IMG/VR virus record: IMGVR_UViG_3300010391_000222
Coordinates: 1 to 64,000 of that record
Strand: one strand, 5' to 3'
DNA: 64,000 nt
Origin: a virus
The position numbers were made by a program, and so were the translations under genes. A model generated the notes under the pieces. The model was given only the letters and a program-made list of their open reading frames with translations. It did no database searches and was not told where the DNA came from. Below, one piece after another: positions 1 through 64,000 of this stretch; the first letter of the stretch is position 1; each line of letters opens with the position of its first letter.

Positions 1-2
1 CT

Positions 3-293
3 TTAGATTTTAGATTTTCAGGTGAAGATAATTATGCTCTTTCTTTCATAGGTACTCTTACTAGTATAGGTACTGGAGATAATGCGGGTCTACAGGTAAG
101 TCCCGATTATAAAGCAGAGACTGCTGCAGGAGCTATGTGGCAAACAATAGAAGTCTTCGCCACAACGGCCTTTAACGGCGTTGTGAATGGTCCATGGGCA
201 GCTATTAGGTTTATTAAGCCAGGCGCTCAGACAGCTAAAGTAGTAGGGCTTGCCCAAGGTAGGAATAGAGCTAAACCAGCTATTGTAGGTTAA
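3..293 (+). CDS. Partial structural protein, C-terminal end
   Basis: An open frame enters from the left edge and ends at TAA 291-293, giving about 96 residues of the C-terminus. It is Gly/Ala/Thr-rich and contains VSPDYKAE and WAAIRFIKPG. The next gene follows after 11 bases with its own AAGGA ribosome site. The composition and position at the head of a run of fibre and neck genes suggest a beta-rich virion or tail protein. I do not recognise the family, and the N-terminus lies outside the window. Confidence 0.7.
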   Translation, partial: LDFRFSGEDNYALSFIGTLTSIGTGDNAGLQVSPDYKAETAAGAMWQTIEVFATTAFNGVVNGPWAAIRFIKPGAQTAKVVGLAQGRNRAKPAIVG

Positions 294-304
294 AGGATTA
301 CTCC

Positions 305-1552
305 ATGAGTGTTCTCAAACGAGTAGTCAAACGAATAGTTTCTCAACCTCCCGAAAGAATCAATAATAGAATTGTTGATGAATTTAGTGCTGTTCCTGGT
401 CTTGGTCTGGAATATGAAAATGGCATACATCTTGATTTCAGACAAGGTTTAACAGATGGGCATTACATAAAAATACCAGGTAATGATCCTGTAATTTCTC
501 CATTTAGTACTCTTTTTACTTTCACTGGAGATAATCTTTCTTATTATATGGATTCGGCAGGACTATTAATTCCAAGTATTACTAATATTCCTAGATTAGA
601 ATATAATTCTTCAGGAATTTTACTTGGATTATTAATAGAAGGAGCGCGTACAAATCTCGGACTCCAGTCTAATGATATGACAAATGCTGCTTGGGTAAAA
701 ACTACTATGACTACAGCTAAGACTTCTATTGGACCTGATGGTGTTGCGAATAGTGCGACGCGCGTCACGGCATCGGCTGGCAACGGGATGAGTCTTCAGA
801 CCGTCACATCAGCTAGCGCTACACGCGCCTATTCCGTCTGGCTCAAAAGGATCACCGGGACTGGTAATATCGATTTGACGGTCGATAATGGCACCACCTG
901 GACGACCAAGACGATCACGACCTCTTGGGCACGATATGAAATTACGCAAGCTGCTGTAACCAATCCTATTTTCGGTATCCGTATTGTAACAAATACCGAT
1001 GCTATCGATGTCTGGTGCAATCAACTTGAGAGTGCGTCATTTGGTTCAAGTGCAATTCCTACTACATCTGGAAGCGTGGCGAGGGCGGCTGATTTACCCA
1101 AGCGAACAATCGGCTCTGAGTTCTTAGCGAGCGCGGGAACCGTCTTCGCTGAATTCGACCTGCTCTCCGGGCGCAGCGGTGCGGGCCACGTCTTTTCGAT
1201 GAGTAACGGCACCACGAACGAACGCCACTTGGCGCAACTGAGTGCTGGCAACGCGCTTCGTTACTTCATCGCAGACGGTAGCGTAACGCAGGCAGACATA
1301 AATCCTGGCTCGCCTGCACTTGCGACTGTCACGATGACGAAAATGGCGCTCACCTACGCGCTGAATGATGTGAATCTCGTTCTCAACGGCACGAGTCTCG
1401 GAACGGACGCTGTGGCCACGATGCCGACGCCGACGACGTTCAGCCTCGGCGTTGATCAGGCCGATCTGCAACCCCTCTTCGGCCACATCCGCCAGATTCA
1501 TTATTGGCCCGAACGTAAATTAAATTCAGAATTACAAGCAAGGACAACCTAA
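305..1552 (+). CDS. Tail fibre / adhesin with a GC-rich C-terminal domain
   Basis: The 415-residue protein has an N-terminal part of about 110 residues that looks phage-specific. It is followed by GARTNLGLQSNDMTNAAW (from about residue 114), the start of a beta-sandwich module common in phage fibre and adhesin proteins. The C-terminal half is Ser/Thr/Ala/Gly-rich and resembles concanavalin/LamG-like jelly-roll domains, ending near HIRQIHYWPERK. Base composition changes abruptly: codons before about 740 and after about 1500 are AT-rich, while those between are GC-rich. This suggests a swapped-in receptor-binding tip. The start has AAGGA upstream, and the stop overlaps the next ATG. The fibre role is inferred from domain type and neighbours. 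Confidence 0.6.
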   Translation: MSVLKRVVKRIVSQPPERINNRIVDEFSAVPGLGLEYENGIHLDFRQGLTDGHYIKIPGNDPVISPFSTLFTFTGDNLSYYMDSAGLLIPSITNIPRLEYNSSGILLGLLIEGARTNLGLQSNDMTNAAWVKTTMTTAKTSIGPDGVANSATRVTASAGNGMSLQTVTSASATRAYSVWLKRITGTGNIDLTVDNGTTWTTKTITTSWARYEITQAAVTNPIFGIRIVTNTDAIDVWCNQLESASFGSSAIPTTSGSVARAADLPKRTIGSEFLASAGTVFAEFDLLSGRSGAGHVFSMSNGTTNERHLAQLSAGNALRYFIADGSVTQADINPGSPALATVTMTKMALTYALNDVNLVLNGTSLGTDAVATMPTPTTFSLGVDQADLQPLFGHIRQIHYWPERKLNSELQARTT

Positions 1553-2262
1553 TGGCACCTTCTGGTTCAAAGACTTTTAGTTTTCCTGTAGATAATATCA
1601 TTAGAGATGCCATACAAATGGTAGGCGGAGAATGGACTAATGCCGAAGAACAGGATTCAGCACGTAGTTCATTGAATTTACTTCTTCTTGAACTTATAAA
1701 TAAGGATGCTCCTCTTGGTTCTATAAAGGAATATAATGTCAGTGTAGGAACTTCAGATGCTAGTTTCCCCGTAGAAAATGGGACAGTAGGCATATTAGAT
1801 GTCTTATGCCGGACCAGTAATGTAGTATCTGTAGGAACTATTTCTACAGAATATGGCAACGGTTATACCGATATTACTATGGCTCGTATGTCTTTTCTTG
1901 AATTTCATACGATAAGCGATAAACAGAAAAGTTCTAGACCTACTAGTTTTATGACTACAGTAAGTGGGCAACAACTACAACTTAATATATGGCCTATAAA
2001 TAATACTGTACCAAGACATCTTTATTATTATGCAATTGTTCAACCAGATGTAGTTACAAAGAATTATCAAGACCTTGATATTATGAATAGATACTTACCT
2101 GCAGTAGTCGAAGGACTAGCCTATAGAATAGGGAAGAAACGCAAGGGAATTTCTAGCGAAAGATTACAGATGATCAAGGTAGATTATAAGGAACATCTTC
2201 AGGAAGCATTTGATGCTGATCGCGAACGTACAAGCGTATTCTTGCGACCTATCATAAGGTAA
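1552..2262 (+). CDS. Head-tail adaptor / neck-like protein
   Basis: The 236-residue protein opens with FSFPVDNIIRDAIQMVGG and then ARSSLNLLLLELINKDAPLG. This matches the N-terminal pattern of podovirus neck proteins of the P22 gp4 / adaptor type, in which a helical bundle docks under the portal. The remainder alternates beta strands (DASFPVENGTVGILDV) with a closing basic helix (RIGKKRKGISSERLQMIK). It starts by overlapping the stop of the fibre gene and is followed by three small paralogues. The family call rests on the N-terminal motif and the length, which suits the group. A second, divergent candidate lies at 11663. Confidence 0.55.
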   Translation: MAPSGSKTFSFPVDNIIRDAIQMVGGEWTNAEEQDSARSSLNLLLLELINKDAPLGSIKEYNVSVGTSDASFPVENGTVGILDVLCRTSNVVSVGTISTEYGNGYTDITMARMSFLEFHTISDKQKSSRPTSFMTTVSGQQLQLNIWPINNTVPRHLYYYAIVQPDVVTKNYQDLDIMNRYLPAVVEGLAYRIGKKRKGISSERLQMIKVDYKEHLQEAFDADRERTSVFLRPIIR

Positions 2263-2278
2263 TAAGGAGTGGATTAGT

Positions 2279-2749
2279 GTGGCATTTCGTCCTCAAATCT
2301 ATAGAACTACACGGAAAGGAAAAGAAGGACGTTTTGCTAAGGGTAAACATGCAGTAGGAATTTGTCATAGGTCTGGATTTAAGGTTCCTTATATAGAACT
2401 TAAATTTGAACCTGGGACAAGTTTTTTAGTACATAGGTCTGAAAACGACTGGGAAAACTCTTTAGTAACACATCCTCAGAATTTTCCTCCTGAAAAGAAG
2501 ATCGAACGTATTGCACTTAGATGGTCATTTGGTGATTCTAAAATATCTGTAGGGTCTGTAGTATCTGCTAAACAATTATTCTTACCTAGTCATGCTTCTG
2601 TTTCTAATCAATTTATTCAGTATGCACAATTAAGTATTTCTACTGGGGTATCAATTGTAGCAAGTGTAGGTACTGGGGTATCGGATGGATTATTATTTAA
2701 TAGTGTAAATAACAGTATGTACTATTTGATTATTTTCCCAGGTATTTAA
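2279..2749 (+). CDS. Small structural protein, paralogue 1 of 3
   Basis: The 156-residue protein starts at GTG behind AAGGAG. Its core, RFAKGKHAVGICHRSGFK through FEPGTSFLVHRSEND and LVTHPQNFPP, resembles a widespread phage protein whose zinc-ribbon-like form has CDRSGF...HPQ. Here only one Cys of the usual pairs remains. The C-terminal half (LSIGTIV-like strands, then SNQFIQYAQLSISTGVS) is beta-rich and suits a decoration or fibre role. The next two genes repeat the same core, so this is a local duplication. Exact virion position is unknown. Confidence 0.6.
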   Translation: MAFRPQIYRTTRKGKEGRFAKGKHAVGICHRSGFKVPYIELKFEPGTSFLVHRSENDWENSLVTHPQNFPPEKKIERIALRWSFGDSKISVGSVVSAKQLFLPSHASVSNQFIQYAQLSISTGVSIVASVGTGVSDGLLFNSVNNSMYYLIIFPGI

Positions 2750-2751
2750 TT

Positions 2752-3123
2752 ATGGTAGTAATAAGAAGAAGTTTTAGTATTGGTCAAAAAGGAGGAGCAT
2801 TTGCAAAAGGACGAAAGGCTATTGCAATTGATCAAAGAACTGGTTTTAAAAAATTGCAAAGAGATATGTTATTTGAACCTGGCACTAATTATTTTATGCA
2901 TAAGGAAGAATCAGACGGAAAGCATAATCTTGTAACAGATAAACTTAATTATATAAGTGATAAAATGAAGGAACCAGAAGCAATAGGATTGAAGTATCCT
3001 AGTCTTGATGTAGCTCTTAGTATTGGAACAATTGTTTCTGCAGATAGTTTAGCTTTAGATGGTCCAAGACCTTTAGGTACTAATTTTTATCAATTCTATA
3101 GTGGTACTAGTTTAGGATTATGA
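2752..3123 (+). CDS. Small structural protein, paralogue 2 of 3
   Basis: The 123-residue protein shares the same core as its neighbours: FAKGRKAIAIDQRTGFK, FEPGTNYFMHKEESDG and a DKLNY segment replacing HPQN. The remaining Cys of the CxRSGF motif is changed to Asp, so it cannot bind zinc through this motif. It is shorter than its sisters because most of the C-terminal beta region is missing. It starts 2 bases after the previous stop and overlaps the next ATG by four bases, so the trio is translated together. Confidence 0.6.
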   Translation: MVVIRRSFSIGQKGGAFAKGRKAIAIDQRTGFKKLQRDMLFEPGTNYFMHKEESDGKHNLVTDKLNYISDKMKEPEAIGLKYPSLDVALSIGTIVSADSLALDGPRPLGTNFYQFYSGTSLGL

Positions 3124-3557
3124 AAATAAAGCATAGAGGGAAACCATTTGCAAAAGGACGAGATGCAGTAGCTATTTGTCAACGATCAGGTTTTAAATAT
3201 CTTCAATCTGAAATGGTATTTGAACCAGGAACTAATTATTTTGTTCATAGAAGTGAAACAGATGGTTTTAAAAATTTAGTCGATGATCCATTGAATTATG
3301 CACCAAAGAAGATGAGAAGACCGGAATTAATTTCACTTAGATATTCTTTTCCAGAAGATAAGTTATCTATAGGAACTATTGTAAGTGCAGAACAATTATT
3401 TTTACCAAGTTATGCTTCAGTCTCTAATCAGTTTATACAGTATGCCGTAGTCAGTATAGGTTCTGGAGTATCGGGAGTAGTTTCGACTGCACGAGCAGCT
3501 AAGTTCTCTTCTAGTGCAAATAGTCAGTATGTATTAGTGATTTTCCAAGGAATATAA
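3120..3557 (+). CDS. Small structural protein, paralogue 3 of 3
   Basis: The 145-residue protein contains FAKGRDAVAICQRSGFK, FEPGTNYFVHRSETDG and DDPLNYAPKKM. Its C-terminus (AEQLFLPSYASVSNQFIQYA) is nearly the same as paralogue 1, whereas paralogue 2 lost it. The ATG overlaps the preceding TGA. Paralogues 1 and 3 both end in IIFPGI/VIFQGI, which suggests that an end motif is functionally constrained. Likely a virion component; no enzymatic motif is visible. Confidence 0.6.
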   Translation: MKIKHRGKPFAKGRDAVAICQRSGFKYLQSEMVFEPGTNYFVHRSETDGFKNLVDDPLNYAPKKMRRPELISLRYSFPEDKLSIGTIVSAEQLFLPSYASVSNQFIQYAVVSIGSGVSGVVSTARAAKFSSSANSQYVLVIFQGI

Positions 3558-3564
3558 ATTATAA

Positions 3565-5997
3565 ATGGCTAATAATATAATAATTAAAGATGGAAATGAC
3601 GTAAGTAGGACACTACATACTGTAGAAGATTCTACTAGTGCTCATTTTAATCAAAGTATTCCTACGGATGTCTCGGGTCATGTAGCTTCTATTGTCTCGG
3701 GAGCAGGTCAAGCTGCTCAGAGCGGTATGGGTGGTCTAGTAGTAGCTTTGCACCCTTCTAGTCCGGTGCCTGCTGGAACTAATTTCATAGGCGCAGTAAG
3801 CGTCAGAGGCAACGTTTCTATTGATGATAAAGTTTCTGTAGCAGGAAGAGTAAGCGCACATCAAGATGGTACTTGGGATGTAAATGCTTCAGTTGTAGGA
3901 CTTGTAAGTATCAATGGTCCATTACCTGCTGGTACCAATTTACTTGGTAAGGTTTCTATTGCTGATTCTATAATAGGAGTTTCTGTAAAAGATAGTACTC
4001 TTGCAATTACTCAAAGTGGCCCTTGGAGAGTTTCTGTAACCGATCCTCTACCTGCCGGTACTAATCTTATAGGTGCTGTTTCTATTAGAGGCAATATTCT
4101 TGGTTCAGTATCAATTAGTAATATTGCAGATGTCTCTGTCCAAGATAACGCGCCCGTAAGTGTACGAGGAGGAGTTCTCGGTGCTGTATCGCTAGGCGGA
4201 GGTACTGCTATTATAGGCAAGGTTTCATTAGCTGGGATTAATCCTGTATCTGTAGCAGGTAATATTCCAGGTATAGACAGTGCTATTACTGTAGGTACTC
4301 ATGCAGTTACACAGTCTGGTACCTGGACTGTACAACCAGGAAATACTGCCAATACTACACCTTGGCTAGTATCGATAGGCGGTAATGTCTCTTTGAGTGA
4401 TAACGCACCTGTTTCTGTAAGAGGAGGAGTTTTAGGTGCTGTATCGCTAGGCGGCGGTACTGCCATTATAGGTAAAGTATCACTAGCAGGTATTAATCCA
4501 GTTTCTGTAGCAGGCAATATTCCAGGTATAGACAATGCTATTACTGTAGGTACTCATGCAGTTACACAGAGTGGTACTTGGACTGTACAACCTGGAAATA
4601 CTGCGAATACTACTCCTTGGCTTGTTTCAGTTGGTGGCAATGTCTCTCTTAGTGATAATGCGCCAGTCTCCGTAAGAGGCGGAAGAGTTTCTATTGCAGA
4701 TAGTACTCTTGTTGTTACTCAAAGTGGTACTTGGACTGTTCAACCAGGTAATACCGCCAATACTACTCCCTGGCTTGTTTCAGTAGGTGGCAATGTTTCT
4801 CTTTCAGATAATGCTCCAGTTTCTGTACGCGGTGGTGTCCTGGGAGCAGTATCATTAGGTGGTGGTACTGCTCAAATAGGTAGAGTTTCTGTCTTTGTAG
4901 ATCAAGTACCGTTCAATGTTTCGGTAATGAATTCTTTGCCTGTACCCGTAAGTATTGTAGCCGGTAAGGTATCTATACAAGGTATTTCTCAAGTATCGGT
5001 AGCTGGTTCCGTTACAGTAGCTCCTCCTACAAATACTGGTGCTGCAGTAGGTGCAGGTGCTTTCTTTGTAGGGGGTACCGATGGAGCAAATTTAAGAGGT
5101 TTACTTACAGATGCTTCAGGACGTTTGGTAGTACACGTAAGCAATACGGCTCCTGGTGGGGCTGCAGGTAGTACACAAGTAGTTTCTATTGGTGGAGCAG
5201 TAAGCAATCAAGCTGTCCAGATAGCTTTTACTGATGGCACTAATGCAAGAACACCTTTGGTTAATACTGGTGGAAATATTCTTGTCCATGTCTGTAATGC
5301 ACAACCTACTCCTTCCGGTATTACTCAAATGGTCTCTATTGACGGAGCAGTAAGTACTCAAGCTGTACAAGTAGCTTTTACAGATGGAACTAATGCAAAA
5401 ACTCCGTTAGTAGATGTAAGCGGTGTAATAAGAACAACAGGGTATACATTTACAAGTCAATATATTTTTACGAGACCTGCAGATACTACTGCTTATGCAG
5501 GACCTACTGCAGCATTTCCAGGTACTGCAGGAGACTTAATTGCCAATAGTACTACAAATACTGCAGTAGTTCCACTTAAATTTAAAGTAGCAAGAGTGCC
5601 TGGGGGTATAGCATATATTCGTAGAGCACGTTTGTTCAGAACAGGTACTGCTGCTGCTGCTAATATACATAATGTAGCTACTGCTTTACGATTACATATA
5701 TTTAATACTACGAATGAAGTAAGTGTAGCTACTGGCGATAATGTAGCAATGAAGGCTTCTCCTGTAAGTGTTTATAGAGGACATATTGATCTTTTGCTAC
5801 CAGTTAGTGTCATTGGCATTAGAACTGGTGGAGGTACTTCGGTAGCTTATTATCAAGGTGTTCCGGCAGGTTCTAGTGAAATTATTTGTCATTTAAGTTC
5901 TAATCAAGTTTCAATACAAGCTTTACTTGAATCAAGAGGTGCTTGGACACCAATTTCAGGAGAGATTTTTACTACACAATTAGACGTATTTCAATAA
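3565..5997 (+). CDS. Giant repeat tail / adhesion protein A
   Basis: The 810-residue protein is almost wholly Ser/Val/Gly/Thr. It opens with NNIIIKDGNDVSRTLHTVED, shared with the protein at 6634. It then carries repeated modules: VTQSGTWTVQPGNTANTTPW three times, VSLSDNAPVSVRGG, VLGAVSLGGGTA and TQxVSIxGAVSxQAVQ. The final 190 residues are non-repetitive (GYTFTSQYIFTRPADTTAYAG onward) and look like a folded tip. The TQSGTW-type repeat is known from phage and environmental surface proteins, where it forms beta-structured stalks. The protein is probably a trimeric fibre or adhesion shaft; receptor specificity would sit in the C-terminal tip. Confidence 0.65.
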   Translation: MANNIIIKDGNDVSRTLHTVEDSTSAHFNQSIPTDVSGHVASIVSGAGQAAQSGMGGLVVALHPSSPVPAGTNFIGAVSVRGNVSIDDKVSVAGRVSAHQDGTWDVNASVVGLVSINGPLPAGTNLLGKVSIADSIIGVSVKDSTLAITQSGPWRVSVTDPLPAGTNLIGAVSIRGNILGSVSISNIADVSVQDNAPVSVRGGVLGAVSLGGGTAIIGKVSLAGINPVSVAGNIPGIDSAITVGTHAVTQSGTWTVQPGNTANTTPWLVSIGGNVSLSDNAPVSVRGGVLGAVSLGGGTAIIGKVSLAGINPVSVAGNIPGIDNAITVGTHAVTQSGTWTVQPGNTANTTPWLVSVGGNVSLSDNAPVSVRGGRVSIADSTLVVTQSGTWTVQPGNTANTTPWLVSVGGNVSLSDNAPVSVRGGVLGAVSLGGGTAQIGRVSVFVDQVPFNVSVMNSLPVPVSIVAGKVSIQGISQVSVAGSVTVAPPTNTGAAVGAGAFFVGGTDGANLRGLLTDASGRLVVHVSNTAPGGAAGSTQVVSIGGAVSNQAVQIAFTDGTNARTPLVNTGGNILVHVCNAQPTPSGITQMVSIDGAVSTQAVQVAFTDGTNAKTPLVDVSGVIRTTGYTFTSQYIFTRPADTTAYAGPTAAFPGTAGDLIANSTTNTAVVPLKFKVARVPGGIAYIRRARLFRTGTAAAANIHNVATALRLHIFNTTNEVSVATGDNVAMKASPVSVYRGHIDLLLPVSVIGIRTGGGTSVAYYQGVPAGSSEIICHLSSNQVSIQALLESRGAWTPISGEIFTTQLDVFQ

Positions 5998-8900
5998 TAA
6001 AAGGATATAATATTATGCCAGGACCACCTCCAGATAGTTTTATAGCTTATAAAAATATTTATTTTGGTACTGGAGTATCAGGTAATGAAACAATACCTGA
6101 ACGTGCTAATTTTTTAACAATAGAAGTAATGGCTCCAGGCGGCAACGGAGGTACTGCCAATGCTTTATGGGGAGGTGGTGGTGGATCGGGAGCAGGAGCA
6201 AGCGATAAACTTTTTATATTAGGTGCTTCTGATGCAGGAAGACAAATATTTTATCAAGTAGGTGGTAGAAGTGGAGAAAATTCATTTGTTACTGGTAGTT
6301 TAGAAATAGAAGGAAGTGTCTCTATTCTTTGTAGTTCTGGTATCAATGGTTTAAATGGCGTAGATGGTGGTGCAGGAGGAAGTCCTGGGGGAAATGGATA
6401 TGGAGGAGATAATAATTATACAGGTGTGGTTGGAGAACCGGGAGTTTTTGTTGGTGATGGCGGTTTTGGTGGAGTTAGAGGATATGTTCCAGTTAGTTAT
6501 GATGTATACCCTTATGTCTCTGCTTCACCAGAACAAGGAGAAGGTGGTTCGGGCGGAAGTACTGATATTATGCCAGGAGAAATTGCAAAATCTGGATTTA
6601 TTTCATTTAAATTTTCTTAATTAGGATAAACTTATGGCTAACAATATTACAGTAAAAGACTCTACTGGTACTACTAAGACAATTCATACAGTAGAAGATT
6701 CTACTAGTGCTCATTTTAATATGTCTGTTCCTGTAGACGTAAGTGGGCATACTGCGACTGTAGTATCTGGTAGCGGTCAAGCAGCTACAACAGGAATGGG
6801 TGGTCTAGTAGTAGCTTTACATCCTTCTAGTCCATTACCAGTAGGTACTAATTTACTTGGAGGAGTATCTGTAAGAGGTATTGTTACAGTAGCTGGTCCA
6901 GTATCTATTGGTGGCAATATTCCAGGTATTGATTCTGCAATTACAGTAAATGCTCATGCAGTAACTCAAAGTGGCCCTTGGAGAGTATCGGTAACTGATC
7001 CTTTGCCTGCAGGAACTAATCTAATAGGTGCAGTAAGCATTAGAGGTAATGTAAGTATAGACGATAAGGTTTCTGTAGCAGGTTTAGTTAGCGCACATCA
7101 AGATGGGACATGGAATGTAATTTCTAATACGCAATTAGTCTCTATTGGTGGAGCAACTAGTATTCAAGCATATCCTATAGCGGGTAAAGATACTGCTGGA
7201 GATGCAAGAATTCCATTAATGACTACTGGTGGTGCTCTAATTGTCCATGTAAGTAATACTGCGCCAGGAGGTGCTGCAGGCAGTACTCAAATGGTCTCTA
7301 TTGGCGGAGCGACTAGTGTTCAAGCTGTTCAGATAGCAGGTAAAGATACGGCAGGTAATGCTAGAAGTCCTTTGATGTTTACCGATGGTACTTTATTGGT
7401 TCATGTCTGTAATGCGCAACCTACGCCAACTGGTACAACTCAAATGGTCTCTATTGGTGGAGCAGTAAGCAATCAAGCTGTACAAATAGCAGGCAAAGAT
7501 ACTGCTGGTGATGCAAGAATTCCATTAATGACTACTGGTGGTGCTCTAATTGTCCATGTAAGTAATACTGCGCCAGGAGGTGCTGCAGGCAGTACTCAAA
7601 TGGTTTCCATAGGAGGTACTGTCTCAAATCAGGCAGTACAAGTAGCATTTACAGATGGAACAAATGCAAGAACACCTTATTCAGATTCTAGTGGTATTCA
7701 AAGAGTATCTGTAATGGACAGTACTCTTGCAGTTACGCAATCGGGTACGTGGACGGTACAACCGGGCAATACTGCGAATACTACTCCCTGGTTGGTATCG
7801 GTAGGAGGTAATGTATCTCTAAGCGATAATGCTCCCGTAAGTGTAAGGGGCGGTATCCTTGGTGCTGTATCGCTAGGCGGAGGTACTGCTCAAATAGGTA
7901 GAGTTTCTGTCTTTGTAGATCAAGTACCGTTCAATGTTTCTGTAATGAACTCCTTGCCTGTACCTGTAAGCATTGTAGGTGGTGTCCTTGGTGCAGTATC
8001 GCTAGGCGGTGGCACTGCCATTATAGGCAAAGTATCGCTAGCAGGCATTAATCCAGTAAGTGTAGCAGGCAATATACCCGGTATAGACAGTGCCATTACT
8101 GTAGGTACTCATGCAGTTACACAGTCTGGTACCTGGACTGTTCAACCGGGCAATACCGCCAATACTACTCCCTGGCTTGTTTCAGTTGGTGGCAATGTTT
8201 CCTTAAGTGACAATGCTCCAGTAAGTGTTCGAGGCGGCAGAGTTTCTATTGCCGATAGTACTCTCGCGGCTACACAGTCAGGTACATGGACAGTACAGCC
8301 AGGTAATACAGCTAATACAACTCCATGGCTAGTATCTGTAGGAGGTAATGTCTCTCTTAGTGACAATGCGCCTGTTTCTGTACGTGGAGGTGTCCTAGGT
8401 GCAGTATCTCTAGGTGGTGGTACGGCACAAATAGGCAGGGTAAGTGTCTTTGTAGACCAAGTACCCTTTAATGTTTCTGTAATGAATACCTTGCCTGTAC
8501 CTGTATCAATAGTTGGTGGAATTATAAATACTATTCAACAAGTATCTCTTGGAGGAGGTACTGCTACTATTGGTAAACTAGGGGTTAATACAGATAAAGT
8601 TGTTATAGGTGCTGTATCTATAGCAGATACTACTCATGCAGTTACACAGTCTGGTACTTGGACTGTTCAGCCTGGCAATACGGCTAATACTACGCCTTGG
8701 TTGGTATCTGTAGGCGGCAACGTATCTCTTTCGGATAACGCACCCGTGAGTGTCCGTGGTGGACGGGTTTCTATTGCAGATAGTACTCTTGCTGTTACTG
8801 AATCAGGCACATGGACTGTTCAACCGGGCAATACCGCCAATACTACGCCGTGGCTAGTCTCAGTAAATGGTCCATTGCCTGCAGGTACTAATTTGCTTGG

Positions 8901-9570
8901 TAGAGTTTCTCTTGAAGGTTCTTTACCTGTAACTGGTATTACTCAAATGGTCTCTATTGGTGGAGCAGTAAGCAATCAGGCTGTCCAGATAGCATTTACA
9001 GATGGTACCAATGCAAGAACCCCTCTTACTACTACTACAGGTATTCAAATAGCTCATGTCTCGAATGTTTTACCTGATCATGGAGTAACTCAGAGTGGTA
9101 CTTGGACCGTCCAACCTGGGAATACAGCCAATACAACTCCATGGCTTGTTTCAGTTGGTGGTAATGTATCTCTTAGTGACAATGCTCCTGTAAGTGTCAG
9201 AGGTGGTGTCCTTGGTGCTGTCTCTATTGGCGGCGGTACTGCTCAAATAGGTCGTGTAAGTGTCTTTGTAGATCAAGTACCCTTTAATGTCTCGGTAATG
9301 AACTCTTTACCTGTACCTACAAGTGTAGTAGGAGGAGTTCTAAATGCTGTTTCTATTGGTGGGGGTACTGCACAGATTGGCAGGGTAAGTGTCTTTGTAG
9401 ATCAAGTACCCTTTAATGTCTCTGTAATGAACTCTTTGCCTGTGCCCGTGAGTATTGTAGGCGGTAAGGTACATGTAAGTAATATTCTTCCCGATCACGG
9501 AGTTACTCAATCAGGTACTTGGACTGTTCAGCCAGGAAATACACCAAATACTGCTCCTTGGTTAACTACA
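4303..9570 (+). repeat. Coding repeat array within the two giant fibre genes
   Basis: Ten copies of the TQSGTWTVQPGNTANTTPW module begin near 4310, 4562, 4716, 7737, 8117, 8273, 8640, 8796, 9088 and 9508. Protein copies are nearly identical, yet the codons differ from copy to copy: the Thr-Gln-Ser start is written ACACAGTCT, ACACAGAGT, ACTCAAAGT, ACGCAATCG and ACACAGTCA. Other module types (SLSDNAPVSVRGG; FVDQVPFNVSVMN) behave the same way. Confidence 0.85.
6015..6620 (+). CDS. Glycine-rich fibre tip protein
   Basis: The 201-residue product starts at ATG 6015 behind AAGGA; upstream in-frame codons overlap the previous gene and lack a ribosome site, so I reject the longer start. It holds strongly Gly-rich tracts (GGGGGSGAGASDK, DGGAGGSPGGNGYGGDNN, GDGGFGGVRGY), like the polyglycine-sandwich adhesin tips of T-even gp38 and the collagen-like phage fibre ends. 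It lies between the two giant repeat proteins. The role in receptor contact is inferred from composition and position. Confidence 0.6.
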   Translation: MPGPPPDSFIAYKNIYFGTGVSGNETIPERANFLTIEVMAPGGNGGTANALWGGGGGSGAGASDKLFILGASDAGRQIFYQVGGRSGENSFVTGSLEIEGSVSILCSSGINGLNGVDGGAGGSPGGNGYGGDNNYTGVVGEPGVFVGDGGFGGVRGYVPVSYDVYPYVSASPEQGEGGSGGSTDIMPGEIAKSGFISFKFS

Positions 9571-9930
9571 GATATTCCTAGTTCAGTAGGTGGTCTTACT
9601 ATTAGTTCATATACGGTTTCTGCAGTAACTTCAGGTAGTCTTGTAAAATCTGCTGCAGGACAAGTTTATAGTATCGCTGCTGCAAACAATGGTGCAGGTG
9701 CTTTATATTTAAGACTTTTTAATAAAGCTACTGCTCCTGCTTCTACAGATACGCCTTTTATAAGACTTATTGTTCCTGGCAATACTGCAGGTGCAGGATT
9801 TGTATATTCTATTCCCTGTGGTCTAGCCTTTGGTACGGGCATTGGTTGGAGAATTAGTGGCGGTCTTGTAGATGGAGACACTACTGCTCCTGCAGATAAT
9901 CAAGGTTATGTAAACATACTTTATAAATAA
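6634..9930 (+). CDS. Giant repeat tail / adhesion protein B
   Basis: The 1098-residue protein is a paralogue of the one at 3565, sharing the N-terminus (NNITVKDSTGTTKTIHTVED, then DSTSAHFN) and all module types. It has seven TQSGTW-type units (one is TESGTW), four FVDQVPFNVSVMN units, and several QMVSIGGA(V/T)SxQAVQ units. A different tip of about 125 residues (from SSVGGLTISSYTVSA) closes it. The shared N-terminus suggests that both proteins attach to the same place or pair in one fibre, with different tips. There is no sign of frameshift or decay. Confidence 0.65.
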   Translation: MANNITVKDSTGTTKTIHTVEDSTSAHFNMSVPVDVSGHTATVVSGSGQAATTGMGGLVVALHPSSPLPVGTNLLGGVSVRGIVTVAGPVSIGGNIPGIDSAITVNAHAVTQSGPWRVSVTDPLPAGTNLIGAVSIRGNVSIDDKVSVAGLVSAHQDGTWNVISNTQLVSIGGATSIQAYPIAGKDTAGDARIPLMTTGGALIVHVSNTAPGGAAGSTQMVSIGGATSVQAVQIAGKDTAGNARSPLMFTDGTLLVHVCNAQPTPTGTTQMVSIGGAVSNQAVQIAGKDTAGDARIPLMTTGGALIVHVSNTAPGGAAGSTQMVSIGGTVSNQAVQVAFTDGTNARTPYSDSSGIQRVSVMDSTLAVTQSGTWTVQPGNTANTTPWLVSVGGNVSLSDNAPVSVRGGILGAVSLGGGTAQIGRVSVFVDQVPFNVSVMNSLPVPVSIVGGVLGAVSLGGGTAIIGKVSLAGINPVSVAGNIPGIDSAITVGTHAVTQSGTWTVQPGNTANTTPWLVSVGGNVSLSDNAPVSVRGGRVSIADSTLAATQSGTWTVQPGNTANTTPWLVSVGGNVSLSDNAPVSVRGGVLGAVSLGGGTAQIGRVSVFVDQVPFNVSVMNTLPVPVSIVGGIINTIQQVSLGGGTATIGKLGVNTDKVVIGAVSIADTTHAVTQSGTWTVQPGNTANTTPWLVSVGGNVSLSDNAPVSVRGGRVSIADSTLAVTESGTWTVQPGNTANTTPWLVSVNGPLPAGTNLLGRVSLEGSLPVTGITQMVSIGGAVSNQAVQIAFTDGTNARTPLTTTTGIQIAHVSNVLPDHGVTQSGTWTVQPGNTANTTPWLVSVGGNVSLSDNAPVSVRGGVLGAVSIGGGTAQIGRVSVFVDQVPFNVSVMNSLPVPTSVVGGVLNAVSIGGGTAQIGRVSVFVDQVPFNVSVMNSLPVPVSIVGGKVHVSNILPDHGVTQSGTWTVQPGNTPNTAPWLTTDIPSSVGGLTISSYTVSAVTSGSLVKSAAGQVYSIAAANNGAGALYLRLFNKATAPASTDTPFIRLIVPGNTAGAGFVYSIPCGLAFGTGIGWRISGGLVDGDTTAPADNQGYVNILYK

Positions 9931-9947
9931 GGATTAAGAATAAAATT

Positions 9948-10328
9948 ATGGCAGCAGTTTTAGATCGTCAAATAGTTCCACAGAAACAAGAAATTATTAC
10001 TTCAGAGTATGAGATTACTACTGAAACTAAAAGTATTACAATGGAGATTGACAGACATAATTGGACTAAAGACGATAAAGACGGTCTTGTATCATTAATT
10101 GCAATACTTGAAGTAGACGAAACTCTCAAAGGTGATTGGCGTGAAATCGGTAGTTGTGGAATGGAAGGAGGAGAGATAATTGGGCGAGACGGGCTTCCTA
10201 TTACAAAATCGGGTATTACAATTAGTCTTGATGAAAAAACAAGTTTTCCAAAAGGGACAAAAGTGCGTGCTAGATTAAAGACTTCATCGGTAGACTTGGA
10301 AACAGAAATAAGAATTATCGAAGGTTAA
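9948..10328 (+). CDS. Hypothetical structural protein
   Basis: The 126-residue protein alternates predicted strands and charged turns (SEYEITTETKSITMEIDRHNW; RARLKTSSVDLETEIRII), as in a small beta-sandwich. It contains DDKDGLVSLIAILEVDETLKG and no Cys pair beyond one CGMEG. It follows giant protein B closely and precedes another beta-rich protein, so it probably belongs to the same fibre assembly. I do not recognise the family. Confidence 0.55.
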   Translation: MAAVLDRQIVPQKQEIITSEYEITTETKSITMEIDRHNWTKDDKDGLVSLIAILEVDETLKGDWREIGSCGMEGGEIIGRDGLPITKSGITISLDEKTSFPKGTKVRARLKTSSVDLETEIRIIEG

Positions 10329-10343
10329 TTTTAGGATAAAATT

Positions 10344-11651
10344 ATGGCAACTGTTACTCACGATTCGTCAGTTTCTGCAAAGGGAATAAATGTTTCTACT
10401 TTGAGTGTCTCATTGACGATTGCCAATAATTCTAATCGTTATGTAATTGGCCATGCTTGTGCAGATACTGCTGCAGGTCCGGCTCAAATTACTAGTATGA
10501 CTTGGAATACGACAGAGACAATGGCTGCTCTATGGTCGCAACTTCAATTACTTGTTCGTACTAGAGCTTTTGGACTTGCTGCTCCTACAGCTACTACAGC
10601 AAATATTGCTTGTACTTTTGGTGCTACTGAAGAAGCTGTAGCAGTATCGGGGTCGTCTTTTTATAATGTTCACCAGACTACTTCTACTGGAACAGCGCGT
10701 ACTTCTAGCGGAACTAGCGGTAATAATTTCTGGATTGGAGTTGATGGAGGAGTAACCAATGGTTTAGTAGTAGGATGTGGAGCTTGGGATAAAACCACAA
10801 TCGGTAATCCTGCAATATCTGACAAGACTGGTCTACTTGAATTTTGGGCATCTGGGGCTCTTTCGACAGCTACGGCACAAACGTCTCGTACTCCGGCATT
10901 GCCTGCAAATAGTCAGCGAGGAGATATTGTACTTGCTCATTGTGCATCAGAAAATAATAATACGCATGCTTGTTCTACGTCAGGATGGAATAATTTAGGG
11001 CAAACCAATAGCGGTACTGGATGGACTGTTTCTTATTGGTGGGCCATTGAAGATGGTGCTCTTGGTGCTCCAGTAATTACTTGGACTGATTCAAATGATG
11101 CTAGTGCACATACTCATTCTTTTCGCGATACCAAAGTAAGTACTCCTTGCGCTTATATAGGTACTGTAGGAACTGGAACAGGAGGTACTCATACTTCTAC
11201 TGGAGGCAATAGTACAGAAAATAATGTTCGTGTAGCTTACATAGATCATGCAAATGCTAATACTGCACTTGCGACTCCTGCTGGATGGACAGAACATACA
11301 GATAGTGGTTCGGCAACTGGTCCTTGTCAAACTACACTTGGGTCTATTGCAATTGCTACACTTGGCACTGGGTCTGGTAATATTAGTGTACTGGGGGCTC
11401 TTGCAGCTTGGGTACAACAACAGATTGAAATTTATCGTCATGCTATTACACAAGTAGCAATGACGGAACAAGAAGATATTGGTGATTTTGCTGCTTTTGC
11501 TGTCTCTTATGAGACCTCTTCTACCTATAATACATTAGGTTGGACTGGCACAGGAACTACAGCTTCATATGTTACTGGAGCAATAGAACTTAAACCTACT
11601 GCTGCTGCAGCTACTTCACAACAACAATTAATGATGTTAGGGGTTTCGTAG
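10344..11651 (+). CDS. Beta-rich virion surface protein
   Basis: The 435-residue protein is Thr/Ala/Gly/Ser-rich, with two repeat-like halves containing GNNFWIGVDGGVTNGLVVG, GDIVLAHCASENN and ATPAGWTEHTDSGSATGP. Such GW(T/N) turns and Gly-Thr strands are typical of phage surface or fibre proteins. The C-terminus (VTGAIELKPTAAAATSQQQL) ends in a flexible Ala/Gln tail. The start has AGGA upstream. Cys residues are scattered and not paired as in a zinc site. Function beyond a virion role cannot be read from sequence. Confidence 0.5.
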   Translation: MATVTHDSSVSAKGINVSTLSVSLTIANNSNRYVIGHACADTAAGPAQITSMTWNTTETMAALWSQLQLLVRTRAFGLAAPTATTANIACTFGATEEAVAVSGSSFYNVHQTTSTGTARTSSGTSGNNFWIGVDGGVTNGLVVGCGAWDKTTIGNPAISDKTGLLEFWASGALSTATAQTSRTPALPANSQRGDIVLAHCASENNNTHACSTSGWNNLGQTNSGTGWTVSYWWAIEDGALGAPVITWTDSNDASAHTHSFRDTKVSTPCAYIGTVGTGTGGTHTSTGGNSTENNVRVAYIDHANANTALATPAGWTEHTDSGSATGPCQTTLGSIAIATLGTGSGNISVLGALAAWVQQQIEIYRHAITQVAMTEQEDIGDFAAFAVSYETSSTYNTLGWTGTGTTASYVTGAIELKPTAAAATSQQQLMMLGVS

Positions 11652-11662
11652 GAGAGATATAA

Positions 11663-12343
11663 ATGACTTCACCCATTGGTTCTTATACTACATTAGTTTC
11701 TGCCATAGTCGATTATTTTGAAGACGATGGTACAGAATTTAAGGCTTATATTCCTGTAGCTGTAGACCTTGCAGAACAACGTCTTGCGCGCGAGATTGAT
11801 TCTACGCATCTTAAATTTAATACTAATGTCTCTAGTACGGCTGCCAATAGATTAATCAATAAACCTACTGGGTACAAATTTGCTTTTAATCTTCGCTATA
11901 TTACTCCTTCGGGCGAACTTAGGACACTCTTCAAAACTACAGATTCTTATATTGAAGACTATTGGCCTTGGGGTAATTCTAGTGTAGGTTGTCCTAAATA
12001 TTATGCAGATTATAGTCAGACACAATTTATAGTAGGCCCTACAGTCTCTAATGCAGGAGATTTTCCTCTTAGTTATTCGGGAAGACCTACCCCCTTGACT
12101 GCTACTGTAAGTATCAATGTTTTCACAAGTTCATTTAGTGATCTTTTGTTTTATGCTACACTTATAGAACAAGCAAAGTTTGCTAGGCAAAATACGATGG
12201 TACAGACTTTAGAAGGCAATTATCAGTCTTGTCTGCATAGTGTAGTAAATGAAGGTAGGCGTGAACGTCGAGATTCTGGTCTTGAACCTGCAAATACTCA
12301 ATCAAATATTAATAGTTTAAATGGACCGATTCAAAGTGAATAA
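11663..12343 (+). CDS. Phage adaptor / tail-tube A-like protein
   Basis: The 226-residue protein opens with SPIGSYTTLVSAIVDYFEDD, followed by AVDLAEQRLAREID. This is the pattern of a podovirus connector or adaptor family in which an N-terminal helix pair precedes a beta domain. Later segments (PYSGRPTPL-like SYSGRPTPLT, LLFYATLIEQAKFARQNTMV) match the part that contacts the nozzle. It stands three genes before the nozzle gene, as expected. An HNH endonuclease gene begins inside its last codons. Confidence 0.6.
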   Translation: MTSPIGSYTTLVSAIVDYFEDDGTEFKAYIPVAVDLAEQRLAREIDSTHLKFNTNVSSTAANRLINKPTGYKFAFNLRYITPSGELRTLFKTTDSYIEDYWPWGNSSVGCPKYYADYSQTQFIVGPTVSNAGDFPLSYSGRPTPLTATVSINVFTSSFSDLLFYATLIEQAKFARQNTMVQTLEGNYQSCLHSVVNEGRRERRDSGLEPANTQSNINSLNGPIQSE

Positions 12344-12848
12344 TATAACAGAATTAAAATTACAAGAACAATATAAAATTTGTCCTAGATGTAAAATTGA
12401 TTTACCTTTTAGTGCTTATCATAAAAGTAAAAATAAGAAATTTGGATTGCAAGTAATTTGTAAAAATTGTAAATCAAAAGAATTAAAAAAATATGCTTTA
12501 AAGCGTGCTGAATATAGTATGAAATATAGATATGCACTACCGATAAAAGAATATTTACTTGCTAATGCAAAAAGAAGTGCTTTGAAACGAAAAATGGAAT
12601 GTGATCTTACACTAGATAATATGCCCATAATTCCGACAACATGTCCTATATTAGGTACAGATTTAAGTGTAAGAATCAAAGATCATCGTAATTTGTATTC
12701 AATTGATCGTATAGATAATAATAAAGGATATGTTCAGGATAACATTGTAATTGTTAGTATGAGAGTAAATAATTCTAAAGCTAATCTTTCTTTTAATGAG
12801 TTAGAAAAGATGTATTTCTTTTACAAACAATTTCAAAAACCGGAATAG
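12321..12848 (+). CDS. HNH homing endonuclease with zinc ribbon
   Basis: The 175-residue protein has an N-terminal CxxC...CxxC ribbon (CPRCKIDLP, then CKNCKSKE), a basic helical linker and a C-terminal HNH-like region: CPILGTDL, SIDRIDNNKGYVQDNIVIVS and NNSKANLSFNELEKM. These are the marks of stand-alone phage HNH endonucleases. It lies between adaptor and collar genes, overlaps the adaptor stop by 23 bases, and is more AT-rich and basic than its neighbours. The start at 12321 lacks a clear ribosome site; GTG at 12336 is possible. It is a close relative of the protein at 49434. Confidence 0.8.
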   Translation: MDRFKVNNITELKLQEQYKICPRCKIDLPFSAYHKSKNKKFGLQVICKNCKSKELKKYALKRAEYSMKYRYALPIKEYLLANAKRSALKRKMECDLTLDNMPIIPTTCPILGTDLSVRIKDHRNLYSIDRIDNNKGYVQDNIVIVSMRVNNSKANLSFNELEKMYFFYKQFQKPE

Positions 12849-12860
12849 GAAGAATAAGCA

Positions 12861-13850
12861 ATGACTTCTAGTTATAGTACACGCAAGAGACTTGAAAAGC
12901 AAAATCCCAGTGAGAACAATAATACTTGGGGTGGGTTTTTGAATAGTAATACCATTGATCTTATAGATGAATGCTTCGGTCTTGTCTGCGTAACCATGAC
13001 TACGGCAGGAGATTCTACGCTTAGTATTAACAATGGTTCTAGTGACGAAGGCAGACGTACTCAGATTGTTCTTACAGGTGTACCTACTTCTAATGTAAGG
13101 CTTTTTGTACCTGCTCAACAAAGCTTCTATGTTGTTCGTAATAAGATGACTGGAACCAAGCGTGTTCGTCTTACTAATACTGGAGGTTCTAATGGCGTAG
13201 ACTTTAGTGGTACGGGAAGTGGAGCAGAGCAAGGAGTAGTAGCTTCCGATGGAACTAATGTCCGTGAAATTATAAGAACAGTTTCCGTAGGTCAATTTAA
13301 TTTATTTACTACTGGTATGATCTTTCCTTTCTTTAATTCAGTAGGAGCAATACCGAGTGGATGGGTAAATTGCGATGGAACTAATGGTACTCCGAATCTT
13401 AACGATAGATTTATCCTTGGAACTACAAGCGCGAGTAATTATGATACTTCAGGAGGTGCACAGGTACTTACTGCTGCTTCGTCAGGTGATCATAATCATG
13501 GTGGCACAGTAGTATCGACAGCATTGACTAGTGTACATATACCTGCACATGCACATTATGTCTTTACTAATCATCAAGAAACTGCTACCACTAATGATTA
13601 CTCTCCCGGAGGCAGTAATACTACAGCTAATTCTAGAACTGCATCTACTAGAGTTGTAGGTACTGGTAATGATTATGGTATGGCTGGTCAAGTAACTACT
13701 GCTAATCCTTCAATAGGTCAAACATCATGGGCTTATAGTTCTGTAGCAGATGGACATACGCATACTATAAATACAGGAGGAGGGCATACACATACTATTG
13801 CAGACGGAAGACCTCCTTTCCATAGAATGCTCTACATTATGAAGACCTAA
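12861..13850 (+). CDS. Tail-collar domain fibre protein, copy 1
   Basis: The 329-residue protein starts with an assembly domain (TRKRLEKQNPSENNNTWGG), typical of short phage and gene-transfer-agent fibre proteins. The tail-collar fold follows at about residues 150-185 (FFNSVGAIPSGWVNCDG, then TPNLNDRFILGT). The C-terminal receptor region is rich in His-x-His pairs (DHNHGG, IPAHAHY, DGHTHTI, GGHTHTI). In the T4 gp12 short fibre such pairs bind metal inside the trimer. AGGAAG precedes the ATG. It is duplicated in the next gene. Confidence 0.8.
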   Translation: MTSSYSTRKRLEKQNPSENNNTWGGFLNSNTIDLIDECFGLVCVTMTTAGDSTLSINNGSSDEGRRTQIVLTGVPTSNVRLFVPAQQSFYVVRNKMTGTKRVRLTNTGGSNGVDFSGTGSGAEQGVVASDGTNVREIIRTVSVGQFNLFTTGMIFPFFNSVGAIPSGWVNCDGTNGTPNLNDRFILGTTSASNYDTSGGAQVLTAASSGDHNHGGTVVSTALTSVHIPAHAHYVFTNHQETATTNDYSPGGSNTTANSRTASTRVVGTGNDYGMAGQVTTANPSIGQTSWAYSSVADGHTHTINTGGGHTHTIADGRPPFHRMLYIMKT

Positions 13851-13854
13851 TCAA

Positions 13855-14841
13855 ATGTCCAGTACTCATACAGGAAGAAAAAGACTAGAACGACAAACAC
13901 CAGGAGAAAACAATAATACCTGGGGAGGATACCTTAATAGTAATACTATTGATCTTCTAGATGAATGTTTTGGTCTTACTTGTGTAGTAATGACTACTGC
14001 AGGTGATTCTACGTTTAATAGTTTACCTGGGCAATCGGATGAAGGACGCAGATCACAAATAGTACTTACAGGAGTTCCTACCAGTAATGTACGTTTATAT
14101 ATTCCTGCACGAGAATCTTTTTATGTAATACGTAATAAAATGACCGGGAGTAATAAAGTAACTATTACTAATACTGGAGGAACTAATGGTATTGATTTTT
14201 CAGGAACCGGATCAGGAGCAGAACAAGGAATAATTATTTCCGACGGAACCAACGTAAGAGAGATATTTAGAACAGTATCTGCTGCTTCTCTTCCATTTTA
14301 TACAAAAGGAATGATATTTCCATTTTTTAATTCAGTAGGAGCTATTCCTTCTACCTGGGGATTATGCGATGGAACTAATGGAACTCCTAATTTACAAGAT
14401 AGATTTATTCTAGGAACTGTTAGTGCTACTAATATTGATACTTCTGGAGGAGGACAGATACTTACAACAGCCTCTAATGGTGATCATGCACATGGAGGTA
14501 CAGTAGTAAGTACTGCTCTTACGAGCGCCCATATACCTGCACATGCGCATTATGCTTTTGCTATGTATCAAACAAATGCAGTTGCAGATAGATATTCTCC
14601 GTTCGGAAGTAATACAGATGCTAATAGTTTTACTGCTGCTAATACTGAATCTGGAACTAGAGTTTATAGAATGGCAGGTCATGTAACTACTGCTAATCCT
14701 TCAATAGGACAAACATCATGGGCTTATTCAAGTATTGCTGATGCACATAGTCATGCAATTAATACTGGTGGGGGTCATCAACATACTATAACAGATGGAA
14801 GACCTCTTTTTCATCGTATGTATTATATTATGAAACTCTAA
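13855..14841 (+). CDS. Tail-collar domain fibre protein, copy 2
   Basis: The 328-residue protein is a tandem paralogue of the preceding one with the same domain order: ERQTPGENNNTWGG at the N-terminus, collar domain FNSVGAIPSTWGLCDG and TPNLQDRFILGT, then His pairs (DHAHGG, IPAHAHY, DAHSHAI, GGHQHTI). The region between the first and last His clusters (about residues 225-285) differs most, as expected if the two copies bind different receptors or form alternative trimers. It starts 4 bases after copy 1. Confidence 0.8.
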   Translation: MSSTHTGRKRLERQTPGENNNTWGGYLNSNTIDLLDECFGLTCVVMTTAGDSTFNSLPGQSDEGRRSQIVLTGVPTSNVRLYIPARESFYVIRNKMTGSNKVTITNTGGTNGIDFSGTGSGAEQGIIISDGTNVREIFRTVSAASLPFYTKGMIFPFFNSVGAIPSTWGLCDGTNGTPNLQDRFILGTVSATNIDTSGGGQILTTASNGDHAHGGTVVSTALTSAHIPAHAHYAFAMYQTNAVADRYSPFGSNTDANSFTAANTESGTRVYRMAGHVTTANPSIGQTSWAYSSIADAHSHAINTGGGHQHTITDGRPLFHRMYYIMKL

Positions 14842-14854
14842 GGAAGAAAATATA

Positions 14855-16666
14855 GTGAGCGGCGATAGTAAACTTAAATCTCTTGAAATCTTAAACGGCA
14901 TTGATCGTAATGTTACCTCTTATCAAGCTAAAGGTAAATGGATTGATGGCGATAAGATTAGATTCTTTAAAGGCAATCCCGAGAAATTGGGAGGCTGGTC
15001 TAAATTAGCCGCAGGTACAAGCTATAGAGGTATCGCTAGAAAGGCTATTACTTGGGCTGCACTAAATGGTGATAATTTTTATGGATTAGGAACTCATAAA
15101 GGATTGTTTGTCTATAGTGGTGGTGATTATTATGACATTACTCCGCTACGAGCTACTGCTACTGAAACTAGTTGCATTAATATCATCGCAAGTACTATTA
15201 ATAAGTTTAAAGTAAGCGATGCAGCACATGGAGCAATAGCAGGAGATTATGTAGCTCTTACTTCAGTAAGCGATGCAGAAATTGATATACATGGAGTATA
15301 CGAAGTAGTAAGTGCAAATACTAATAATTATGTAGTGTCTGTAAATGCTTCTACTTCTCTTCCTAATACTATTGCACAAACTAAAAAGGGCAGTAGTGTA
15401 ACAATTAGTTATCTTTTACAAACAGGAAAAGCAAATAATGAACCTACTACAGGTTATGGTTCTGGTACTTATGGTTCAGGCCCTTATGGTCAAGGAACTA
15501 CTGGGTCTCTTATTAATAACTTGAGACAATGGTCGTTCGATACATGGGGCGAAGACCTTATGGCCTTATTACGAGGAGGTAATGTCTATAGATGGGATAA
15601 ATCAGATGGTCTAGGGACTAGGGCTTCTGTAGCAAGTAGTCTTATTCCTACAATGAGTAATATAGTCTTGGTTACAGAAGAAGCAAGACACATGATGCTC
15701 TTAGGAACTAGTGCTTTTGCAGGAGATTTCGATCCTCTTGCAGTAAGATGGTCTCAGTCTGAAGACTATACTGTCTGGTCTCCTGCAGTTACTAATGCAG
15801 CAGGAGGATTTAGATTGAATTCAGGTAGTCAAATTGTAGGAGCAGTAAAGTCTAAGAAAGAAATAGTAGCTTTTACCGATGAAGGAGCACATGGTATTAT
15901 TTACAGAGGAGCGCCTTTCTTTTTTACTCAAGAACGTCTGGGTCTTGGTTGTGGTCTAGTAGGACCTAATGCTGGGTTAGACTTAAATGGTACTGTATAT
16001 TGGTCCGGTAAATCTTCTCTTTTCAAATATGATGGTACTGTGCAAACTATAAGAACTACTCTGGATAAATCTATTTATGATCCAGATTCTGCTTATAGTT
16101 TTAATATGGACCAAAAAGAAAAAATAGTAATGGGACTTAATTCTGAGTTCAATGAATTATGGCTGTTTTATCCTTCTGTAAGTAGTGGAGAAAACAATAG
16201 ATATTTTGTCTATAATTATAATACTGAAGAAGTCTTCGATGGATCATTGGACAGAACTACATATGTAGATGCATATTTATTCGATAGACCTTTGGCTACT
16301 TCTACAAGTAATGCATCTTTTGCTCATGAAATTACACACGATGCTAATGGAGCAGAACTTCCTGCTTTCTTAGAGTCAGGTTATTTTGATATTGAAGATG
16401 GTCAATATCTTACTTTTGTAGATAGAATTATTCCCGATGTAACCAATCTTACTGGTAATTATATGACTGCATACATCAAGCTTCGTAAGTTTCCTTCTGA
16501 AACTGCAAAAGTAAAAGGACCTTATATAATTGGACCAGGGACTAAGAAGATACCTCTTCGAGGGCGAGCAAGACAAATTGCATTAAGAATAGAAGTATCT
16601 AGCGTCGGTAGTGATTTTAGATTAGGTCGTTGGCGTGCAGGAATAAATCCAGATGGAGAACGATAA
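14855..16666 (+). CDS. Tail nozzle / P22 gp10-like stabilisation protein
   Basis: The 603-residue protein starts at GTG behind AGGAAG. It has the layout of podovirus nozzle proteins: a short N-terminus, RNVTSYQAKGKWIDGDKIRF, then WxxF and LxLL beta-propeller blades (SFDTWGEDLMALLRGGNVYRW; RHMMLLGTSA; AVRWSQSEDYTVWSP) and a beta C-terminus. The segment GTYGSGPYGQG, just before the propeller core, is a recurring feature of this group. In P22 and relatives the protein forms the hexameric tube that closes the head and conducts DNA. Length agrees with the family. Confidence 0.75.
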   Translation: MSGDSKLKSLEILNGIDRNVTSYQAKGKWIDGDKIRFFKGNPEKLGGWSKLAAGTSYRGIARKAITWAALNGDNFYGLGTHKGLFVYSGGDYYDITPLRATATETSCINIIASTINKFKVSDAAHGAIAGDYVALTSVSDAEIDIHGVYEVVSANTNNYVVSVNASTSLPNTIAQTKKGSSVTISYLLQTGKANNEPTTGYGSGTYGSGPYGQGTTGSLINNLRQWSFDTWGEDLMALLRGGNVYRWDKSDGLGTRASVASSLIPTMSNIVLVTEEARHMMLLGTSAFAGDFDPLAVRWSQSEDYTVWSPAVTNAAGGFRLNSGSQIVGAVKSKKEIVAFTDEGAHGIIYRGAPFFFTQERLGLGCGLVGPNAGLDLNGTVYWSGKSSLFKYDGTVQTIRTTLDKSIYDPDSAYSFNMDQKEKIVMGLNSEFNELWLFYPSVSSGENNRYFVYNYNTEEVFDGSLDRTTYVDAYLFDRPLATSTSNASFAHEITHDANGAELPAFLESGYFDIEDGQYLTFVDRIIPDVTNLTGNYMTAYIKLRKFPSETAKVKGPYIIGPGTKKIPLRGRARQIALRIEVSSVGSDFRLGRWRAGINPDGER

Positions 16667-16835
16667 ATTTTGTAGATTTGATCATAATGAACTTGCTTGC
16701 GTCTTAGTAAGTTTATCTAGTGGTTGTGTATGTTATTCTGAAGATAAACAACAATGGCTTTGTTGGCAACACTATTATAAAATAGGTGAATTAGGAAGTT
16801 TAAAGATACTCAAGGATTTTAGAAATGCAAATTAG
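16653..16835 (+). CDS. Small Cys-rich hypothetical protein
   Basis: This 60-residue protein overlaps the nozzle gene by 14 bases and the next gene by 11. It has FCRFDHNELACVLVSLSSGCVCYSED followed by WLCWQHY at wider spacing: five Cys and two His, plausibly a zinc or disulfide mini-domain. The tight overlaps on both sides support translation. No known family is recognised. Confidence 0.5.
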   Translation: MENDKFCRFDHNELACVLVSLSSGCVCYSEDKQQWLCWQHYYKIGELGSLKILKDFRNAN

Positions 16836-17076
16836 ATTACCTAGTCCTACAGAAATTAAAGATCAAGACCTTAGGAATTATGTAAGTAAATTAGTACAAG
16901 CATTAGAACGAGCATTAGCTAAATTACCTGAGACACCTTTTACTAAGGATCGTATTGTAGTAACTAATTTAACCAAACAGTATACGCTCGATGCTACAGC
17001 AGGAACTTTAGGTGATGTACGTTTTGTTCTAGGTACTTTATTAAGAGACCTTCAAGATTCAGGGAAAGTAGCATAA
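16825..17076 (+). CDS. Small helical structural protein
   Basis: The 83-residue protein has an N-terminal PSPTEIKDQDLRNYVSKLVQALERAL helix and a C-terminal RDLQDSGKVA end. Proteins of this size and pattern, with a helix followed by short strands, occur between nozzle and internal virion genes in podoviruses and may be tail-needle or assembly factors. The start overlaps the preceding gene by 11 bases. Function is not established. Confidence 0.5.
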   Translation: MQIRLPSPTEIKDQDLRNYVSKLVQALERALAKLPETPFTKDRIVVTNLTKQYTLDATAGTLGDVRFVLGTLLRDLQDSGKVA

Positions 17077-17087
17077 GGAACTAAATC

Positions 17088-17363
17088 ATGGTAATGTCAA
17101 GAGGATCAATAATGTCCTTGATCACTAAATTAAGTGGACGTACTAAAGGCAAAGGCATGGACGATCATGTACCTGCAATGATCGAAGGTCAGCAACCTGC
17201 AGCCTTAAGCAATAATGAGTATGTCATTCCTGCCGATGTAGTATCTATGGTAGGAGACGGGTCTAGCGATGCAGGAGCTAGAATCTTAGATCAGTTCTGT
17301 AAACAAATAAGAAAACAAAAAGGAAAGTATCTTGTCAAAGGTCGTCAAGCTCCAAAGACATAA
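17088..17363 (+). CDS. Small virion-assembly protein with VIPADVVS motif
   Basis: The 91-residue protein carries MDDHVPAMIEGQQPAALSN and NEYVIPADVVSMVGDGSSDA. The P-A-x-L-S-x-x-E-(Y/F)-V-I-P-A-D-V-V pattern recurs in small podovirus proteins and within internal virion proteins. It may be a linear processing or docking motif. It precedes the GNAT and internal protein genes. AAGGA lies before the ATG. The family is recognised by motif only; its biochemical role is unknown. Confidence 0.6.
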   Translation: MVMSRGSIMSLITKLSGRTKGKGMDDHVPAMIEGQQPAALSNNEYVIPADVVSMVGDGSSDAGARILDQFCKQIRKQKGKYLVKGRQAPKT

Positions 17364-17365
17364 CT

Positions 17366-17848
17366 ATGTATGAACACAAAGGTATTCTTTATCGTCAAGG
17401 ACAATTTAAGGATATTCCTAGTCTTACTTCGTTTCTTACTAATATTACCAAAGAAAATAATCTAGGACTAATCTTAGAACATGATGTAGATTCAATCGCT
17501 GAAACCCTTAGACAATTAATTAAACAAAATCAAGGGGTTATGCTTTTAGCTGAAAAGAATGGATTACTCGTAGGGTGTATAATATATGGAATTGTTACAT
17601 TATGGTGGTCAAAGAAACAATTCTTTAATAACTTAGCTTTTTATGTAGCTCCAAAGTATCGTAAGGGGTTGAATATACAAGGTAAATTGCTTGAACTTTC
17701 TAAAGCTTTTTCAGATGAATCTCAGATACCAATCTTGATCTCTTTGTTCGATGCTACCGATAAAAAACTTAGAACGATGAAATATTTGAATTATAAAGGA
17801 TTTAAGAGCATAGGAGTCAAGGGACTTTATGTTCCGGGAGTAAAATAA
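17366..17848 (+). CDS. GNAT-like acetyltransferase of the virion region
   Basis: The 160-residue protein has the order of a GNAT fold: an N-terminal DIPSLTSFLTNI helix, a strand pair LLAEKNGLLVGCIIYG, then the acetyl-CoA loop region NNLAFYVAPKYRKGLNIQGK with an R-K-G-x-x-x-Q-G signature, and the end MKYLNYKGFKSIGVKGLYV. Putative acetyltransferases at this exact place, before internal virion proteins, are common in podoviruses; their substrate is unknown. TAATG couples it to the next gene. Confidence 0.65.
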   Translation: MYEHKGILYRQGQFKDIPSLTSFLTNITKENNLGLILEHDVDSIAETLRQLIKQNQGVMLLAEKNGLLVGCIIYGIVTLWWSKKQFFNNLAFYVAPKYRKGLNIQGKLLELSKAFSDESQIPILISLFDATDKKLRTMKYLNYKGFKSIGVKGLYVPGVK

Positions 17849-20800
17849 TGGGTGAAATGTTTTCCAGTAAACAAACGTCTAATACTACTTCTAAGACCCA
17901 AGTTCCGAAGAAGTTTCAGGGTGTCCTAGATACTCTATTGAAGCAAAGTACTGGTGCTGCAGGTCAACCTTTTGCTCCCTATACTGATCCTCGTATTGCT
18001 GGTCTAAGTGGAAATGAACAACAAGGTATCAATGCTGCTTCTTCTCAGTTTGGCATGTATCAACCTTTGCTTGACATGGCTACTCAGAATAATATGCAGA
18101 TGCAACAGCAAGGTGGCATACCTACACAAACAGACCTAGGTAACTTTATTAATCCTTATACCGATTATGTTCTAGGAAATTCTCTTAATAGACTTAATGA
18201 AGCATCTGATCGCAATATGACCAATATTGGGTCTATGGCAGGTATGTCAGGAGCATTCGGCGGATCAAGACATGGAGTTCTTGAAGGAGCTAATCTGGCA
18301 GAATTACTTAAGTCTACTGGAGAACTTAGTGCCAATACTTATAGTAATGCTTTTGATAAAGGTATGGGCAATTGGTTTACTTCTCAAGGACTTCGTAGAG
18401 GAAGCATCCAGGATGCCATGGGAATTGCAGGTACAGGCCAAGGATATAATATGGGAGATATCAATTCTCTTATGTCTACAGGTCTTACCGGGCGTACTCA
18501 AGAACAAGGACAACTTGATTTTAACTTTGCAGAATTCTTGAGAGGACAGGCCGATCCTTACAATAAGGCAGAATTCTTAAGTCAAATTGCAGGTAATTAT
18601 CCTAGAGATTTATTTACTAGAACACAGAATACGACTACTACTAATACTCCTAGTCCAATTAGTACTATTGCAGGTATTGGTCTTACTGCAGCAGGACTTA
18701 TGACTGGCAATCCTGCAGCAATGGCTGGTATGGGTGCAGGAGGTGCGTCTATTGGTACGATGAATAAAATGCCCTTTGGTTCGGTATTAGGTCCTCCTAA
18801 GAATTTCAAAAAGGGAGGCAAGGTAAAACGCTTTGCTGACCGTGGCAGAGTAATAGAACGAGATGAACGAGGTAATCCTATTGACTGGAGTACGGGAGCT
18901 AAGTTCAGACCTAATCAGATACTACCGGATTATTATCGCGATCCTTATATTGAAGATATTCCTACACAAACTCCTGCAGTAGGAAAAGGAAATGATATCT
19001 TAGATTGGCTAGGGGATTATGCATTATCTCAAGGAGAACAACGTGCGCTTGATACTGATATGGACCCTGGTATGCGAGATATTCTTAGTCAGACATTGAA
19101 TAGGACTGGAGATGCTCTTGTTCGCGGTAAGAATGAACGTAAGGATATTCTATTACAATTACTTGGTGCAACTGTAGGAGAAGGTACTAGAAGAAAGAGT
19201 TCTCCTCAGACAAAATATCGTGACGTAACTAATAAGCTAGCAAAAGGTGGACACATTGTAAAGCATCTTGCAAAGGGTGGAGGTGTCTATAAAAAACCGG
19301 ACGTAAATTTTACTAATACCGATGCGGGCTATACTTCTGCCGATGTCCCTGTAGACGATTTAATTGATCCAGAACGTGTTTTTGGGTTAGCTTTATTTAA
19401 ACATGAATCCGGAGCAAGTGAATTTGATAATCCTGATTATACTGCTAATGCTTTTAGAGGTAAAGAAAATAGTCATGCTTTTGGTAAAGGGCAATGGCAA
19501 CCAGATACTTGGAATAAATTAGCAAGACGTTCAAATGGAAAATTACATTCTATTAGTCAAACCGATGTAGTAAACAATAGACTTCCTTCTAAAGAAGAAC
19601 AAGATATTGCAGGTCAAATAGAAATGGATCAACTAAGAACTCAGTACGGTAATGATTATGTAGCTCGTTGGGGTTCTCATCAAGCAGGCGCTACTGGATG
19701 GGATAAGCTTTCTAGAGCCAAACCAGATACTTTGGTAAGTTCTGTAATTGGAGCAAGAGCAGCACATAATCTAGGTATGGATGATAAGACTGTAGGTGAT
19801 TATAGAAATAGGACACGCAAAGAATTAGCAAGAGCAGAGACTTTTGAACGTCAAAGAATTACTGAAGCAGGAGGTAATCTAAGTCCTAGACTTACAGGAC
19901 TTCCAGGCGATGCTCAGGCTTCTCAAGGTATTAGAGGAAATAAACACGGTAATGTAGACTATAGAGGATATACAGAAGAAGAAATTAATAGGTCTTTGAA
20001 GAACCGTAAGGACTTTGATCCTGCTTATGAAGACTATCGTTCTGCTCTTATAGAAGCTCAAGGTCCTCAAGGTTCTAATGAAAATGTCTTATTACCACAA
20101 GAAGTACCTAGTGGGCCAAGAAATATAGTTCCTAGAAGTATTCAAAGTCCTTTAGATTTATTAGGAGGACCTTCACAACCTGAGATTCCTTACGAAAGTC
20201 TATTTACTCGTGGGGGCAAGAGATTATTCGCAGGTGGAGGTTATGTAAAGAGCTATAAGGGAGGGCGTAGAGTTACTCCTGAGACCAATGTCCTTAACTT
20301 TGATCCCAATGATCCTAATAGAGAATTTACCTTTGCCCCATATCAATGGGAAGGTAAGAGTATTCTTGATTTAATTAATCCTAATAGAGCAATACATAGA
20401 ACTAATGATGTTTCTAGTATAACTGCCAATACTCCTACTAATGTCCAGAATGAGTCTAATATGTCTCAAGGACCTTTAGGTTTACTTGGTCAATCAAATG
20501 AAAATCCAGGAGATCAATACTTTAATCCTGCTTTAAATGAAACTATTACTTCAGCAGATTCTTTGACCGATGGACTAGCGGCAGGAGACTATGGTCCTGT
20601 TCTCAACGATCCGTTGAATTCTGCTCAAGACGATCAAGATCAAGAACTTAGAGATTCCTTAAAAGACCTTATTAGACAAAGACTTAACGATGTAAAGAAT
20701 CAGGATGAGAACAAACGTGATCCTTTATTTGGTCTTTTCAGTAATGCGAATAAACCTCTTATTCAAATGGGTCTTGGTATTCTTGCTAATTCAGGTTATC

Positions 20801-21216
20801 CTAATAGTTTTGGAGAAGCAGTAGGCAAGGCTGGTCTAGGAGTTCTACAGGGACAAGAACAAGAAGCTCTTGCAAAGAACGAACGCACTAATCAACGTCT
20901 CAAGGATTTGTTAAATTTGCGTTATATGAATGCAATGGCAAATAGTATGGACCCAAGCAATAAGATGGCTCTTGCTCAGTATAATGCTCAACAAAAAATG
21001 CAACTCGAACGTATGAAACTTCAAGGTAAACTAGATGATGCTCGTATGCGCGGGGATAGTGCAATGGAACGTGTAATCATGCAACAACTCATGATACAGG
21101 GAGCAGGTGGAGCTTTTGCTACTCCTTACAGTCAAGCGCAACAACAATGGATGTCTTCACGTGGAGCACCTTTACCAGAAGATACTACTACTGACGAAGA
21201 TATCCCATTAGACTAG
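17848..21216 (+). CDS. Internal virion protein with embedded transglycosylase-like domain
   Basis: The 1122-residue protein starts with a T7 gp14-like region (KKFQGVLDTLL, Gln/Asn-rich helices, MAGMSGAFGGSRH). A hydrophobic Gly/Ala stretch lies near residues 265-305. Then come basic Gly-Gly signals (KKGGKVKRFA, KHLAKGGGVY, KRLFAGGGYV). Residues about 510-660 resemble a lytic transglycosylase or lysozyme: ALFKHESGASEF with the likely catalytic Glu, HAFGKGQWQPDTWNKLA, RWGSHQAGATGWDK. The C-terminus is a long helical, coiled-coil-like region. The likely role is to be ejected at infection and cut peptidoglycan for DNA entry. Confidence 0.7.
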   Translation: MGEMFSSKQTSNTTSKTQVPKKFQGVLDTLLKQSTGAAGQPFAPYTDPRIAGLSGNEQQGINAASSQFGMYQPLLDMATQNNMQMQQQGGIPTQTDLGNFINPYTDYVLGNSLNRLNEASDRNMTNIGSMAGMSGAFGGSRHGVLEGANLAELLKSTGELSANTYSNAFDKGMGNWFTSQGLRRGSIQDAMGIAGTGQGYNMGDINSLMSTGLTGRTQEQGQLDFNFAEFLRGQADPYNKAEFLSQIAGNYPRDLFTRTQNTTTTNTPSPISTIAGIGLTAAGLMTGNPAAMAGMGAGGASIGTMNKMPFGSVLGPPKNFKKGGKVKRFADRGRVIERDERGNPIDWSTGAKFRPNQILPDYYRDPYIEDIPTQTPAVGKGNDILDWLGDYALSQGEQRALDTDMDPGMRDILSQTLNRTGDALVRGKNERKDILLQLLGATVGEGTRRKSSPQTKYRDVTNKLAKGGHIVKHLAKGGGVYKKPDVNFTNTDAGYTSADVPVDDLIDPERVFGLALFKHESGASEFDNPDYTANAFRGKENSHAFGKGQWQPDTWNKLARRSNGKLHSISQTDVVNNRLPSKEEQDIAGQIEMDQLRTQYGNDYVARWGSHQAGATGWDKLSRAKPDTLVSSVIGARAAHNLGMDDKTVGDYRNRTRKELARAETFERQRITEAGGNLSPRLTGLPGDAQASQGIRGNKHGNVDYRGYTEEEINRSLKNRKDFDPAYEDYRSALIEAQGPQGSNENVLLPQEVPSGPRNIVPRSIQSPLDLLGGPSQPEIPYESLFTRGGKRLFAGGGYVKSYKGGRRVTPETNVLNFDPNDPNREFTFAPYQWEGKSILDLINPNRAIHRTNDVSSITANTPTNVQNESNMSQGPLGLLGQSNENPGDQYFNPALNETITSADSLTDGLAAGDYGPVLNDPLNSAQDDQDQELRDSLKDLIRQRLNDVKNQDENKRDPLFGLFSNANKPLIQMGLGILANSGYPNSFGEAVGKAGLGVLQGQEQEALAKNERTNQRLKDLLNLRYMNAMANSMDPSNKMALAQYNAQQKMQLERMKLQGKLDDARMRGDSAMERVIMQQLMIQGAGGAFATPYSQAQQQWMSSRGAPLPEDTTTDEDIPLD

Positions 21217-21231
21217 CCTGTTCCAGGCGTC

Positions 21232-21246
21232 GCCTACGTAGTAGGC
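21232..21246 (+). terminator. Short hairpin between internal virion protein genes
   Basis: GCCTAC and GTAGGC form a perfect 6-bp stem with a GTA loop, followed by TTTACT. It sits in the 58-base gap between 21216 and 21275. The U tract is weak, so it may be an attenuator or RNA-processing site rather than a full stop. Confidence 0.35.
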
Positions 21247-21274
21247 TTTACTAGGAGAACCAGGATTAAAACTT

Positions 21275-24200
21275 ATGGAACTTAATATTGCCCAAAGTTT
21301 AGTAGATCAGGCTTTTACTGGACCTATAGACCAGGACCCTTTGAATACTCAAGGGCAAGTATTGCAACCGCAGCAAGGACTTCAACCAGAGAAACTTTTT
21401 AGCGAACAATTCTTTGGTGTCTCCGATCCTAGTCAAATACTTGAAGACTTAGGGCCTGCTAGTGGAGATGGAACTAGACGCAAGTACAGATTCCAAGGCG
21501 ATGGCAAAACCTATAGTATGAAAGCTGACAAGACTCCTGAAGAAGTCCTAGAAGCTATCTGGGACCATAATTCTCCTGGTTTATGGGGAGCAGCCAAGGC
21601 TCAGACCCTTTATGGCTTACCTGCTGATATGTCTTCTGCTATAGCCTATGGTCTAGGTGGTTTAAATCTAGATGAATCAGCAGCCTCTTGGAAGTCTTAT
21701 TCCGATAAACTCCGTGCAGATTATGAAAAACGCTATGGTCAATTCATGGTCCCAGGGGCTCAAGCAGCATGGGACAAGGGTAAGTTATGGGATTATGCCC
21801 TTCAAACCTTGGGCTATGGAGCCCCGTACATGGGCCTTGCTTTGGCAGGTGGTGTAGGTGGCGGATTAGCCGCAGCCGGTCTGGGAGCCTCTGAGGGGTC
21901 AGCAGCAGCGGCTTTAGGAAGCTTTCTAGGTTCTACAGCCATTACCAGTCCGGTTTTCGTCTCTCAGTTCGCTGATCGTCAGGTAGCTGAGATGCGAGCT
22001 AAGGGCATAGAGAACCCCGAGGAGCATATAGATTGGGCCAAGGCAGCAGGGTTTGGGTCTTTGGCAGCAGGATTACAAGCTATCCCTGTAGAATCTATTC
22101 TTCTGGGCAATGGTCTTTTAGGTACTTTAACTAAATGGGGGGTAAAACCTGGAACTCCTACAAGTGCAAGGATGCTTGCGTCTATTGCGGATATTGCTGG
22201 AACAAACGCCTTAGCTACTACAGGAGCTTCATTTCTATCACGAACAAATGCTGACATGCCTCTATTAGATGATGGAGCTAAGTCTGAGTATTTGGATGCT
22301 GCAATAATGGGTTCATTGGTAGGTATTCCTTTTGGTATATACAAGGGTTTCAGAGCACCTACTCCTAGAACGGAGAATGCACCTCCCAAACCTTTAAAGG
22401 AGATTATTGAAGAGAATCGTGAAGTTCCAGAAGGACCAGTTGTTATACCAGGAGAAAAAGGACCAGAAGCAAAGCTGGAGCCTCCTGCAAAACACGCTAT
22501 TATTTTTGACCCTAATGAAACTTATGGCATCGCTAACGCCGATGCAGGTAGCGAATATCTTAATAGTATTAATTATAAAACTTCGGATGGTACTACTCGT
22601 AATGGCCTTGATGATTTTGTTCGTAAGCATGGTATTTCTTATAGCGATGTAGAATTAGTAGATGCTGCACGTAGAGTAAAAAGAGCAAGAGAACTCAAGG
22701 AACGTACTCTAAGAACGCCTAACGGTATTGTCTATAAGACAGTAGAAGACCTTCCCCAAGTACATTCCAATGATCCTAAGATATTAACTAAGGCTGCAGC
22801 GTTAGCAGATCGTTATGGTTATGATGATGCTCATGTCCGTAGTATGCCCGATACTCTCATTGAAAAACTACATGATCTTAACCTACGCAAAGAACTAAGT
22901 AAACTTACTACACAACAAGTATCTAAAGAAACCTTAGATGCCCTATTGGTTCAACAAAAGAATCTTGTAGACGAACAGGTCATGAAAGATGTCCAGCAAT
23001 ATGGTTCTATTTATCAAAGACCACAAAGCCTGGAACGTGCAAATAAGTCGATAGCAGAACGCAGGGAAACACTAAGCAAAAACCCCCGCAAGGAACTAGC
23101 GAAGATACTTATGAAACCAAAAGATGTCCAGCGTAGCCCCGATGAAATAATTAGACAACCCGATCTTACTAAAGCTCCTAGACAGGCAAGAGACGTAGAA
23201 GGACAATTCTACGATCAATTTGTAGGCGCTCCTAGAGAAGCAATAGGTCCTAGAGCACTCCTTGAATATAAACCTTTCGATCAATTTGATGTATCTAAAG
23301 TCGTAGAAGCTCTTGACAAAGGAGCCAATAGACAAGGGCCTAGGATATCCGATAAACTAACCAAAGAACAATATGTAGATTTTCTTATGAACAGTCCTCT
23401 AGTAAAAGCAATGGTAGGAGAGAATGCAAGTCTTAAGGACATCAAGGATGTTATCGCTAGAGGAAGACTGGCACAACGCAAAGATATAAAGGCTCAGGAA
23501 AAAGCTTTAGAGCCTAAAGTATTACCTGATGGAACATTTGCAAGATCGAAACCAGAGAAACCCTTTAAATATGTAGAACCTGCATTGACAAAAGATGCAG
23601 AGAATCATCTAGCAAGTATTCGAGATGCTCTAGAAAAAATTGCACAAGAACGTAATGTCAAGTTGCTCAAGGATAATCCTAAATTAGGTCCTGCTCTTAA
23701 TGACATGGCTAAACGCTTTGCTGAACTCAGCGCCGATACAAGAATTACCAAGGATGCAAAGGGCGAACCTAAATTTACTACAAAGAGTATAAAAGGTACT
23801 ACTGGTATTCTAGATTCGTTAGCACGTAGAGCTAAACTAGGCAAGATACTAGAGAATGCTTTTATTTATTTAGGACCTAAAGTAGGACAGAAGTACGCAA
23901 GTATTCTTGATAAAATGATTGCAGGACAAGAAGTATCTACCAAGGACATGGGTAATACTTTAACTATGTTGGATGCAGCATTCTCGTTTGGCAACAAAGA
24001 GGAATTCAAGAATATCAATGCGCTTGCGCTCCAGAATCTGTATAAAGACTTGCGCAATCAATTACCTCAGAAATCTATTAATTCTCTTGAGAAATCTAGA
24101 GATTATCTTGAAAAATGGTACAAGGCTTCTCATGGAATAAACAATAAAGACCTTACTGGATTCAAGACTGAAGAACTGGAGGCTGCTGCTTTTTCAGACT

Positions 24201-27200
24201 ATATTAGAGATGTCTTTAATCCTAATTACAAACAATTTAAGCAAAGCAAACAAAGCAAGGTCTTTAATATATTCGAGAATGCCTTGAAGAGAATACAGAA
24301 AGAATATGGAGATCAAGGCTATAATAAAATTCAGGACATTTTTGCATTCAATAAAGAATCAAATGAGAATGTTCCTCCTGAAGCTCGTAGACCACAGGTC
24401 TTTACTAGACGTATAGTTGATGAGATTAGCAATGAACAAGCTAAGGACTTAGACAAGGATCAAGCTCAAAGAGTTCAAGATGCTGCCGATGACCATAATA
24501 TGTCTACTCCTCCAGGAGGTTTTCATAAGCCTCCTAACGCATCTAAAGGGCCTACAGAGCCTCCTCTTATTGGACCTATGGCTAACAACATAGGTGGTGC
24601 TCAGTGGTGGCTTATGTCTACCCTAGGGTCTAATCCTTTCCTTGCAAGACACGTTCCTGCATTTGCAAAGATTTACAATATTAAGTTAGATGAACAAAAT
24701 AGAGCAGCAGAATACGATTCACGCATGACTAACAAGTTCTCTAAGATGCATGATGAACATAGTTGGTCTGGTATGTCGGAAGCACACGGAATTCTTGCTC
24801 ATTTAAGAATGACAGATCAAAGAATAGTCAAAGATAACCAAGGTCGTCTTGTCTTTAATCATGAAGGCAAACAAGAAGTCTTAAATGTACCTATGACTAA
24901 AACAGTAGAAGATATAGCTGATTTTTATAAAGAAGCTCTTCGTATTGGTGATGAAGTTTACAGAAAGTATCTTGACGGGTACGGAGACGAGAAATTAGAC
25001 CCAAGTTCTTCATTGAAGAATATCAAAAGAGTCATTGATGGGTTCGATGAAAAGATTACAGGCAATCCTATTCCCGAATTAAGGTCTTCATATGCGGCAA
25101 AGAAAGCTGCTTTAGAACAAGTCTATGCGAAGTTACAAGACTTTGACGAACATATAAGAACCGATACTCCTTATGTACCATTCATGCGATTTGGAGATTA
25201 TGTAGTAGAAGTAGTAGATCGCAAGACTGGCGATCAAGTATATTTCAAAGATATTAATACACATAATATGTTTGGTAGCAAGGCTAGATTACCGAAACCT
25301 AAAGAAGCCTTAGCTGCAATAGAAAAGCTAGGACTTAATAAACGCTTTAGTAACAAAGATAAGTACGAAATTAAGCATTACCAAATGACTTATGATAATG
25401 CAGGTAAGTTCATTAACCGTGGTTTAGTAAGTACAGAACTTATTCAAGGTCTTCTAGCCTCTGGCATGAATTCTACAATGAAGACTGCAGATCATCTTGC
25501 TACAGGAGTAGAAGACCCAATACAATTATTCAAAGACCTTCGCAGTCAAGTAGCAGGAAGCAAGGACAGAGTTCTTAGATACATAGCAGCCAAAGGACTT
25601 GGACGCTTCTCTATTAAGTCTAAGAACATAGAAGGCTATAGCGAAGATTGGGGTAAAGTAATGGACTCATATAAGAACATATGGGCCAATTCACTTGCCA
25701 AACAAGCTAAGTCAAGAGAATGGTCTGAAGCCCAGGCTAATCTCCAGTTAGAACAGAATATACCTCAACATGTCCGAGATAAGATCAATGGTTATATAGA
25801 CTATATGAATAACCCCGGCAATGACTTTGCAGGAATGAGAGCTTTTAACTTCGTTTGGGCAATGGGTCTTAGACCTTCAAGTGCATTGCTTCAAATAGCT
25901 ACAATACCACAACAGGTCTTTGCTTCAGGATTAGAGTATGCTCCTGGCAATGCTATAGGTAATGTAGGAAGACTGGCTAAATCTTTTTCTAAGGCATCTA
26001 ATTATGTCTTAAGAGGCAAAGGATATACGGAAGAAAAACAACATATCATTGATTCGCAACCTGGATTCTTTAGAGCTTCTATTAAACATGACTCAATGGC
26101 AGATAAAGGGTTTGGCTATTCTGTAGGTAACAATATGCAGAAAGCAATTAATAAAGGAACTCAAATAGCAGGATTTATGATTTCTCCTGCCGAACGTATT
26201 TCTAGACTTAGTGCTTTCGATTTCTTTCACGACTTATTCAAGGAATATCCTATAGCTTTAAGAAATGCCTTGAAACAAAGAGAAAAAGATTACAATTGGC
26301 AAGAATTCTGGAATAATCATAAAGACAGATTTGACTTAGAAACTGCAATGAGCCTATATACTATGCAAGAAAATCATGCAGTCTTTGGTAAAGTAGGTCG
26401 TGGTCCTCTTCAAAGAGGACTGGCAGGTTCATTGTTTTTCCCATTCATGACATATGCTCAACAAGTAATGGAAGTAATGGGCGAACAATTGACCATGCAA
26501 CGAGGTCTCCCTGGACTATACGCAGGTTTATGGACCATGGGGTCTTATCTTGCTCTTGCAGGGGCTGCAGGCATTCCTGGATACGATCTATGGAAGACGA
26601 TGTACGAAGAATATCAGAAGCGCGTAAATAACAAATTAGTTGATGCAGAGATGCAAATGAGAGAGTCTGGTATTCCCCTGTGGGCACGCAAAGGTTTACT
26701 GAGTACCTCAACTGGCTTAGACCTTTCTATGAGACTTGGACAAGACATTATTGCTCAACAACTATTGTCCGGTATGATTAAAGGTGAATTCAAATTAAAT
26801 GAAATAGGTGGTGTTCCCGGTAGAACAGCAGTGAATGTCTTGAATGCAGCAGCAGAAGCTCTTAATCCTGCTTCCGGTAAATCTCCCATGCAAATGATTG
26901 CTCCTATTATGCCTAGTGCTGTCCAAGACGTAATGAAAGCGTACCAACTAGCTTCTGGAAGCCCAGAAGATGTCCTACAAACTACAGCAGGTAAGTCTCT
27001 TAGAGACCCTAGCGATGTAAGTAATTTCGATATTGCTGCTAAGTTAACTGGTTTTAATACCCTGAAGATGGCAGAAGAAAGACAACAATTATTTTGGCAA
27101 CAGAAAGCCAATCAAGAATTCAATGCATGGAAATCAAGGCTTAGCGAGAGTGTAGCTCAAGCGAGATACAAGATGGCTTTAGGTCAACGTCAAGGAGACC

Positions 27201-27436
27201 CTGAAAAGGTTGCAGAAGGCAAAGAACTTCTTGACAAGATGCGCAAGGAACTTACTAGGTTTGCCAAAGAAAATAAGATATCTTTGGATAATCATTTCTG
27301 GCGCGGGTTCAATCGTAATGTAAGTGAGCGCCTATGGCAAAAATTGAATCCTGGTAAGATACGCAAGCCTACAGATCAAGAAAAAAGACATATGCAATCT
27401 CTTGTCGAAGATGAGACCGAAAACTCTGGAGAATAA
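21275..27436 (+). CDS. Giant internal (ejected) virion protein, T7 gp16-like role
   Basis: The 2053-residue protein is the largest in the window. An N-terminal region with KYRFQGDGKTYSMKADKTPEEV (a short SH3-like fold seen in other phage internal proteins) is followed by hydrophobic Gly/Ala-rich segments near residues 180-235 and 260-330 that may insert in the host membrane. The middle is long, charged and helical. A second amphipathic/hydrophobic region near 1520-1780 includes FNFVWAMGLRPSSALLQIA and LAGSLFFPFMTYAQQV. This layout fits the core proteins that T7-like phages eject to build a DNA channel. The AGGAG-type site upstream supports the start. Confidence 0.65.
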   Translation: MELNIAQSLVDQAFTGPIDQDPLNTQGQVLQPQQGLQPEKLFSEQFFGVSDPSQILEDLGPASGDGTRRKYRFQGDGKTYSMKADKTPEEVLEAIWDHNSPGLWGAAKAQTLYGLPADMSSAIAYGLGGLNLDESAASWKSYSDKLRADYEKRYGQFMVPGAQAAWDKGKLWDYALQTLGYGAPYMGLALAGGVGGGLAAAGLGASEGSAAAALGSFLGSTAITSPVFVSQFADRQVAEMRAKGIENPEEHIDWAKAAGFGSLAAGLQAIPVESILLGNGLLGTLTKWGVKPGTPTSARMLASIADIAGTNALATTGASFLSRTNADMPLLDDGAKSEYLDAAIMGSLVGIPFGIYKGFRAPTPRTENAPPKPLKEIIEENREVPEGPVVIPGEKGPEAKLEPPAKHAIIFDPNETYGIANADAGSEYLNSINYKTSDGTTRNGLDDFVRKHGISYSDVELVDAARRVKRARELKERTLRTPNGIVYKTVEDLPQVHSNDPKILTKAAALADRYGYDDAHVRSMPDTLIEKLHDLNLRKELSKLTTQQVSKETLDALLVQQKNLVDEQVMKDVQQYGSIYQRPQSLERANKSIAERRETLSKNPRKELAKILMKPKDVQRSPDEIIRQPDLTKAPRQARDVEGQFYDQFVGAPREAIGPRALLEYKPFDQFDVSKVVEALDKGANRQGPRISDKLTKEQYVDFLMNSPLVKAMVGENASLKDIKDVIARGRLAQRKDIKAQEKALEPKVLPDGTFARSKPEKPFKYVEPALTKDAENHLASIRDALEKIAQERNVKLLKDNPKLGPALNDMAKRFAELSADTRITKDAKGEPKFTTKSIKGTTGILDSLARRAKLGKILENAFIYLGPKVGQKYASILDKMIAGQEVSTKDMGNTLTMLDAAFSFGNKEEFKNINALALQNLYKDLRNQLPQKSINSLEKSRDYLEKWYKASHGINNKDLTGFKTEELEAAAFSDYIRDVFNPNYKQFKQSKQSKVFNIFENALKRIQKEYGDQGYNKIQDIFAFNKESNENVPPEARRPQVFTRRIVDEISNEQAKDLDKDQAQRVQDAADDHNMSTPPGGFHKPPNASKGPTEPPLIGPMANNIGGAQWWLMSTLGSNPFLARHVPAFAKIYNIKLDEQNRAAEYDSRMTNKFSKMHDEHSWSGMSEAHGILAHLRMTDQRIVKDNQGRLVFNHEGKQEVLNVPMTKTVEDIADFYKEALRIGDEVYRKYLDGYGDEKLDPSSSLKNIKRVIDGFDEKITGNPIPELRSSYAAKKAALEQVYAKLQDFDEHIRTDTPYVPFMRFGDYVVEVVDRKTGDQVYFKDINTHNMFGSKARLPKPKEALAAIEKLGLNKRFSNKDKYEIKHYQMTYDNAGKFINRGLVSTELIQGLLASGMNSTMKTADHLATGVEDPIQLFKDLRSQVAGSKDRVLRYIAAKGLGRFSIKSKNIEGYSEDWGKVMDSYKNIWANSLAKQAKSREWSEAQANLQLEQNIPQHVRDKINGYIDYMNNPGNDFAGMRAFNFVWAMGLRPSSALLQIATIPQQVFASGLEYAPGNAIGNVGRLAKSFSKASNYVLRGKGYTEEKQHIIDSQPGFFRASIKHDSMADKGFGYSVGNNMQKAINKGTQIAGFMISPAERISRLSAFDFFHDLFKEYPIALRNALKQREKDYNWQEFWNNHKDRFDLETAMSLYTMQENHAVFGKVGRGPLQRGLAGSLFFPFMTYAQQVMEVMGEQLTMQRGLPGLYAGLWTMGSYLALAGAAGIPGYDLWKTMYEEYQKRVNNKLVDAEMQMRESGIPLWARKGLLSTSTGLDLSMRLGQDIIAQQLLSGMIKGEFKLNEIGGVPGRTAVNVLNAAAEALNPASGKSPMQMIAPIMPSAVQDVMKAYQLASGSPEDVLQTTAGKSLRDPSDVSNFDIAAKLTGFNTLKMAEERQQLFWQQKANQEFNAWKSRLSESVAQARYKMALGQRQGDPEKVAEGKELLDKMRKELTRFAKENKISLDNHFWRGFNRNVSERLWQKLNPGKIRKPTDQEKRHMQSLVEDETENSGE

Positions 27437-27438
27437 AA

Positions 27439-28074
27439 ATGCAAGAACTCTTTGATTGGCTTTTGCATAATTACGATTGGGCAGCTATAGGAACTTTTAT
27501 AGGTGCTCTAATAGCTATTTTTACATTCTATAAGCAGGTAGGTATTCCCATGTACAATGCTACTCTTAGACCAATGGTTCAATTTTTTCAAGCAGTAGGA
27601 AATGCGCCTAAACGAATAGATAACATAGATATAAAACTAGATCGTATTCTAGGTGAATTAGTTACAAATACAGGAAGTTCCATCAAAGATCAATTGAATC
27701 ATCTATCATCCAAAGTGTCTCTAGGAGAAGCTCAAAGATTACTTATGTTAAATTCTAATGAAAATGGAATTAGTACTACAGATGCAGAAGGTAACTATAC
27801 TTGGATCAACGATACTCTTATGCATAAAGTAGGAGCAGAATCTTCTAATGAAATGTTAGGAGATAATTGGATTAATACTATTCATCCGGCAGATAGAAAA
27901 TTTGTAATAGAAGAATGGGAAAATGCCGTAAAAGGTAAAAGATCATTGAATATACATTTTCGATTTATTAATTTAAAAACTCAACTTCCTATTAGTGCTC
28001 ACAGTATAGTAACTCCTGCTTTTTGTTTTGATGGTTCTTTAATAGGGTATAACGCTATTATTTATTTTACTTAA
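27439..28074 (+). CDS. Membrane-anchored PAS domain protein
   Basis: The 211-residue protein has one N-terminal membrane helix (AAIGTFIGALIAIFTFY), a linker with a short coiled coil (NIDIKLDRILGELV), and a C-terminal PAS domain at about residues 110-210. The PAS signs are GISTTDAEGNYTWINDTL, LGDNWINTIHPADRKFV and FRFINLKTQLPISA. PAS domains bind small ligands or sense redox or light state. It is the last gene of the rightward block, where many phages have a holin, so a role in sensing or timing late events is possible. No kinase or cyclase follows. Comparable TM-PAS proteins occur in other phages. Confidence 0.75.
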   Translation: MQELFDWLLHNYDWAAIGTFIGALIAIFTFYKQVGIPMYNATLRPMVQFFQAVGNAPKRIDNIDIKLDRILGELVTNTGSSIKDQLNHLSSKVSLGEAQRLLMLNSNENGISTTDAEGNYTWINDTLMHKVGAESSNEMLGDNWINTIHPADRKFVIEEWENAVKGKRSLNIHFRFINLKTQLPISAHSIVTPAFCFDGSLIGYNAIIYFT

Positions 28075-28349
28075 GACCTTAACCAATCTTTATAAGTATA
28101 GTAATTAGGAAATGTTAATATCGGGGTAGCTTCAGTAGAACAATATAAAGAATATGGTAAACTAGGATCGAATGGAACATCCGTGAAATCTTCATATTTC
28201 TTAATATTATCTTTAAGTCTTTTCGAGAATTTGCCAGGGGAGTCCAAGGGCTTTTCCAATTTCAACGGCTCTGGACGTGAGTTGGACCCTAGTCCCATCC
28301 GGTCTTTTATAGCTAGTAACCATCCCTTTAATAACAATAGCGTCATCAT
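28071..28349 (-). CDS. Possible small protein overlapping the lysozyme end
   Basis: An open frame of 92 codons starts inside the lysozyme gene and ends in TTAA shared with the stop of the convergent PAS gene. About 47 codons lie outside lysozyme, with a plausible C-terminus (SLYCSTEATPILTFPNYY). A later ATG at 28298 is also possible. Neither start has a strong ribosome site. It could be a real overlapped gene or a chance frame. Confidence 0.35.
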   Translation of the reverse strand: MMTLLLLKGWLLAIKDRMGLGSNSRPEPLKLEKPLDSPGKFSKRLKDNIKKYEDFTDVPFDPSLPYSLYCSTEATPILTFPNYYTYKDWLRS

Positions 28350-28869
28350 TTAATTGTACTCCTCTTGCAACTGTAGACCAAATCCACTTGCCCTTCTTGA
28401 CTAATGGTCCCGTATTAAAGACCAGGTTTACTAGAACACCCTTATATTTGTCAGGAAGACTTACCCAAGGTTTCTTCTGGTCATGGCCTATGTACCTATC
28501 CCAATCGTTAGAAGCCAGGTCCTCGGCTGTTCTAAGGTCTCCTAGAAGGACTTGGTGAGCTTCCTGGTCAGTAAGACCGTAGCGAAAATCTTTGTAGACC
28601 ATTTGGTTTAACTTAGCATCAATGTAATATATCTTTTTTTGTTCCCATTCCCTAGGAGTAATCTTATGCCCCCAAGCTACAGTAGGTAGTCCTCCCTCAG
28701 GACTTCGACCAGGGAACCAACGCCATTCTGCAGGGGTATTCTCGGAATTACTTCCTATGGTTACTTGTTTATATTCTTCTCGTTTCTTAGCAGAATGAAT
28801 ATTGTTCTCGACAGTCTTTATTGCTTCTACGAAGGCAGGACAGGTCTCATATAAGTAATGCATGGTCAT
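28213..28869 (-). CDS. Phage lysozyme, GH24-like endolysin
   Basis: The 218-residue protein has the lysozyme order: an N-terminal helix with Glu (CPAFVEAIKTVENN), the glycine turn GGLPTVAWGHKI, the helix LTDQEAHQVLLGDLRTAE, and YKGVLVNLVFNTGP, which matches the conserved F-N-x-G of GH24 enzymes. It should cleave the glycan strands of peptidoglycan at the end of infection. No signal peptide is seen, so export would depend on the holin at 52191, far away on the map. The start overlaps the preceding stop as ATGA. It is the last firm gene of the leftward block. Confidence 0.8.
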   Translation of the reverse strand: MTMHYLYETCPAFVEAIKTVENNIHSAKKREEYKQVTIGSNSENTPAEWRWFPGRSPEGGLPTVAWGHKITPREWEQKKIYYIDAKLNQMVYKDFRYGLTDQEAHQVLLGDLRTAEDLASNDWDRYIGHDQKKPWVSLPDKYKGVLVNLVFNTGPLVKKGKWIWSTVARGVQLNDDAIVIKGMVTSYKRPDGTRVQLTSRAVEIGKALGLPWQILEKT

Positions 28870-29138
28870 GAAGATATTTCCTGTAAAGGACCTTGACCGC
28901 TACCGTCTACTAAGTATTTAAATACAGTCTTATAATCATAACTATCCGTGCATTCATTTAACATATTCCACGCTGATTCTAGTGTACTAGCTACGCCTAT
29001 GGGCGTAGAATACCCTTCATAGTCATGTCCTCCTACTACTACAAAAACTAACATAGGATCAAGGCCTTCAAAGGCAGATACTTCGGTATAAAAATTATAT
29101 TCTTTTAATTCTTTTGAGGATTTCTTTGTTTTAGACAT
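28866..29138 (-). CDS. Hypothetical protein
   Basis: The 90-residue protein has a basic N-terminus (KTKKSSKELKEY) and a core with VFVVVGGHDYEGYSTPIGV and ESAWNMLNEC. The V-G-G-H-D-Y-E-G-Y pattern recurs in small phage proteins of unknown function. It is translationally coupled to lysozyme by ATGA and to the upstream gene by a shared base. Confidence 0.6.
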   Translation of the reverse strand: MSKTKKSSKELKEYNFYTEVSAFEGLDPMLVFVVVGGHDYEGYSTPIGVASTLESAWNMLNECTDSYDYKTVFKYLVDGSGQGPLQEISS

Positions 29139-29425
29139 TATCTAGTCCATTCATGATCGTTTACGTCATCAAGTATTTGATCTTCTGTAAGATCAAGAAC
29201 ATCCTCAGTAGTATCGTTGGAATCGTCTTTTTCGTCATAATCTAGACTTAGGTCTTCGTTCTTCCAATTGATATATTCACGAGCATCGTCTTCGTCTACA
29301 AAGTCTGCGATATACTCAGCAAAAGGTACATCGTCAGGATTATCGACTCCAAAGAGTACAGTATAGCATTCGGATTCTTCATTGAATTCTAAGAAGTAAT
29401 AACTTTGTTTTAAAAGTTTATTCAT
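29138..29425 (-). CDS. Acidic hypothetical protein
   Basis: The 95-residue protein is strongly acidic toward its C-terminus (YDEKDDSNDTTEDVLDLTED). The front has YYFLEFNEESECYTVLFG and DEDDAREYINWKNED. Strong acidity could suit a DNA-mimic or protein-binding role, but nothing specific supports this. It overlaps the methylase gene stop by eight bases. Confidence 0.55.
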   Translation of the reverse strand: MNKLLKQSYYFLEFNEESECYTVLFGVDNPDDVPFAEYIADFVDEDDAREYINWKNEDLSLDYDEKDDSNDTTEDVLDLTEDQILDDVNDHEWTR

Positions 29426-29966
29426 TGTTTTTCCTTTGATATATAAGATTAGGTAATCCTTTATATTGCCAGTCCCAGATGAACCAAGAAAAATTGTGTC
29501 TAGGGCTAGCTATTCTTTGTTCGGTCCAATTAGGTCTTTTAGTAAGTACTAACTTAGTCATAAAAGGTTTTTCAGTAAATAAATAAGTTCTTCCAGAAGC
29601 AGAATCCCATTCATTTCTAAGTAGCATTGCTACTTGTCCTTTACTAAACTTAGTAAGATCAAGAGCATGTATTACGAAGTCTTTAGCCAGTACATAAGGA
29701 GGATTAGTAATAATAGTTCCTATAAAATCAGAATGATGATTTAAAAAATCATATTGTCTTTCTTCCCCATATTCCCAATCATTAATATCAGTACTAAGGA
29801 CTTTTTCATAGGTTTTCTTTAAAACTTTTGAAATATTGCCTTTACCACAAGCAGGCTCCCATATATCTCCTCTAAATTTAATATGATCTAGAAGGACTTG
29901 TGTACACCATTCAGGAGTCCAATAAGCATCATCTTGTATTCTTTCATATTTTGATTCTCCTAGCAT
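29418..29966 (-). CDS. DNA adenine N6-methyltransferase
   Basis: The 182-residue protein has the two key SAM-methylase motifs: motif I as WEPACGKGNISKVL and motif IV as ITNPPYVLAKDF, where the N-P-P-Y tetrad forms the adenine site. The N-terminal DDAYWTPEWC is typical for small phage methylases that start with a W-x-T-P segment. No target-recognition domain or restriction partner is visible, so it may protect phage DNA from host restriction as an orphan enzyme. The C-terminus overlaps the acidic protein gene. It is compact but complete. Confidence 0.8.
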   Translation of the reverse strand: MLGESKYERIQDDAYWTPEWCTQVLLDHIKFRGDIWEPACGKGNISKVLKKTYEKVLSTDINDWEYGEERQYDFLNHHSDFIGTIITNPPYVLAKDFVIHALDLTKFSKGQVAMLLRNEWDSASGRTYLFTEKPFMTKLVLTKRPNWTEQRIASPRHNFSWFIWDWQYKGLPNLIYQRKNNE

Positions 29967-30198
29967 TATGGGATTTCCTTGCTTCTTTCCTCGCTTTAAT
30001 TAATAAAGCTCTAGTATCAAGACCTAATGTTTCGGACTGAAAGTCATATATTATGTCTCCAGTAAATCTAGGAATTGATTTCTTACGTTTCTTCTTCTTT
30101 GGCTTTACATTGTAATGTGCCAGTAATCTAGTTCTTTGTTTATGTGTCTTTATAAGAAGAGGATCATCTTGCCACACCGGGTCTAACTTAATCGTCAT
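29944..30198 (-). CDS. Basic hypothetical protein
   Basis: The 84-residue protein is very rich in Lys/Arg (KPKKKKRKKSIP; KARKEARKSHNARR) and probably binds nucleic acid. It overlaps the methylase start by 23 bases. No known family is recognised. Confidence 0.55.
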   Translation of the reverse strand: MTIKLDPVWQDDPLLIKTHKQRTRLLAHYNVKPKKKKRKKSIPRFTGDIIYDFQSETLGLDTRALLIKARKEARKSHNARRIKI

Positions 30199-30220
30199 CG
30201 TCGGGCATTATTATCTCCTA

Positions 30221-30463
30221 CTAGGAACGGTCGTGCTTATTCTTACGCCTATCAGCTCGCTTGGATATTACTTTCCAATTAGAAGGTACATTATGCATAG
30301 GGTTACTATCCGAATGGTCTACTTCCATATTATCTCCCTTGTGGACCTTACCTTGTCGCATTAGAGTTCTCCTAGCTTTATTTCTTGCTACACGTTCTGC
30401 TACTTGTTCAGGCAAATCTTCCCAAGCAGCTTCTTTTTTGTAGTCTCTATGTCGTTTTTTCAT
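30221..30463 (-). CDS. Small HNH-family nuclease-like protein
   Basis: The 80-residue protein has the phage HNH core MEVDHSDSNPMHN, then WKVISKRADRRKNK: a VDH motif, an Asn-rich turn and the closing N/R-K-N-K helix. These residues bind the metal and scissile phosphate in HNH nucleases. The N-terminal helix is basic (NKARRTLMRQGKVHKGDN). It may be a homing, packaging-linked or nicking enzyme. It overlaps the next endonuclease gene by 17 bases. Confidence 0.7.
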   Translation of the reverse strand: MKKRHRDYKKEAAWEDLPEQVAERVARNKARRTLMRQGKVHKGDNMEVDHSDSNPMHNVPSNWKVISKRADRRKNKHDRS

Positions 30464-30935
30464 TATGTCTTAATAATCTCCTACAATTTTCAAGCAATTC
30501 TTCTTTAGATTGTGTCCATTTCATAATATTAAATATTCTTTGAACAAATTGAATATTTTCTTTAGTATATCCAAATGTCGGTTTTATTTTATCAAGAGAA
30601 GCATTTGTAAGAAATATTGTACCTTTATTTAATTTACAAGTTAAGAGCTCTCCCGATAAAGCACATTTATAATTTTGTTTTTCTATTAAATCAAACAAGT
30701 CTTGTAATTGTAAACCATCTTTTTTTCTACCTGGAAAATAAATAAGTCTAGTAATATATCTTTTCCAATTACCATTTATTTGACTATATTGACTTTTTGT
30801 AGAAACTTTACCAGATACATATGGCTGTCTGCCTTTACATTCAGGAGAACAATATGTACGAATTCGTACTCCAGTTAAAAATTCTTCATTACAAACTTTA
30901 CAAATTACTTTACGTTTGGGTTTTTTCTGATACAT
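30447..30935 (-). CDS. Homing endonuclease-like protein with zinc ribbon
   Basis: The 162-residue protein has an N-terminal CxxC...CxxxC ribbon (CKVCNEEF, YCSPECKGR) and a C-terminal nuclease-like region: YKCALSGELLTC, NASLDKIKPTFGYTKENIQ and FNIMKWTQSKEELLENC. This arrangement is known from stand-alone phage homing endonucleases. Base composition is more AT-rich than the flanking genes, a usual sign of such inserts. It is distinct in motif from the pair at 12321 and 49434. Confidence 0.7.
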   Translation of the reverse strand: MYQKKPKRKVICKVCNEEFLTGVRIRTYCSPECKGRQPYVSGKVSTKSQYSQINGNWKRYITRLIYFPGRKKDGLQLQDLFDLIEKQNYKCALSGELLTCKLNKGTIFLTNASLDKIKPTFGYTKENIQFVQRIFNIMKWTQSKEELLENCRRLLRHNEKTT

Positions 30936-30958
30936 TATAAATTATATAATTTCTATCT

Positions 30959-31333
30959 TTACGTTTTGGCATTATAGTCAATTCTCCTTACTTCTATTCC
31001 TCTTTGTTTTGCTTGTGTTACCATGTTTTCTGTGCCTTTACCACCAGGAAAAGCAATAATTAAATTGGGATTTTCTTCATCTAGCATTTGTTTATTTCTT
31101 AAATATCCAGCAGATTTACCGTGTAAATTCCAATTAGCAGGATATTCTTTATAGGGCAATATATTCATTTCAGCCCATTCTTTAGCACAAGTATCTGCTC
31201 CTTTTGCGCCGCCCTCTATAATTGTTATATTTTTTAATTCTTCTTTTATGCAGTCCAATGTATCATACACAAAACATCTTTCGTTAAGGCTTAATCCAAA
31301 AATTCTACCTCCACAAACTAAGACCTTATACAT
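30959..31333 (-). CDS. SLOG-family (YspA / DUF2493-like) protein
   Basis: The preferred start gives MYKVLVCGGRIFG, the classic beginning of the SLOG Rossmann-like fold; a longer start at 31351 adds six residues. Further motifs are ITIIEGGAKGADTCAKEWA and LIIAFPGGKGTENMVTQA, which form the nucleotide-binding loops. SLOG proteins bind or process nucleotides and ADP-ribose derivatives, and relatives occur in phage and anti-phage systems. This single-domain protein could be a nucleotide sponge or hydrolase. The overlap with the upstream gene supports expression. Confidence 0.75.
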   Translation of the reverse strand: MYKVLVCGGRIFGLSLNERCFVYDTLDCIKEELKNITIIEGGAKGADTCAKEWAEMNILPYKEYPANWNLHGKSAGYLRNKQMLDEENPNLIIAFPGGKGTENMVTQAKQRGIEVRRIDYNAKT

Positions 31334-31613
31334 GGGGTAATCCATTTTCATCTAATAATCTTGGGATCATTGTCTTTAAATCTCCAAATAAACCCTTAAG
31401 TCCACCATTGTCTACGAGGACATCCCATTGAAATGCACTGATTTTATTTAGAACTCTATTCTCAGAGTCTGTAATAGCACCTACTGCAGCTTGCCAGAAT
31501 GATCCAGGAGGCAATATCTTCTCTCGTTGGGCCTTAGCCTTTACACGATCTTTGTCCCCTTCAGGATCATCATAGTAATCTATTTTAAGATTAATTGTAA
31601 AACTCTTGGTCAT
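31326..31613 (-). CDS. Hypothetical protein
   Basis: The 95-residue protein starts MTKSFTINLKIDYYDD and contains LPPGSFWQAAVGAITDSEN and FQWDVLVDNGGLKGLFGDL. It is probably a small alpha/beta protein. It is coupled by ATGA to the 52-residue protein upstream. No function is recognised. Confidence 0.55.
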   Translation of the reverse strand: MTKSFTINLKIDYYDDPEGDKDRVKAKAQREKILPPGSFWQAAVGAITDSENRVLNKISAFQWDVLVDNGGLKGLFGDLKTMIPRLLDENGLPHV

Positions 31614-31768
31614 CCTTTTACTTTGATTTTTCCATCTTCTGCTTTATGCTTCTTAGGTAATTTACCTTCTTTTTGAAGTGCTGATGTAGCAATAGCCCAG
31701 GCACTATTATCTGAGACTTTACCTTTACGTTTAATTGCTTTTATTCTATCTTCTAGTATCTTTGGCAT
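31610..31768 (-). CDS. Short conserved basic phage protein
   Basis: The 52-residue protein reads MPKILEDRIKAIKRKG, then SAWAIATSALQKEGKLPKK. This matches a small protein family found in many podoviruses (pattern MPK...DR...I, then A-x-A-x-A-x-x-x-L-Q-K), of unknown function. The TGA overlaps the next ATG as ATGA. It sits in a gap that would otherwise look empty. Confidence 0.7.
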   Translation of the reverse strand: MPKILEDRIKAIKRKGKVSDNSAWAIATSALQKEGKLPKKHKAEDGKIKVKG

Positions 31769-32107
31769 TTAATTATTCTCCTTCATTGGCGATACCGTAG
31801 TTCTTACAAATTGTACTTCAGGTGTTTCTCCTGGGTGTTCTTTTTGCCATTTTTCATAGGCTTCTTTAGATTTAGACCATTCTAAAATAGTAATTCTATC
31901 TTGCTTCCCAAGAGTATATTGGTATATATACACAAAATCATAACGATCTGCAAAACTAATAGTTTCACTTATTTTTTCTTTGGCTTTTTGTATCATCGCA
32001 TTATAACAATTGAAAGCTTCAGCATAATCTAAAGTAATTAATTTAGGAGTATCCGCTCCATCGTATTGCCAAAATCCTATTACTGTATAAACTACAGTCG
32101 AAGTCAT
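31769..32107 (-). CDS. Hypothetical protein
   Basis: The 112-residue protein has an N-terminal VVYTVIGFWQYDGADTPKL and a helical middle (AEAFNCYNAMIQKAKEKI). It begins at the stop of the phosphoesterase gene. No recognised motif. Confidence 0.5.
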   Translation of the reverse strand: MTSTVVYTVIGFWQYDGADTPKLITLDYAEAFNCYNAMIQKAKEKISETISFADRYDFVYIYQYTLGKQDRITILEWSKSKEAYEKWQKEHPGETPEVQFVRTTVSPMKENN

Positions 32108-32865
32108 TATGAGTACTCCCTTTGTATTCTTTCTATACTTAAAAACTCAGGATCATATTGTCCTTCATGTACATCATGCTTCAGTACAAGGCCCGACCAC
32201 CATCTATATCTTGCTTGAGGGCCTGCATATCCCATAAACTGACTGGGATCAAGGAAGCAACCAGCATTGAGTGCAATAAGCCTACGTCCGTCTGCTCTGA
32301 CTCCTTCGTGGAAGTCTCTAATATGCGTATGACCCCATGTAGCAGAGCAGTACTTTCTTTGTAACAACGTTCTAGCGTTTGTAATTGGATACCTAGAGTC
32401 TCGATCATAGAAGTAATGACAATAAAATATTCCATCTTGGCATGTAACTTCTCTAAAAGGGACGTAATAAGCTCCATAGTTATTTAATCCTAAAGCATCT
32501 AATGAGATTAATCCTTCGAGTTCAGGATTATCGTTAACAAATCTATTAATGCGACCTTCTTCATGATTGCCGCCCAATCTAATTATCAAAGGTTTATAAT
32601 TTTTGCAACCCTTAATTCTTCCAAAAGCCTTCTTACTTGCATCTTTAAAACATTCTACATCTCGTTTAAACGATTGCCCCCAAGCTTCTTTAGTTCCTTT
32701 TCCATAGCTTGATAATGAATTAAATTCACCCCAATCTCCTATATCTATAATTACGTCAGGTTTATTCTCTATAATGAAATTACCTAGCCATTCAAAACGA
32801 GCATTAGAAATCTCCGGGTTACTATGCGCATCGCCTATTACCAAGTGAGTTTTGTACTTAGTCAT
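32107..32865 (-). CDS. Calcineurin-like metallophosphoesterase
   Basis: The 252-residue protein (ATG 32865; a TTG four codons upstream is less likely) has all motifs of the family: GDAHSNPE, IDIGDWGEF, RLGGNHEEGR and WGHTHI, which ligate two metal ions. It should hydrolyse a phosphodiester or phosphomonoester bond. Phage members act on nucleic acids, nucleotides or signalling nucleotides, and sequence alone does not choose. It overlaps the preceding gene by eight bases. Its neighbourhood (SLOG upstream of the sugar genes) leaves a nucleotide-related role open. Confidence 0.8.
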   Translation of the reverse strand: MTKYKTHLVIGDAHSNPEISNARFEWLGNFIIENKPDVIIDIGDWGEFNSLSSYGKGTKEAWGQSFKRDVECFKDASKKAFGRIKGCKNYKPLIIRLGGNHEEGRINRFVNDNPELEGLISLDALGLNNYGAYYVPFREVTCQDGIFYCHYFYDRDSRYPITNARTLLQRKYCSATWGHTHIRDFHEGVRADGRRLIALNAGCFLDPSQFMGYAGPQARYRWWSGLVLKHDVHEGQYDPEFLSIERIQREYS

Positions 32866-33061
32866 TAGAAGTAACAAGTTCCATTATTGTATTTTCTCTA
32901 GGCCCCCACATATATTCATATGCATCATTCATATAATTCACTACTTCTTTAAACTCATTGGCGGCAATGTCGGCAAGTATAAGTGAATTACCATCGTCGT
33001 CTAAAATTTCTACTTCATTTAAGATAGACAGTAATTCAGCAAAGCGGTTCTTAGTTATCAT
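32858..33061 (-). CDS. Hypothetical protein
   Basis: The 67-residue acidic helical protein (RFAELLSILNEVEILDDDG; FKEVVNYMNDAYEYMW) overlaps both neighbours. No recognised motif. Confidence 0.5.
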   Translation of the reverse strand: MITKNRFAELLSILNEVEILDDDGNSLILADIAANEFKEVVNYMNDAYEYMWGPRENTIMELVTSND

Positions 33062-34013
33062 TCTTCCATTCTCCTATTTGAGACGAATAGTGTTTCAAAT
33101 GTGTCTTATTAATTATACTCTCATTGAGCGCGCCAATTAACGAGGTTCCCTTATCGGCACCCAATATATTGATCTTTACATCCGGTATATCATCGCTTAG
33201 GAACATCTGTAGGTCCTGTAACTGAGCAATAAGCTCTCCCGTAGTCCAGAACTCTTTGCCCCCCTGACCTATTGTAACAGGCCAAAACTTACGTATTTTC
33301 TTACCTTCTATCTCTTCTATTGCTTCAAAGTCTTTAGGTTTATCTCTTAGATTTGAATCAAAAGCCAATAAATTAACAGTCCTAAACCCAAGATAATGAG
33401 CGAGACTGATACTTCTAGTAGCACTACAAGTTCCTCCTTGAACAAAATTAGTTACATGTGACAAAGGTCCAGGAGCTTCTTTAGTACCTGTAAGACCGTT
33501 AGCTGCACTATGCCAGCCATAGATTTCATAGCCATTACGTGTAAGCCATCGAGTTACACTACTATGAGTCATAGAAGCCACCAAGAATTTGGTGGACTTA
33601 GGTGCAGCAGAATATAGGGTCTGGCGTAGATAACCATGGGTACTTATGCCAGTAATTTCCCTAGGATCAAGGACTACACAAAAATGTGGTCTTAGTCCAT
33701 ATTTAGCTAGTAGAGGCAAAGCATGTTTAATGGTAAATAGTTTATTCTTGGTGTTATCAAACCATTCAGGTCGAAGATACCCATTCTTTAAAAGACGTTC
33801 CAATGAAGGTCCTGCAGATACTACCCAAGCAATTTCATCATTTATTAGCGACTTAGTTATCCAACAATCTTTAGGAAGTAATCCTAGATTTTCTTTGGCA
33901 TTCTGAGCTATATTTTCCGAAGGTACAGAATCTCTTGGCTGAACAAGAATATTGAAACCATCGGTAGCATTCTTAATTAAACCTCCTGTAAATTTATTGC
34001 GTTGTTTATTCAT
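33051..34013 (-). CDS. DUF115 / Maf-like glycosyltransferase-type protein
   Basis: The 320-residue protein has the DUF115 marks: WVVSAGPSLERLLKNG (the phosphate loop), LRPHFCVVLDPRE, NFVQGGTCSATRSISLAHYLG and LLAFDSNLRD. Relatives include Maf proteins that add nonulosonic acids to flagellin and the MptE-type pyrophosphokinases. The G-G-x-x-x-x-x-x-x-A-x-x-LG segment corresponds to the nucleotide-sugar pocket. It begins a row of six sugar- and methyl-transfer genes and overlaps the next by eight bases, implying one pathway. The substrate is unknown. Confidence 0.7.
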   Translation of the reverse strand: MNKQRNKFTGGLIKNATDGFNILVQPRDSVPSENIAQNAKENLGLLPKDCWITKSLINDEIAWVVSAGPSLERLLKNGYLRPEWFDNTKNKLFTIKHALPLLAKYGLRPHFCVVLDPREITGISTHGYLRQTLYSAAPKSTKFLVASMTHSSVTRWLTRNGYEIYGWHSAANGLTGTKEAPGPLSHVTNFVQGGTCSATRSISLAHYLGFRTVNLLAFDSNLRDKPKDFEAIEEIEGKKIRKFWPVTIGQGGKEFWTTGELIAQLQDLQMFLSDDIPDVKINILGADKGTSLIGALNESIINKTHLKHYSSQIGEWKNDN

Positions 34014-34749
34014 TCCAATATTTGTCCGCCCAGGGGTGCTTCTTATGCATTGCAGGAAGGCTTATATCACGTCTAAGTCCATTTGTAAAGACAATTCTTG
34101 CATCTAAAGGAAGATCGGGAAGTTCTTCTATAGACCAATAATCCCAGACTTTATCGTCTTGGTTAATCTTAGGTAAACCTTGTCCTAAAACTTCCGTTTG
34201 CCAAGATTGATCAGACCCTACATAAGGAGAACCTCTATTCCAATATTCTAAAAAGAACTTACGTTTCTCTTCGCCTGGAGGAAGAGGAATCATATTGTAA
34301 ACTCTTTTAAAGGACAAATAAACTTGTTCTTTGCATCCAGTATCCATCATATATAGACAACCGGAATAACATTGAGGATTCTTAGTATCCGTATATCCTA
34401 CGAATGGTTCTTTTCGTCCAAAGATATGGTCTACATTCCCTACAATTGCTACATCAAGGTCTATATTGGCAATACGATCTCCAAGAATGCTACGCATTTC
34501 TTTGCTATAAAGGCCAAGACGGACAAAGCAACGTCCAAGGTCTCTAAATTCAGGCCAAATAGGAACTACTCGTATATTACTTACATCTATTCCTGTAGGA
34601 TCATCTGTAATAATTGTAAACGTATAGGGTATAGTAAGATTATCTTTGAGTCCCCTAGCAAGCCTATTGACATGTTTAGGAGTGAATTCATAAGTTCCAT
34701 GGTGTTTAGCATTTTTATCATACCAATAGAAGCTACATATGTTAATCAT
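34006..34749 (-). CDS. Glycosyltransferase (GT-A type)
   Basis: The 247-residue protein starts ICSFYWYDKNAKH and has the metal-binding D-x-D in NIDLDVAIVGNVDHIF. YSGCLYMMDTGCKEQV and PYVGSDQSWQTEV form the acceptor side. The order matches GT-A enzymes of families related to GT8. It needs a nucleotide sugar, probably from the host. Overlap with the DUF115 gene indicates joint expression. The acceptor could be a protein, modified DNA or surface glycan. Confidence 0.75.
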   Translation of the reverse strand: MINICSFYWYDKNAKHHGTYEFTPKHVNRLARGLKDNLTIPYTFTIITDDPTGIDVSNIRVVPIWPEFRDLGRCFVRLGLYSKEMRSILGDRIANIDLDVAIVGNVDHIFGRKEPFVGYTDTKNPQCYSGCLYMMDTGCKEQVYLSFKRVYNMIPLPPGEEKRKFFLEYWNRGSPYVGSDQSWQTEVLGQGLPKINQDDKVWDYWSIEELPDLPLDARIVFTNGLRRDISLPAMHKKHPWADKYWNE

Positions 34750-35466
34750 TTACCATTGACTCCTAAGAATACCCATGCCTCTTGGTTTGGGAACTAATCT
34801 ATCTTCTTCTTTAGGACTAAAATCAATTTCTTGGATTATTTCTAACCAATTAGTTTCTTCTATTTCTTTTCCTTCAAGACCATAATATTTATTAGTTTTA
34901 GGAAGTAAAAGTTTTACTGCTTGCCAAAAATGATTGGCATTAGCTTGAAATATTCCATACTTTATTTTGGTTTTATTTGTATTAAATTCCGATATGTCAT
35001 GAAAAGATAACCATCTAGTAAGGCTTCTATAATTTTTGAAATCTTGTATTACCCATTCAAAATTATGATTGGCATCTATGAAACACAAGTCGTATCTTTT
35101 GGTTTCTTTTTTTACAAAAGATTTAACTGTTTCAATTGTTCCTAGATTATTAGATAGACCATTGATTAATTCAATGTTATGTCCATAGTCTTTCTTGCAA
35201 AGAACAATTATATCTAAGAGTAAACTTCTTGCATTTACATTATCTCCTAGGTCTACAAGAACAATAGTAGACCCTTTAGGCATTAATTGTGCCATATAAT
35301 ATAAAGACTCGCCTGCATAACTTCCTATTTCTAAATAAGACCAGGGATTACTATTGAATTCTTTTGAAATCCACTTGGCATATTCCTCAAACTCCCAAAG
35401 ATTTTGAGAGGTTTTTATCTTTTCTAAATCAGGCTTAAATCGGTCTAGGAAATCATAGGTTATCAT
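34750..35466 (-). CDS. SAM-dependent methyltransferase (class I, cephalosporin-hydroxylase-like group)
   Basis: The 238-residue protein has motif I as YLEIGSYAGESLYYMAQLMP, STIVLVDLGD for the SAM ribose contact, and YDLCFIDANHNFEWV, WLSFHDISE in the latter part. This set is typical for Methyltransf_24-type enzymes found with glycosyltransferases in surface-sugar clusters. It could O-methylate a sugar. The stop abuts the next start. No DNA-methylase NPPY or DPPY motif is present. Confidence 0.7.
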   Translation of the reverse strand: MITYDFLDRFKPDLEKIKTSQNLWEFEEYAKWISKEFNSNPWSYLEIGSYAGESLYYMAQLMPKGSTIVLVDLGDNVNARSLLLDIIVLCKKDYGHNIELINGLSNNLGTIETVKSFVKKETKRYDLCFIDANHNFEWVIQDFKNYRSLTRWLSFHDISEFNTNKTKIKYGIFQANANHFWQAVKLLLPKTNKYYGLEGKEIEETNWLEIIQEIDFSPKEEDRLVPKPRGMGILRSQW

Positions 35467-36016
35467 TAACTGTCCTCTTGTATATTCCAGTAAGAAAAAT
35501 TAGATTAGGATCATTACTTGTCTTTTCGTTTTCTAATTCTTTGATTAAGATAAATCCTGTTGCATCCAACTTCTTTCGCCAGAAATCAGAGTTTTCTATA
35601 ATTAAATGAGCATTACGTCCATCAGGCAATGATTTATTCGATTTAACAAGGGCAATACTGAGATAAAAAACATAATGTCCAAAAAAATATATATCTTTAA
35701 GTACTTCATCTAAGCACTCCGGTTCTATATGTTCTAAGACACCTGAACATACTACTCCATCAAATTGACCAATAGGACGTACAGAGAATTTATCGACACA
35801 AGGATCATAATTAACTCCTAGTACTTTATATTTTCCTAAAAGAGTTGAAACAAGAGACCCTTTACCGCTACCATAGTCCAATAGACTTCTTACTTCATAG
35901 GGTTTAATAAGTTCTTCATAAACCTGATCTGCTCGTTTATAGCCTTTATTACCAAATAAATTCTTCTTATTGTGTAATTCTATATTTAAAGCCTTATACT
36001 CTTCACTTATTAACAC
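35453..36016 (-). CDS. SAM-dependent methyltransferase (Methyltransf_11/23-like)
   Basis: The 187-residue protein starts at GTG inside the preceding gene and has motif I as LLDYGSGKGSLVSTLLG, then DGVVCSGVLEHIEPECLDEV, the post-motif II loop of Rossmann methylases. GRNAHLIIENSDFWRKKL suits a small-molecule or sugar substrate rather than DNA. It is the second methylase in the sugar block. Both methylases together suggest a multiply methylated glycan or linked residue. Confidence 0.7.
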   Translation of the reverse strand: MLISEEYKALNIELHNKKNLFGNKGYKRADQVYEELIKPYEVRSLLDYGSGKGSLVSTLLGKYKVLGVNYDPCVDKFSVRPIGQFDGVVCSGVLEHIEPECLDEVLKDIYFFGHYVFYLSIALVKSNKSLPDGRNAHLIIENSDFWRKKLDATGFILIKELENEKTSNDPNLIFLTGIYKRTVNDNL

Positions 36017-36836
36017 TTAATTCATCCTTGCGCGGACCTTTTAAATGATCAAAGTACTCTTTAAGGACACTGGTTTCAAAAGGATAGAGACCATTTTTAT
36101 GCTCAGAGTTCATATCTTCATTTAAATTCTTTGCTTTAAATTTAATGTCCATGAATTCTTTCATTTTTACTATTGCAGAGAATATAAAAGCATCATGCCA
36201 TTCTCTATAAAAAAATAATTGTCCCGAACCATATGTATTTGCTTGTTCAAAAAATACATCTAAATTATTTTTTCGAACATCGCAAAGAATAAATCCAGTA
36301 TCTCCATATCCCCATTGAGGACCGCGATCCAACCAAGCAAGAGAAGCATCTCCCAAAAAGCTCTTTAGGACTTCCGACGTTACTTTCTTTTTAAGTATTA
36401 CGTCTGCATCTAACCATAATAGAGCATCTACTGCAGGTATAATTTCTCTAAATTCTCCTGGTAGCATAGGTTTTGAACTATTAAAAATCCCTCCATCTTT
36501 TAATTTAAAGGAAGCTTCTGCTAAAGCAAAAACCTTACAAGAAAACGGCATGAAATTATATCGAAATGTATCGGAAGGAGGTACTTGTGGGCGTTGTATT
36601 TGACTAAAAGTTTCATAAAAATAGACCCAACCATCTGATTGAGTATCTAGACACTTATAAGTAACAGGAATATTATTTATGACTAAAGGCAGTCCTACAG
36701 GAAATATTCCATTAATCCATATTTCAATTATAGAACCTTCGTCTAAGAAGAGATATTCTTTCCAAGTATCTAGACATTTTTTTGCATATTGCTCCCATAA
36801 TCTTTCATTAAAGGAAGTAACAAGTTTAACTCTCAT
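36003..36836 (-). CDS. Glycosyltransferase (GT-A type)
   Basis: The 277-residue protein contains ALLWLDADVILKKKV, the D-x-D metal site, preceded by FMPFSCKVFALAEAS. DTGFILCDVRKNNLDVFFEQ and YREWHDAFIFSAIV form the acceptor side. The order is typical of GT-A transferases in phage and bacterial sugar clusters. The ATG overlaps the preceding TGA. It differs clearly from the two other transferases, so the three are not recent duplicates. Confidence 0.75.
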   Translation of the reverse strand: MRVKLVTSFNERLWEQYAKKCLDTWKEYLFLDEGSIIEIWINGIFPVGLPLVINNIPVTYKCLDTQSDGWVYFYETFSQIQRPQVPPSDTFRYNFMPFSCKVFALAEASFKLKDGGIFNSSKPMLPGEFREIIPAVDALLWLDADVILKKKVTSEVLKSFLGDASLAWLDRGPQWGYGDTGFILCDVRKNNLDVFFEQANTYGSGQLFFYREWHDAFIFSAIVKMKEFMDIKFKAKNLNEDMNSEHKNGLYPFETSVLKEYFDHLKGPRKDELSVNK

Positions 36837-37588
36837 TGTAAAACTTTGATATCCTTTGCAGCTTCTTCTAGGACACTCCTAAGATAATGATTAAATACTT
36901 CAGAGTACTTACACTCTGGTTTCATTAAAGGTGATCCTTCCGTATAGTGTATTGCTCTTATGTCCCATTCCTTGATTCTCTTTTCCGTATGATCAGGAAT
37001 AGTATTCCAACCTTCATGAAGTTCTCCTATATCTTCATCCTTAAGCCAACCAAAGGAGTGTAACCACGATCCGTCCTTTGTATTTACTTCTTCTAGTGAG
37101 GGCATACACTTTGGATTTTGCATGTTAAAGATCATGAAAGAACTCCAAAGTTTTTTGTTATAATTGACTTGAACTTGATTGTCCATTTTAATTACATTAG
37201 GAGAAGCATAATCATGATGGACACACCATAAAGGCTTATCTTCGATATCTATTTCGTTGAATAATGAATATAAGTCCCTAATATAAACAAAGTCAGAATC
37301 AGTAAAGATACAAGGATCATTGGCTCTGACACCCAGATAACGAGCATAGTGAGGAACAAGAAAGCGAGTAAAGGCAAACTGTGTACTAAAAGGTCTTTGA
37401 TCTTCTGCATCTTCAGTTATCCCTTTCGATGTAATACGCCATTCTCTATTGAATAATCCAATGTTTCTTAGTTCTCTATGCTTTAAATAGTAAATACTAA
37501 TGGGTTTACTAGCAGTATCTAAGATACTCTCTCGACATACTTTAGCTGCAAGGTCTTGTCGGTCGTCATAGCCGATAAAGACATGCAA
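36833..37588 (-). CDS. Glycosyltransferase (GT8-like)
   Basis: I prefer TTG 37588, seven bases after the stop of the previous gene, which gives MHVFIGYDDRQDLAAKVC, a family-like beginning. An upstream TTG at 37672 would add a Lys-rich tail and overlap the DUF3310 gene by 77 bases. CIFTDSDFVYIRDLYSLF is the metal-binding D-x-D region, and WSSFMIFNMQNP and IPDHTEKRIKEWDIRAIHYT are the later conserved blocks, with the His near the end as in GT8. It is the first gene of the sugar block in transcription order. Confidence 0.75.
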   Translation of the reverse strand: MHVFIGYDDRQDLAAKVCRESILDTASKPISIYYLKHRELRNIGLFNREWRITSKGITEDAEDQRPFSTQFAFTRFLVPHYARYLGVRANDPCIFTDSDFVYIRDLYSLFNEIDIEDKPLWCVHHDYASPNVIKMDNQVQVNYNKKLWSSFMIFNMQNPKCMPSLEEVNTKDGSWLHSFGWLKDEDIGELHEGWNTIPDHTEKRIKEWDIRAIHYTEGSPLMKPECKYSEVFNHYLRSVLEEAAKDIKVLQ

Positions 37589-37595
37589 GTGTCTT

Positions 37596-37901
37596 TCAGA
37601 TTGCTTCTTTAGTCTCTTTTGAGGCACTGGTTTTTTTAATATACTTTCTTTTTGTTTTCTTTGTCTTATCAATGTAATGTACTTCTGATTGTATTCCGTA
37701 TTGATCTTCTAACAACATTTGTGCGTAATGAATGCATTTCTTAATATCTTCTGCTTGGTTCTTGATCTTATGACGACAAAGGTACTTAAGCATGTTACCT
37801 TCGTGCCAATCAAGTTTATTTTTTACAATAAAATCTATTGGTTCAATAGTAAGATTTTTATAAGGCGATTTTCCTACTTGTTGATTTCTTACTTTTGTCA
37901 T
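37596..37901 (-). CDS. DUF3310 small protein
   Basis: The 101-residue protein has EPIDFIVKNKLDWHEGNMLKYL and KNQAEDIKKCIHYAQML. The pattern I-x-(P/x)-I-D-F-I, E-G-N-x-x-K-Y-L-x-R defines the DUF3310 family, frequent near phage nucleotide and replication genes and sometimes fused to nucleotide kinases. Biochemical activity is not known. A Lys/Thr-rich tail follows. Confidence 0.7.
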   Translation of the reverse strand: MTKVRNQQVGKSPYKNLTIEPIDFIVKNKLDWHEGNMLKYLCRHKIKNQAEDIKKCIHYAQMLLEDQYGIQSEVHYIDKTKKTKRKYIKKTSASKETKEAI

Positions 37902-38086
37902 TATGTATTATCTTTGACTATATCTTTAGCATATTGTTCAGCAGTATACGTATCACTATTACCAAAATAACCACAACCTACACCATCTTCATAAGCTTTT
38001 AAAATTAATTTATATAGTTCTATTCTAAATTCTGTCTTAGCTTTTTCTATTGCTTCGAAATAATCTATAAGCAATGCATTTTTCAT
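37901..38086 (-). CDS. Hypothetical protein
   Basis: The 61-residue protein has an N-terminal helix (LLIDYFEAIEKAKTEFRIELY) and a GVGCGYFGNSDTYTAEQYAK end. AAGGA precedes the ATG, and the first 50 bases overlap the preceding gene. No function recognised. Confidence 0.5.
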   Translation of the reverse strand: MKNALLIDYFEAIEKAKTEFRIELYKLILKAYEDGVGCGYFGNSDTYTAEQYAKDIVKDNT

Positions 38087-38231
38087 AAAGATTTATCCTT
38101 GTTTTTAAGATTTCATTTTCATATAATATATCAAATATCCATTTATTTTCTTTATATACTTTTTCTACAATTGGTTCTATTTGTTGTTTAAGATTTTCTC
38201 TCCAAAATTCGAGAGCATGTTTAGAAATCAT
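38037..38231 (-). CDS. Hypothetical protein
   Basis: The 64-residue amphipathic helical protein (HALEFWRENLKQQIEPIVEK) starts at an ATGA overlap with the previous stop. Its last 50 bases overlap the next gene, which has its own ribosome site, so both appear translated. No known family. Confidence 0.45.
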   Translation of the reverse strand: MISKHALEFWRENLKQQIEPIVEKVYKENKWIFDILYENEILKTRINLYEKCIAYRLFRSNRKS

Positions 38232-38446
38232 AATGTTTTATTTTCCATGGCATTAATTTCTGCTTCTACTTTATGTAACAAGTCTCTAATTTCTTGAAAC
38301 TTAGGAGCTAATACATCCAATCCATCGTTACTAATAGGCATATTTTTATTCAAATACCTACTTAGAGTAGCTAGTTCATGCGTAGTACGTCTTATGAGCG
38401 GTTGCCACCTATTCTCATAGAATATCTTCCATTTGATAGGACCCAT
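38228..38446 (-). CDS. Hypothetical protein
   Basis: The 72-residue helical protein (RRTTHELATLSRYLNK; PKFQEIRDLLHKVEAEINAM) sits directly after the ribonucleotide reductase gene, sharing its stop base. It may belong to the same transcript. No recognised motif. Confidence 0.5.
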   Translation of the reverse strand: MGPIKWKIFYENRWQPLIRRTTHELATLSRYLNKNMPISNDGLDVLAPKFQEIRDLLHKVEAEINAMENKTL

Positions 38447-40209
38447 TATCCACAGGACCTCTGACCTGTTTCTTTGTCGATATAACAGGAAAGACTTTCT
38501 TGTTCGTCATCAAGTATTTCCTTGTAGCCGATTTCTTTGAAATCGCTTCGATCTTTTTCATGAGTTAATATACCCTTGCGTTTGCCATTTACGTTAAAAG
38601 TGCTAAGACCTTTTGCTCCACCACGCCATGCTTGTGAATATAATTCTTTAAAATCAGTCCAGGGCATCTTATTAGAGACATTGCAGGTTTTGGACACGGC
38701 ACTATCTACATATGTCTGGGCTAACAGAAGAACGCTAAGATGTTCCTGGGCTGTACATTCGTCGGCTGTCTTACTGACTATTCTATGTTCTCTAAAGGCA
38801 TAATCACTAAAAAACTCGGTTATTGGTCCTTTTAAAGTATTTACCTTTCTGTGATATCCAAGACTCCATACAGGTTCAATACCGCTGGAGACATTATCAG
38901 CGGTAATACTAATTGTACCAGTAGGCGCAATGCTTGTCAAGTGACTATTTCTTATTCCATGTTTTTCTATTTGTTCCTTAATCTCTTTAGGTAATGTCTC
39001 TATAAACTTACCTTGTAAATATTGTTCTCTTTCAAAGAGGGGAAAAGAACCTTTTTCTCTAGCTAAATTAATAGATTCTTCATAACTATAATCTCTAAGA
39101 GTTCTAAGAACTGCTCCTAGAAACTTAAGTGACTTATTTGATCCATAAGAAAATCCTAATATCTCAGACGCATTAGCAAATCCTGTAATACCAAGACCCA
39201 TACGTCTTTTATTTAAAGCTTCTTCTTTTTGAGCAGCTAGAGGATACATAGATTTCTCTATGACGTTATCCATAGCCCGAATAATAATATGAATATCGTG
39301 TATAAAACGCCTATAGTCAAAGACTAATTCTCCTTCTATATTCTTATCTACATATTTTACTAAGTTAAAAGACCCTAAAAGACAAGCTCCATTGGCAGGA
39401 AGGGGCTGTTCTGAGCAAGGGTTAGTAGTTTGTATATACTCACAATACCATAGATTGTTCCAATGGTTAATTGTGTCTAGAAAGATTACCCCTGGTTCGG
39501 CAAAATTCCAAGTAGATTTCATAATGTCATTCCATAGTTCTACGGAATCTACTTGTAAATAATCCTTCCCATTGAATTTTAACGAGAATTTCTCTTTATT
39601 ATCAAGAGCTTGCATAAAATCATCAGTAATACCTACCGAAAGATTAAAAGCAGTTAAAGAATGGTCATTTTGTTTAGCTTGAACAAACTCTAGAATATCG
39701 GGGTGCCATACGGGCAAAACACCCATCTGTGCGCCTCTACGATGCCCAGCAGAGCTTACAGTCTTACAGACAGCATCATAGATATGCATAAAGCTTACGG
39801 GGCCACTAGCAAGGCTTCCTAGGGACTTTATAAGATCATTCCTAGGACGAAGACTTCCAAAATTATACCCTACGCCACCACCCCTGCGCATAGTTTCGGC
39901 AGCTTCGGTTGCTCTTTCCATAATCCCTGTAGGACCAGTGAAATTATCATTGATATCCCCTGAGACAAAACAATTATAAAGAGTTACAGCTTTATTGCTT
40001 CCAGCACCTGTTTGTATCCTTCCTGCTGGTAGAAACCTTTGATTTAAAAGGATTTCTAGGAGTTCTCTTTGATGAACAGAATTATCAGAAAGAGCACTAG
40101 CTACTCTAATCATTGATTGTTCAAAGGATTCCTCAGGTAAACGATACTTTTCTTTATGAATTTGTTGTGAAATCTTCAACTTTGGCCCAAATACGGTATT
40201 TTGATCCAT
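38446..40209 (-). CDS. nrdJ: Class II (adenosylcobalamin-dependent) ribonucleotide reductase
   Basis: The 587-residue protein converts ribonucleotides to deoxyribonucleotides. It shows the NrdJ order: FLPAGRIQTGAG, the first redox Cys in TLYNCFVSGD, GGGVGYNFGSLRP, SSAGHRRGAQMG, the radical-site loop TNPCSEQPLPANGACLLGSF, and IAPTGTISITADNVSSGIEP. The two Cys in the end (SLSCYIDKETGQRSCG) serve re-reduction. No separate small subunit or activase is needed for class II. The dependence on cobalamin fits oxygen-independent use. A structured leader lies just upstream (40219-40316). Confidence 0.9.
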   Translation of the reverse strand: MDQNTVFGPKLKISQQIHKEKYRLPEESFEQSMIRVASALSDNSVHQRELLEILLNQRFLPAGRIQTGAGSNKAVTLYNCFVSGDINDNFTGPTGIMERATEAAETMRRGGGVGYNFGSLRPRNDLIKSLGSLASGPVSFMHIYDAVCKTVSSAGHRRGAQMGVLPVWHPDILEFVQAKQNDHSLTAFNLSVGITDDFMQALDNKEKFSLKFNGKDYLQVDSVELWNDIMKSTWNFAEPGVIFLDTINHWNNLWYCEYIQTTNPCSEQPLPANGACLLGSFNLVKYVDKNIEGELVFDYRRFIHDIHIIIRAMDNVIEKSMYPLAAQKEEALNKRRMGLGITGFANASEILGFSYGSNKSLKFLGAVLRTLRDYSYEESINLAREKGSFPLFEREQYLQGKFIETLPKEIKEQIEKHGIRNSHLTSIAPTGTISITADNVSSGIEPVWSLGYHRKVNTLKGPITEFFSDYAFREHRIVSKTADECTAQEHLSVLLLAQTYVDSAVSKTCNVSNKMPWTDFKELYSQAWRGGAKGLSTFNVNGKRKGILTHEKDRSDFKEIGYKEILDDEQESLSCYIDKETGQRSCG

Positions 40210-40218
40210 TTAATTCTC

Positions 40219-40316
40219 CCTAGGATTTTAAGACCCGAGAGAATTCCCAGGCTTTGTGTTAGCCGATTGTAAGACAATCGTATCAGTGAAACTCCAAGTA
40301 TAACACATGACCTAGG
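40219..40316 (-). ncRNA. Structured leader RNA of the reductase gene (nrdJ-motif candidate)
   Basis: The 102-base gap before the reductase holds three nested stems on the leftward transcript: CCTAGG (40219-40224) with CCTAGG (40311-40316); TGTGTTA-type arms 40255-40261 with 40301-40307; and a 7-bp hairpin 40264-40270 with 40274-40280 and an AAG loop on the plus strand. A conserved candidate RNA called the nrdJ motif has been described upstream of class II reductases in environmental and phage DNA. Whether this sequence matches that consensus I cannot test here. It has no T-arm, so it is not a tRNA. Confidence 0.5.
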
Positions 40317-40719
40317 CAGGTTCTTTTGGCGGCTCCTCGTTATCAATAATCTCCTGACCAAATTCTTCATATGGAGTATTTGGACGATCTTTGATTTCTA
40401 TTGCAGTAGTTTCTTGTTCTTCCTTTTTTATGATGATAGATTTTTCCATTTCCAATACTACGGTATCGTCCTTTTGCGATTTACTGTAAAATTCCTTATC
40501 TATAAACAAGGCAAGTCCTTTGTACATAATATCGAATAATTGAATATATCTAAGTCTAAAATTAGGGTCTTGAGATTTCTCTCCTGCTAAAAGAATATTT
40601 CCCATTATTGCAAGAAGCTCTGAGATATTTTTATAGGGTCTTGGTTCAAACAGTCCAAACCAACCGGGTGGTAAATCCGATAAATTAGGTGGTCCAGGAG
40701 GTCCTTGTCCCTTACTCAT
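40312..40719 (-). CDS. Hypothetical protein with proline-rich start
   Basis: The 135-residue protein begins SKGQGPPGPPNLSDLPPGWF, then a helical middle (ISELLAIMGNILLAGEKS) and a charged C-terminus rich in Glu/Pro (NEEPPKEPA). It ends at the foot of the leader RNA. The acidic, disordered tail and the Pro-rich front suggest a protein-binding factor. No family recognised. Confidence 0.55.
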   Translation of the reverse strand: MSKGQGPPGPPNLSDLPPGWFGLFEPRPYKNISELLAIMGNILLAGEKSQDPNFRLRYIQLFDIMYKGLALFIDKEFYSKSQKDDTVVLEMEKSIIIKKEEQETTAIEIKDRPNTPYEEFGQEIIDNEEPPKEPA

Positions 40720-40933
40720 GTATTTCCATTGTTCTAGTTACCATATTATATTTAATATTACTTCTAATACTGTTAATTCTATATCCCCATTGGTCAATGT
40801 CTCTTTCTATCCAGAACTTTGCTTTCCACAATGGAATACCGCGAGAGACATAATAAGACTTGATACGTTCTATAAGTCTATAAGAAGCTTTGATATCTCC
40901 TAGATAATCTATTTGGTTGTATGACTTATTCAA
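40712..40933 (-). CDS. Hypothetical protein
   Basis: The 73-residue protein (YRLIERIKSYYVSRGIPLWK; KFWIERDIDQWGYRI) is aromatic and basic and overlaps the next gene by eight bases. No recognised motif. Confidence 0.5.
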   Translation of the reverse strand: MNKSYNQIDYLGDIKASYRLIERIKSYYVSRGIPLWKAKFWIERDIDQWGYRINSIRSNIKYNMVTRTMEIHE

Positions 40934-40936
40934 AGT

Positions 40937-41014
40937 TTATTCTACCGCTCTATTTATATATGATATAAAAACATAAACAATAATTATTGTCCAAAATATA
41001 AAAAACCATATCAT
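40937..41014 (-). CDS. Membrane micro-peptide (25 aa)
   Basis: ATG 41014 overlaps the TGA of the upstream gene as ATGA, with GAAGGA nine bases before it. The peptide MIWFFIFWTIIIVYVFISYI plus NRAVE is a single membrane helix with a positive end (Arg). Such short helices in phages can regulate lysis or disable host membrane proteins. Confidence 0.6.
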   Translation of the reverse strand: MIWFFIFWTIIIVYVFISYINRAVE

Positions 41015-41415
41015 AATTGGATATCCTTCGATCTTAAGAACTTACATAGTTTTTCAAATTGCATAAATATAGTATATACTTTCTTTGGGTCTAGGAAAGC
41101 CAAATGACATTCGTTACCTTTGCCTGATAATTGTTCGTCAATAAATACTCTTGCTGCATAATATTGAGTCCAGTTCCGTTTAATCATATGATGATGTATT
41201 AAATCTTTTAAATGTTGATCTATTACTGCACGCCATAGTCTTATACAATCTTCATTGTCTACTTCTACAGAACTTACTAAAGGATAGCCCTGGAATAGAC
41301 CATTGTATAATATCCTACGAAGACGTATACTGTACTTTCTTAGTCCCTTATCTTTTGCAGTTTTCTTAAATCTCTTAGATTTTACCAAGGAAATCACTTG
41401 AATTCTTTGATCCAA
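41011..41415 (-). CDS. Hypothetical basic protein
   Basis: The 134-residue protein is basic and helical (KSKRFKKTAKDKGLRKYS; RLWRAVIDQHLKDLIHHHMI). A Cys appears near KGNECHLAFLDPKK. It overlaps the endonuclease I gene by 22 bases, so it may belong to the DNA-processing set. No known family. Confidence 0.5.
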   Translation of the reverse strand: MDQRIQVISLVKSKRFKKTAKDKGLRKYSIRLRRILYNGLFQGYPLVSSVEVDNEDCIRLWRAVIDQHLKDLIHHHMIKRNWTQYYAARVFIDEQLSGKGNECHLAFLDPKKVYTIFMQFEKLCKFLRSKDIQL

Positions 41416-41798
41416 TTCTGTGGGACATTAATACCTACATGATATTTAAATCCATGATGCTTTGTCCAATCGGAATAATAAGTCTCGGAACTCTTAGAAA
41501 ATCTACGGTCTTGTTCAAAGATAATTCTCAAGTCTATCCCAGGATTATAATTTCTTACTGCAAGTAATTTCTTACGATCTGTACTAGAAAATCTGCCTTT
41601 GAATTCAATGTAAACAAAAGAAAGTCCTTTTGGTATTTTAAAGTCAGGCCAATATTTTCTTACTTTTGCAGGTAGTTCATACTCAAGAACCTCTGCTTCA
41701 TACTTAAATTTAATAGAATTCTTACGAAGAATTTTAGCAATCTTTTCTTCGGACCCACTACGGTATGTTTTATTCTTTGCTTTATTAGTAAATCTCAT
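41394..41798 (-). CDS. Endonuclease I (T7 gp3-like Holliday junction resolvase)
   Basis: The 134-residue protein has the gp3 layout: YRSGSEEKIAKILRKNSIKF at the N-terminus with catalytic Glu, VRKYWPDFKIP (the PD motif), YIEFKGRFSSTDRKK (E-x-K with GRF), and ETYYSDWTKHHGFKYHVG, PQNWIKEF near the end. In T7 it cuts branched DNA, resolving junctions before packaging and helping degrade host DNA. Length agrees with the family (about 149 in T7). It lies among other recombination genes, as expected. Confidence 0.9.
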   Translation of the reverse strand: MRFTNKAKNKTYRSGSEEKIAKILRKNSIKFKYEAEVLEYELPAKVRKYWPDFKIPKGLSFVYIEFKGRFSSTDRKKLLAVRNYNPGIDLRIIFEQDRRFSKSSETYYSDWTKHHGFKYHVGINVPQNWIKEFK

Positions 41799-41804
41799 TG
41801 CAAT

Positions 41805-41957
41805 TCAAAACCAATAATTAATCTCTACACCACTATGTTTACAACGATTACAAAACCAATAATCGTAAGAACATTTCCATTCATAATCATTTTTAGTATT
41901 ATAAACTATATGTTTGTGCCAACCAATAAAACATAAGAACTTACGGAGTATCATCAT
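41805..41957 (-). CDS. Small Cys-containing hypothetical protein
   Basis: ATG 41957 has AGGAAA upstream and starts inside the end of the previous gene; an upstream in-frame ATG at 41996 is less likely. The 50-residue product has FLCFIGWHKH, WKCSYDYWFCNRCKHSGVE. The CxxC and the other Cys/His residues suit a zinc ribbon. Confidence 0.55.
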   Translation of the reverse strand: MMILRKFLCFIGWHKHIVYNTKNDYEWKCSYDYWFCNRCKHSGVEINYWF

Positions 41958-42222
41958 TGTTTTTTTCCTGTAAAATATCGGGCGGTTGAAATCCAAATAA
42001 TTTAGGCAATTCTCCTTTAGATATCTTATTATCTTGAATAGTAAGCGATTGAATATAAAAATCCATACCTTGCGCTAGTCCTTGTAAACGGCCAACATTC
42101 ACCATAACTATAGATTCGTCGCGCGGGCTTAAACTTCTTATTGAAGTTAATTCATCGGCAATTTTCATTATTGAAGATTGATAATTTTTTACTATTGTTG
42201 TAACTGTTGGTAATTCATCCAT
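41941..42222 (-). CDS. Hypothetical protein
   Basis: The 93-residue protein (TIVKNYQSSIMKIADELTSI; GRLQGLAQGMDFYIQS) is helical with a flexible acidic end. It overlaps the exonuclease gene by 31 bases. No motif recognised. Confidence 0.5.
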   Translation of the reverse strand: MDELPTVTTIVKNYQSSIMKIADELTSIRSLSPRDESIVMVNVGRLQGLAQGMDFYIQSLTIQDNKISKGELPKLFGFQPPDILQEKNNDDTP

Positions 42223-43073
42223 TTTCTTGGCTCTTTAACTAACTTTGTAAACCAAACTTTATCATGAGCATATTGATTCTCAATTAGGCCCTTGCCTTCA
42301 TTACAATCCTTCCAGCAAAGTTCTTTGAAATCACAGTATGTACATAACTTATTAAGGATCATATTCCCAGACTTACCTAAAGACTTGGGAGCATAGCATT
42401 TTTCGGGAGGAGGTTCTTCATGTTCAAGTGAAATTCTTGCATTTTCTATTTTTAGATTTATGTCGGGAATATCGTATTGAGTATCGAGAAGTAAACTACA
42501 AAGTTCTCCATTTTCTTTATTGATTACGACAAATCCTCCTTTATCGTCGTTATCTTGCTGCATGTACAGACCAAGTTGATATTTATAACCAAAAGGATCG
42601 GAATCATCTTCATTAAGTAAAAAACTTCCGTTAGCAAATTTTTTATAAGAAAATCCAGAAGCACTTTTTATTTCTACCACTACTCCGTCAATACGTGCAT
42701 CTTTCTTTCCAGGAACACCATCTACTTCTACTCGTGCTTGTTCTTCTGTAACGGAATGTCCTGTTTCTTTTGCAAGGAACAAGACAAGTTCTTCTAAGAT
42801 ATTGCCATAAAGAAATCTGATACGATCAGACCCACTAAGTTTCTTATCTCCTTCTGTAGATTTAATCGTATACCAAAGGCGTCTAGGTGGGAGACCAAAG
42901 TTCGAGGCTACTAACTTTTTTTCCTTATTAGACCTTGATCTCCTACCTAGTGCATCTCTGAAAATATCTCCTAGATTTTCTAGGAACTGACTAAGATTAT
43001 CCTCAGAGAATTCTTTGTCCTGATTTTCAAGATATGTATAAATATCAGGGATTAAATCCTTAAACTTAGCCAT
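42192..43073 (-). CDS. PD-(D/E)XK exonuclease with Cys cluster (Cas4/RecB-like)
   Basis: The 293-residue protein has GKKDARIDGVVVEIKSASGF, which gives the D and E-x-K of the nuclease core, then FGYKYQLGLYMQ (the Q-x-x-x-Y motif of RecB-type nucleases). A C-terminal Cys group (CYAPKS, LCTYCDFKELCWKDC) can ligate an iron-sulfur cluster or zinc, as in Cas4 and AddB. In podoviruses such enzymes take the place of T7 gp6 exonuclease in recombination and host DNA breakdown. It is near endonuclease I and SSB. Confidence 0.8.
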   Translation of the reverse strand: MAKFKDLIPDIYTYLENQDKEFSEDNLSQFLENLGDIFRDALGRRSRSNKEKKLVASNFGLPPRRLWYTIKSTEGDKKLSGSDRIRFLYGNILEELVLFLAKETGHSVTEEQARVEVDGVPGKKDARIDGVVVEIKSASGFSYKKFANGSFLLNEDDSDPFGYKYQLGLYMQQDNDDKGGFVVINKENGELCSLLLDTQYDIPDINLKIENARISLEHEEPPPEKCYAPKSLGKSGNMILNKLCTYCDFKELCWKDCNEGKGLIENQYAHDKVWFTKLVKEPRKWMNYQQLQQ

Positions 43074-43079
43074 TTAGGT

Positions 43080-43439
43080 CTATAGTTTTTCTCGTATAAA
43101 TTTAGCAATTTCTTTGAATGTATGTCTAGTCTCAGGTCCAGTACCATCGTTCAATTGAATTAACTTACTTTGAGTTTCTTCAGTAAGACCATATTTCTTT
43201 AAAAGTCTTTCGCTTAAATCTCCTTGTTCATTATCAATAGAATATTGAAGATCGTCTTTACTATAAATCATTGTTTCATTAGGATCAATAGTGCAAAGCA
43301 CTCCTAGACAACAAAACTTTGCATGATTTCCCTTATAACCAGGCACTCTCAAGGCTCCTGTACCTTGTCTAAACTTACCAGATTCCAGTGCTGTTATCCA
43401 TTTCTTTTTCCAAGTAGGATTCATTTTCTTCCAAGCCAT
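43080..43439 (-). CDS. Conserved phage protein with CCLGVLC motif
   Basis: The 119-residue protein has WITALESGKFRQGTGALRV, KFCCLGVLCTIDP, then LIQLNDGTGPE and FKEIAKFIREKL. This set defines a widespread phage protein family of unknown function in which W-x-x-A-L-(x)-S-G-x-(Y/F)-x-Q-(x)-x-G-x-L and Y-C-C-L-G-V-L-C are strongly conserved. It has its own promoter-like site upstream. The Cys trio might bind metal or a substrate; nobody can tell from sequence. Confidence 0.7.
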   Translation of the reverse strand: MAWKKMNPTWKKKWITALESGKFRQGTGALRVPGYKGNHAKFCCLGVLCTIDPNETMIYSKDDLQYSIDNEQGDLSERLLKKYGLTEETQSKLIQLNDGTGPETRHTFKEIAKFIREKL

Positions 43440-43489
43440 TTAATCATACTCCTTGGCTATATAAAATCTAGGATCATTCCTAGTAAATA

Positions 43490-43565
43490 TTCCCTAGATA
43501 TGTATATAGAGGTCTAGACTACTCGTCAAATTAAAGTGTCGGTTCTATATAACATACCTAGGGAA
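43490..43565 (-). promoter_or_regulatory. Long inverted repeat with promoter in the 43440-43569 gap
   Basis: Two arms, 43490-43510 and 43544-43565, pair along about 21 bp with one or two mismatches around a 33-base loop. A promoter-like pair faces left: TTGACG at 43529-43524, a 17-bp spacer and TATACA at 43506-43501. A perfect small hairpin (CTAGGA-TCAT-TCCTAG) lies at 43468-43483 inside the predicted leader of the 43439 gene. This 130-base gap holds no plausible gene. Confidence 0.5.
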
Positions 43566-43569
43566 ACTC

Positions 43570-44100
43570 TTACGCTACAGGTTCTTCTACTTGACCACCA
43601 GGAACTACAAAGCCTCCCGGTACTGCAGCAAGATAGTCCCCCTTGCGTGCTAATTCAGCCTCTGTCGGTACATATCTTACAAGTTCAAGTACCTGGATTT
43701 CCTGAAGAATAGGAGTAACTTCTCCTTCTCCATAGGCCCAGGGCAAGAATCTTACTCGTACCTTTGATCCATTACCTACAAGAATAGAAGGCGGTATTAC
43801 ATTCCTTTGAGAATCAATTACACGGGGGGGTTCACGACCATCTGCGACTTTGCTCTTGATTTGGACATAAGGTCCCTTGAACTTATCATCTGGACCCTTT
43901 GGTTTCTTAATATTTAATCCAAAACTTTGAGCCTTCTTCAATTGTTCCGGTGTATCAAGGACCAAATCAATCTTATAAGCAGGAAGAATTCGATGTTTTG
44001 GATTGCCTTTGTCTGGTCTGTGAATAAAAGTATACATTGCAGAACCCTCAAGGACTTCAAATTTAATTGGTTCTTTCTTAATTGTTGCTTCATTTACCAT
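43570..44100 (-). CDS. Single-stranded DNA-binding protein (T7 gp2.5-like)
   Basis: The 176-residue protein has the layout of podovirus SSBs: beta strands with a basic surface (AYKIDLVLDTPEQLKKA; GPYVQIKSKVADG), then SKVRVRFLPWAYGEG and VTPILQEIQVLELVRY, a pattern seen in gp2.5 and its relatives. The C-terminus is acidic (QVEEPVA) for contact with polymerase and helicase. AAGGA lies before the ATG. It sits one gene from the DNA polymerase. Confidence 0.75.
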   Translation of the reverse strand: MVNEATIKKEPIKFEVLEGSAMYTFIHRPDKGNPKHRILPAYKIDLVLDTPEQLKKAQSFGLNIKKPKGPDDKFKGPYVQIKSKVADGREPPRVIDSQRNVIPPSILVGNGSKVRVRFLPWAYGEGEVTPILQEIQVLELVRYVPTEAELARKGDYLAAVPGGFVVPGGQVEEPVA

Positions 44101-44156
44101 AGATTATTACGCTTATTTTCCTTTCGTGAGTTACATACTACTGTACGTCGCACTCA

Positions 44157-44387
44157 TTACACTACGTCACTTAGTAGATTTTCCAATGCTTCTTTCAATG
44201 AAGCAAAGACATATCCTTTATTAGCCTGAAATGGAGGTCTTGCTCCATCGTTTACTACAAATATTTTATTAACCACCGCACCATTTTCTACTTGTTGGCA
44301 ATTAAATCCTACTAAAGTTACAGTAGAAGTGCCTTGAGGTACTAACAATTCTGCCAATTCTTCTCTTCTCCTTCCTAATAATTTCAT
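44157..44387 (-). CDS. Hypothetical protein
   Basis: The 76-residue protein (GRRREELAELLVPQGTSTVT; KIFVVNDGARPPFQAN) lies nine bases after the polymerase gene. The tail SLKEALENLLSDVV is helical. It may assist the polymerase, but no motif shows this. Confidence 0.5.
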   Translation of the reverse strand: MKLLGRRREELAELLVPQGTSTVTLVGFNCQQVENGAVVNKIFVVNDGARPPFQANKGYVFASLKEALENLLSDVV

Positions 44388-44396
44388 TAGTATATA

Positions 44397-46316
44397 CTAA
44401 TGCACATGTGCCCACGATGCTCCTTGTCTCCGTTGTGCAGCAAGAGGACACTTAGATTGTAATATTTCTCCAGCATCTATTATGGCTTGCGCCATTGTAC
44501 TTCCTACATGCTCAGCGTAATCTTTTTTAGTTTCTGTAAGAAATTCATCATGAATTATAAGTCTTTGTTTAAACCAAATATTTTCATCTTTGAGTTTCTT
44601 ATGATATAAAACCATTGCTGTTTTCATTATTATTGCTTCAAAGGATTGAAGTATGACCGACATTGCTTTATGAGGCTTATCTTTGTCCAATCCAATAAAT
44701 CTACCATCAAGAGCTATAGTATATCCTCTTTCTACTTCATTGTCAAGTCTTTCTTTTAATTTTCTTATAAAAGGAAATCTTTTGTAAAAGATATCAAGGA
44801 GATAACGTCCTTTTTCTATATCGCCAGATCCTAGAACAGTAGCTAATTTACGTGCCCCTGCTCCCATTAAGAAGGCATAGATGAAGGTTTTTGCAACAGC
44901 CCGCGTACAAGTAAGAACGTCAGAATGAACTTTATGAGGATCAATTGAAGAATCAGATACCAATCGTATATAATCAATGTTATTACCATAATGAGCAAGA
45001 GCACGAAGCTGAATTCCAGAAGCATCAACATCCACCAAACAATTATTTCTTTTATCTTCCAATGAGAATAAATCCCTACATTCCCAACCATAATTGCCTT
45101 GTTCTCCTTTTATAGGATTTCCTGTTAATTTATCTATTTCTATCCTAGGTATATTCTGAAGATTAGGGCTATTAGAAGAGAAACGATGAGTACTAGCCCC
45201 AAGAATATTAATATACCCGTGTATGTATCCTTGATCATCCATCAACTCCAATAATTGATTTACAGTGGTTTCTCGATTTCGTATAATTAAGTACTTACTT
45301 AATAGATGAGCTTCTTTAGGAGCATCACTAGGAAGATTCTTTAAAGAATCTTCAGTAAGCTTAGGCGCACCTTTAGGAGTAAGCTCTGTGGGCTTCCATC
45401 CTAATTTAAGTAATTGGTTAACTCTTTGAATAGGAGAAGAAGGATTAAAAGATTCAAACTCAATAAGAGTGTAAGGCCCACTAACCAAAAGAGGATTAAC
45501 TTTAGAGCCGAGGGTTCTTTTATGGTATTCACCTAATTTAGTCTCCTTTGGATTATATTCTCTAATAAGTTTTGCTCTTGGTAAAAACCTTTGTTGCATT
45601 TCTAGTTCTAATGCATCTGCTCTAGTTTTACAAATAGTGTACAACGCAAGTGCTTTTTCTTTGTCTATAAAAATACCATTGCGTTGTTGTTCAGAAATTA
45701 ATCTTTGTACTTGATGTTCAAGTTCTATGGACTTAAGAGAAAACCCCCGAAGTTCTTTAGTTCTGAGATGATCATAAAGAGCTTCTTGTATCAAGACATC
45801 TTGAATACATCGGTCTACCATGATAGGATCAAAGTGTTCCCATTGTTCTTCACTTATTTGTATCTTTGATAATCCTAGTCTCTGCCCCCAAGCTTCCACT
45901 GAATGTCCTTCTTTTCTTTTTGGTGAAGCCAAACGAGACAAGATGTAAGTATCCCTAATATCCACCCTATGATCATCGAATAGAGATACTCCCAAGAGTT
46001 TATCAATCCAGTATAGGTCAAAATCAATGCCGTTATGCAATACATAACGAACATTAAAAGTATTCCTGCCGTCAGATACATTGTTTTGCTCCTCAGTTGC
46101 GATTGCATTGCAATCGACTACAAATTCCTTGAATTTACTTATGGATGCGATGGTGGATTGCTGTAATACCAAGCTATTAGTATTAGTATAAACAACATAA
46201 TGAATATCGTTGATAAAGACATACCACTTATCCTTTTTAAATTCCTTAAGAACTATACACCAGAATTTATCTGGCTTAAGTCCATTGGTTTCTGTATCTA
46301 CAATAAATATTCTCAT
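44397..46316 (-). CDS. DNA polymerase, family A (T7 gp5-like)
   Basis: The 639-residue protein copies phage DNA. The N-terminal proofreading domain has FIVDTETNGL (Exo I) and VLHNGIDFDLYW (Exo II). The polymerase domain shows motif A as VDVDASGIQLRALAHYG near residue 430, motif B as AVAKTFIYAFLMGAGARKLA near 475, and motif C as IHDEFLTETK near 590. In motif A the usual Glu of D-A-S-G-L-E-L-R is Gln, an alteration at the steric-gate position. Length is close to T7 gp5. It is coupled with the small gene upstream through ATGA. Confidence 0.92.
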   Translation of the reverse strand: MRIFIVDTETNGLKPDKFWCIVLKEFKKDKWYVFINDIHYVVYTNTNSLVLQQSTIASISKFKEFVVDCNAIATEEQNNVSDGRNTFNVRYVLHNGIDFDLYWIDKLLGVSLFDDHRVDIRDTYILSRLASPKRKEGHSVEAWGQRLGLSKIQISEEQWEHFDPIMVDRCIQDVLIQEALYDHLRTKELRGFSLKSIELEHQVQRLISEQQRNGIFIDKEKALALYTICKTRADALELEMQQRFLPRAKLIREYNPKETKLGEYHKRTLGSKVNPLLVSGPYTLIEFESFNPSSPIQRVNQLLKLGWKPTELTPKGAPKLTEDSLKNLPSDAPKEAHLLSKYLIIRNRETTVNQLLELMDDQGYIHGYINILGASTHRFSSNSPNLQNIPRIEIDKLTGNPIKGEQGNYGWECRDLFSLEDKRNNCLVDVDASGIQLRALAHYGNNIDYIRLVSDSSIDPHKVHSDVLTCTRAVAKTFIYAFLMGAGARKLATVLGSGDIEKGRYLLDIFYKRFPFIRKLKERLDNEVERGYTIALDGRFIGLDKDKPHKAMSVILQSFEAIIMKTAMVLYHKKLKDENIWFKQRLIIHDEFLTETKKDYAEHVGSTMAQAIIDAGEILQSKCPLAAQRRQGASWAHVH

Positions 46317-46501
46317 TCAACAATTACATTACGTATTTCTCTTATTTCATAAGTTGATCCTGGTATAGGTTCTTGTTTTTCAATAAAACGATTTGCTACA
46401 TTTTTATAACGGAAGGTTTTTAACATTGTTGCATCTCCTGTAATAATTACTAACCATACTTGATACATTATATAATTAAACTTCTTACGATTCTTTGCCA
46501 T
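46313..46501 (-). CDS. Hypothetical protein
   Basis: The 62-residue protein has a hydrophobic middle (YIMYQVWLVIITGDATMLKT) and a strand-like end (YEIREIRNVIVE). Its stop overlaps the polymerase ATG, so it is translated just ahead of polymerase. No family recognised. Confidence 0.5.
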   Translation of the reverse strand: MAKNRKKFNYIMYQVWLVIITGDATMLKTFRYKNVANRFIEKQEPIPGSTYEIREIRNVIVE

Positions 46502-46510
46502 AATATTCTC

Positions 46511-47587
46511 CTAGGCTGCTGCCTTTGTTTTCTTCATGTTCATCTCTGTACATACTTGTTTATTTAGAAAATCATAAAATCCTCCATTATGTCCTTCTGG
46601 AAGATTACACCAATGAGTAAGTGGGTCTTCCTTAAACCAATGTTCTATTCCTTTTTCTATGAAATAATGAAATTCTTTTATATTACTAGAAGTAATAGGA
46701 TATCTTCCTGTAACATCATTAGGTGTTACTTCCATTAATAGATCCTTGATTTTATTAAAATTGCTCATTGCAAGATCAAAGTCATTATTATTTATTGCTT
46801 CAATGATGTCAATCTTACGTATCTTTGAAACAAAAGCTTCGTAATAATCTTCCTTTGTATCTGCTACTAGTTGTACTACTTCTCTTGCTAGTCCGGTCAC
46901 AAGTGACATAAGAGGATATGAAGTTAACCAAAAGTTAGAAAGAGTTCTATACTCTAGTCCGTGATTAGGAGTTCTATATTCTCCGGCTTGTCCATAGACC
47001 TTGCGACGTTCTATATTTCCCCAATCTCGATCTATTAGGACACAAGTATTCCCTAGTATTATATCTAGCATAAAAATTGTTTTTTCTGGGCATTCCAATG
47101 CTTTATTAATCGAAGGACTGTCTTCATTTCTTCCCAAATGAATATGTCCTCCTGCGCTTCTATATTTATATGTATCTGGATTAATTGTAATTTTAGCTTC
47201 TGCATTATAAGTATTTTTAGAAGGACTACAACCAAGTTTACGAGATTTCTCGTCAAGAGCTTCTAATTCTTTCTTTGTAAACTTAATTGTCTGAGAAAAA
47301 TCAGGTTTTATTCCTTGTATTTTGCTATTTTTTATAGCCAATGTATCTCTTAATTTTCTAAAACAATGTGATATTTCATTAGCAAGATTAGCTCTACAGG
47401 TATCCGGTCTAGGATTTAGCTCTGCCTGTACTCCATCAATTGTAAATTTACTAGCATAAATACTTCCTGCTTTTAGTCCTTCTTGCGGTAAAATATCTTT
47501 TGCTTCTATAATTTTACCTTCATTGGTACGAAAAAAGAATTCTGGATCGCACCCAATAGAAAAACTTTGGTCCATTACCTTTCGCAT
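46511..47587 (-). CDS. Phage COOH-NH2 ligase type 2 (ATP-grasp amidoligase)
   Basis: The 358-residue protein has the marks of the family: SIGCDPEFFFRTNEGK near the start, FTIDGVQAELNPRPD, the SAGGHIHLGRNED segment, and YGQAGEYRTPNHGLEYRTLS, where His/Glu/Arg bind ATP and metals. These enzymes are predicted to join a carboxylate and an amine, and were grouped with phage-encoded peptide or metabolite modification systems. The substrate is unknown. It lies between polymerase and primase-helicase, far from the second amidoligase at 56458. The family assignment is firm; its role in the phage is not. Confidence 0.8.
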   Translation of the reverse strand: MRKVMDQSFSIGCDPEFFFRTNEGKIIEAKDILPQEGLKAGSIYASKFTIDGVQAELNPRPDTCRANLANEISHCFRKLRDTLAIKNSKIQGIKPDFSQTIKFTKKELEALDEKSRKLGCSPSKNTYNAEAKITINPDTYKYRSAGGHIHLGRNEDSPSINKALECPEKTIFMLDIILGNTCVLIDRDWGNIERRKVYGQAGEYRTPNHGLEYRTLSNFWLTSYPLMSLVTGLAREVVQLVADTKEDYYEAFVSKIRKIDIIEAINNNDFDLAMSNFNKIKDLLMEVTPNDVTGRYPITSSNIKEFHYFIEKGIEHWFKEDPLTHWCNLPEGHNGGFYDFLNKQVCTEMNMKKTKAAA

Positions 47588-47640
47588 TGTAGTATATCAT
47601 CCTTAGTTACATCCTTTGTTAATGATTAAACCAAGAAACC

Positions 47641-49437
47641 TCATGCTTCCTGGAGTATTTTACCTTCTGGGTCTAATACTTTCATTTGTTCTTCCATCGT
47701 AATTAATCTTTGAACTTCTGCATAACTTTCTATTTCTTTGAGTCTTCCGCTTTGTTTATTCCATAAGACATAACATGCCGGTCCCGTTTCTCCTGTAAAT
47801 CTATTTTTGAGTATTCTAATAGTTGTGACGTTGCGTTCAACTTGGTTTTCAGCTTGTCCATTGCGTTCAAGACCAATAACAATGTCTGCCAATTGACCAA
47901 TGCCAGCGGAACCCCTAAGCTGACTAAGGCTCGTAACGCCACCTTCTTCGTGGGGAATTGAGTCATTGCTTCTCCTTAAATGACTTACTACAAATAGACA
48001 TATGTCTAATTCCTGAACCAAGGTTCTTAGCTTGGTCATAATCTGATCTAGAGCCTTGCGCTCATCTCCGTGAGAGCCATCAGAAATAATAATAGATATG
48101 TGATCAAGGAAAATATAACGAGCACCAAAGTTTGTGGCGATAAATCGTACTTGATTGCATACTGTATCGATATCATTGCTACCAAAATGATCCCAAAAAA
48201 TCCAGCGATCATTATCAAATAGGACATTCCAAGCATCGGTTCTTTTTCCTTGTTCTACTACATTCTCTGGAAATCTAAGATTAATACCTAGTTCCATGCC
48301 TACAAAATCTTTTACTGTTCTTCGTAGAGATTCTTCCAGAAACATACATCCTATTTTTTCTTGAGGCAATATTTTATATAAATGATAGGCAAGCTCTTTT
48401 ATAGTAGCAGATTTACCTACGCCGGAGCCAGAAGAAAGTACAATAAGCTCGCTAGTCCTAATGCCATGCAGAACTTCTTGAAGTCCGTTCCAAGGATAAG
48501 GAACACTTTGAGAATTATCTTCTGCCAGAAAAATGTCAAGAGTATTTTTACCTTGAACAAGACCTTCTGGAGTAAATGGCTCTGCTCTCCACCATTCTCT
48601 AATAAAGAGTTGTAGATACTCCTGAGACTCGTCTAGTTTACCCTGGGATTCTACTTCTCTTATCTTTTCCAAATATTCATTTGCATCTTTACCCTGACTA
48701 AGCTTTACTATTCTTACCTTGTTCTTAGGAAAACTTGTAGAAAATCTTTCAGCAGCCTTTCGCCCAGGAACATCATTATCACCACAAAAGATTATATTAT
48801 CGAAAGAATTAAGATACTTATAATCTTCCTGGGTTAATTTGCTTTCTGCTCCGCTCTTGAGCGAGACACAAGCGTATTTACTACCGGTCAATTCATAGAC
48901 GCTCATTGCATCATATTCACCTTCGGTAATAGTAATATACTTACCACCCTGAGGAAATATTTGATGCCCAAATAAACCGCTTTGTTGAAATCCTTTATAT
49001 GTCTTATGACGTACTACATGCGATTTATCGGGATAACGTACTTTGGTAGCCATAAGTTTATTATCATAATTAAAATAATTGAATAAAATATTTCCATCAA
49101 GGTCTTTACGAACTTGGTACAGGTCTAATGTAGAAACATTGAGTCCACGAAAAGACTCAGAGAATTTTACTTGTTTTTCAGATACCAAGTTCTCCTGTAA
49201 AGACAAGTCAGAATTAATGATTTCATCTAGCTCAGTAATAGAAGCTCCTAATGCTTTATAAGCTTTTCCGCATGAATAGCATTTATAAAATCTAGACTTA
49301 TCTATGGGATTTTCATATAGTGTAACAGCATCTGAACTTCCACAACCATTTATTTTACAAGCAAGTCTACCTTTTATTGGTATATTTCCACGATATTCTT
49401 GAGAAGTGTCTTCTATATTTAATCCGAATGTTGTCAT
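47641..49437 (-). CDS. Bifunctional primase-helicase (T7 gp4-like)
   Basis: The 598-residue protein has an N-terminal zinc ribbon (CKINGCGSSDAV...CYSCGKAYK), a Toprim primase core near residue 170 (ITITEGEYDAMSVYEL, with CGDNDVPGRKAAERF), and a C-terminal RecA-type helicase: Walker A SSGSGVGKSATIKEL near 335, YIFLDHISI (Walker B) and SQLRGSAGIGQLADIV. As in T7, one protein unwinds DNA and primes lagging-strand synthesis. The start overlaps the HNH gene stop. Confidence 0.9.
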   Translation of the reverse strand: MTTFGLNIEDTSQEYRGNIPIKGRLACKINGCGSSDAVTLYENPIDKSRFYKCYSCGKAYKALGASITELDEIINSDLSLQENLVSEKQVKFSESFRGLNVSTLDLYQVRKDLDGNILFNYFNYDNKLMATKVRYPDKSHVVRHKTYKGFQQSGLFGHQIFPQGGKYITITEGEYDAMSVYELTGSKYACVSLKSGAESKLTQEDYKYLNSFDNIIFCGDNDVPGRKAAERFSTSFPKNKVRIVKLSQGKDANEYLEKIREVESQGKLDESQEYLQLFIREWWRAEPFTPEGLVQGKNTLDIFLAEDNSQSVPYPWNGLQEVLHGIRTSELIVLSSGSGVGKSATIKELAYHLYKILPQEKIGCMFLEESLRRTVKDFVGMELGINLRFPENVVEQGKRTDAWNVLFDNDRWIFWDHFGSNDIDTVCNQVRFIATNFGARYIFLDHISIIISDGSHGDERKALDQIMTKLRTLVQELDICLFVVSHLRRSNDSIPHEEGGVTSLSQLRGSAGIGQLADIVIGLERNGQAENQVERNVTTIRILKNRFTGETGPACYVLWNKQSGRLKEIESYAEVQRLITMEEQMKVLDPEGKILQEA

Positions 49438-49949
49438 GATTTATCTTGTAAATTTTTATAAAACAAATACAACCTTTCAATTTGTTCAAATGTTAAATTA
49501 CTTTTACACATATTAGCTTTATAAGAAATAAATGCAATATTTCCTTTTATATATCCTTTAGAATTATCTATTCTATCAATAGATAGAGAATGTAATCTAT
49601 TTTTATTTCTAATTTTCATTTCATATCCTAGTATAGGACAATGTGTAGGTATATTTTTAAAATCATTTAAAGTTAAATTAAATTTAATTTTTTGCCGTTT
49701 TGCTCTTCTTTTTGTACAAGAAAAATACCAATTTATAGGTTTCATTTTTATTTCTAGTTCATAAAATTTGTTATTTATTTTTGTTCGTTCTTCTGAAGAT
49801 AAAGAATAATATTTATTTTGTGAATAATGACATTTTCTACAAGACCATCTTCTTCTATTTTGAACTTTTTTAGTGGAGTATAGGGGAAAATCTTCTATAC
49901 TTTTTCTAATACTACATTTTTGACAAACTCTACTTTTGTATTGTTGCAT
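49434..49949 (-). CDS. HNH homing endonuclease with zinc ribbon
   Basis: The 171-residue protein has the N-terminal CQKCSIRKSIEDFP and CRKCHYSQNKY ribbon, a basic helical linker, and the HNH-type end: CPILGYEMKI, LSIDRIDNSKGYIKGNIAF and KSNLTFEQIERLYLFYK. It is clearly homologous to the protein at 12321 and more AT-rich than its neighbours. It overlaps the primase-helicase start by four bases and the protease gene stop by 20, so it was inserted without breaking either gene. Confidence 0.8.
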   Translation of the reverse strand: MQQYKSRVCQKCSIRKSIEDFPLYSTKKVQNRRRWSCRKCHYSQNKYYSLSSEERTKINNKFYELEIKMKPINWYFSCTKRRAKRQKIKFNLTLNDFKNIPTHCPILGYEMKIRNKNRLHSLSIDRIDNSKGYIKGNIAFISYKANMCKSNLTFEQIERLYLFYKNLQDKS

Positions 49950-50511
49950 TTAATTTTAATAAAACTTCTTTCTTTAATAAACAAATACGTAATGGATTAT
50001 GAATTTTAAATCCGTACCAAGACCCAATTTTATCAAATAGCCCCATTTCAGTATAATAGACATACATAATTGAATACGAATCACACTTGCACCCTACAGC
50101 AGTCTTATAATCGAGCCAGTGGCAAAACTCATGGATTATTATACCTTTCCATCTAGACTTAGACCAATCAAAGTCATCTCTAAATATCATTAAACCACCA
50201 GGAGGTATATTCTTGATCCAAGATAATTTGGGATTAGACCTATAAAATCCTGGGTAAAATTTATTAATAGTAAGTGCTTCTGTATCTAATACTTGAAGTT
50301 CAGAAGAGAATTCCATATAACGTATTTCAGGATCATATACTCCTGCAAAAGATATTCCTTGTATATGATCTTCCAAGTAATCCTTGACCCATTGAATATT
50401 CTCATGAGTTAATCTCTCATTTGCTCTGGGGAATCCCATCAAGAACAAGAAATAGAAGAATACAAGACTTATTAGGAATACTAACCATGTAATGATTCTA
50501 TGTCTGATCAT
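49930..50511 (-). CDS. Membrane-anchored zinc metallopeptidase-like protein
   Basis: The 193-residue protein starts with a signal anchor (IITWLVFLISLVFFYFLFLM). The middle has GGLMIFRDDFDWSKSRWKGI and then IIHEFCHWLDYKTAVGC, with the H-E-x-x-H zincin motif. CKCDSYSIMYVYY gives possible disulfides or extra ligands. If exported, the peptidase domain would face the periplasm. A phage-encoded membrane zincin could act on host envelope or lysis proteins. It overlaps both neighbours. Confidence 0.7.
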   Translation of the reverse strand: MIRHRIITWLVFLISLVFFYFLFLMGFPRANERLTHENIQWVKDYLEDHIQGISFAGVYDPEIRYMEFSSELQVLDTEALTINKFYPGFYRSNPKLSWIKNIPPGGLMIFRDDFDWSKSRWKGIIIHEFCHWLDYKTAVGCKCDSYSIMYVYYTEMGLFDKIGSWYGFKIHNPLRICLLKKEVLLKLNATIQK

Positions 50512-50773
50512 TTGAATTACTCGGAAGTAAATAATGTTCTAATTTAAACTTAGTAAGTGCAAGCATTTGATCGGTATTAATACTTGTAGGAGCACGAAGC
50601 AATTGCCTGTGACTATAGAATTCCTTGCCAGTAAATTCAGAATCATATCGACAAGATAACTTACCATTGATATACCTAACGTAGACAGTTTTTTTCTTAG
50701 AAGTCTTGAGTATCCAAGAACAAGGAAATTCCTTGCTTGTTTGTTCTATTGAAATTAACAAGGGCATACTCAT
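50498..50773 (-). CDS. Hypothetical protein
   Basis: The 91-residue protein (ISIEQTSKEFPCSWILKTSK; TVYVRYINGKLSCRYDSEF) is beta-rich with two Cys. It is joined by ATGA to the 57-residue protein upstream and overlaps the peptidase start by 14 bases. No family recognised. Confidence 0.5.
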   Translation of the reverse strand: MSMPLLISIEQTSKEFPCSWILKTSKKKTVYVRYINGKLSCRYDSEFTGKEFYSHRQLLRAPTSINTDQMLALTKFKLEHYLLPSNSNDQT

Positions 50774-50943
50774 TTAGTATTTCCTAAGATTTTATTATAC
50801 AAAACCAATAATTGATCATACATTTTTTCAAGTTCACAAGAACCTCCTTCTTGATCTTGCAAAGCTTGAGTTAATATTCCTAATTCTTTTTGATTAATTG
50901 TTAATATTATTTCTGAATTATTATCATGCACTTTAATATACAT
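50770..50943 (-). CDS. Small helical protein (57 aa)
   Basis: ATG 50943 overlaps the stop of the upstream membrane peptide, and its TGA overlaps the next ATG. The product (MYIKVHDNNSEIILTINQKE, LGILTQALQDQEGGSCELEKMYDQ) is an acidic strand-plus-helix protein. The two-sided stop-start coupling is the main support. Confidence 0.5.
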   Translation of the reverse strand: MYIKVHDNNSEIILTINQKELGILTQALQDQEGGSCELEKMYDQLLVLYNKILGNTK

Positions 50944-51041
50944 TAGAAATCTCTTTGATTAGCAAAGAATTTAAGTGAATAATAGCCTATAAAACCTATG
51001 AATGCAGGAAAGAATAAACCAAAGAAAATTAAATCATTCAT
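50943..51041 (-). CDS. Membrane micro-peptide (32 aa)
   Basis: ATG 51041 overlaps the TGA of the GC-rich gene. The product (MNDLIFFGLFFPAFIGFIGY, then a KFFANQRDF end) has one hydrophobic helix with a positive C-terminus. The start lies inside the right copy-equivalent of the 15-bp direct repeat, so its present upstream neighbour may be new. Confidence 0.5.
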   Translation of the reverse strand: MNDLIFFGLFFPAFIGFIGYYSLKFFANQRDF

Positions 51042-51049
51042 CGCGGGGT
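51035..51049. repeat. 15-bp direct repeat, left copy
   Basis: The sequence CATTCATCGCGGGGT is repeated exactly at 51436-51450. The two copies bracket a GC-rich gene, and each copy holds the ATGAATG start of the gene that follows it on the minus strand. Confidence 0.85.
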
Positions 51050-51442
51050 TCCCTGGGCTGCCATGTGTAAAGTCGCCTGCGCTCGTTCGGCCTTGATCCG
51101 CTCCTTCCCCTCCACCAGAGCCGCAATAGAGGCGGCGGCATCAAGTGCGCGCTCGCGATTGGCGTTGGTTTGAATATTTCCGTCTGTGCCTTGGAACGCT
51201 GCGGGCAACCGCTCAGCTTCTTCCCGCAGGTGCTTCGTGAGAACCGCGAGGGCAGCGCAAGTTTTGAGCCGGAACAATTCTCGGTCTGTTTCAAGTATGT
51301 CTTCGTCATCCCACAAGACTGGGAATGAGCGAGGATAATATGTTCCAACGGTGTCAGTCCCAAGCACATACTTCATATTGATGTAAGTTGGGTTGGTGTT
51401 CCAAATCGCCTTCGCCATCAACTCAATCACATCGGCATTCAT
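51038..51442 (-). CDS. GC-rich cassette gene, hypothetical protein
   Basis: The 134-residue protein (MNADVIELMAKAIWNT, LFRLKTCAALAVLTKHLREEA, ALDAAASIAALVEGKER) is helical and Ala-rich, similar in style to small proteins of proteobacterial genomes and their phages (I-E-x-x-A-x-A-I and an R-x-x-A-A-L-A-x-L helix). GC content is far above the flanks, and codons end in G/C. It is bounded by 15-bp direct repeats. It ends in GTPR, echoing the DTPR end of the 21-residue frame upstream. A recent transfer into an operon is inferred. Another frame on the same strand (51034-51369) is a shadow. Confidence 0.7.
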   Translation of the reverse strand: MNADVIELMAKAIWNTNPTYINMKYVLGTDTVGTYYPRSFPVLWDDEDILETDRELFRLKTCAALAVLTKHLREEAERLPAAFQGTDGNIQTNANRERALDAAASIAALVEGKERIKAERAQATLHMAAQGTPR

Positions 51443-51450
51443 CGCGGGGT
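51436..51450. repeat. 15-bp direct repeat, right copy
   Basis: Identical to 51035-51049, offset by 401 bases. It includes the ATG of the cassette gene and the stop of the short frame upstream. Confidence 0.85.
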
Positions 51451-51504
51451 GTCCTTTGCAGGATGGTTTAAATCATTTAATTTTTGTTTTATACTTCTAT
51501 TCAT
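51439..51504 (-). CDS. Micro-peptide (21 aa), possible
   Basis: ATG 51504 overlaps the preceding TGA as ATGA, and the frame ends with TGA overlapping the cassette gene ATG. The product is MNRSIKQKLNDLNHPAKDTP plus R. It may be real or a translational link. Its end coincides with the repeat copy. Confidence 0.35.
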   Translation of the reverse strand: MNRSIKQKLNDLNHPAKDTPR

Positions 51505-51923
51505 ACAGGATACTCCAGTTCTCTTATGTGTGGTACATCTAATTCTAAATAACTAAACTTACGATAATCTACACTCTTACCTAGATATTTACTAGGAGTT
51601 TCTAAATTAGGTCTAAAGTATTTTCTTCTTAGTCCCTTTTCATAGAGCCCTGGGAATGCTTTCATACGTTCCTTGTACTCTTCCAGGGGCTCTAGGTTAC
51701 ATATCAGAACACCTAGATATTCCAAATAATTGAGGACTATGGTAATCTTGTACCGATGCATATATTTCCATCGTTTAGAAATACTCTTAAAGATACGCAA
51801 CGGATAAGCCTTTTGATCTTTTTCATGAATTCTAATACAAGTATTTAGGACATCTTGAATATACTCGTTACTAAAGTTTTTAATTCTTTGGAGATACTTC
51901 TTCGGGAAGGGCTTCAAGAGCAT
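51501..51923 (-). CDS. Hypothetical basic protein
   Basis: The 140-residue protein is basic and aromatic (FPKKYLQRIKNFSNEYIQDV; FKSISKRWKYMHRYKIT), with a central YLEYLGVLICNLEPLEEYK and the end VPHIRELEYPV. The first segments resemble a small winged-helix-like fold, but I cannot assign a family. It overlaps the next gene by 44 bases. Confidence 0.5.
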   Translation of the reverse strand: MLLKPFPKKYLQRIKNFSNEYIQDVLNTCIRIHEKDQKAYPLRIFKSISKRWKYMHRYKITIVLNYLEYLGVLICNLEPLEEYKERMKAFPGLYEKGLRRKYFRPNLETPSKYLGKSVDYRKFSYLELDVPHIRELEYPV

Positions 51924-52086
51924 ATATTAAAACATTTGCCTGTCTTTTTAAGTAGCCTAGTTCTTCTCTTAATTTAATTACTTGATCGAGTCTAGTCTCT
52001 GCAATGATATTCCACTTGAATCCTGCAAGATATTGTAATCGTTCACTTAATTCTTGTTCTCTGTCTTCTATTTCTCTCTGATACAT
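51880..52086 (-). CDS. Small coiled-coil protein
   Basis: The 68-residue product (ATG 52086; GTG 52089 also possible) is largely coiled coil (REIEDREQELSERLQYLAGF; DQVIKLREELGYLKRQANVL). It is the first gene of the leftward unit driven by the promoter-like site at 52104-52132. The predicted leader would be only about ten bases, so an upstream site may also serve it. Function unknown. Confidence 0.5.
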   Translation of the reverse strand: MYQREIEDREQELSERLQYLAGFKWNIIAETRLDQVIKLREELGYLKRQANVLIYALEALPEEVSPKN

Positions 52087-52103
52087 CACTTTTAAACTCC
52101 CAT

Positions 52104-52132
52104 ATGATACAATATATTGAACTTAGTGTCAA
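52104..52132 (-). promoter_or_regulatory. Strong sigma70-like promoter, leftward
   Basis: TTGACA (52132-52127) and TATCAT (52109-52104) are spaced by exactly 17 bp, which is nearly consensus. It faces the coiled-coil gene, the GC-rich cassette and the downstream leftward genes. The predicted start would leave almost no leader before ATG 52086. Confidence 0.6.
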
Positions 52133-52144
52133 CTTAAATATCTT
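52117..52144 (+). promoter_or_regulatory. Promoter-like site, rightward, for lysis genes
   Basis: TTGAAC (52117-52122), a 16-bp spacer and TATCTT (52139-52144) face the holin. An alternative is the extended -10 TGATACAAT at 52105-52113. The sites overlap the leftward promoter, so the two directions probably exclude each other. Confidence 0.4.
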
Positions 52145-52164
52145 AATAAAGATAACTCTAAGTT
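52120..52164. promoter_or_regulatory. Nested inverted repeat (operator-like)
   Basis: AACTTAG (52120-52126) pairs with CTAAGTT (52158-52164), and inside it TATCTT (52139-52144) pairs with AAGATA (52149-52154). The arms cover the -35 of the leftward promoter and the start region of the rightward one, as a repressor site would. Confidence 0.45.
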
Positions 52165-52190
52165 AACCCCTTGATTTAAAAGGATTTTTC

Positions 52191-52409
52191 ATGGATAATA
52201 AATTTGTACTAAAGTCCCAGACTATCTGGGGTGTCCTATTTGGTTTTGTCGGACTTGCTCTTTCTGTCTTTGGATATCAATTTAGTTCAGGAGCAGAAGC
52301 AGAAATTACCGATGCAGTAGGTAAGACCATTGCAGCAGCCGGTGGTCTATGGGCGCTAGTAGGTCGTTATCGTGTAGGTGACTTGTTCTTCAAGAAACCA
52401 AGTGCCTAA
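52191..52409 (+). CDS. Holin-like small membrane protein
   Basis: The 72-residue protein has two hydrophobic segments, TIWGVLFGFVGLALSVFGY and IAAAGGLWALVGRY (the second shorter), separated by a short acidic loop (SSGAEAEITDAVGK), and a basic end (FFKKPSA). Small two-helix proteins just before spanins are typical class II-like holins. AAGGA lies before the ATG. It would let the cytoplasmic lysozyme at 28213 reach the cell wall. It is on the opposite strand to all flanking genes. Confidence 0.7.
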   Translation: MDNKFVLKSQTIWGVLFGFVGLALSVFGYQFSSGAEAEITDAVGKTIAAAGGLWALVGRYRVGDLFFKKPSA

Positions 52410-52639
52410 TGAGCATCGTAGCTCTAGTTAATGGTATTCTTAGCTTGCTCCAAAGTTTAGTCGCTTGGGGGCAAGCTAGGAAATTATTCAATGAGCATGA
52501 AAGCATAATTGCAGCTACCATCCTTACTAAAGCACTAGAGGATATTAAAATTGCTCGACAAGTTGAGATTGAGCTTAGTCATAAGTTTGACGCTAATCCT
52601 AGCGACGTGTCAAGCAACGACGGCTTTCGTAGAGACTAG
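52409..52639 (+). CDS. Inner-membrane spanin subunit-like (Rz-type)
   Basis: The 76-residue protein starts with a weak hydrophobic helix (IVALVNGILSLLQSLVAWGQ) and continues as a charged helix (LTKALEDIKIARQVEIELSH), ending ANPSDVSSNDGFRRD. The K-x-x-x-(D/N)-P-x-x-(V/L), D-D/N-G-F-R-R-D ending is a recurrent feature of this gene in phages of alphaproteobacteria. It begins at the holin stop (TAATG) and overlaps the lipoprotein gene in another frame, the standard Rz/Rz1 arrangement. Confidence 0.65.
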   Translation: MSIVALVNGILSLLQSLVAWGQARKLFNEHESIIAATILTKALEDIKIARQVEIELSHKFDANPSDVSSNDGFRRD

Positions 52640-52811
52640 ACCTACCAACCCCGTAATCGTCGAGCGAGGCGCGACATTTTGTGAAATAGCTCTACCGTTT
52701 TATTGGTCAAAGTCCGATACGTCCGATACTCAGAAACAAGCGAAAATCCATAACGAAAAGGGAAAAAGATTGCACTGTAACTGGGCTCAATTCGGACCAT
52801 TGCAACCATAG
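52551..52811 (+). CDS. Outer-membrane spanin lipoprotein-like (Rz1-type)
   Basis: The 86-residue protein starts within the preceding gene in a different frame. It has a basic start, a hydrophobic core and a lipobox-like end (LSLVISLTLILATC), so the Cys near residue 20 may be lipidated; Thr at -1 is unusual. The mature part (CEIALPFYWSKSDTSDTQKQ, then KIHNEKGKRLHCNW) matches a conserved phage family often found after holin and Rz genes. Spanins join the membranes during lysis. Confidence 0.65.
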   Translation: MLDKLRLSLVISLTLILATCQATTAFVETRPTNPVIVERGATFCEIALPFYWSKSDTSDTQKQAKIHNEKGKRLHCNWAQFGPLQP

Positions 52812-52905
52812 ACTTCTCTTTTTCTATTTTTTTCCATAATTCATAGAAATCTATATCTTCATAAGGCATTTCTTCTATGATTTCAGTCAGAGATTTTTGT
52901 TGCAT
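52642..52905 (-). CDS. Hypothetical protein, C-terminus antisense to the spanin
   Basis: ATG 52905 gives MQQKSLTEIIEEMPYEDIDF and YELWKKIEKEKSMVAMV. From about 52811 on, the frame runs antisense to the spanin gene, and the residues (SAIFFPFRYGFSLVSEYRTY) look like read-through. The N-terminal 35 residues seem to be a true acidic helical gene; the rest may come from truncation when the lysis genes were inserted. An upstream in-frame ATG at 52938 overlaps the previous gene. Confidence 0.45.
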   Translation of the reverse strand: MQQKSLTEIIEEMPYEDIDFYELWKKIEKEKSMVAMVRIEPSYSAIFFPFRYGFSLVSEYRTYRTLTNKTVELFHKMSRLARRLRGW

Positions 52906-53179
52906 CAGGAACCTCTCTCGCTTGCTTTCTAATTGCATTCACTTCATGAAAGAATGCACTAAGGTACATCTCAAGTATTCTATTGGCTTCAAATCCGTCT
53001 ATGACCATTACAGGTCTTGTAAAAGTGTATTGACCATCAATCATATAATGATCAAAGACAGGATCGTACTTGATCCTAATGATATGTTCTTGTGGTTCAC
53101 TAGCAGGTTTAGTAGTCTTTCCCATTTCAAGATAATTCTCCGCTGCATAGGCCATTTCTTCTTGTATGTTATACGACAT
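52883..53179 (-). CDS. Hypothetical protein
   Basis: The 98-residue protein (MSYNIQEEMAYAAENYLEMG; FDHYMIDGQYTFTRPVMVID) has an alpha/beta style with a helical end (RILEMYLSAFFHEVNAI). It overlaps the membrane protein gene by 11 bases. No family recognised. Confidence 0.5.
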   Translation of the reverse strand: MSYNIQEEMAYAAENYLEMGKTTKPASEPQEHIIRIKYDPVFDHYMIDGQYTFTRPVMVIDGFEANRILEMYLSAFFHEVNAIRKQAREVPDATKISD

Positions 53180-53726
53180 AGATGAACATTCCTATGATGA
53201 ACAATTGCACCATTGCAATCATTATATTAGCTCGCCAGATTGCTTCTATGTCATCTTTAGTAGTAAGAAAATAGAAGTAATTGATTACTGGGTAGCATAT
53301 TCCACTAAGAATATATACAAGGCTAAACCAAGGTACGAGACCCAAGACAACCAAAGCCAAAGGGGCATTCCTGACCATTCCAATAAAACCTTGGCCTGAC
53401 ATATGAAAGCCGAGGAATTCAGTCTCTGACCAATAATCATTGGGAGTATCTTTCCATAATTTAGGCCATAGCCAAGAAGTCAACATTTCAGTATCTTGAG
53501 GCTTTATTCCATGAAGCCACTGTTGCTTCCATGTATTAAAATTATGAATTGCATGAGACCTATCATCGAAGAGAATCAAGGGTATGTACACTGAAGCAAA
53601 TATAAGAATACTTCTCCAAATGAATTGAGTATCTGGAGTAGTTCCAAAGAATACCAATAGAGTAATAAGTATGCTCCATAAAAGTATATGGTACTTGTTA
53701 ATCTGTTCCTTTATTTTCTGTATCAT
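53169..53726 (-). CDS. Four-helix membrane protein
   Basis: ATG 53726 has GAAGG upstream and is preferred over TTG 53744. The 185-residue product has two N-terminal membrane helices (ILLWSILITLLVFFG; WRSILIFASVYIPLILF) with a loop of about 70 residues (FNTWKQQWLHGIKPQDTEML). Two more helices follow (APLALVVLGLVPWFSLVYIL; AIWRANIMIAMVQLFIIGMF). No transporter motif is visible. It may alter the host membrane or exclude other phages. Confidence 0.6.
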   Translation of the reverse strand: MIQKIKEQINKYHILLWSILITLLVFFGTTPDTQFIWRSILIFASVYIPLILFDDRSHAIHNFNTWKQQWLHGIKPQDTEMLTSWLWPKLWKDTPNDYWSETEFLGFHMSGQGFIGMVRNAPLALVVLGLVPWFSLVYILSGICYPVINYFYFLTTKDDIEAIWRANIMIAMVQLFIIGMFIYVV

Positions 53727-53889
53727 GGTAAGATTTACCTTCAATTAAGTCATTAATATCCTTATTTAATTCGATATTAAACATAAGATCGTCAATGACA
53801 TCTAAGAAATCACTACCTAAATTATCGGCATCATGTTGGTCTCTTACATCTTTTAATGCTTTATAAAGCGTCAATAATCTTTGTTCCAT
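53698..53889 (-). CDS. Small acidic protein
   Basis: The 63-residue protein (MEQRLLTLYKALKDVRDQHD; DFLDVIDDLMFNIELN) is acidic and helical and overlaps the membrane protein gene. No function recognised. Confidence 0.5.
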   Translation of the reverse strand: MEQRLLTLYKALKDVRDQHDADNLGSDFLDVIDDLMFNIELNKDINDLIEGKSYHDTENKGTD

Positions 53890-53977
53890 GTCATTATTTA
53901 CTCCTAATAATTAATGGGCTCCGCACAAGAATCATATGCGCTAACTTAGCTTCCCCAACAGAAGGACCCATCCCCAT

Positions 53978-54325
53978 TTAGCTTTTAATAAGTTTCTGTA
54001 TCTCGGGAAGTACTGGAACTACCTTGGCAATTGGCTTAATTTCAAGGATTACCAATGGCCTATTAAGCTTCTGGCTATGATGACTAGCTGCTTCATAGTT
54101 GTCGAAACTATCGAAAGCTAATTTTACTGGGAGACCCCGTACTTTCTGATTGCTCATTGAGGCTTGCATGTCCTTAGGTATAGAATCATTAAGGACCAAT
54201 GGGTCGATTACAGCGAAATAAGACTTCTGTAGGAACTCCCCCTTGGCAAAGACATCTCTTGCTACGACAGAAGGATGTTCCTCGGTAGTTCCCATTGTAG
54301 AACTAGTTTTAAACAAGGTATTCAT
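53978..54325 (-). CDS. Hypothetical protein
   Basis: The 115-residue protein (STMGTTEEHPSVVARDVFAK; SYFAVIDPLVLNDSIPKDMQ) ends in IKPIAKVVPVLPEIQKLIKS. It has short strands and helices and no Cys. It lies after a 12-base gap from the upstream gene. No family recognised. Confidence 0.5.
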   Translation of the reverse strand: MNTLFKTSSTMGTTEEHPSVVARDVFAKGEFLQKSYFAVIDPLVLNDSIPKDMQASMSNQKVRGLPVKLAFDSFDNYEAASHHSQKLNRPLVILEIKPIAKVVPVLPEIQKLIKS

Positions 54326-54336
54326 GTGATTTACTC

Positions 54337-54618
54337 CTAATTATAAGGGTTAAGGCTATTAGAGCCCCGCACAGGCCCTTTGATATCAGGGGTACCTAGA
54401 GTACCTTCTGATCGTCCAGGAGGCTCCTGGAAGCTTCTGAAGAGGATTCTGAGCCTAGCTCGCCTAGCTAGCTCCATCCAAAGAGCATTAACCTCTATAA
54501 AGAGTTTAAAGACCCTTGAATTCTTACCTATGTAATTATCCCTTCTAAGATAATCCTCTAATTTAAATTCTAAATTCATTGCTTTAGTCTGAATTTCTCT
54601 GTCTGTAATTATAGGCAT
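54337..54618 (-). CDS. Hypothetical protein
   Basis: ATG 54618 (MPIITDREIQTKAMNLEFKL) has AAGGA upstream and is preferred over an upstream TTG. The 93-residue protein is basic and helical (FIEVNALWMELARRARLRIL), ending in a Gly/Pro-rich tail. It is first after a 330-base gap, so it may head an early transcript. Confidence 0.5.
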   Translation of the reverse strand: MPIITDREIQTKAMNLEFKLEDYLRRDNYIGKNSRVFKLFIEVNALWMELARRARLRILFRSFQEPPGRSEGTLGTPDIKGPVRGSNSLNPYN

Positions 54619-54654
54619 TGTAAGTATTTCCTTAAAATAGACCCTATATATCAA

Positions 54655-54982
54655 TAGGTTAAAAGATAATCATGGAATAGTTGTATCTACCCTCTTGACT
54701 TTTTAATTATTTGTGATAAACTTACGTGATTGAAGCATCTTAGGAAAGAGCTTACAATCGAATGTTCATAGTTAATTCTTGGATTGAGAAACCGAGAATA
54801 TATTTACCAAGCAAGAGAGTCATTAGACTGACGGTTGATAATGTACCATAGATCAGAGGATAAATCAAGCCAAAAGATGTAGTAGACCTCTGGTTGAGCA
54901 TACTATATATAGTATTTATATGAGCCGCGAGGTAAACCTAGATACTATATATAGTATATCTAGGTTTAATCCGCGTACTAAT
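54655..54982. other. Gene-free region with two 16-bp palindromes and a long inverted repeat
   Basis: No frame longer than about 25 codons is credible here. ATACTATATATAGTAT occurs at 54900-54915 and again at 54942-54957, each followed 12-14 bases later by CCGCG. The second copy is the centre of a longer inverted repeat (AAACCTAGATA, 54933-54966, with TCTAGGTTT). A TTGACT...TAAACT pair faces right near 54692. These could be operators, a replication origin element or a terminator. Confidence 0.5.
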
Positions 54983-56371
54983 CTAGGCATATATAGACCA
55001 CATTGCTTCATCTGAACCATCATCAAAGGGCTTATTTCCTATGGTAATTGTCTTTTTATCGTTATAATGAGACCTATTATACATATATTCGCTTGCTTGA
55101 TCAAAGTTATTTTGAAGCCAATCGTAAATAGCTTGCTTACCACCAAAGACACCATTGTTATACAACCATGCAGCAGCTTCATCAGGATAAGTAAGGACCC
55201 AATCTAATACTTCTGATTTATTCATCAATGCAAAATCTTTGGTATCTAAGATTCGTTCCTTCTCTTTGACAAATGCACTCATTGAAGAAGATTCTAAAGA
55301 ATCTTTTTCCTTGGATTCTACTGTAACTTGACTTTTAGTTTTTAATTCTAATAGGTCTTGTTGAGCAAGATGATTACTAATAATCTTTAGTGCGTCTCTT
55401 TGTTGCGATTCTTCGAATCGGCTCTCTACCATCTTGCGTTGCATTAGACCTACGACCATATCGAATCTCATGGTATCTTTGTTAGTATCTCTAATCCAGC
55501 CATATCCCCAATTAGGTCCTCCCTGCGTTCTCTTTGCAATAAGATATTCTCCCTCTTTAAGTTGACCTTTGATTTCATCAGTGATGTCAATTTCAGGAGG
55601 ATAAAGGGAATTGATAGTAGTAGCATACCCACGAGAATCAATGGAAGTAGCATGAGGATTACCATGATTACTAAGGTCCACCACAGTACTTTTAGACGGT
55701 TCTCCAGCATTATTATGGATATTATGATGTTGGTTCTTCCATTGATCTCCTATAAAGGAAGAAGCTCTATTGCTTCTATAATGAGGAGTATCCAAGGAAT
55801 ATCTATTGGAATACCAGACACCAGGAGCTTCTTTCTCGTTTGTATGCCCTTCTTTTTCATTGAAGATTATTACTCGTGAATCTCCAAGAATAAATAGTAA
55901 TTTATTATGTTTACCTACATCTCGTTCTACTAGTCTCTTGAACCCGGTATTGAATATAATATCTGGTTTTTCTTTAATGATAGGTTTTAATATTTCGTCT
56001 ACATAGACAGCAGTATCGCTTCTAGGATCGTTACTTTTCCATATACCTGTCCCTGAAATCACTCCATTATGCATCAAAGCTAGGTCCATCTGATCTCCTA
56101 GTTGAAGACTAAGGATTTCAAATGGATGAAGATTGTCATGAGACTTTTCTCCATGTGTCCTAAATCTAAAATGTACTGCTACAGGAGCTTCTTTCGGTAC
56201 TAGTTCAAAGACTCTTTTGAATGTCTCGAATGAGGACATTCTCTTGCAGTAATGCAACTTGTTGTCCTGAGCAAAGACAATACCCCAACCATCCCCATTG
56301 TTTATATGAGCATTACGCAGACTATTGGGTACTATTAGACTCTTCTTTGGTGCATAAGCGATCAGACACAT
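54983..56371 (-). CDS. Class II glutamine amidotransferase-type protein
   Basis: The 462-residue protein starts MCLIAYAPKK; once Met is removed, Cys2 becomes the N-terminal nucleophile of class II glutamine amidotransferases (Ntn hydrolases). Other family marks are NNGDGWGIVFAQ, AVHFRFRTHGEKS, DNLHPFEI and LALMHNGVISG, which form the glutamine pocket. The C-terminal half (EYLIAKRTQGGPNWGYGWIR and a Lys/Glu helix) is of unknown type. It would free ammonia from glutamine for a partner. The partner is probably the amidoligase two genes upstream, with only a micro-peptide between. AAGGA lies before the ATG. Confidence 0.75.
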   Translation of the reverse strand: MCLIAYAPKKSLIVPNSLRNAHINNGDGWGIVFAQDNKLHYCKRMSSFETFKRVFELVPKEAPVAVHFRFRTHGEKSHDNLHPFEILSLQLGDQMDLALMHNGVISGTGIWKSNDPRSDTAVYVDEILKPIIKEKPDIIFNTGFKRLVERDVGKHNKLLFILGDSRVIIFNEKEGHTNEKEAPGVWYSNRYSLDTPHYRSNRASSFIGDQWKNQHHNIHNNAGEPSKSTVVDLSNHGNPHATSIDSRGYATTINSLYPPEIDITDEIKGQLKEGEYLIAKRTQGGPNWGYGWIRDTNKDTMRFDMVVGLMQRKMVESRFEESQQRDALKIISNHLAQQDLLELKTKSQVTVESKEKDSLESSSMSAFVKEKERILDTKDFALMNKSEVLDWVLTYPDEAAAWLYNNGVFGGKQAIYDWLQNNFDQASEYMYNRSHYNDKKTITIGNKPFDDGSDEAMWSIYA

Positions 56372-56377
56372 CAGTTG

Positions 56378-56458
56378 TTATTCCTTTGATATTCTTCCAA
56401 CTATAAATCCTAAAATAAATATTATAAATATAATTAGTCCAAATGCAATTTCTTCCAT
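56378..56458 (-). CDS. Membrane micro-peptide (26 aa) between amidoligase and amidotransferase
   Basis: ATG 56458 shares a base with the amidoligase stop (TAATG), and GAGGAGG in the end of that gene provides its ribosome site. The product, MEEIAFGLIIFIIFILGFIV then GRISKE, is one membrane helix with acidic N- and basic C-terminus, giving a definite orientation. Its place suggests that it anchors or regulates the two enzymes. Confidence 0.6.
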   Translation of the reverse strand: MEEIAFGLIIFIIFILGFIVGRISKE

Positions 56459-58854
56459 TAGGCTACCTCCTCATATTCCTTGCTATACTTAGAGTTAAAG
56501 ACATGTACAGTATTGATGTATTTCTTCTTTTCCAGCCATTTAGTAAGCCATTTGTATTGTCCTCTATTATGCGCACACCATGTAACAAAGGCATTTACTG
56601 CCTTAGTTCCTTGTATATCTTTATTGGAAGCAATGTTGCACCAAGTAACTAGGGCATGTACAAAGTCTATATTCTTCATGAATCCTGCCTTAGCTACATT
56701 ACTTCTGAATATTCTTATTTCTATAGTAGGTTTTCCATTGGTATTAAGATTTATTGCTTCTCGTTCTATACCAGGAGTAAACCTAGGTAGAATTCTATGG
56801 TCTGTAGACAAGGCTTTACCTTGTTTGATCTTTTTGTCTACAATCTTGGCATATCTGGACTCTTTTCGTCCTGCAATATCTTCAATAAATACTCTATTGT
56901 TAGGATCACCTGTGAATTGTAAAAGTCTACCTAATTGTAATTGATTTATTGCTGCCTTGGAAATATGGATGTGTATTCCACAACTAGGTCTTTCGTTTTC
57001 TCCATTATTTGACCATCCTGCAAGGAATGTACTAGGTGCAAGGTCTTTTTCATTATCGGGGTAGTCTTCCTTGAAAAATCCTTCCCATGCTTCGGTCATA
57101 TGCCATCTATGCGTTCCTGGAACTGAGACTATTTCAAAACCGCTTATATGTTCATTTATTATACTGATATCCGATTTCATGATACCAATACCTTTTTTAT
57201 TCAAGAATTCATTTATGATAGATGCACAAAATGTCTGAGCTTCGTAAGCTCTACGATCTATATTCGAAAGACCCGATTGTTTTAATATGTCATGAATGTA
57301 CTTAGAAGGAGTTACTTCAAGTTCGATACCCATGTACATAGTCTTGTCTATTTCTTTAGACCCAGGATGATAGAGACTATTAGGGTTTTTGATTATTTCT
57401 ATTACAGGTTTTTCACCTTTGGCTAATCTATGATAACCTTCTTTTGAACTGGGATGATATGTAAGAGGATTAGCAGTATATTGCTTTATGAAATTATTTA
57501 ATCTAACGCCTCTACCACCTTGTCTATAAAGTATCTCATAACACATAGTACATAGATATAAAGGTTTCTTTGTTTCTTCAAATGGTTTCCCATTGCTATA
57601 ATTTATTGCATACCATCCTTGCGTCCAAACTTGAACAACAGGTCTTGTTACAACTACTTGTTCAACTAAATCAGAGCCTCCTAATTTTTTATTTATTAAA
57701 ACCTTAATAGACTCAATAATTTGATCTTTAGTAGCTCTTATAGGTATTACCGCAAGATTTCTTACAGATAATTTCCCCAGAAGAAATTCTTTTACTCTAG
57801 CATCAGGACTTACATTATATATTTCATGGCAATGATGTAAGGTTTCACAACAAAGACATGTAACAAATAATCTTTGATCTACTAGTCTTTTCGGTATGAA
57901 ATCATTAGGAGCATCACTTAAATATACAATTCCTTCATGTAAATATTCAAATCTATGCGTCCAATTAGAATGGTACAAAGTATTTTCTTCAAAAGGCTCT
58001 TTAGTTACTTTGTAGTACAAATTTTGCATCCATATTAGAAAATTTCTATGGTCCATACGTAAAGAATATCTTAGGTTTTTAGGAAAGTATCTTCGCCAGA
58101 TAAAAACCTGATTATCATGAATAGGCATTATATCTTTTATTATAGTTCTATAATCAAGAAAATCATTTGTACTAAGTCCTGCTTTAGTAGCTAGTGTATT
58201 TACTAGTTGTATACTTGTAAGATTCTTCCATTCACGGTCTATTGCATTATATTGATTTTTCCTTGCATTAGATATCCTATTATAGATACATTGTAAATAA
58301 TCGACTAAAGTAGTCTCGATTAGTAGAGGTTTATTTTTATTTTCTTCATATTTCTTGAGATCATTACGATATTTCCACCATATTTCTTTTATTGGAATCG
58401 GGATTACATCTTTGGAAACTGGTTGCCATGTCTGTGTCCAGGTATCGAACATTAACCAACTAAAATCTTTTAAGACATCTTCAATCTTATATATACACAT
58501 ATCTTCGATAACATTATAAGACTTTGTATTTACTTCACGAGGACTTAAAGGTTTAGAATTTATTACTCTTACAGTAAATTTATTTTGTTTGTTCCTTAGA
58601 GCTTTAATTATATTTCTTATATCACTAAGTTTAAATAAGATTTGATCTTTATTTAAATTATTTAGCTTTGAGTCCCAACCTATGTCAGGTTCTTTTTGTA
58701 GTGTTGTTGCCATCGGAGGATTACCGTCGGTAAGAGTTCTTGTAGTATTTAGACCTATTGTATAGGTATAGGTTCTATTAATCCAAGTATTCCAAGTATT
58801 TTGATCAGTTAGATACTCACCATCGTTATAGATAAGACGATTATTAGGAGGCAT
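56458..58854 (-). CDS. Amidoligase-domain protein with long N-terminal extension
   Basis: The 798-residue protein has an N-terminal half of unknown kind with two Cys groups (VTCLCCETLHHC; LCTMCYEILYRQ), possibly a zinc ribbon. The C-terminal part, about residues 505-720, carries the amidoligase set: TMYMGIELEVTPS, GFEIVSVPGTHRWH, RPSCGIHIHISKA and GKPTIEIRIFRSN. These Glu/His/Arg residues bind ATP and metal in the glutamine-synthetase-like fold. Such enzymes are predicted to ligate amines to peptide carboxylates. It starts a three-gene unit with the micro-peptide and amidotransferase. Confidence 0.72.
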   Translation of the reverse strand: MPPNNRLIYNDGEYLTDQNTWNTWINRTYTYTIGLNTTRTLTDGNPPMATTLQKEPDIGWDSKLNNLNKDQILFKLSDIRNIIKALRNKQNKFTVRVINSKPLSPREVNTKSYNVIEDMCIYKIEDVLKDFSWLMFDTWTQTWQPVSKDVIPIPIKEIWWKYRNDLKKYEENKNKPLLIETTLVDYLQCIYNRISNARKNQYNAIDREWKNLTSIQLVNTLATKAGLSTNDFLDYRTIIKDIMPIHDNQVFIWRRYFPKNLRYSLRMDHRNFLIWMQNLYYKVTKEPFEENTLYHSNWTHRFEYLHEGIVYLSDAPNDFIPKRLVDQRLFVTCLCCETLHHCHEIYNVSPDARVKEFLLGKLSVRNLAVIPIRATKDQIIESIKVLINKKLGGSDLVEQVVVTRPVVQVWTQGWYAINYSNGKPFEETKKPLYLCTMCYEILYRQGGRGVRLNNFIKQYTANPLTYHPSSKEGYHRLAKGEKPVIEIIKNPNSLYHPGSKEIDKTMYMGIELEVTPSKYIHDILKQSGLSNIDRRAYEAQTFCASIINEFLNKKGIGIMKSDISIINEHISGFEIVSVPGTHRWHMTEAWEGFFKEDYPDNEKDLAPSTFLAGWSNNGENERPSCGIHIHISKAAINQLQLGRLLQFTGDPNNRVFIEDIAGRKESRYAKIVDKKIKQGKALSTDHRILPRFTPGIEREAINLNTNGKPTIEIRIFRSNVAKAGFMKNIDFVHALVTWCNIASNKDIQGTKAVNAFVTWCAHNRGQYKWLTKWLEKKKYINTVHVFNSKYSKEYEEVA

Positions 58855-58899
58855 AAAGTTACATTCCTCATATTTCTAATGAATTTATCTAAGGGAATA

Positions 58900-59124
58900 T
58901 TAAGCATCTTGTTTATATCTTTCTATAGTTTGTTTTAAAGTCAAAGCATTTCTTATTTCACCTTTATATAAAGGGCGTGGTCCATCTGATAAATTATTAA
59001 ATTCTAATTCATTTTCTAATTCAATAGCTTTTTCTGCTGCTTCAATTGTCTTGAACAATTTAAATTCAGCACTCCCATCTCCACAATCTTGAATTATGTA
59101 ATAACATAGCGGTTTATTGGTCAT
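58900..59124 (-). CDS. Hypothetical protein
   Basis: The 74-residue protein (CYYIIQDCGDGSAEFKLFKT; ALTLKQTIERYKQDA) has an alpha/beta pattern with two Cys. It lies 45 bases after the amidoligase start region and before the tRNA. No family recognised. Confidence 0.5.
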   Translation of the reverse strand: MTNKPLCYYIIQDCGDGSAEFKLFKTIEAAEKAIELENELEFNNLSDGPRPLYKGEIRNALTLKQTIERYKQDA

Positions 59125-59145
59125 TGAAAATTCCTTGAAAAAGAG

Positions 59146-59172
59146 AAGGGGCTGCCTTTTGAACAGCCCCTT
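59146..59172 (-). terminator. Terminator hairpin downstream of tRNA
   Basis: AAGGGGCTG (59146-59154) pairs with CAGCCCCTT (59164-59172) over a 9-base loop. On the leftward transcript the stem is followed by TTCTCTTTTTC, so it should end or process the tRNA-Thr transcript. Confidence 0.7.
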
Positions 59173-59180
59173 GATTTAAT

Positions 59181-59256
59181 TGGTTCTCAAGGTAGGATTC
59201 GAACCCACTTCTTCCTCTTTACAAAAGAGGGCTTCACCTAGCAAAGCTTCTTGAGA
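59181..59256 (-). tRNA. tRNA-Thr (UGU anticodon)
   Basis: The 76-base sequence folds as a cloverleaf with encoded CCA: acceptor TCTCAAG/CTTGAGA, D-stem GCTT/AAGC with GG in the loop, anticodon stem CCTCT/AGAGG with loop TTTGTAA (TGT), a 5-base variable loop, and T-arm GTGGG-TTCGAAT-CCTAC. Base 8 is A instead of U, position 26 is absent, and the acceptor can be extended by one more T-A pair. It decodes ACA, frequent in this AT-rich genome. The T-loop is canonical. Confidence 0.85.
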
Positions 59257-59266
59257 ATACTAGGGC

Positions 59267-59584
59267 TTAACGTGTATTCCAAGCAGGGTTCTGACCACGG
59301 AAAGCCTTGACTCGCGCAAGCGCACGCTTCAGGGGATTATAGTCGTTACCTACTGCTTTCTTAAGCGCATCAATGTCCCGCTTAAGATTATCCATATGGG
59401 ACTTACGCAGGAAAGATACAAAGAAAGCCTCATTAAGGCCGTTCGCAGCATCACGCTGCGCCGGGGTCTTAAAGTAGCCATCCAAGATCATTCCCTTTAG
59501 ATGCACTGCTTCATCTACTGAGTCAACGGTAGGAACCTCTGCATCATGTTCTACCTTTGGCTTCTTTTCACGTAGTACAATCAT
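59267..59584 (-). CDS. Hypothetical protein
   Basis: The 105-residue protein (VDSVDEAVHLKGMILDGYFK; SFLRKSHMDNLKRDIDALKK) is helical, with a PLKRALARVKAFRGQNPAWN basic end. It is somewhat richer in GC than its surroundings. It has GAGGAG before the ATG and a promoter-like site about 80 bases upstream. It was probably expressed early, but this is inferred. Confidence 0.55.
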   Translation of the reverse strand: MIVLREKKPKVEHDAEVPTVDSVDEAVHLKGMILDGYFKTPAQRDAANGLNEAFFVSFLRKSHMDNLKRDIDALKKAVGNDYNPLKRALARVKAFRGQNPAWNTR

Positions 59585-59643
59585 TTAGTTTACTCCTCTA
59601 TTGGGTTCATCTAGAATAACCCATGATTCTTGGTTTTTTAATA

Positions 59644-59699
59644 TTCCCTTATAATATCAAACCAAGATAAATAAAACTTCTTATAAGGGAAAGAGTCAA
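59644..59699 (-). promoter_or_regulatory. Promoter-like site with 11-bp inverted repeat
   Basis: TTGACT (59699-59694), a 17-bp spacer and TTTTAT (59676-59671) face the 59267 gene. TTCCCTTATAA (59644-59654) and TTATAAGGGAA (59681-59691) are exact inverted arms; the right one lies between -35 and -10, as an operator would. A small TGGGTT/AACCCA hairpin follows in the leader. Confidence 0.45.
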
Positions 59700-59882
59700 C
59701 TAATGTTGTAAATTAGACCACATATCTGTATATTCTTTTAGAAATGTAAGAGCATGACTAGAATTTAATTTCATAGGTAGTTTATCTGATATTTCCATTA
59801 GCCAAGTACAATAATCTTTCAAAATTTCTGCTTCAGATAAATTTAAAATTAATGTATAGGTTTTTTCAGATTGCATTTTCAT
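59700..59882 (-). CDS. Hypothetical protein
   Basis: The 60-residue protein (QSEKTYTLILNLSEAEILKD; HALTFLKEYTDMWSNLQH) has a strand followed by two helices. AAGGA precedes the ATG. No function recognised. Confidence 0.5.
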   Translation of the reverse strand: MKMQSEKTYTLILNLSEAEILKDYCTWLMEISDKLPMKLNSSHALTFLKEYTDMWSNLQH

Positions 59883-59885
59883 CTG

Positions 59886-59954
59886 TTATCCTTCGCGCAT
59901 TGCAGCTAATAAAATACCTAATAAAATAGCTAAGATACAACATATTATGTACAT
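59886..59954 (-). CDS. Possible membrane micro-peptide (22 aa)
   Basis: MYIICCILAILLGILLAAMR plus EG is a single hydrophobic helix. Its end contains the AAGGA of the next gene. No clear ribosome site is seen for its own ATG, so support is limited to composition and spacing. Confidence 0.35.
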   Translation of the reverse strand: MYIICCILAILLGILLAAMREG

Positions 59955-59965
59955 TGTAGCAAAGC

Positions 59966-60361
59966 TTAGCCATGAGTCCAATGGATTGTCCGAATGCCAC
60001 ATTTGTCTATAAAATTCATACATCCTGCGCATGGTTTACTTAATCCCATCGTATATGTAAGGTCCTGAGAGCCCCTACGTTTGATTCTAGCGACATATAA
60101 TGAGAATTGCCTATCATCGAAGGTAGGAGAGCCAAAGACTCGTATTGCTCTCGTAAGAGCATCTATTTCGGCATGTAGGAATATAGCATTATGATTCTTG
60201 CTATAAGTTTGCATAAGGGTATGCGTCTTACGCCTTGGGAATCCTAGCGCAATAATGTCTTTATGCTTGTGGACTACGGCTGCGCATATTCGGACAGTTC
60301 TAATCTCTGGGTCTTTCTCTTGTGCAAAGAAACACAAGGAATTCATCAAAGAAGAGTTCAT
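59966..60361 (-). CDS. Deaminase (dCMP/cytidine deaminase-like)
   Basis: The 131-residue product starts at ATG 60361, three bases after the stop of the preceding membrane protein; a longer frame from 60400 would overlap it. It has the zinc signature of the cytidine deaminase fold: FLHAEIDALTRAI, where His and Glu act, and SKPCAGCMNFIDKCGI with the two Cys. Phage members usually convert dCMP to dUMP for thymidylate synthesis. No thymidylate synthase is in this window. A nucleic-acid or modified-base substrate cannot be excluded. Confidence 0.75.
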   Translation of the reverse strand: MNSSLMNSLCFFAQEKDPEIRTVRICAAVVHKHKDIIALGFPRRKTHTLMQTYSKNHNAIFLHAEIDALTRAIRVFGSPTFDDRQFSLYVARIKRRGSQDLTYTMGLSKPCAGCMNFIDKCGIRTIHWTHG

Positions 60362-60366
60362 TATTA

Positions 60367-60516
60367 TTAAACTAAATAAAATGCTACATAAATTAACCAT
60401 ATTGAAATAAATGGTCCTATTATTATTACTGCTGTTTGTTCTAATCTATTTAGAAACGCTAGAACAGTAATTGTTATCATAGCGCCCATTGGAATTCCTG
60501 CAATAAATCCAAGCAT
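60367..60516 (-). CDS. Small two-helix membrane protein (49 aa)
   Basis: ATG 60516 is preceded by AAGGAGTAAC, one of the best ribosome sites in the window. The product has two hydrophobic helices (LGFIAGIPMGAMITITVLAF; AVIIIGPFISIWLIYVAFYL) joined by LNRLEQT. It may be an accessory holin or antiholin, or a host membrane target factor. Confidence 0.6.
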   Translation of the reverse strand: MLGFIAGIPMGAMITITVLAFLNRLEQTAVIIIGPFISIWLIYVAFYLV

Positions 60517-60521
60517 ACTAG

Positions 60522-60785
60522 TTACTCCTTCTGAATTTCTTTGATATACTTATCTAATTCTTTGTTTGTTTCCCAATAAATAGGATTTTGATACCCGTGT
60601 GGAGTTGTATATATGATTAATGTCTCATATTTTGTTTTATCTTTAGGATGAAATATTGGATTACCTTTGATTCTCTTGCAAATAGACAAGACATTACCAT
60701 TATTTAAAGATAATCGAGCATATAGATACATATTTAGACCATTTATATGCGGTCCAAATTTTACATCTTTGATTGTCTTTTTCAT
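60522..60785 (-). CDS. Hypothetical protein
   Basis: The 87-residue basic protein (MKKTIKDVKFGPHINGLNMY; YLYARLSLNNGNVLSICKRI) has a beta-like core. It overlaps the upstream lipoprotein gene by four bases (ATGA). No family recognised. Confidence 0.5.
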   Translation of the reverse strand: MKKTIKDVKFGPHINGLNMYLYARLSLNNGNVLSICKRIKGNPIFHPKDKTKYETLIIYTTPHGYQNPIYWETNKELDKYIKEIQKE

Positions 60786-60949
60786 AGTCCATAGGTTCCT
60801 ATGAATGGTTCATGTATTTCCTGAATAGAATTCACTTTATTATATTCAGGATAATGATGGTTTACTCTCTTGAGGTATTGCCCTATAGTACAAGAAGTAC
60901 TGAATATTCCAATGATTAAAACTATGCGTGAAATGTTAATAGGAGACAT
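60782..60949 (-). CDS. Small lipoprotein (55 aa)
   Basis: ATG 60949 lies within the end of the SleB-like gene behind AAGGG. The sequence MSPINISRIVLIIGIFSTSC ends in a lipobox-like S-T-S-C, then a basic tail (IGQYLKRVNHHYPEYN). It may be a lipid-anchored partner of the hydrolase upstream. The overlap pattern (ATG within, stop in ATGA) supports translation. Confidence 0.6.
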   Translation of the reverse strand: MSPINISRIVLIIGIFSTSCTIGQYLKRVNHHYPEYNKVNSIQEIHEPFIGTYGL

Positions 60950-61604
60950 TGGTAATACCCTTGCGTAAGAAGATACCTTGACCTATGCGTTCACGTTCTT
61001 CGTATTCATGGCTCCATGGAGGAGGCAGGCGTCTCCAACGAGTACACCTATAGCGTTTCTCCCAGATAATGATTATATGACCACGATGCCTGAGTCTAAG
61101 TTTTACAAAGATACGCTTATAGCGTACACATCTAGGCTCCATTGCATGAGGATGATAATAATAATTATAGCCATTGGAATAGTCTACTCCTTGTAATCTA
61201 TCTTGGATTACTTCATTGCATAAGGTTTTTACATGATCGAACCGGGGCATGTCATAGACATATCTAGAAGATATAAAACGTCTAGACCGTGTTCCTGGGT
61301 TCCAGACAGAGAATTGCTTAGGGGCCAATAGAACTTCTTGAAGATTATTGCCCCATGCTCCACTTTGCCATCTATTATAGATGACATTACAGACAGCCTT
61401 TATCTCTTGATCTTCTTGTTTGCCTACTTCACCATAGACGGTACGGTACATTACATCTAAGTCTTCGGTACTGAAGGGATATTCTATAGGATTAAGACTA
61501 GGAATATTGTCATTGACTGGCCTATCATTAATCCTAGTAGTTATAGTAGTACTACATCCTATGATATATAGACATAGTAGAGCTACGACAAGAAACTTAT
61601 TCAT
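60936..61604 (-). CDS. SleB-type cell-wall hydrolase lipoprotein
   Basis: ATG 61604 gives MNKFLVVALLCLYIIGC, a lipoprotein signal with a clear I-I-G-C lipobox; a start at 61649 would spoil it. The mature protein has MYRTVYGEVGKQEDQEIKAV and VIYNRWQSGAWGNNLQEVLL, then FSVWNPGTRSRR. This is the core of the Hydrolase_2 (SleB) family of peptidoglycan hydrolases, with the catalytic Glu in GEVG. The C-terminal 55 residues are unusually Arg-rich. A lipid-anchored wall hydrolase is unusual for lysis and might act on superinfection or envelope entry. Confidence 0.72.
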   Translation of the reverse strand: MNKFLVVALLCLYIIGCSTTITTRINDRPVNDNIPSLNPIEYPFSTEDLDVMYRTVYGEVGKQEDQEIKAVCNVIYNRWQSGAWGNNLQEVLLAPKQFSVWNPGTRSRRFISSRYVYDMPRFDHVKTLCNEVIQDRLQGVDYSNGYNYYYHPHAMEPRCVRYKRIFVKLRLRHRGHIIIIWEKRYRCTRWRRLPPPWSHEYEERERIGQGIFLRKGITNVSY

Positions 61605-62262
61605 TGCGTCGCTCAGGGACTCTATATGTAATCCTATTGTAGTCTGCATTTAATTCCCTTTCTAGAGTATTTTCGTCTTGTTGTTCTACAGCGTTCTCTA
61701 AATCAAATGGATCATCAATATCTTCTTCGGGTTCTTCTGGTATTTCTTCTCCAAACGGCTCTAGTCCTGCTTCTAATCTATTAAGTACTACACCATCAGG
61801 TTCTTCTGGGGTATCTACTATATCAGCAGGTTGCATTTGACCTAGATGTCTTACAAGTATATCACCTAAAACATGGGCTGGTCTTCCTGGAACTAATTCT
61901 TCTAATTCATTGGCCTCTATACCTTGTACATATTCTTCATTTGTATTTACAATGTTTTCTTGCAGTACTTGATTTACTATAGGACTACTAGGTACTTCAA
62001 ATAGATTGCCTTTGTATATTTTTCTTTTATTTCCCATAACATCTACTGCATGGATATCCAGACAAGGAATTCTTTCGTTCTTGTCATTTATTGTTTCAAA
62101 AAAATCGACTTCAAATTTACCATAGCTTTTATCATGCCATAGTTCAAAGAATGCACCACAAATACCATAGTTTTTTCTATAGTATTTACCAGTATCATTA
62201 TTCCTCAATGAAACTCTAAATGAAATTTCTTCTTTTTCAGTTAATTCTGGTGTCTTTACCAT
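61597..62262 (-). CDS. Acidic hypothetical protein
   Basis: The 221-residue protein has an ordered front (EKEEISFRVSLRNNDTGKYY; CGAFFELWHDKSYGKFEVDF) and a very acidic, probably disordered end (EEIPEEPEEDIDDPFDLENA). It overlaps the SleB gene by eight bases. The acidic end could mimic nucleic acid. No family recognised. Confidence 0.5.
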   Translation of the reverse strand: MVKTPELTEKEEISFRVSLRNNDTGKYYRKNYGICGAFFELWHDKSYGKFEVDFFETINDKNERIPCLDIHAVDVMGNKRKIYKGNLFEVPSSPIVNQVLQENIVNTNEEYVQGIEANELEELVPGRPAHVLGDILVRHLGQMQPADIVDTPEEPDGVVLNRLEAGLEPFGEEIPEEPEEDIDDPFDLENAVEQQDENTLERELNADYNRITYRVPERRNE

Positions 62263-62297
62263 GAGTTTTCCTTTGCGATTCCTTTGGAATCGGTTAT

Positions 62298-62681
62298 CTA
62301 AGTGAGCCTTTCTAAGTCTTGTTTAGTCATTTCAAAGACCTTAAGCATATCCTGATAAGCATCGTGTGCCATAGCAAATGGACCTATTTTCCAAGTAGGG
62401 TCAGGAATGCCTCGTTTATCCAGCATTTCCCACCAAAAATCAAGGTGTTTCTTGCAATGAGAGATTTGAAAAACATATTTGTATTTAGAAGTCTCCGTAA
62501 TAAAGGGATTTATACATCTATATGTACTAAAATTAATTAGGTCGGCATCGTCCGGAATTTCCTGATATGCTGCACTAGTTCCTAACAAGACAGTAAGCCC
62601 TTTGGAATTATGCCTCATTTTAGGTTTGTAGGGAATTACAAGGACTTCATCTGGGACATCAATACCAAAGATTTGCATCAT
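62298..62681 (-). CDS. Hypothetical protein
   Basis: The 127-residue protein (MMQIFGIDVPDEVLVIPYKP; FQISHCKKHLDFWWEMLDKR) is an alpha/beta-like protein with His/Cys but no recognised motif. It overlaps the next gene by four bases. Confidence 0.5.
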   Translation of the reverse strand: MMQIFGIDVPDEVLVIPYKPKMRHNSKGLTVLLGTSAAYQEIPDDADLINFSTYRCINPFITETSKYKYVFQISHCKKHLDFWWEMLDKRGIPDPTWKIGPFAMAHDAYQDMLKVFEMTKQDLERLT

Positions 62682-62995
62682 GAACTCCTGAGGATTTTAT
62701 CTAATGCCTTGATATTTTCTCCTACTATAGTTAGACTGGATAAAAGACCATCCATTAGTTGAAAATAAGCAGATATATTGCTCATATTTATTTCGTTCTT
62801 ATCTCTGGTTAATCTTGTAACCAAGAGATCGGCACTAGTCCTGAACATAGTACAAGAACCTTTGAGAGCTTCTAATTTTCTTTGTATCTTCAAAGCATCT
62901 TGATTATGTCTATGCCTAGGTTCAATGTGCCCATTGGCTTCTTGTTCTCGTAAGAATATCTTGCTCAGGTCTACTACATTAGAAACTACATTCAT
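62678..62995 (-). CDS. Hypothetical helical protein
   Basis: The 105-residue protein is mostly helical (DLSKIFLREQEANGHIEPRH; YFQLMDGLLSSLTIVGENIK). No family recognised. Confidence 0.5.
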   Translation of the reverse strand: MNVVSNVVDLSKIFLREQEANGHIEPRHRHNQDALKIQRKLEALKGSCTMFRTSADLLVTRLTRDKNEINMSNISAYFQLMDGLLSSLTIVGENIKALDKILRSS

Positions 62996-63007
62996 AGTAT
63001 TGTTCTC

Positions 63008-63496
63008 CTAGCGTTGTTCTTGTCTTGCATTGAACATTGCTATTTGTTCTTCTAATGTTACAGGTCTATAAATTACCTCTGTTATATTTGTTCTAAGTTG
63101 TTCTCCTACGGGTGTATTCAGCGTTTCTTCCTGATTTGTTCCAGTATATGTCATAGTAGGTGCATCTGTAATATGCTGTACGAATTCCTTTTTGTACTTA
63201 TAAGAATAACACAAATGATCAGGATGTTTTACATCTATATTATGTACTCGTCTTAAATGTGATACTATAGTTTCTACTATATGTGGATGATAAGTAGTAT
63301 ACCCTATGGTTCCATCATTGAGAAATATGTTATAGTAATAGTCTCGTTTATGTCTTCTTAATTCATTATTCTTGATATGAAAAAGACATGTAGCAAATTC
63401 TTCTAGTTCTTTAGGAAAAGACCGATCAATACCGTCGTTCATGAAGCACCTATCATCAAAGGATTCAAGGAGTGGACTTATACCATTGGATGCCAC
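63008..63496 (-). CDS. Hypothetical protein
   Basis: The 162-residue protein (FPKELEEFATCLFHIKNNEL; LNDGTIGYTTYHPHIVETIV) has a His/Tyr-rich middle and ends ITEVIYRPVTLEEQIAMFNA. No motif recognised. Confidence 0.5.
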   Translation of the reverse strand: MASNGISPLLESFDDRCFMNDGIDRSFPKELEEFATCLFHIKNNELRRHKRDYYYNIFLNDGTIGYTTYHPHIVETIVSHLRRVHNIDVKHPDHLCYSYKYKKEFVQHITDAPTMTYTGTNQEETLNTPVGEQLRTNITEVIYRPVTLEEQIAMFNARQEQR

Positions 63497-63520
63497 TCCT
63501 TGCTTTGCACAAGAAAATAA

Positions 63521-64000
63521 TTAGTTATTAATGGGACTCATTGGTGTATAGATTGACTTAGGCGGTTCCATAGGATAACATACATTGTCGATCCTATTTG
63601 CACAGTTCATTCCATTGGCTTGCGACGCAGCAGCCGATTGCTCTGCAATCGCAGCGGGAAGGGGTTCTCCTTGAGTATTGCCAGGGCAAGGAGTACCTGC
63701 TACAGCCATAGCTTGAGCTACTTCTTCGTCTTGACAAAGCAAAGCTACTGCTGCCGTCTTGAATCCCAGGTCTTCTAACCTAGCGGAATTCTTAAGACGG
63801 ACACAGTTGTTGTCTACCCAAGTAGTTCCAAAGGAGATACCAAAGCCTGCTGCTTGGCCCCCAATAGACTTGGACCCTGCACAGACATCATTGCCTGAAG
63901 TAAGCCCAGGAGCAATTGCAGAGGCCGTAGAGCGTCTGTAATTAGTTACCTGGGTATTACCCTGGCTTTGTTCCTGGACCTGTCCTTGGCCTTGTAGTTG
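63521..64000 (-). CDS. Partial Cys-containing phage protein, N-terminus outside the window
   Basis: The frame stays open from the right edge, 160 codons including the stop. It begins with a Gln-rich stretch (QLQGQGQVQEQSQGNTQVTN) and continues APGLTSGNDVCAGSKSIGGQ, ISFGTTWVDNNCVRLKNSAR, TAAVALLCQDEEVAQAM and GTPCPGNTQG. Cys positions are regular, as in exported disulfide proteins. A similar pattern recurs in other phage proteins, of unknown role. A shorter internal start at 63742 would use TTG and is not needed. Confidence 0.65.
   Translation of the reverse strand, partial: QLQGQGQVQEQSQGNTQVTNYRRSTASAIAPGLTSGNDVCAGSKSIGGQAAGFGISFGTTWVDNNCVRLKNSARLEDLGFKTAAVALLCQDEEVAQAMAVAGTPCPGNTQGEPLPAAIAEQSAAASQANGMNCANRIDNVCYPMEPPKSIYTPMSPINN

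Follow-up and report, generated by a model that had tools for sequence, protein, structure and literature searches.

Does a phage that carries an amidoligase gene, a very short hydrophobic ORF and a glutamine amidotransferase (GATase) gene in close order encode a working amidation unit, and if so, on what might such a unit act? The locus in question lies in a 64,000-nucleotide stretch of viral DNA (here called the window), positions 1 to 64,000 of the 66.8-kb IMG/VR record IMGVR_UViG_3300010391_000222. Annotation of phage amidoligase-GATase genes goes back to a 2009 prediction by Iyer et al., as cited in later papers, and both the pairing and a role in the cell wall or in superinfection exclusion have been proposed as predictions by Iyer and colleagues and by Hardies (2013), as relayed in passages of PMC10580990 and PMC5498523. 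No substrate assay of a phage amidoligase-GATase pair is reported in the literature we found on these cassettes. Such pairs are widespread in phages, and a two-gene form without ATP-grasp or gamma-glutamyl cyclotransferase (GGCT) genes is a simple system for asking if these two enzymes suffice to form an amide and which substrate receives it.

The coordinates and strand given for the three leftward genes in the initial annotation were confirmed (Table 1), and all three have good ribosome-binding sites. The amidoligase ATG has its own site, GAGGAA, about 9 nt upstream; the amidoligase stop and the micro-ORF start share the sequence TAATG behind a GAGGAGG ribosome-binding site, which confirms the coupling claimed for these two genes; and the GATase ATG lies 6 nt past the micro-ORF stop with AAAGGA upstream of it. 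A terminator-like hairpin of 11 pairs (59172-59146) is present upstream of the amidoligase gene, following a tRNA-Thr gene.

Table 1. Positions in the window of the amidoligase-GATase locus, its subregions and a second predicted ligase gene.
Feature	Position	Strand	Description
Amidoligase gene, 798 aa	56458..58854	-	Orphan N-terminal region, CxxC at 333-336 (CLCC), CxxC at 435-438 (CTMC), then predicted GS-fold Amidoligase_2 domain (~residues 505-775)
Hydrophobic micro-ORF, 26 aa	56378..56458	-	TAATG-coupled to amidoligase gene
Class II glutamine amidotransferase (GATase), 462 aa	54983..56371	-	Predicted Ntn fold, residues 1-195, plus poorly modelled C-terminal extension
Amidoligase_2 catalytic region	56461..57348	-	Residues ~503-798; ExE, DxS, GxE, HxH, GR and ExRxF motifs
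Cys-rich segment CLCC...CTMC, putative zinc site	57541..57858	-	Residues 333-438 of amidoligase
COOH-NH2_lig (PF14395, phiEco32-like), second ligase	46511..47587	-	58 bits versus cut-off of 25

Residues 617-735 of the amidoligase match Amidoligase_2 (PF12224) at 18.4 bits, which is under the Pfam cut-off of 22; the assignment is secured by matches to phrog_16683 (5e-10) and to MEP402 gp06 (8e-15 by tblastn) and by 17 aligned homologues, all of which match the PF12224 model at E <= 0.01 (best 1.7e-10). The protein carries the motifs GIELE (E511, E513), KSDIS (D562, S564), GFE (E574), CGIHIH (H628), R663 and EIRIF (E712, R714, F716), and all of these numbered residues, as well as G572 and G626, are invariant over the 17 homologues, so the C-terminal motif set of the initial annotation is borne out. 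The AlphaFold model of the whole protein has a mean pLDDT of 47 and is confident in parts of the C-terminal region only, where most values lie at 50-88 and some fall to about 32-50. Its best Foldseek matches in the PDB are glutamine synthetases, although the match is a weak one (E 5e-3, prob 0.91), and its top viral structural match, at 5.9e-12, is a phage protein named "Amidoligase enzyme". The model gives moderate support to a glutamine synthetase (GS)-like fold.

The GATase has the motifs of a class II enzyme, namely the N-terminal Cys nucleophile, HFRxxTHG, HNG and (S/T)D(T/S), and Cys2, R69, T72, G74, H101-N102-G103 and D119 do not vary across 18 homologues; in class II GATases such residues bind glutamine or act as the nucleophile. 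A profile of the family finds GlmS (6.7e-9) and PurF. In the structural model residues 1-195 form an Ntn fold, with pLDDT of about 90 (range about 77-95 over residues 1-190), and Foldseek matches it to the GlmS/GFAT glutaminase, PurF and EgtC with E values down to 5e-7; the model is poor over the C-terminal 260 residues. The model argues strongly for an Ntn fold, whose absence would have spoken against the initial annotation, and the domain is complete. A single scan of cellular genome contigs with this protein turned up no relative that could be confirmed.

Are the two genes found together elsewhere? Scans of viral contigs with the amidoligase or the GATase as single proteins gave no close relatives. 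Usable GATase patterns came from alignments of two rows, those of six and five rows having diverged too far, and the scan with these patterns retrieved 23 contigs; one was left out of the count because its locus is cut at the contig edge (L039). In all 22 testable loci, each found through its GATase alone, an amidoligase gene lies directly upstream of the GATase gene on the same strand, with a gap of -20 to +165 nt and with many pairs overlapping by 1 or 10 nt. Named phages with the pair are MEP401/402, MW202733, Marvin and StenR_269, and the phage setting proposed for the system is likewise supported. These findings support a functional pair whose products may form a complex, and the near-universal gene order makes such a physical complex directly testable. 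Both checks by which the initial annotation could have been refuted, on predicted folds and on the co-occurrence of homologues, came out in favour of the pair, although the fold match of the amidoligase is weak. Thirteen of the IMG/VR contigs have an ATP-grasp gene close to the pair, in most cases as the next gene downstream of the GATase, and a GGCT gene is beside or near it in several phages (L013, L025, L042, Ka1 and StenR_269). Some contigs (L028 and L040) contain two successive pairs, which suggests duplication or two substrates.

The N-terminal region of the amidoligase, about 330-500 residues, is an orphan and is new here. A search of this half of the protein for known domains found no meaningful relative: residues 1-497 have no phage match at E=1, profile comparison with the N-terminal regions of relatives gave similarity no better than that of shuffled sequence, and the sole PDB match (E 0.058) was dismissed as meaningless. 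The Cys-rich extension reported initially is present, but it is not the unusual addition it was taken for, and we rejected the idea that it is unique, since most close relatives also have a CxxC pair or array ahead of the catalytic domain. In the alignment CLCC and CTMC line up with the paired motifs of these proteins. The two motifs are usually 17 residues apart in relatives and about 100 apart in the window protein, and residues 1-499 have no detectable similarity; for these reasons the correspondence is likely, not proven. Arrays of 4 to 17 CxxC motifs are seen in other relatives, and one viral structural match of the amidoligase model carries the name LIM-domain protein. The more distant amidoligases of Ka1, StenR_269, AR1086 and L020 are without CxxC motifs. 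From the motif pattern we infer a putative zinc-binding site at the CxxC/CxxC segment. The zinc-type array is unusually long in one amidoligase (L037:6117-7832), whose N-terminal half contains 17 CxxC motifs.

The micro-ORF has a strongly hydrophobic product, with a maximum Kyte-Doolittle mean of 3.26, and this property, together with the coupling and the ribosome-binding site, makes its translation plausible. Hydrophobicity alone is weak evidence, however, because a mean of 2.9 is reached by 6 of the window's 395 short ORFs with an ATG start. No similar ORF occurs in the amidoligase-GATase gaps of the relatives inspected, and most relatives have no gap at all; a membrane role is therefore a guess. 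The ORF stands as a plausible gene but not as a conserved membrane partner, and the description of the whole system as membrane-associated, which depended on this one ORF, was not borne out.

What, then, might the pair do? We consider it somewhat probable that it is a two-enzyme, glutamine-dependent amidation unit that acts on a carboxylate. The class II GATase would free ammonia from glutamine by means of its N-terminal cysteine (Cys2, after removal of Met1), and the GS-fold amidoligase would phosphorylate a carboxylate with Mg-ATP and capture the ammonia, or possibly another amine, to give an amide. Binding of the substrate or of the partner would fall to the CxxC/CxxC site and the N-terminal region. 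The likeliest target would be a host-envelope or peptidoglycan carboxylate, as has been proposed in print for related cassettes. Glutamine-fed amidation is favored because the ligase and GATase are the only parts common to all testable loci. Neither an ATP-grasp ligase nor a GGCT gene was detected in the 66.8-kb record, which may be incomplete, and since these genes come and go beside the pair elsewhere, the amidoligase and GATase look like the minimal working unit. Amidation chemistry, as the initial annotation had suggested, is supported as the likeliest reading by the invariant motifs and the pairing. Against it, the glutaminase-like Ntn fold may be that of a hydrolase, EgtC being among the structural matches, the amidoligase model is poor beyond its C-terminal part, and GS-fold ligases often join amines to glutamate instead of adding ammonia.

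The main rival, which we judge unlikely but worth serious weight, is a gamma-glutamyl cycle: glutamate (or another acid) would be coupled to an amine by the amidoligase, and the resulting gamma-glutamyl amide would afterwards be cleaved by the GATase-fold protein. Ergothioneine biosynthesis provides the example: the GS-fold ligase EgtA is the partner of EgtC, a class II GATase-fold protein, and EgtC structures are among the Foldseek matches of the window GATase. GmaS and gamma-glutamylcysteine synthetase are, in addition, among the weaker structural matches of the amidoligase model, and GGCT, found near the pair in the phages named above, is another enzyme that removes gamma-glutamyl groups. 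EgtC is a gamma-glutamyl amidohydrolase, as the window GATase may be too. However, the top sequence matches of the window GATase are true glutaminases; GGCT is among the genes undetected in this record; and a protect-then-deprotect scheme requires an intermediate processing enzyme, none of which is conserved with the pair. Decidedly improbable is a peptide-tagging or protein-conjugation system, in which proteins of the host or phage, picked by the zinc-site region, would be tagged by the ligase with amino acids or a peptide. The weak structural matches of the amidoligase model include Dop, a GS-fold enzyme that belongs to the Pup system, many relatives have an ATP-grasp ligase gene after the pair and a CxxC-type extension could bind macromolecules, but no tag-like peptide or target occupies a conserved place, the 26-aa ORF is unconserved and this record has no detected ATP-grasp gene. 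Still more doubtful, and offered as speculation, is the idea that the orphan N-terminal region (up to about 500 residues) and zinc-site segment make up a new substrate-recruiting module. It would direct the amidoligase, supplied by glutamine, to one particular macromolecule of the host, and the 26-aa peptide would either tether the system to the membrane or itself be the peptide on which the ligase acts. Finally, phage genomes are mosaic, but accidental adjacency of unlinked metabolic genes is scarcely credible and was rejected in view of the 22/22 survey and the frequent overlaps across divergent contigs.

Glutamine-dependent amidation by such a pair has a cellular parallel in MurT-GatD, where a ligase and a glutamine amidotransferase make a carboxamide in peptidoglycan, and MurT has a Cys4 zinc site. 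The analogy is one of logic only, as the fold of MurT is that of Mur ligases and GatD belongs to class I. Closer counterparts are found among phages. In the Methylophilales (OM43) phages MEP401 and MEP402 (PMC10580990) the amidoligase gene is likewise followed directly by a class II GATase gene and a CxxC pair precedes the catalytic domain, with identities to the window proteins of about 29% (ligase) and 34% (GATase); unlike the window, these phages have a 10-nt gene overlap without a micro-ORF, the MEP402 ligase is 548 aa long with an N-terminal region not detectably related, and COOH-NH2_lig was not found in the MEP402 record. The LUZ24-, phiEco32- and RIO-1-like podoviruses have a predicted peptidoglycan-modification cassette (PMC3890496, PMC5498523; for example Pseudomonas phage Ka1) that shares COOH-NH2_lig, amidoligase and GATase with the window, but their cassette also contains ATP-grasp and GGCT and its genes are kept together, whereas the COOH-NH2_lig gene of the window is about 7.4 kb from the pair. 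Mycobacterium phage Marvin also has adjacent amidoligase and GATase genes (gp105-gp106; Amidoligase_2 19.5 bits, four CxxC motifs), but its ligase is 453 aa, with the zinc-type motifs at the extreme N-terminus and without a long orphan region. The window pair is a real member of this known kind of phage enzyme pair, set apart by its reduced cassette and by the orphan region at the N-terminus of its ligase; new here are that region, the lack of any detected ATP-grasp or GGCT gene in the record and the presence of COOH-NH2_lig as a second ligase, which the initial annotation of the locus does not mention.

The COOH-NH2_lig gene directly adjoins a primase-helicase gene and is possibly a remote member of the same pathway as the pair. 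It was not found in 25 other records, many of them fragments, by a search that recovers the window copy. PADLOC gave no match. The phage also encodes T7-type replication genes, a ribonucleotide reductase and endonuclease I. Outside the window, at about 65509-66297 of the record (L044 2010-2798, minus strand), is a pentapeptide-repeat-like protein with ADLRRADLR repeats. Leftward genes at 33051-37672 encode an MptE-like protein, two methyltransferases and further unassigned ORFs, possibly a cluster for surface-sugar modification. At 60936-61649 on the minus strand, 2 kb upstream of the amidoligase gene, lies the gene for a cell wall hydrolase of the SleB type (Hydrolase_2) whose N-terminus resembles that of a lipoprotein.
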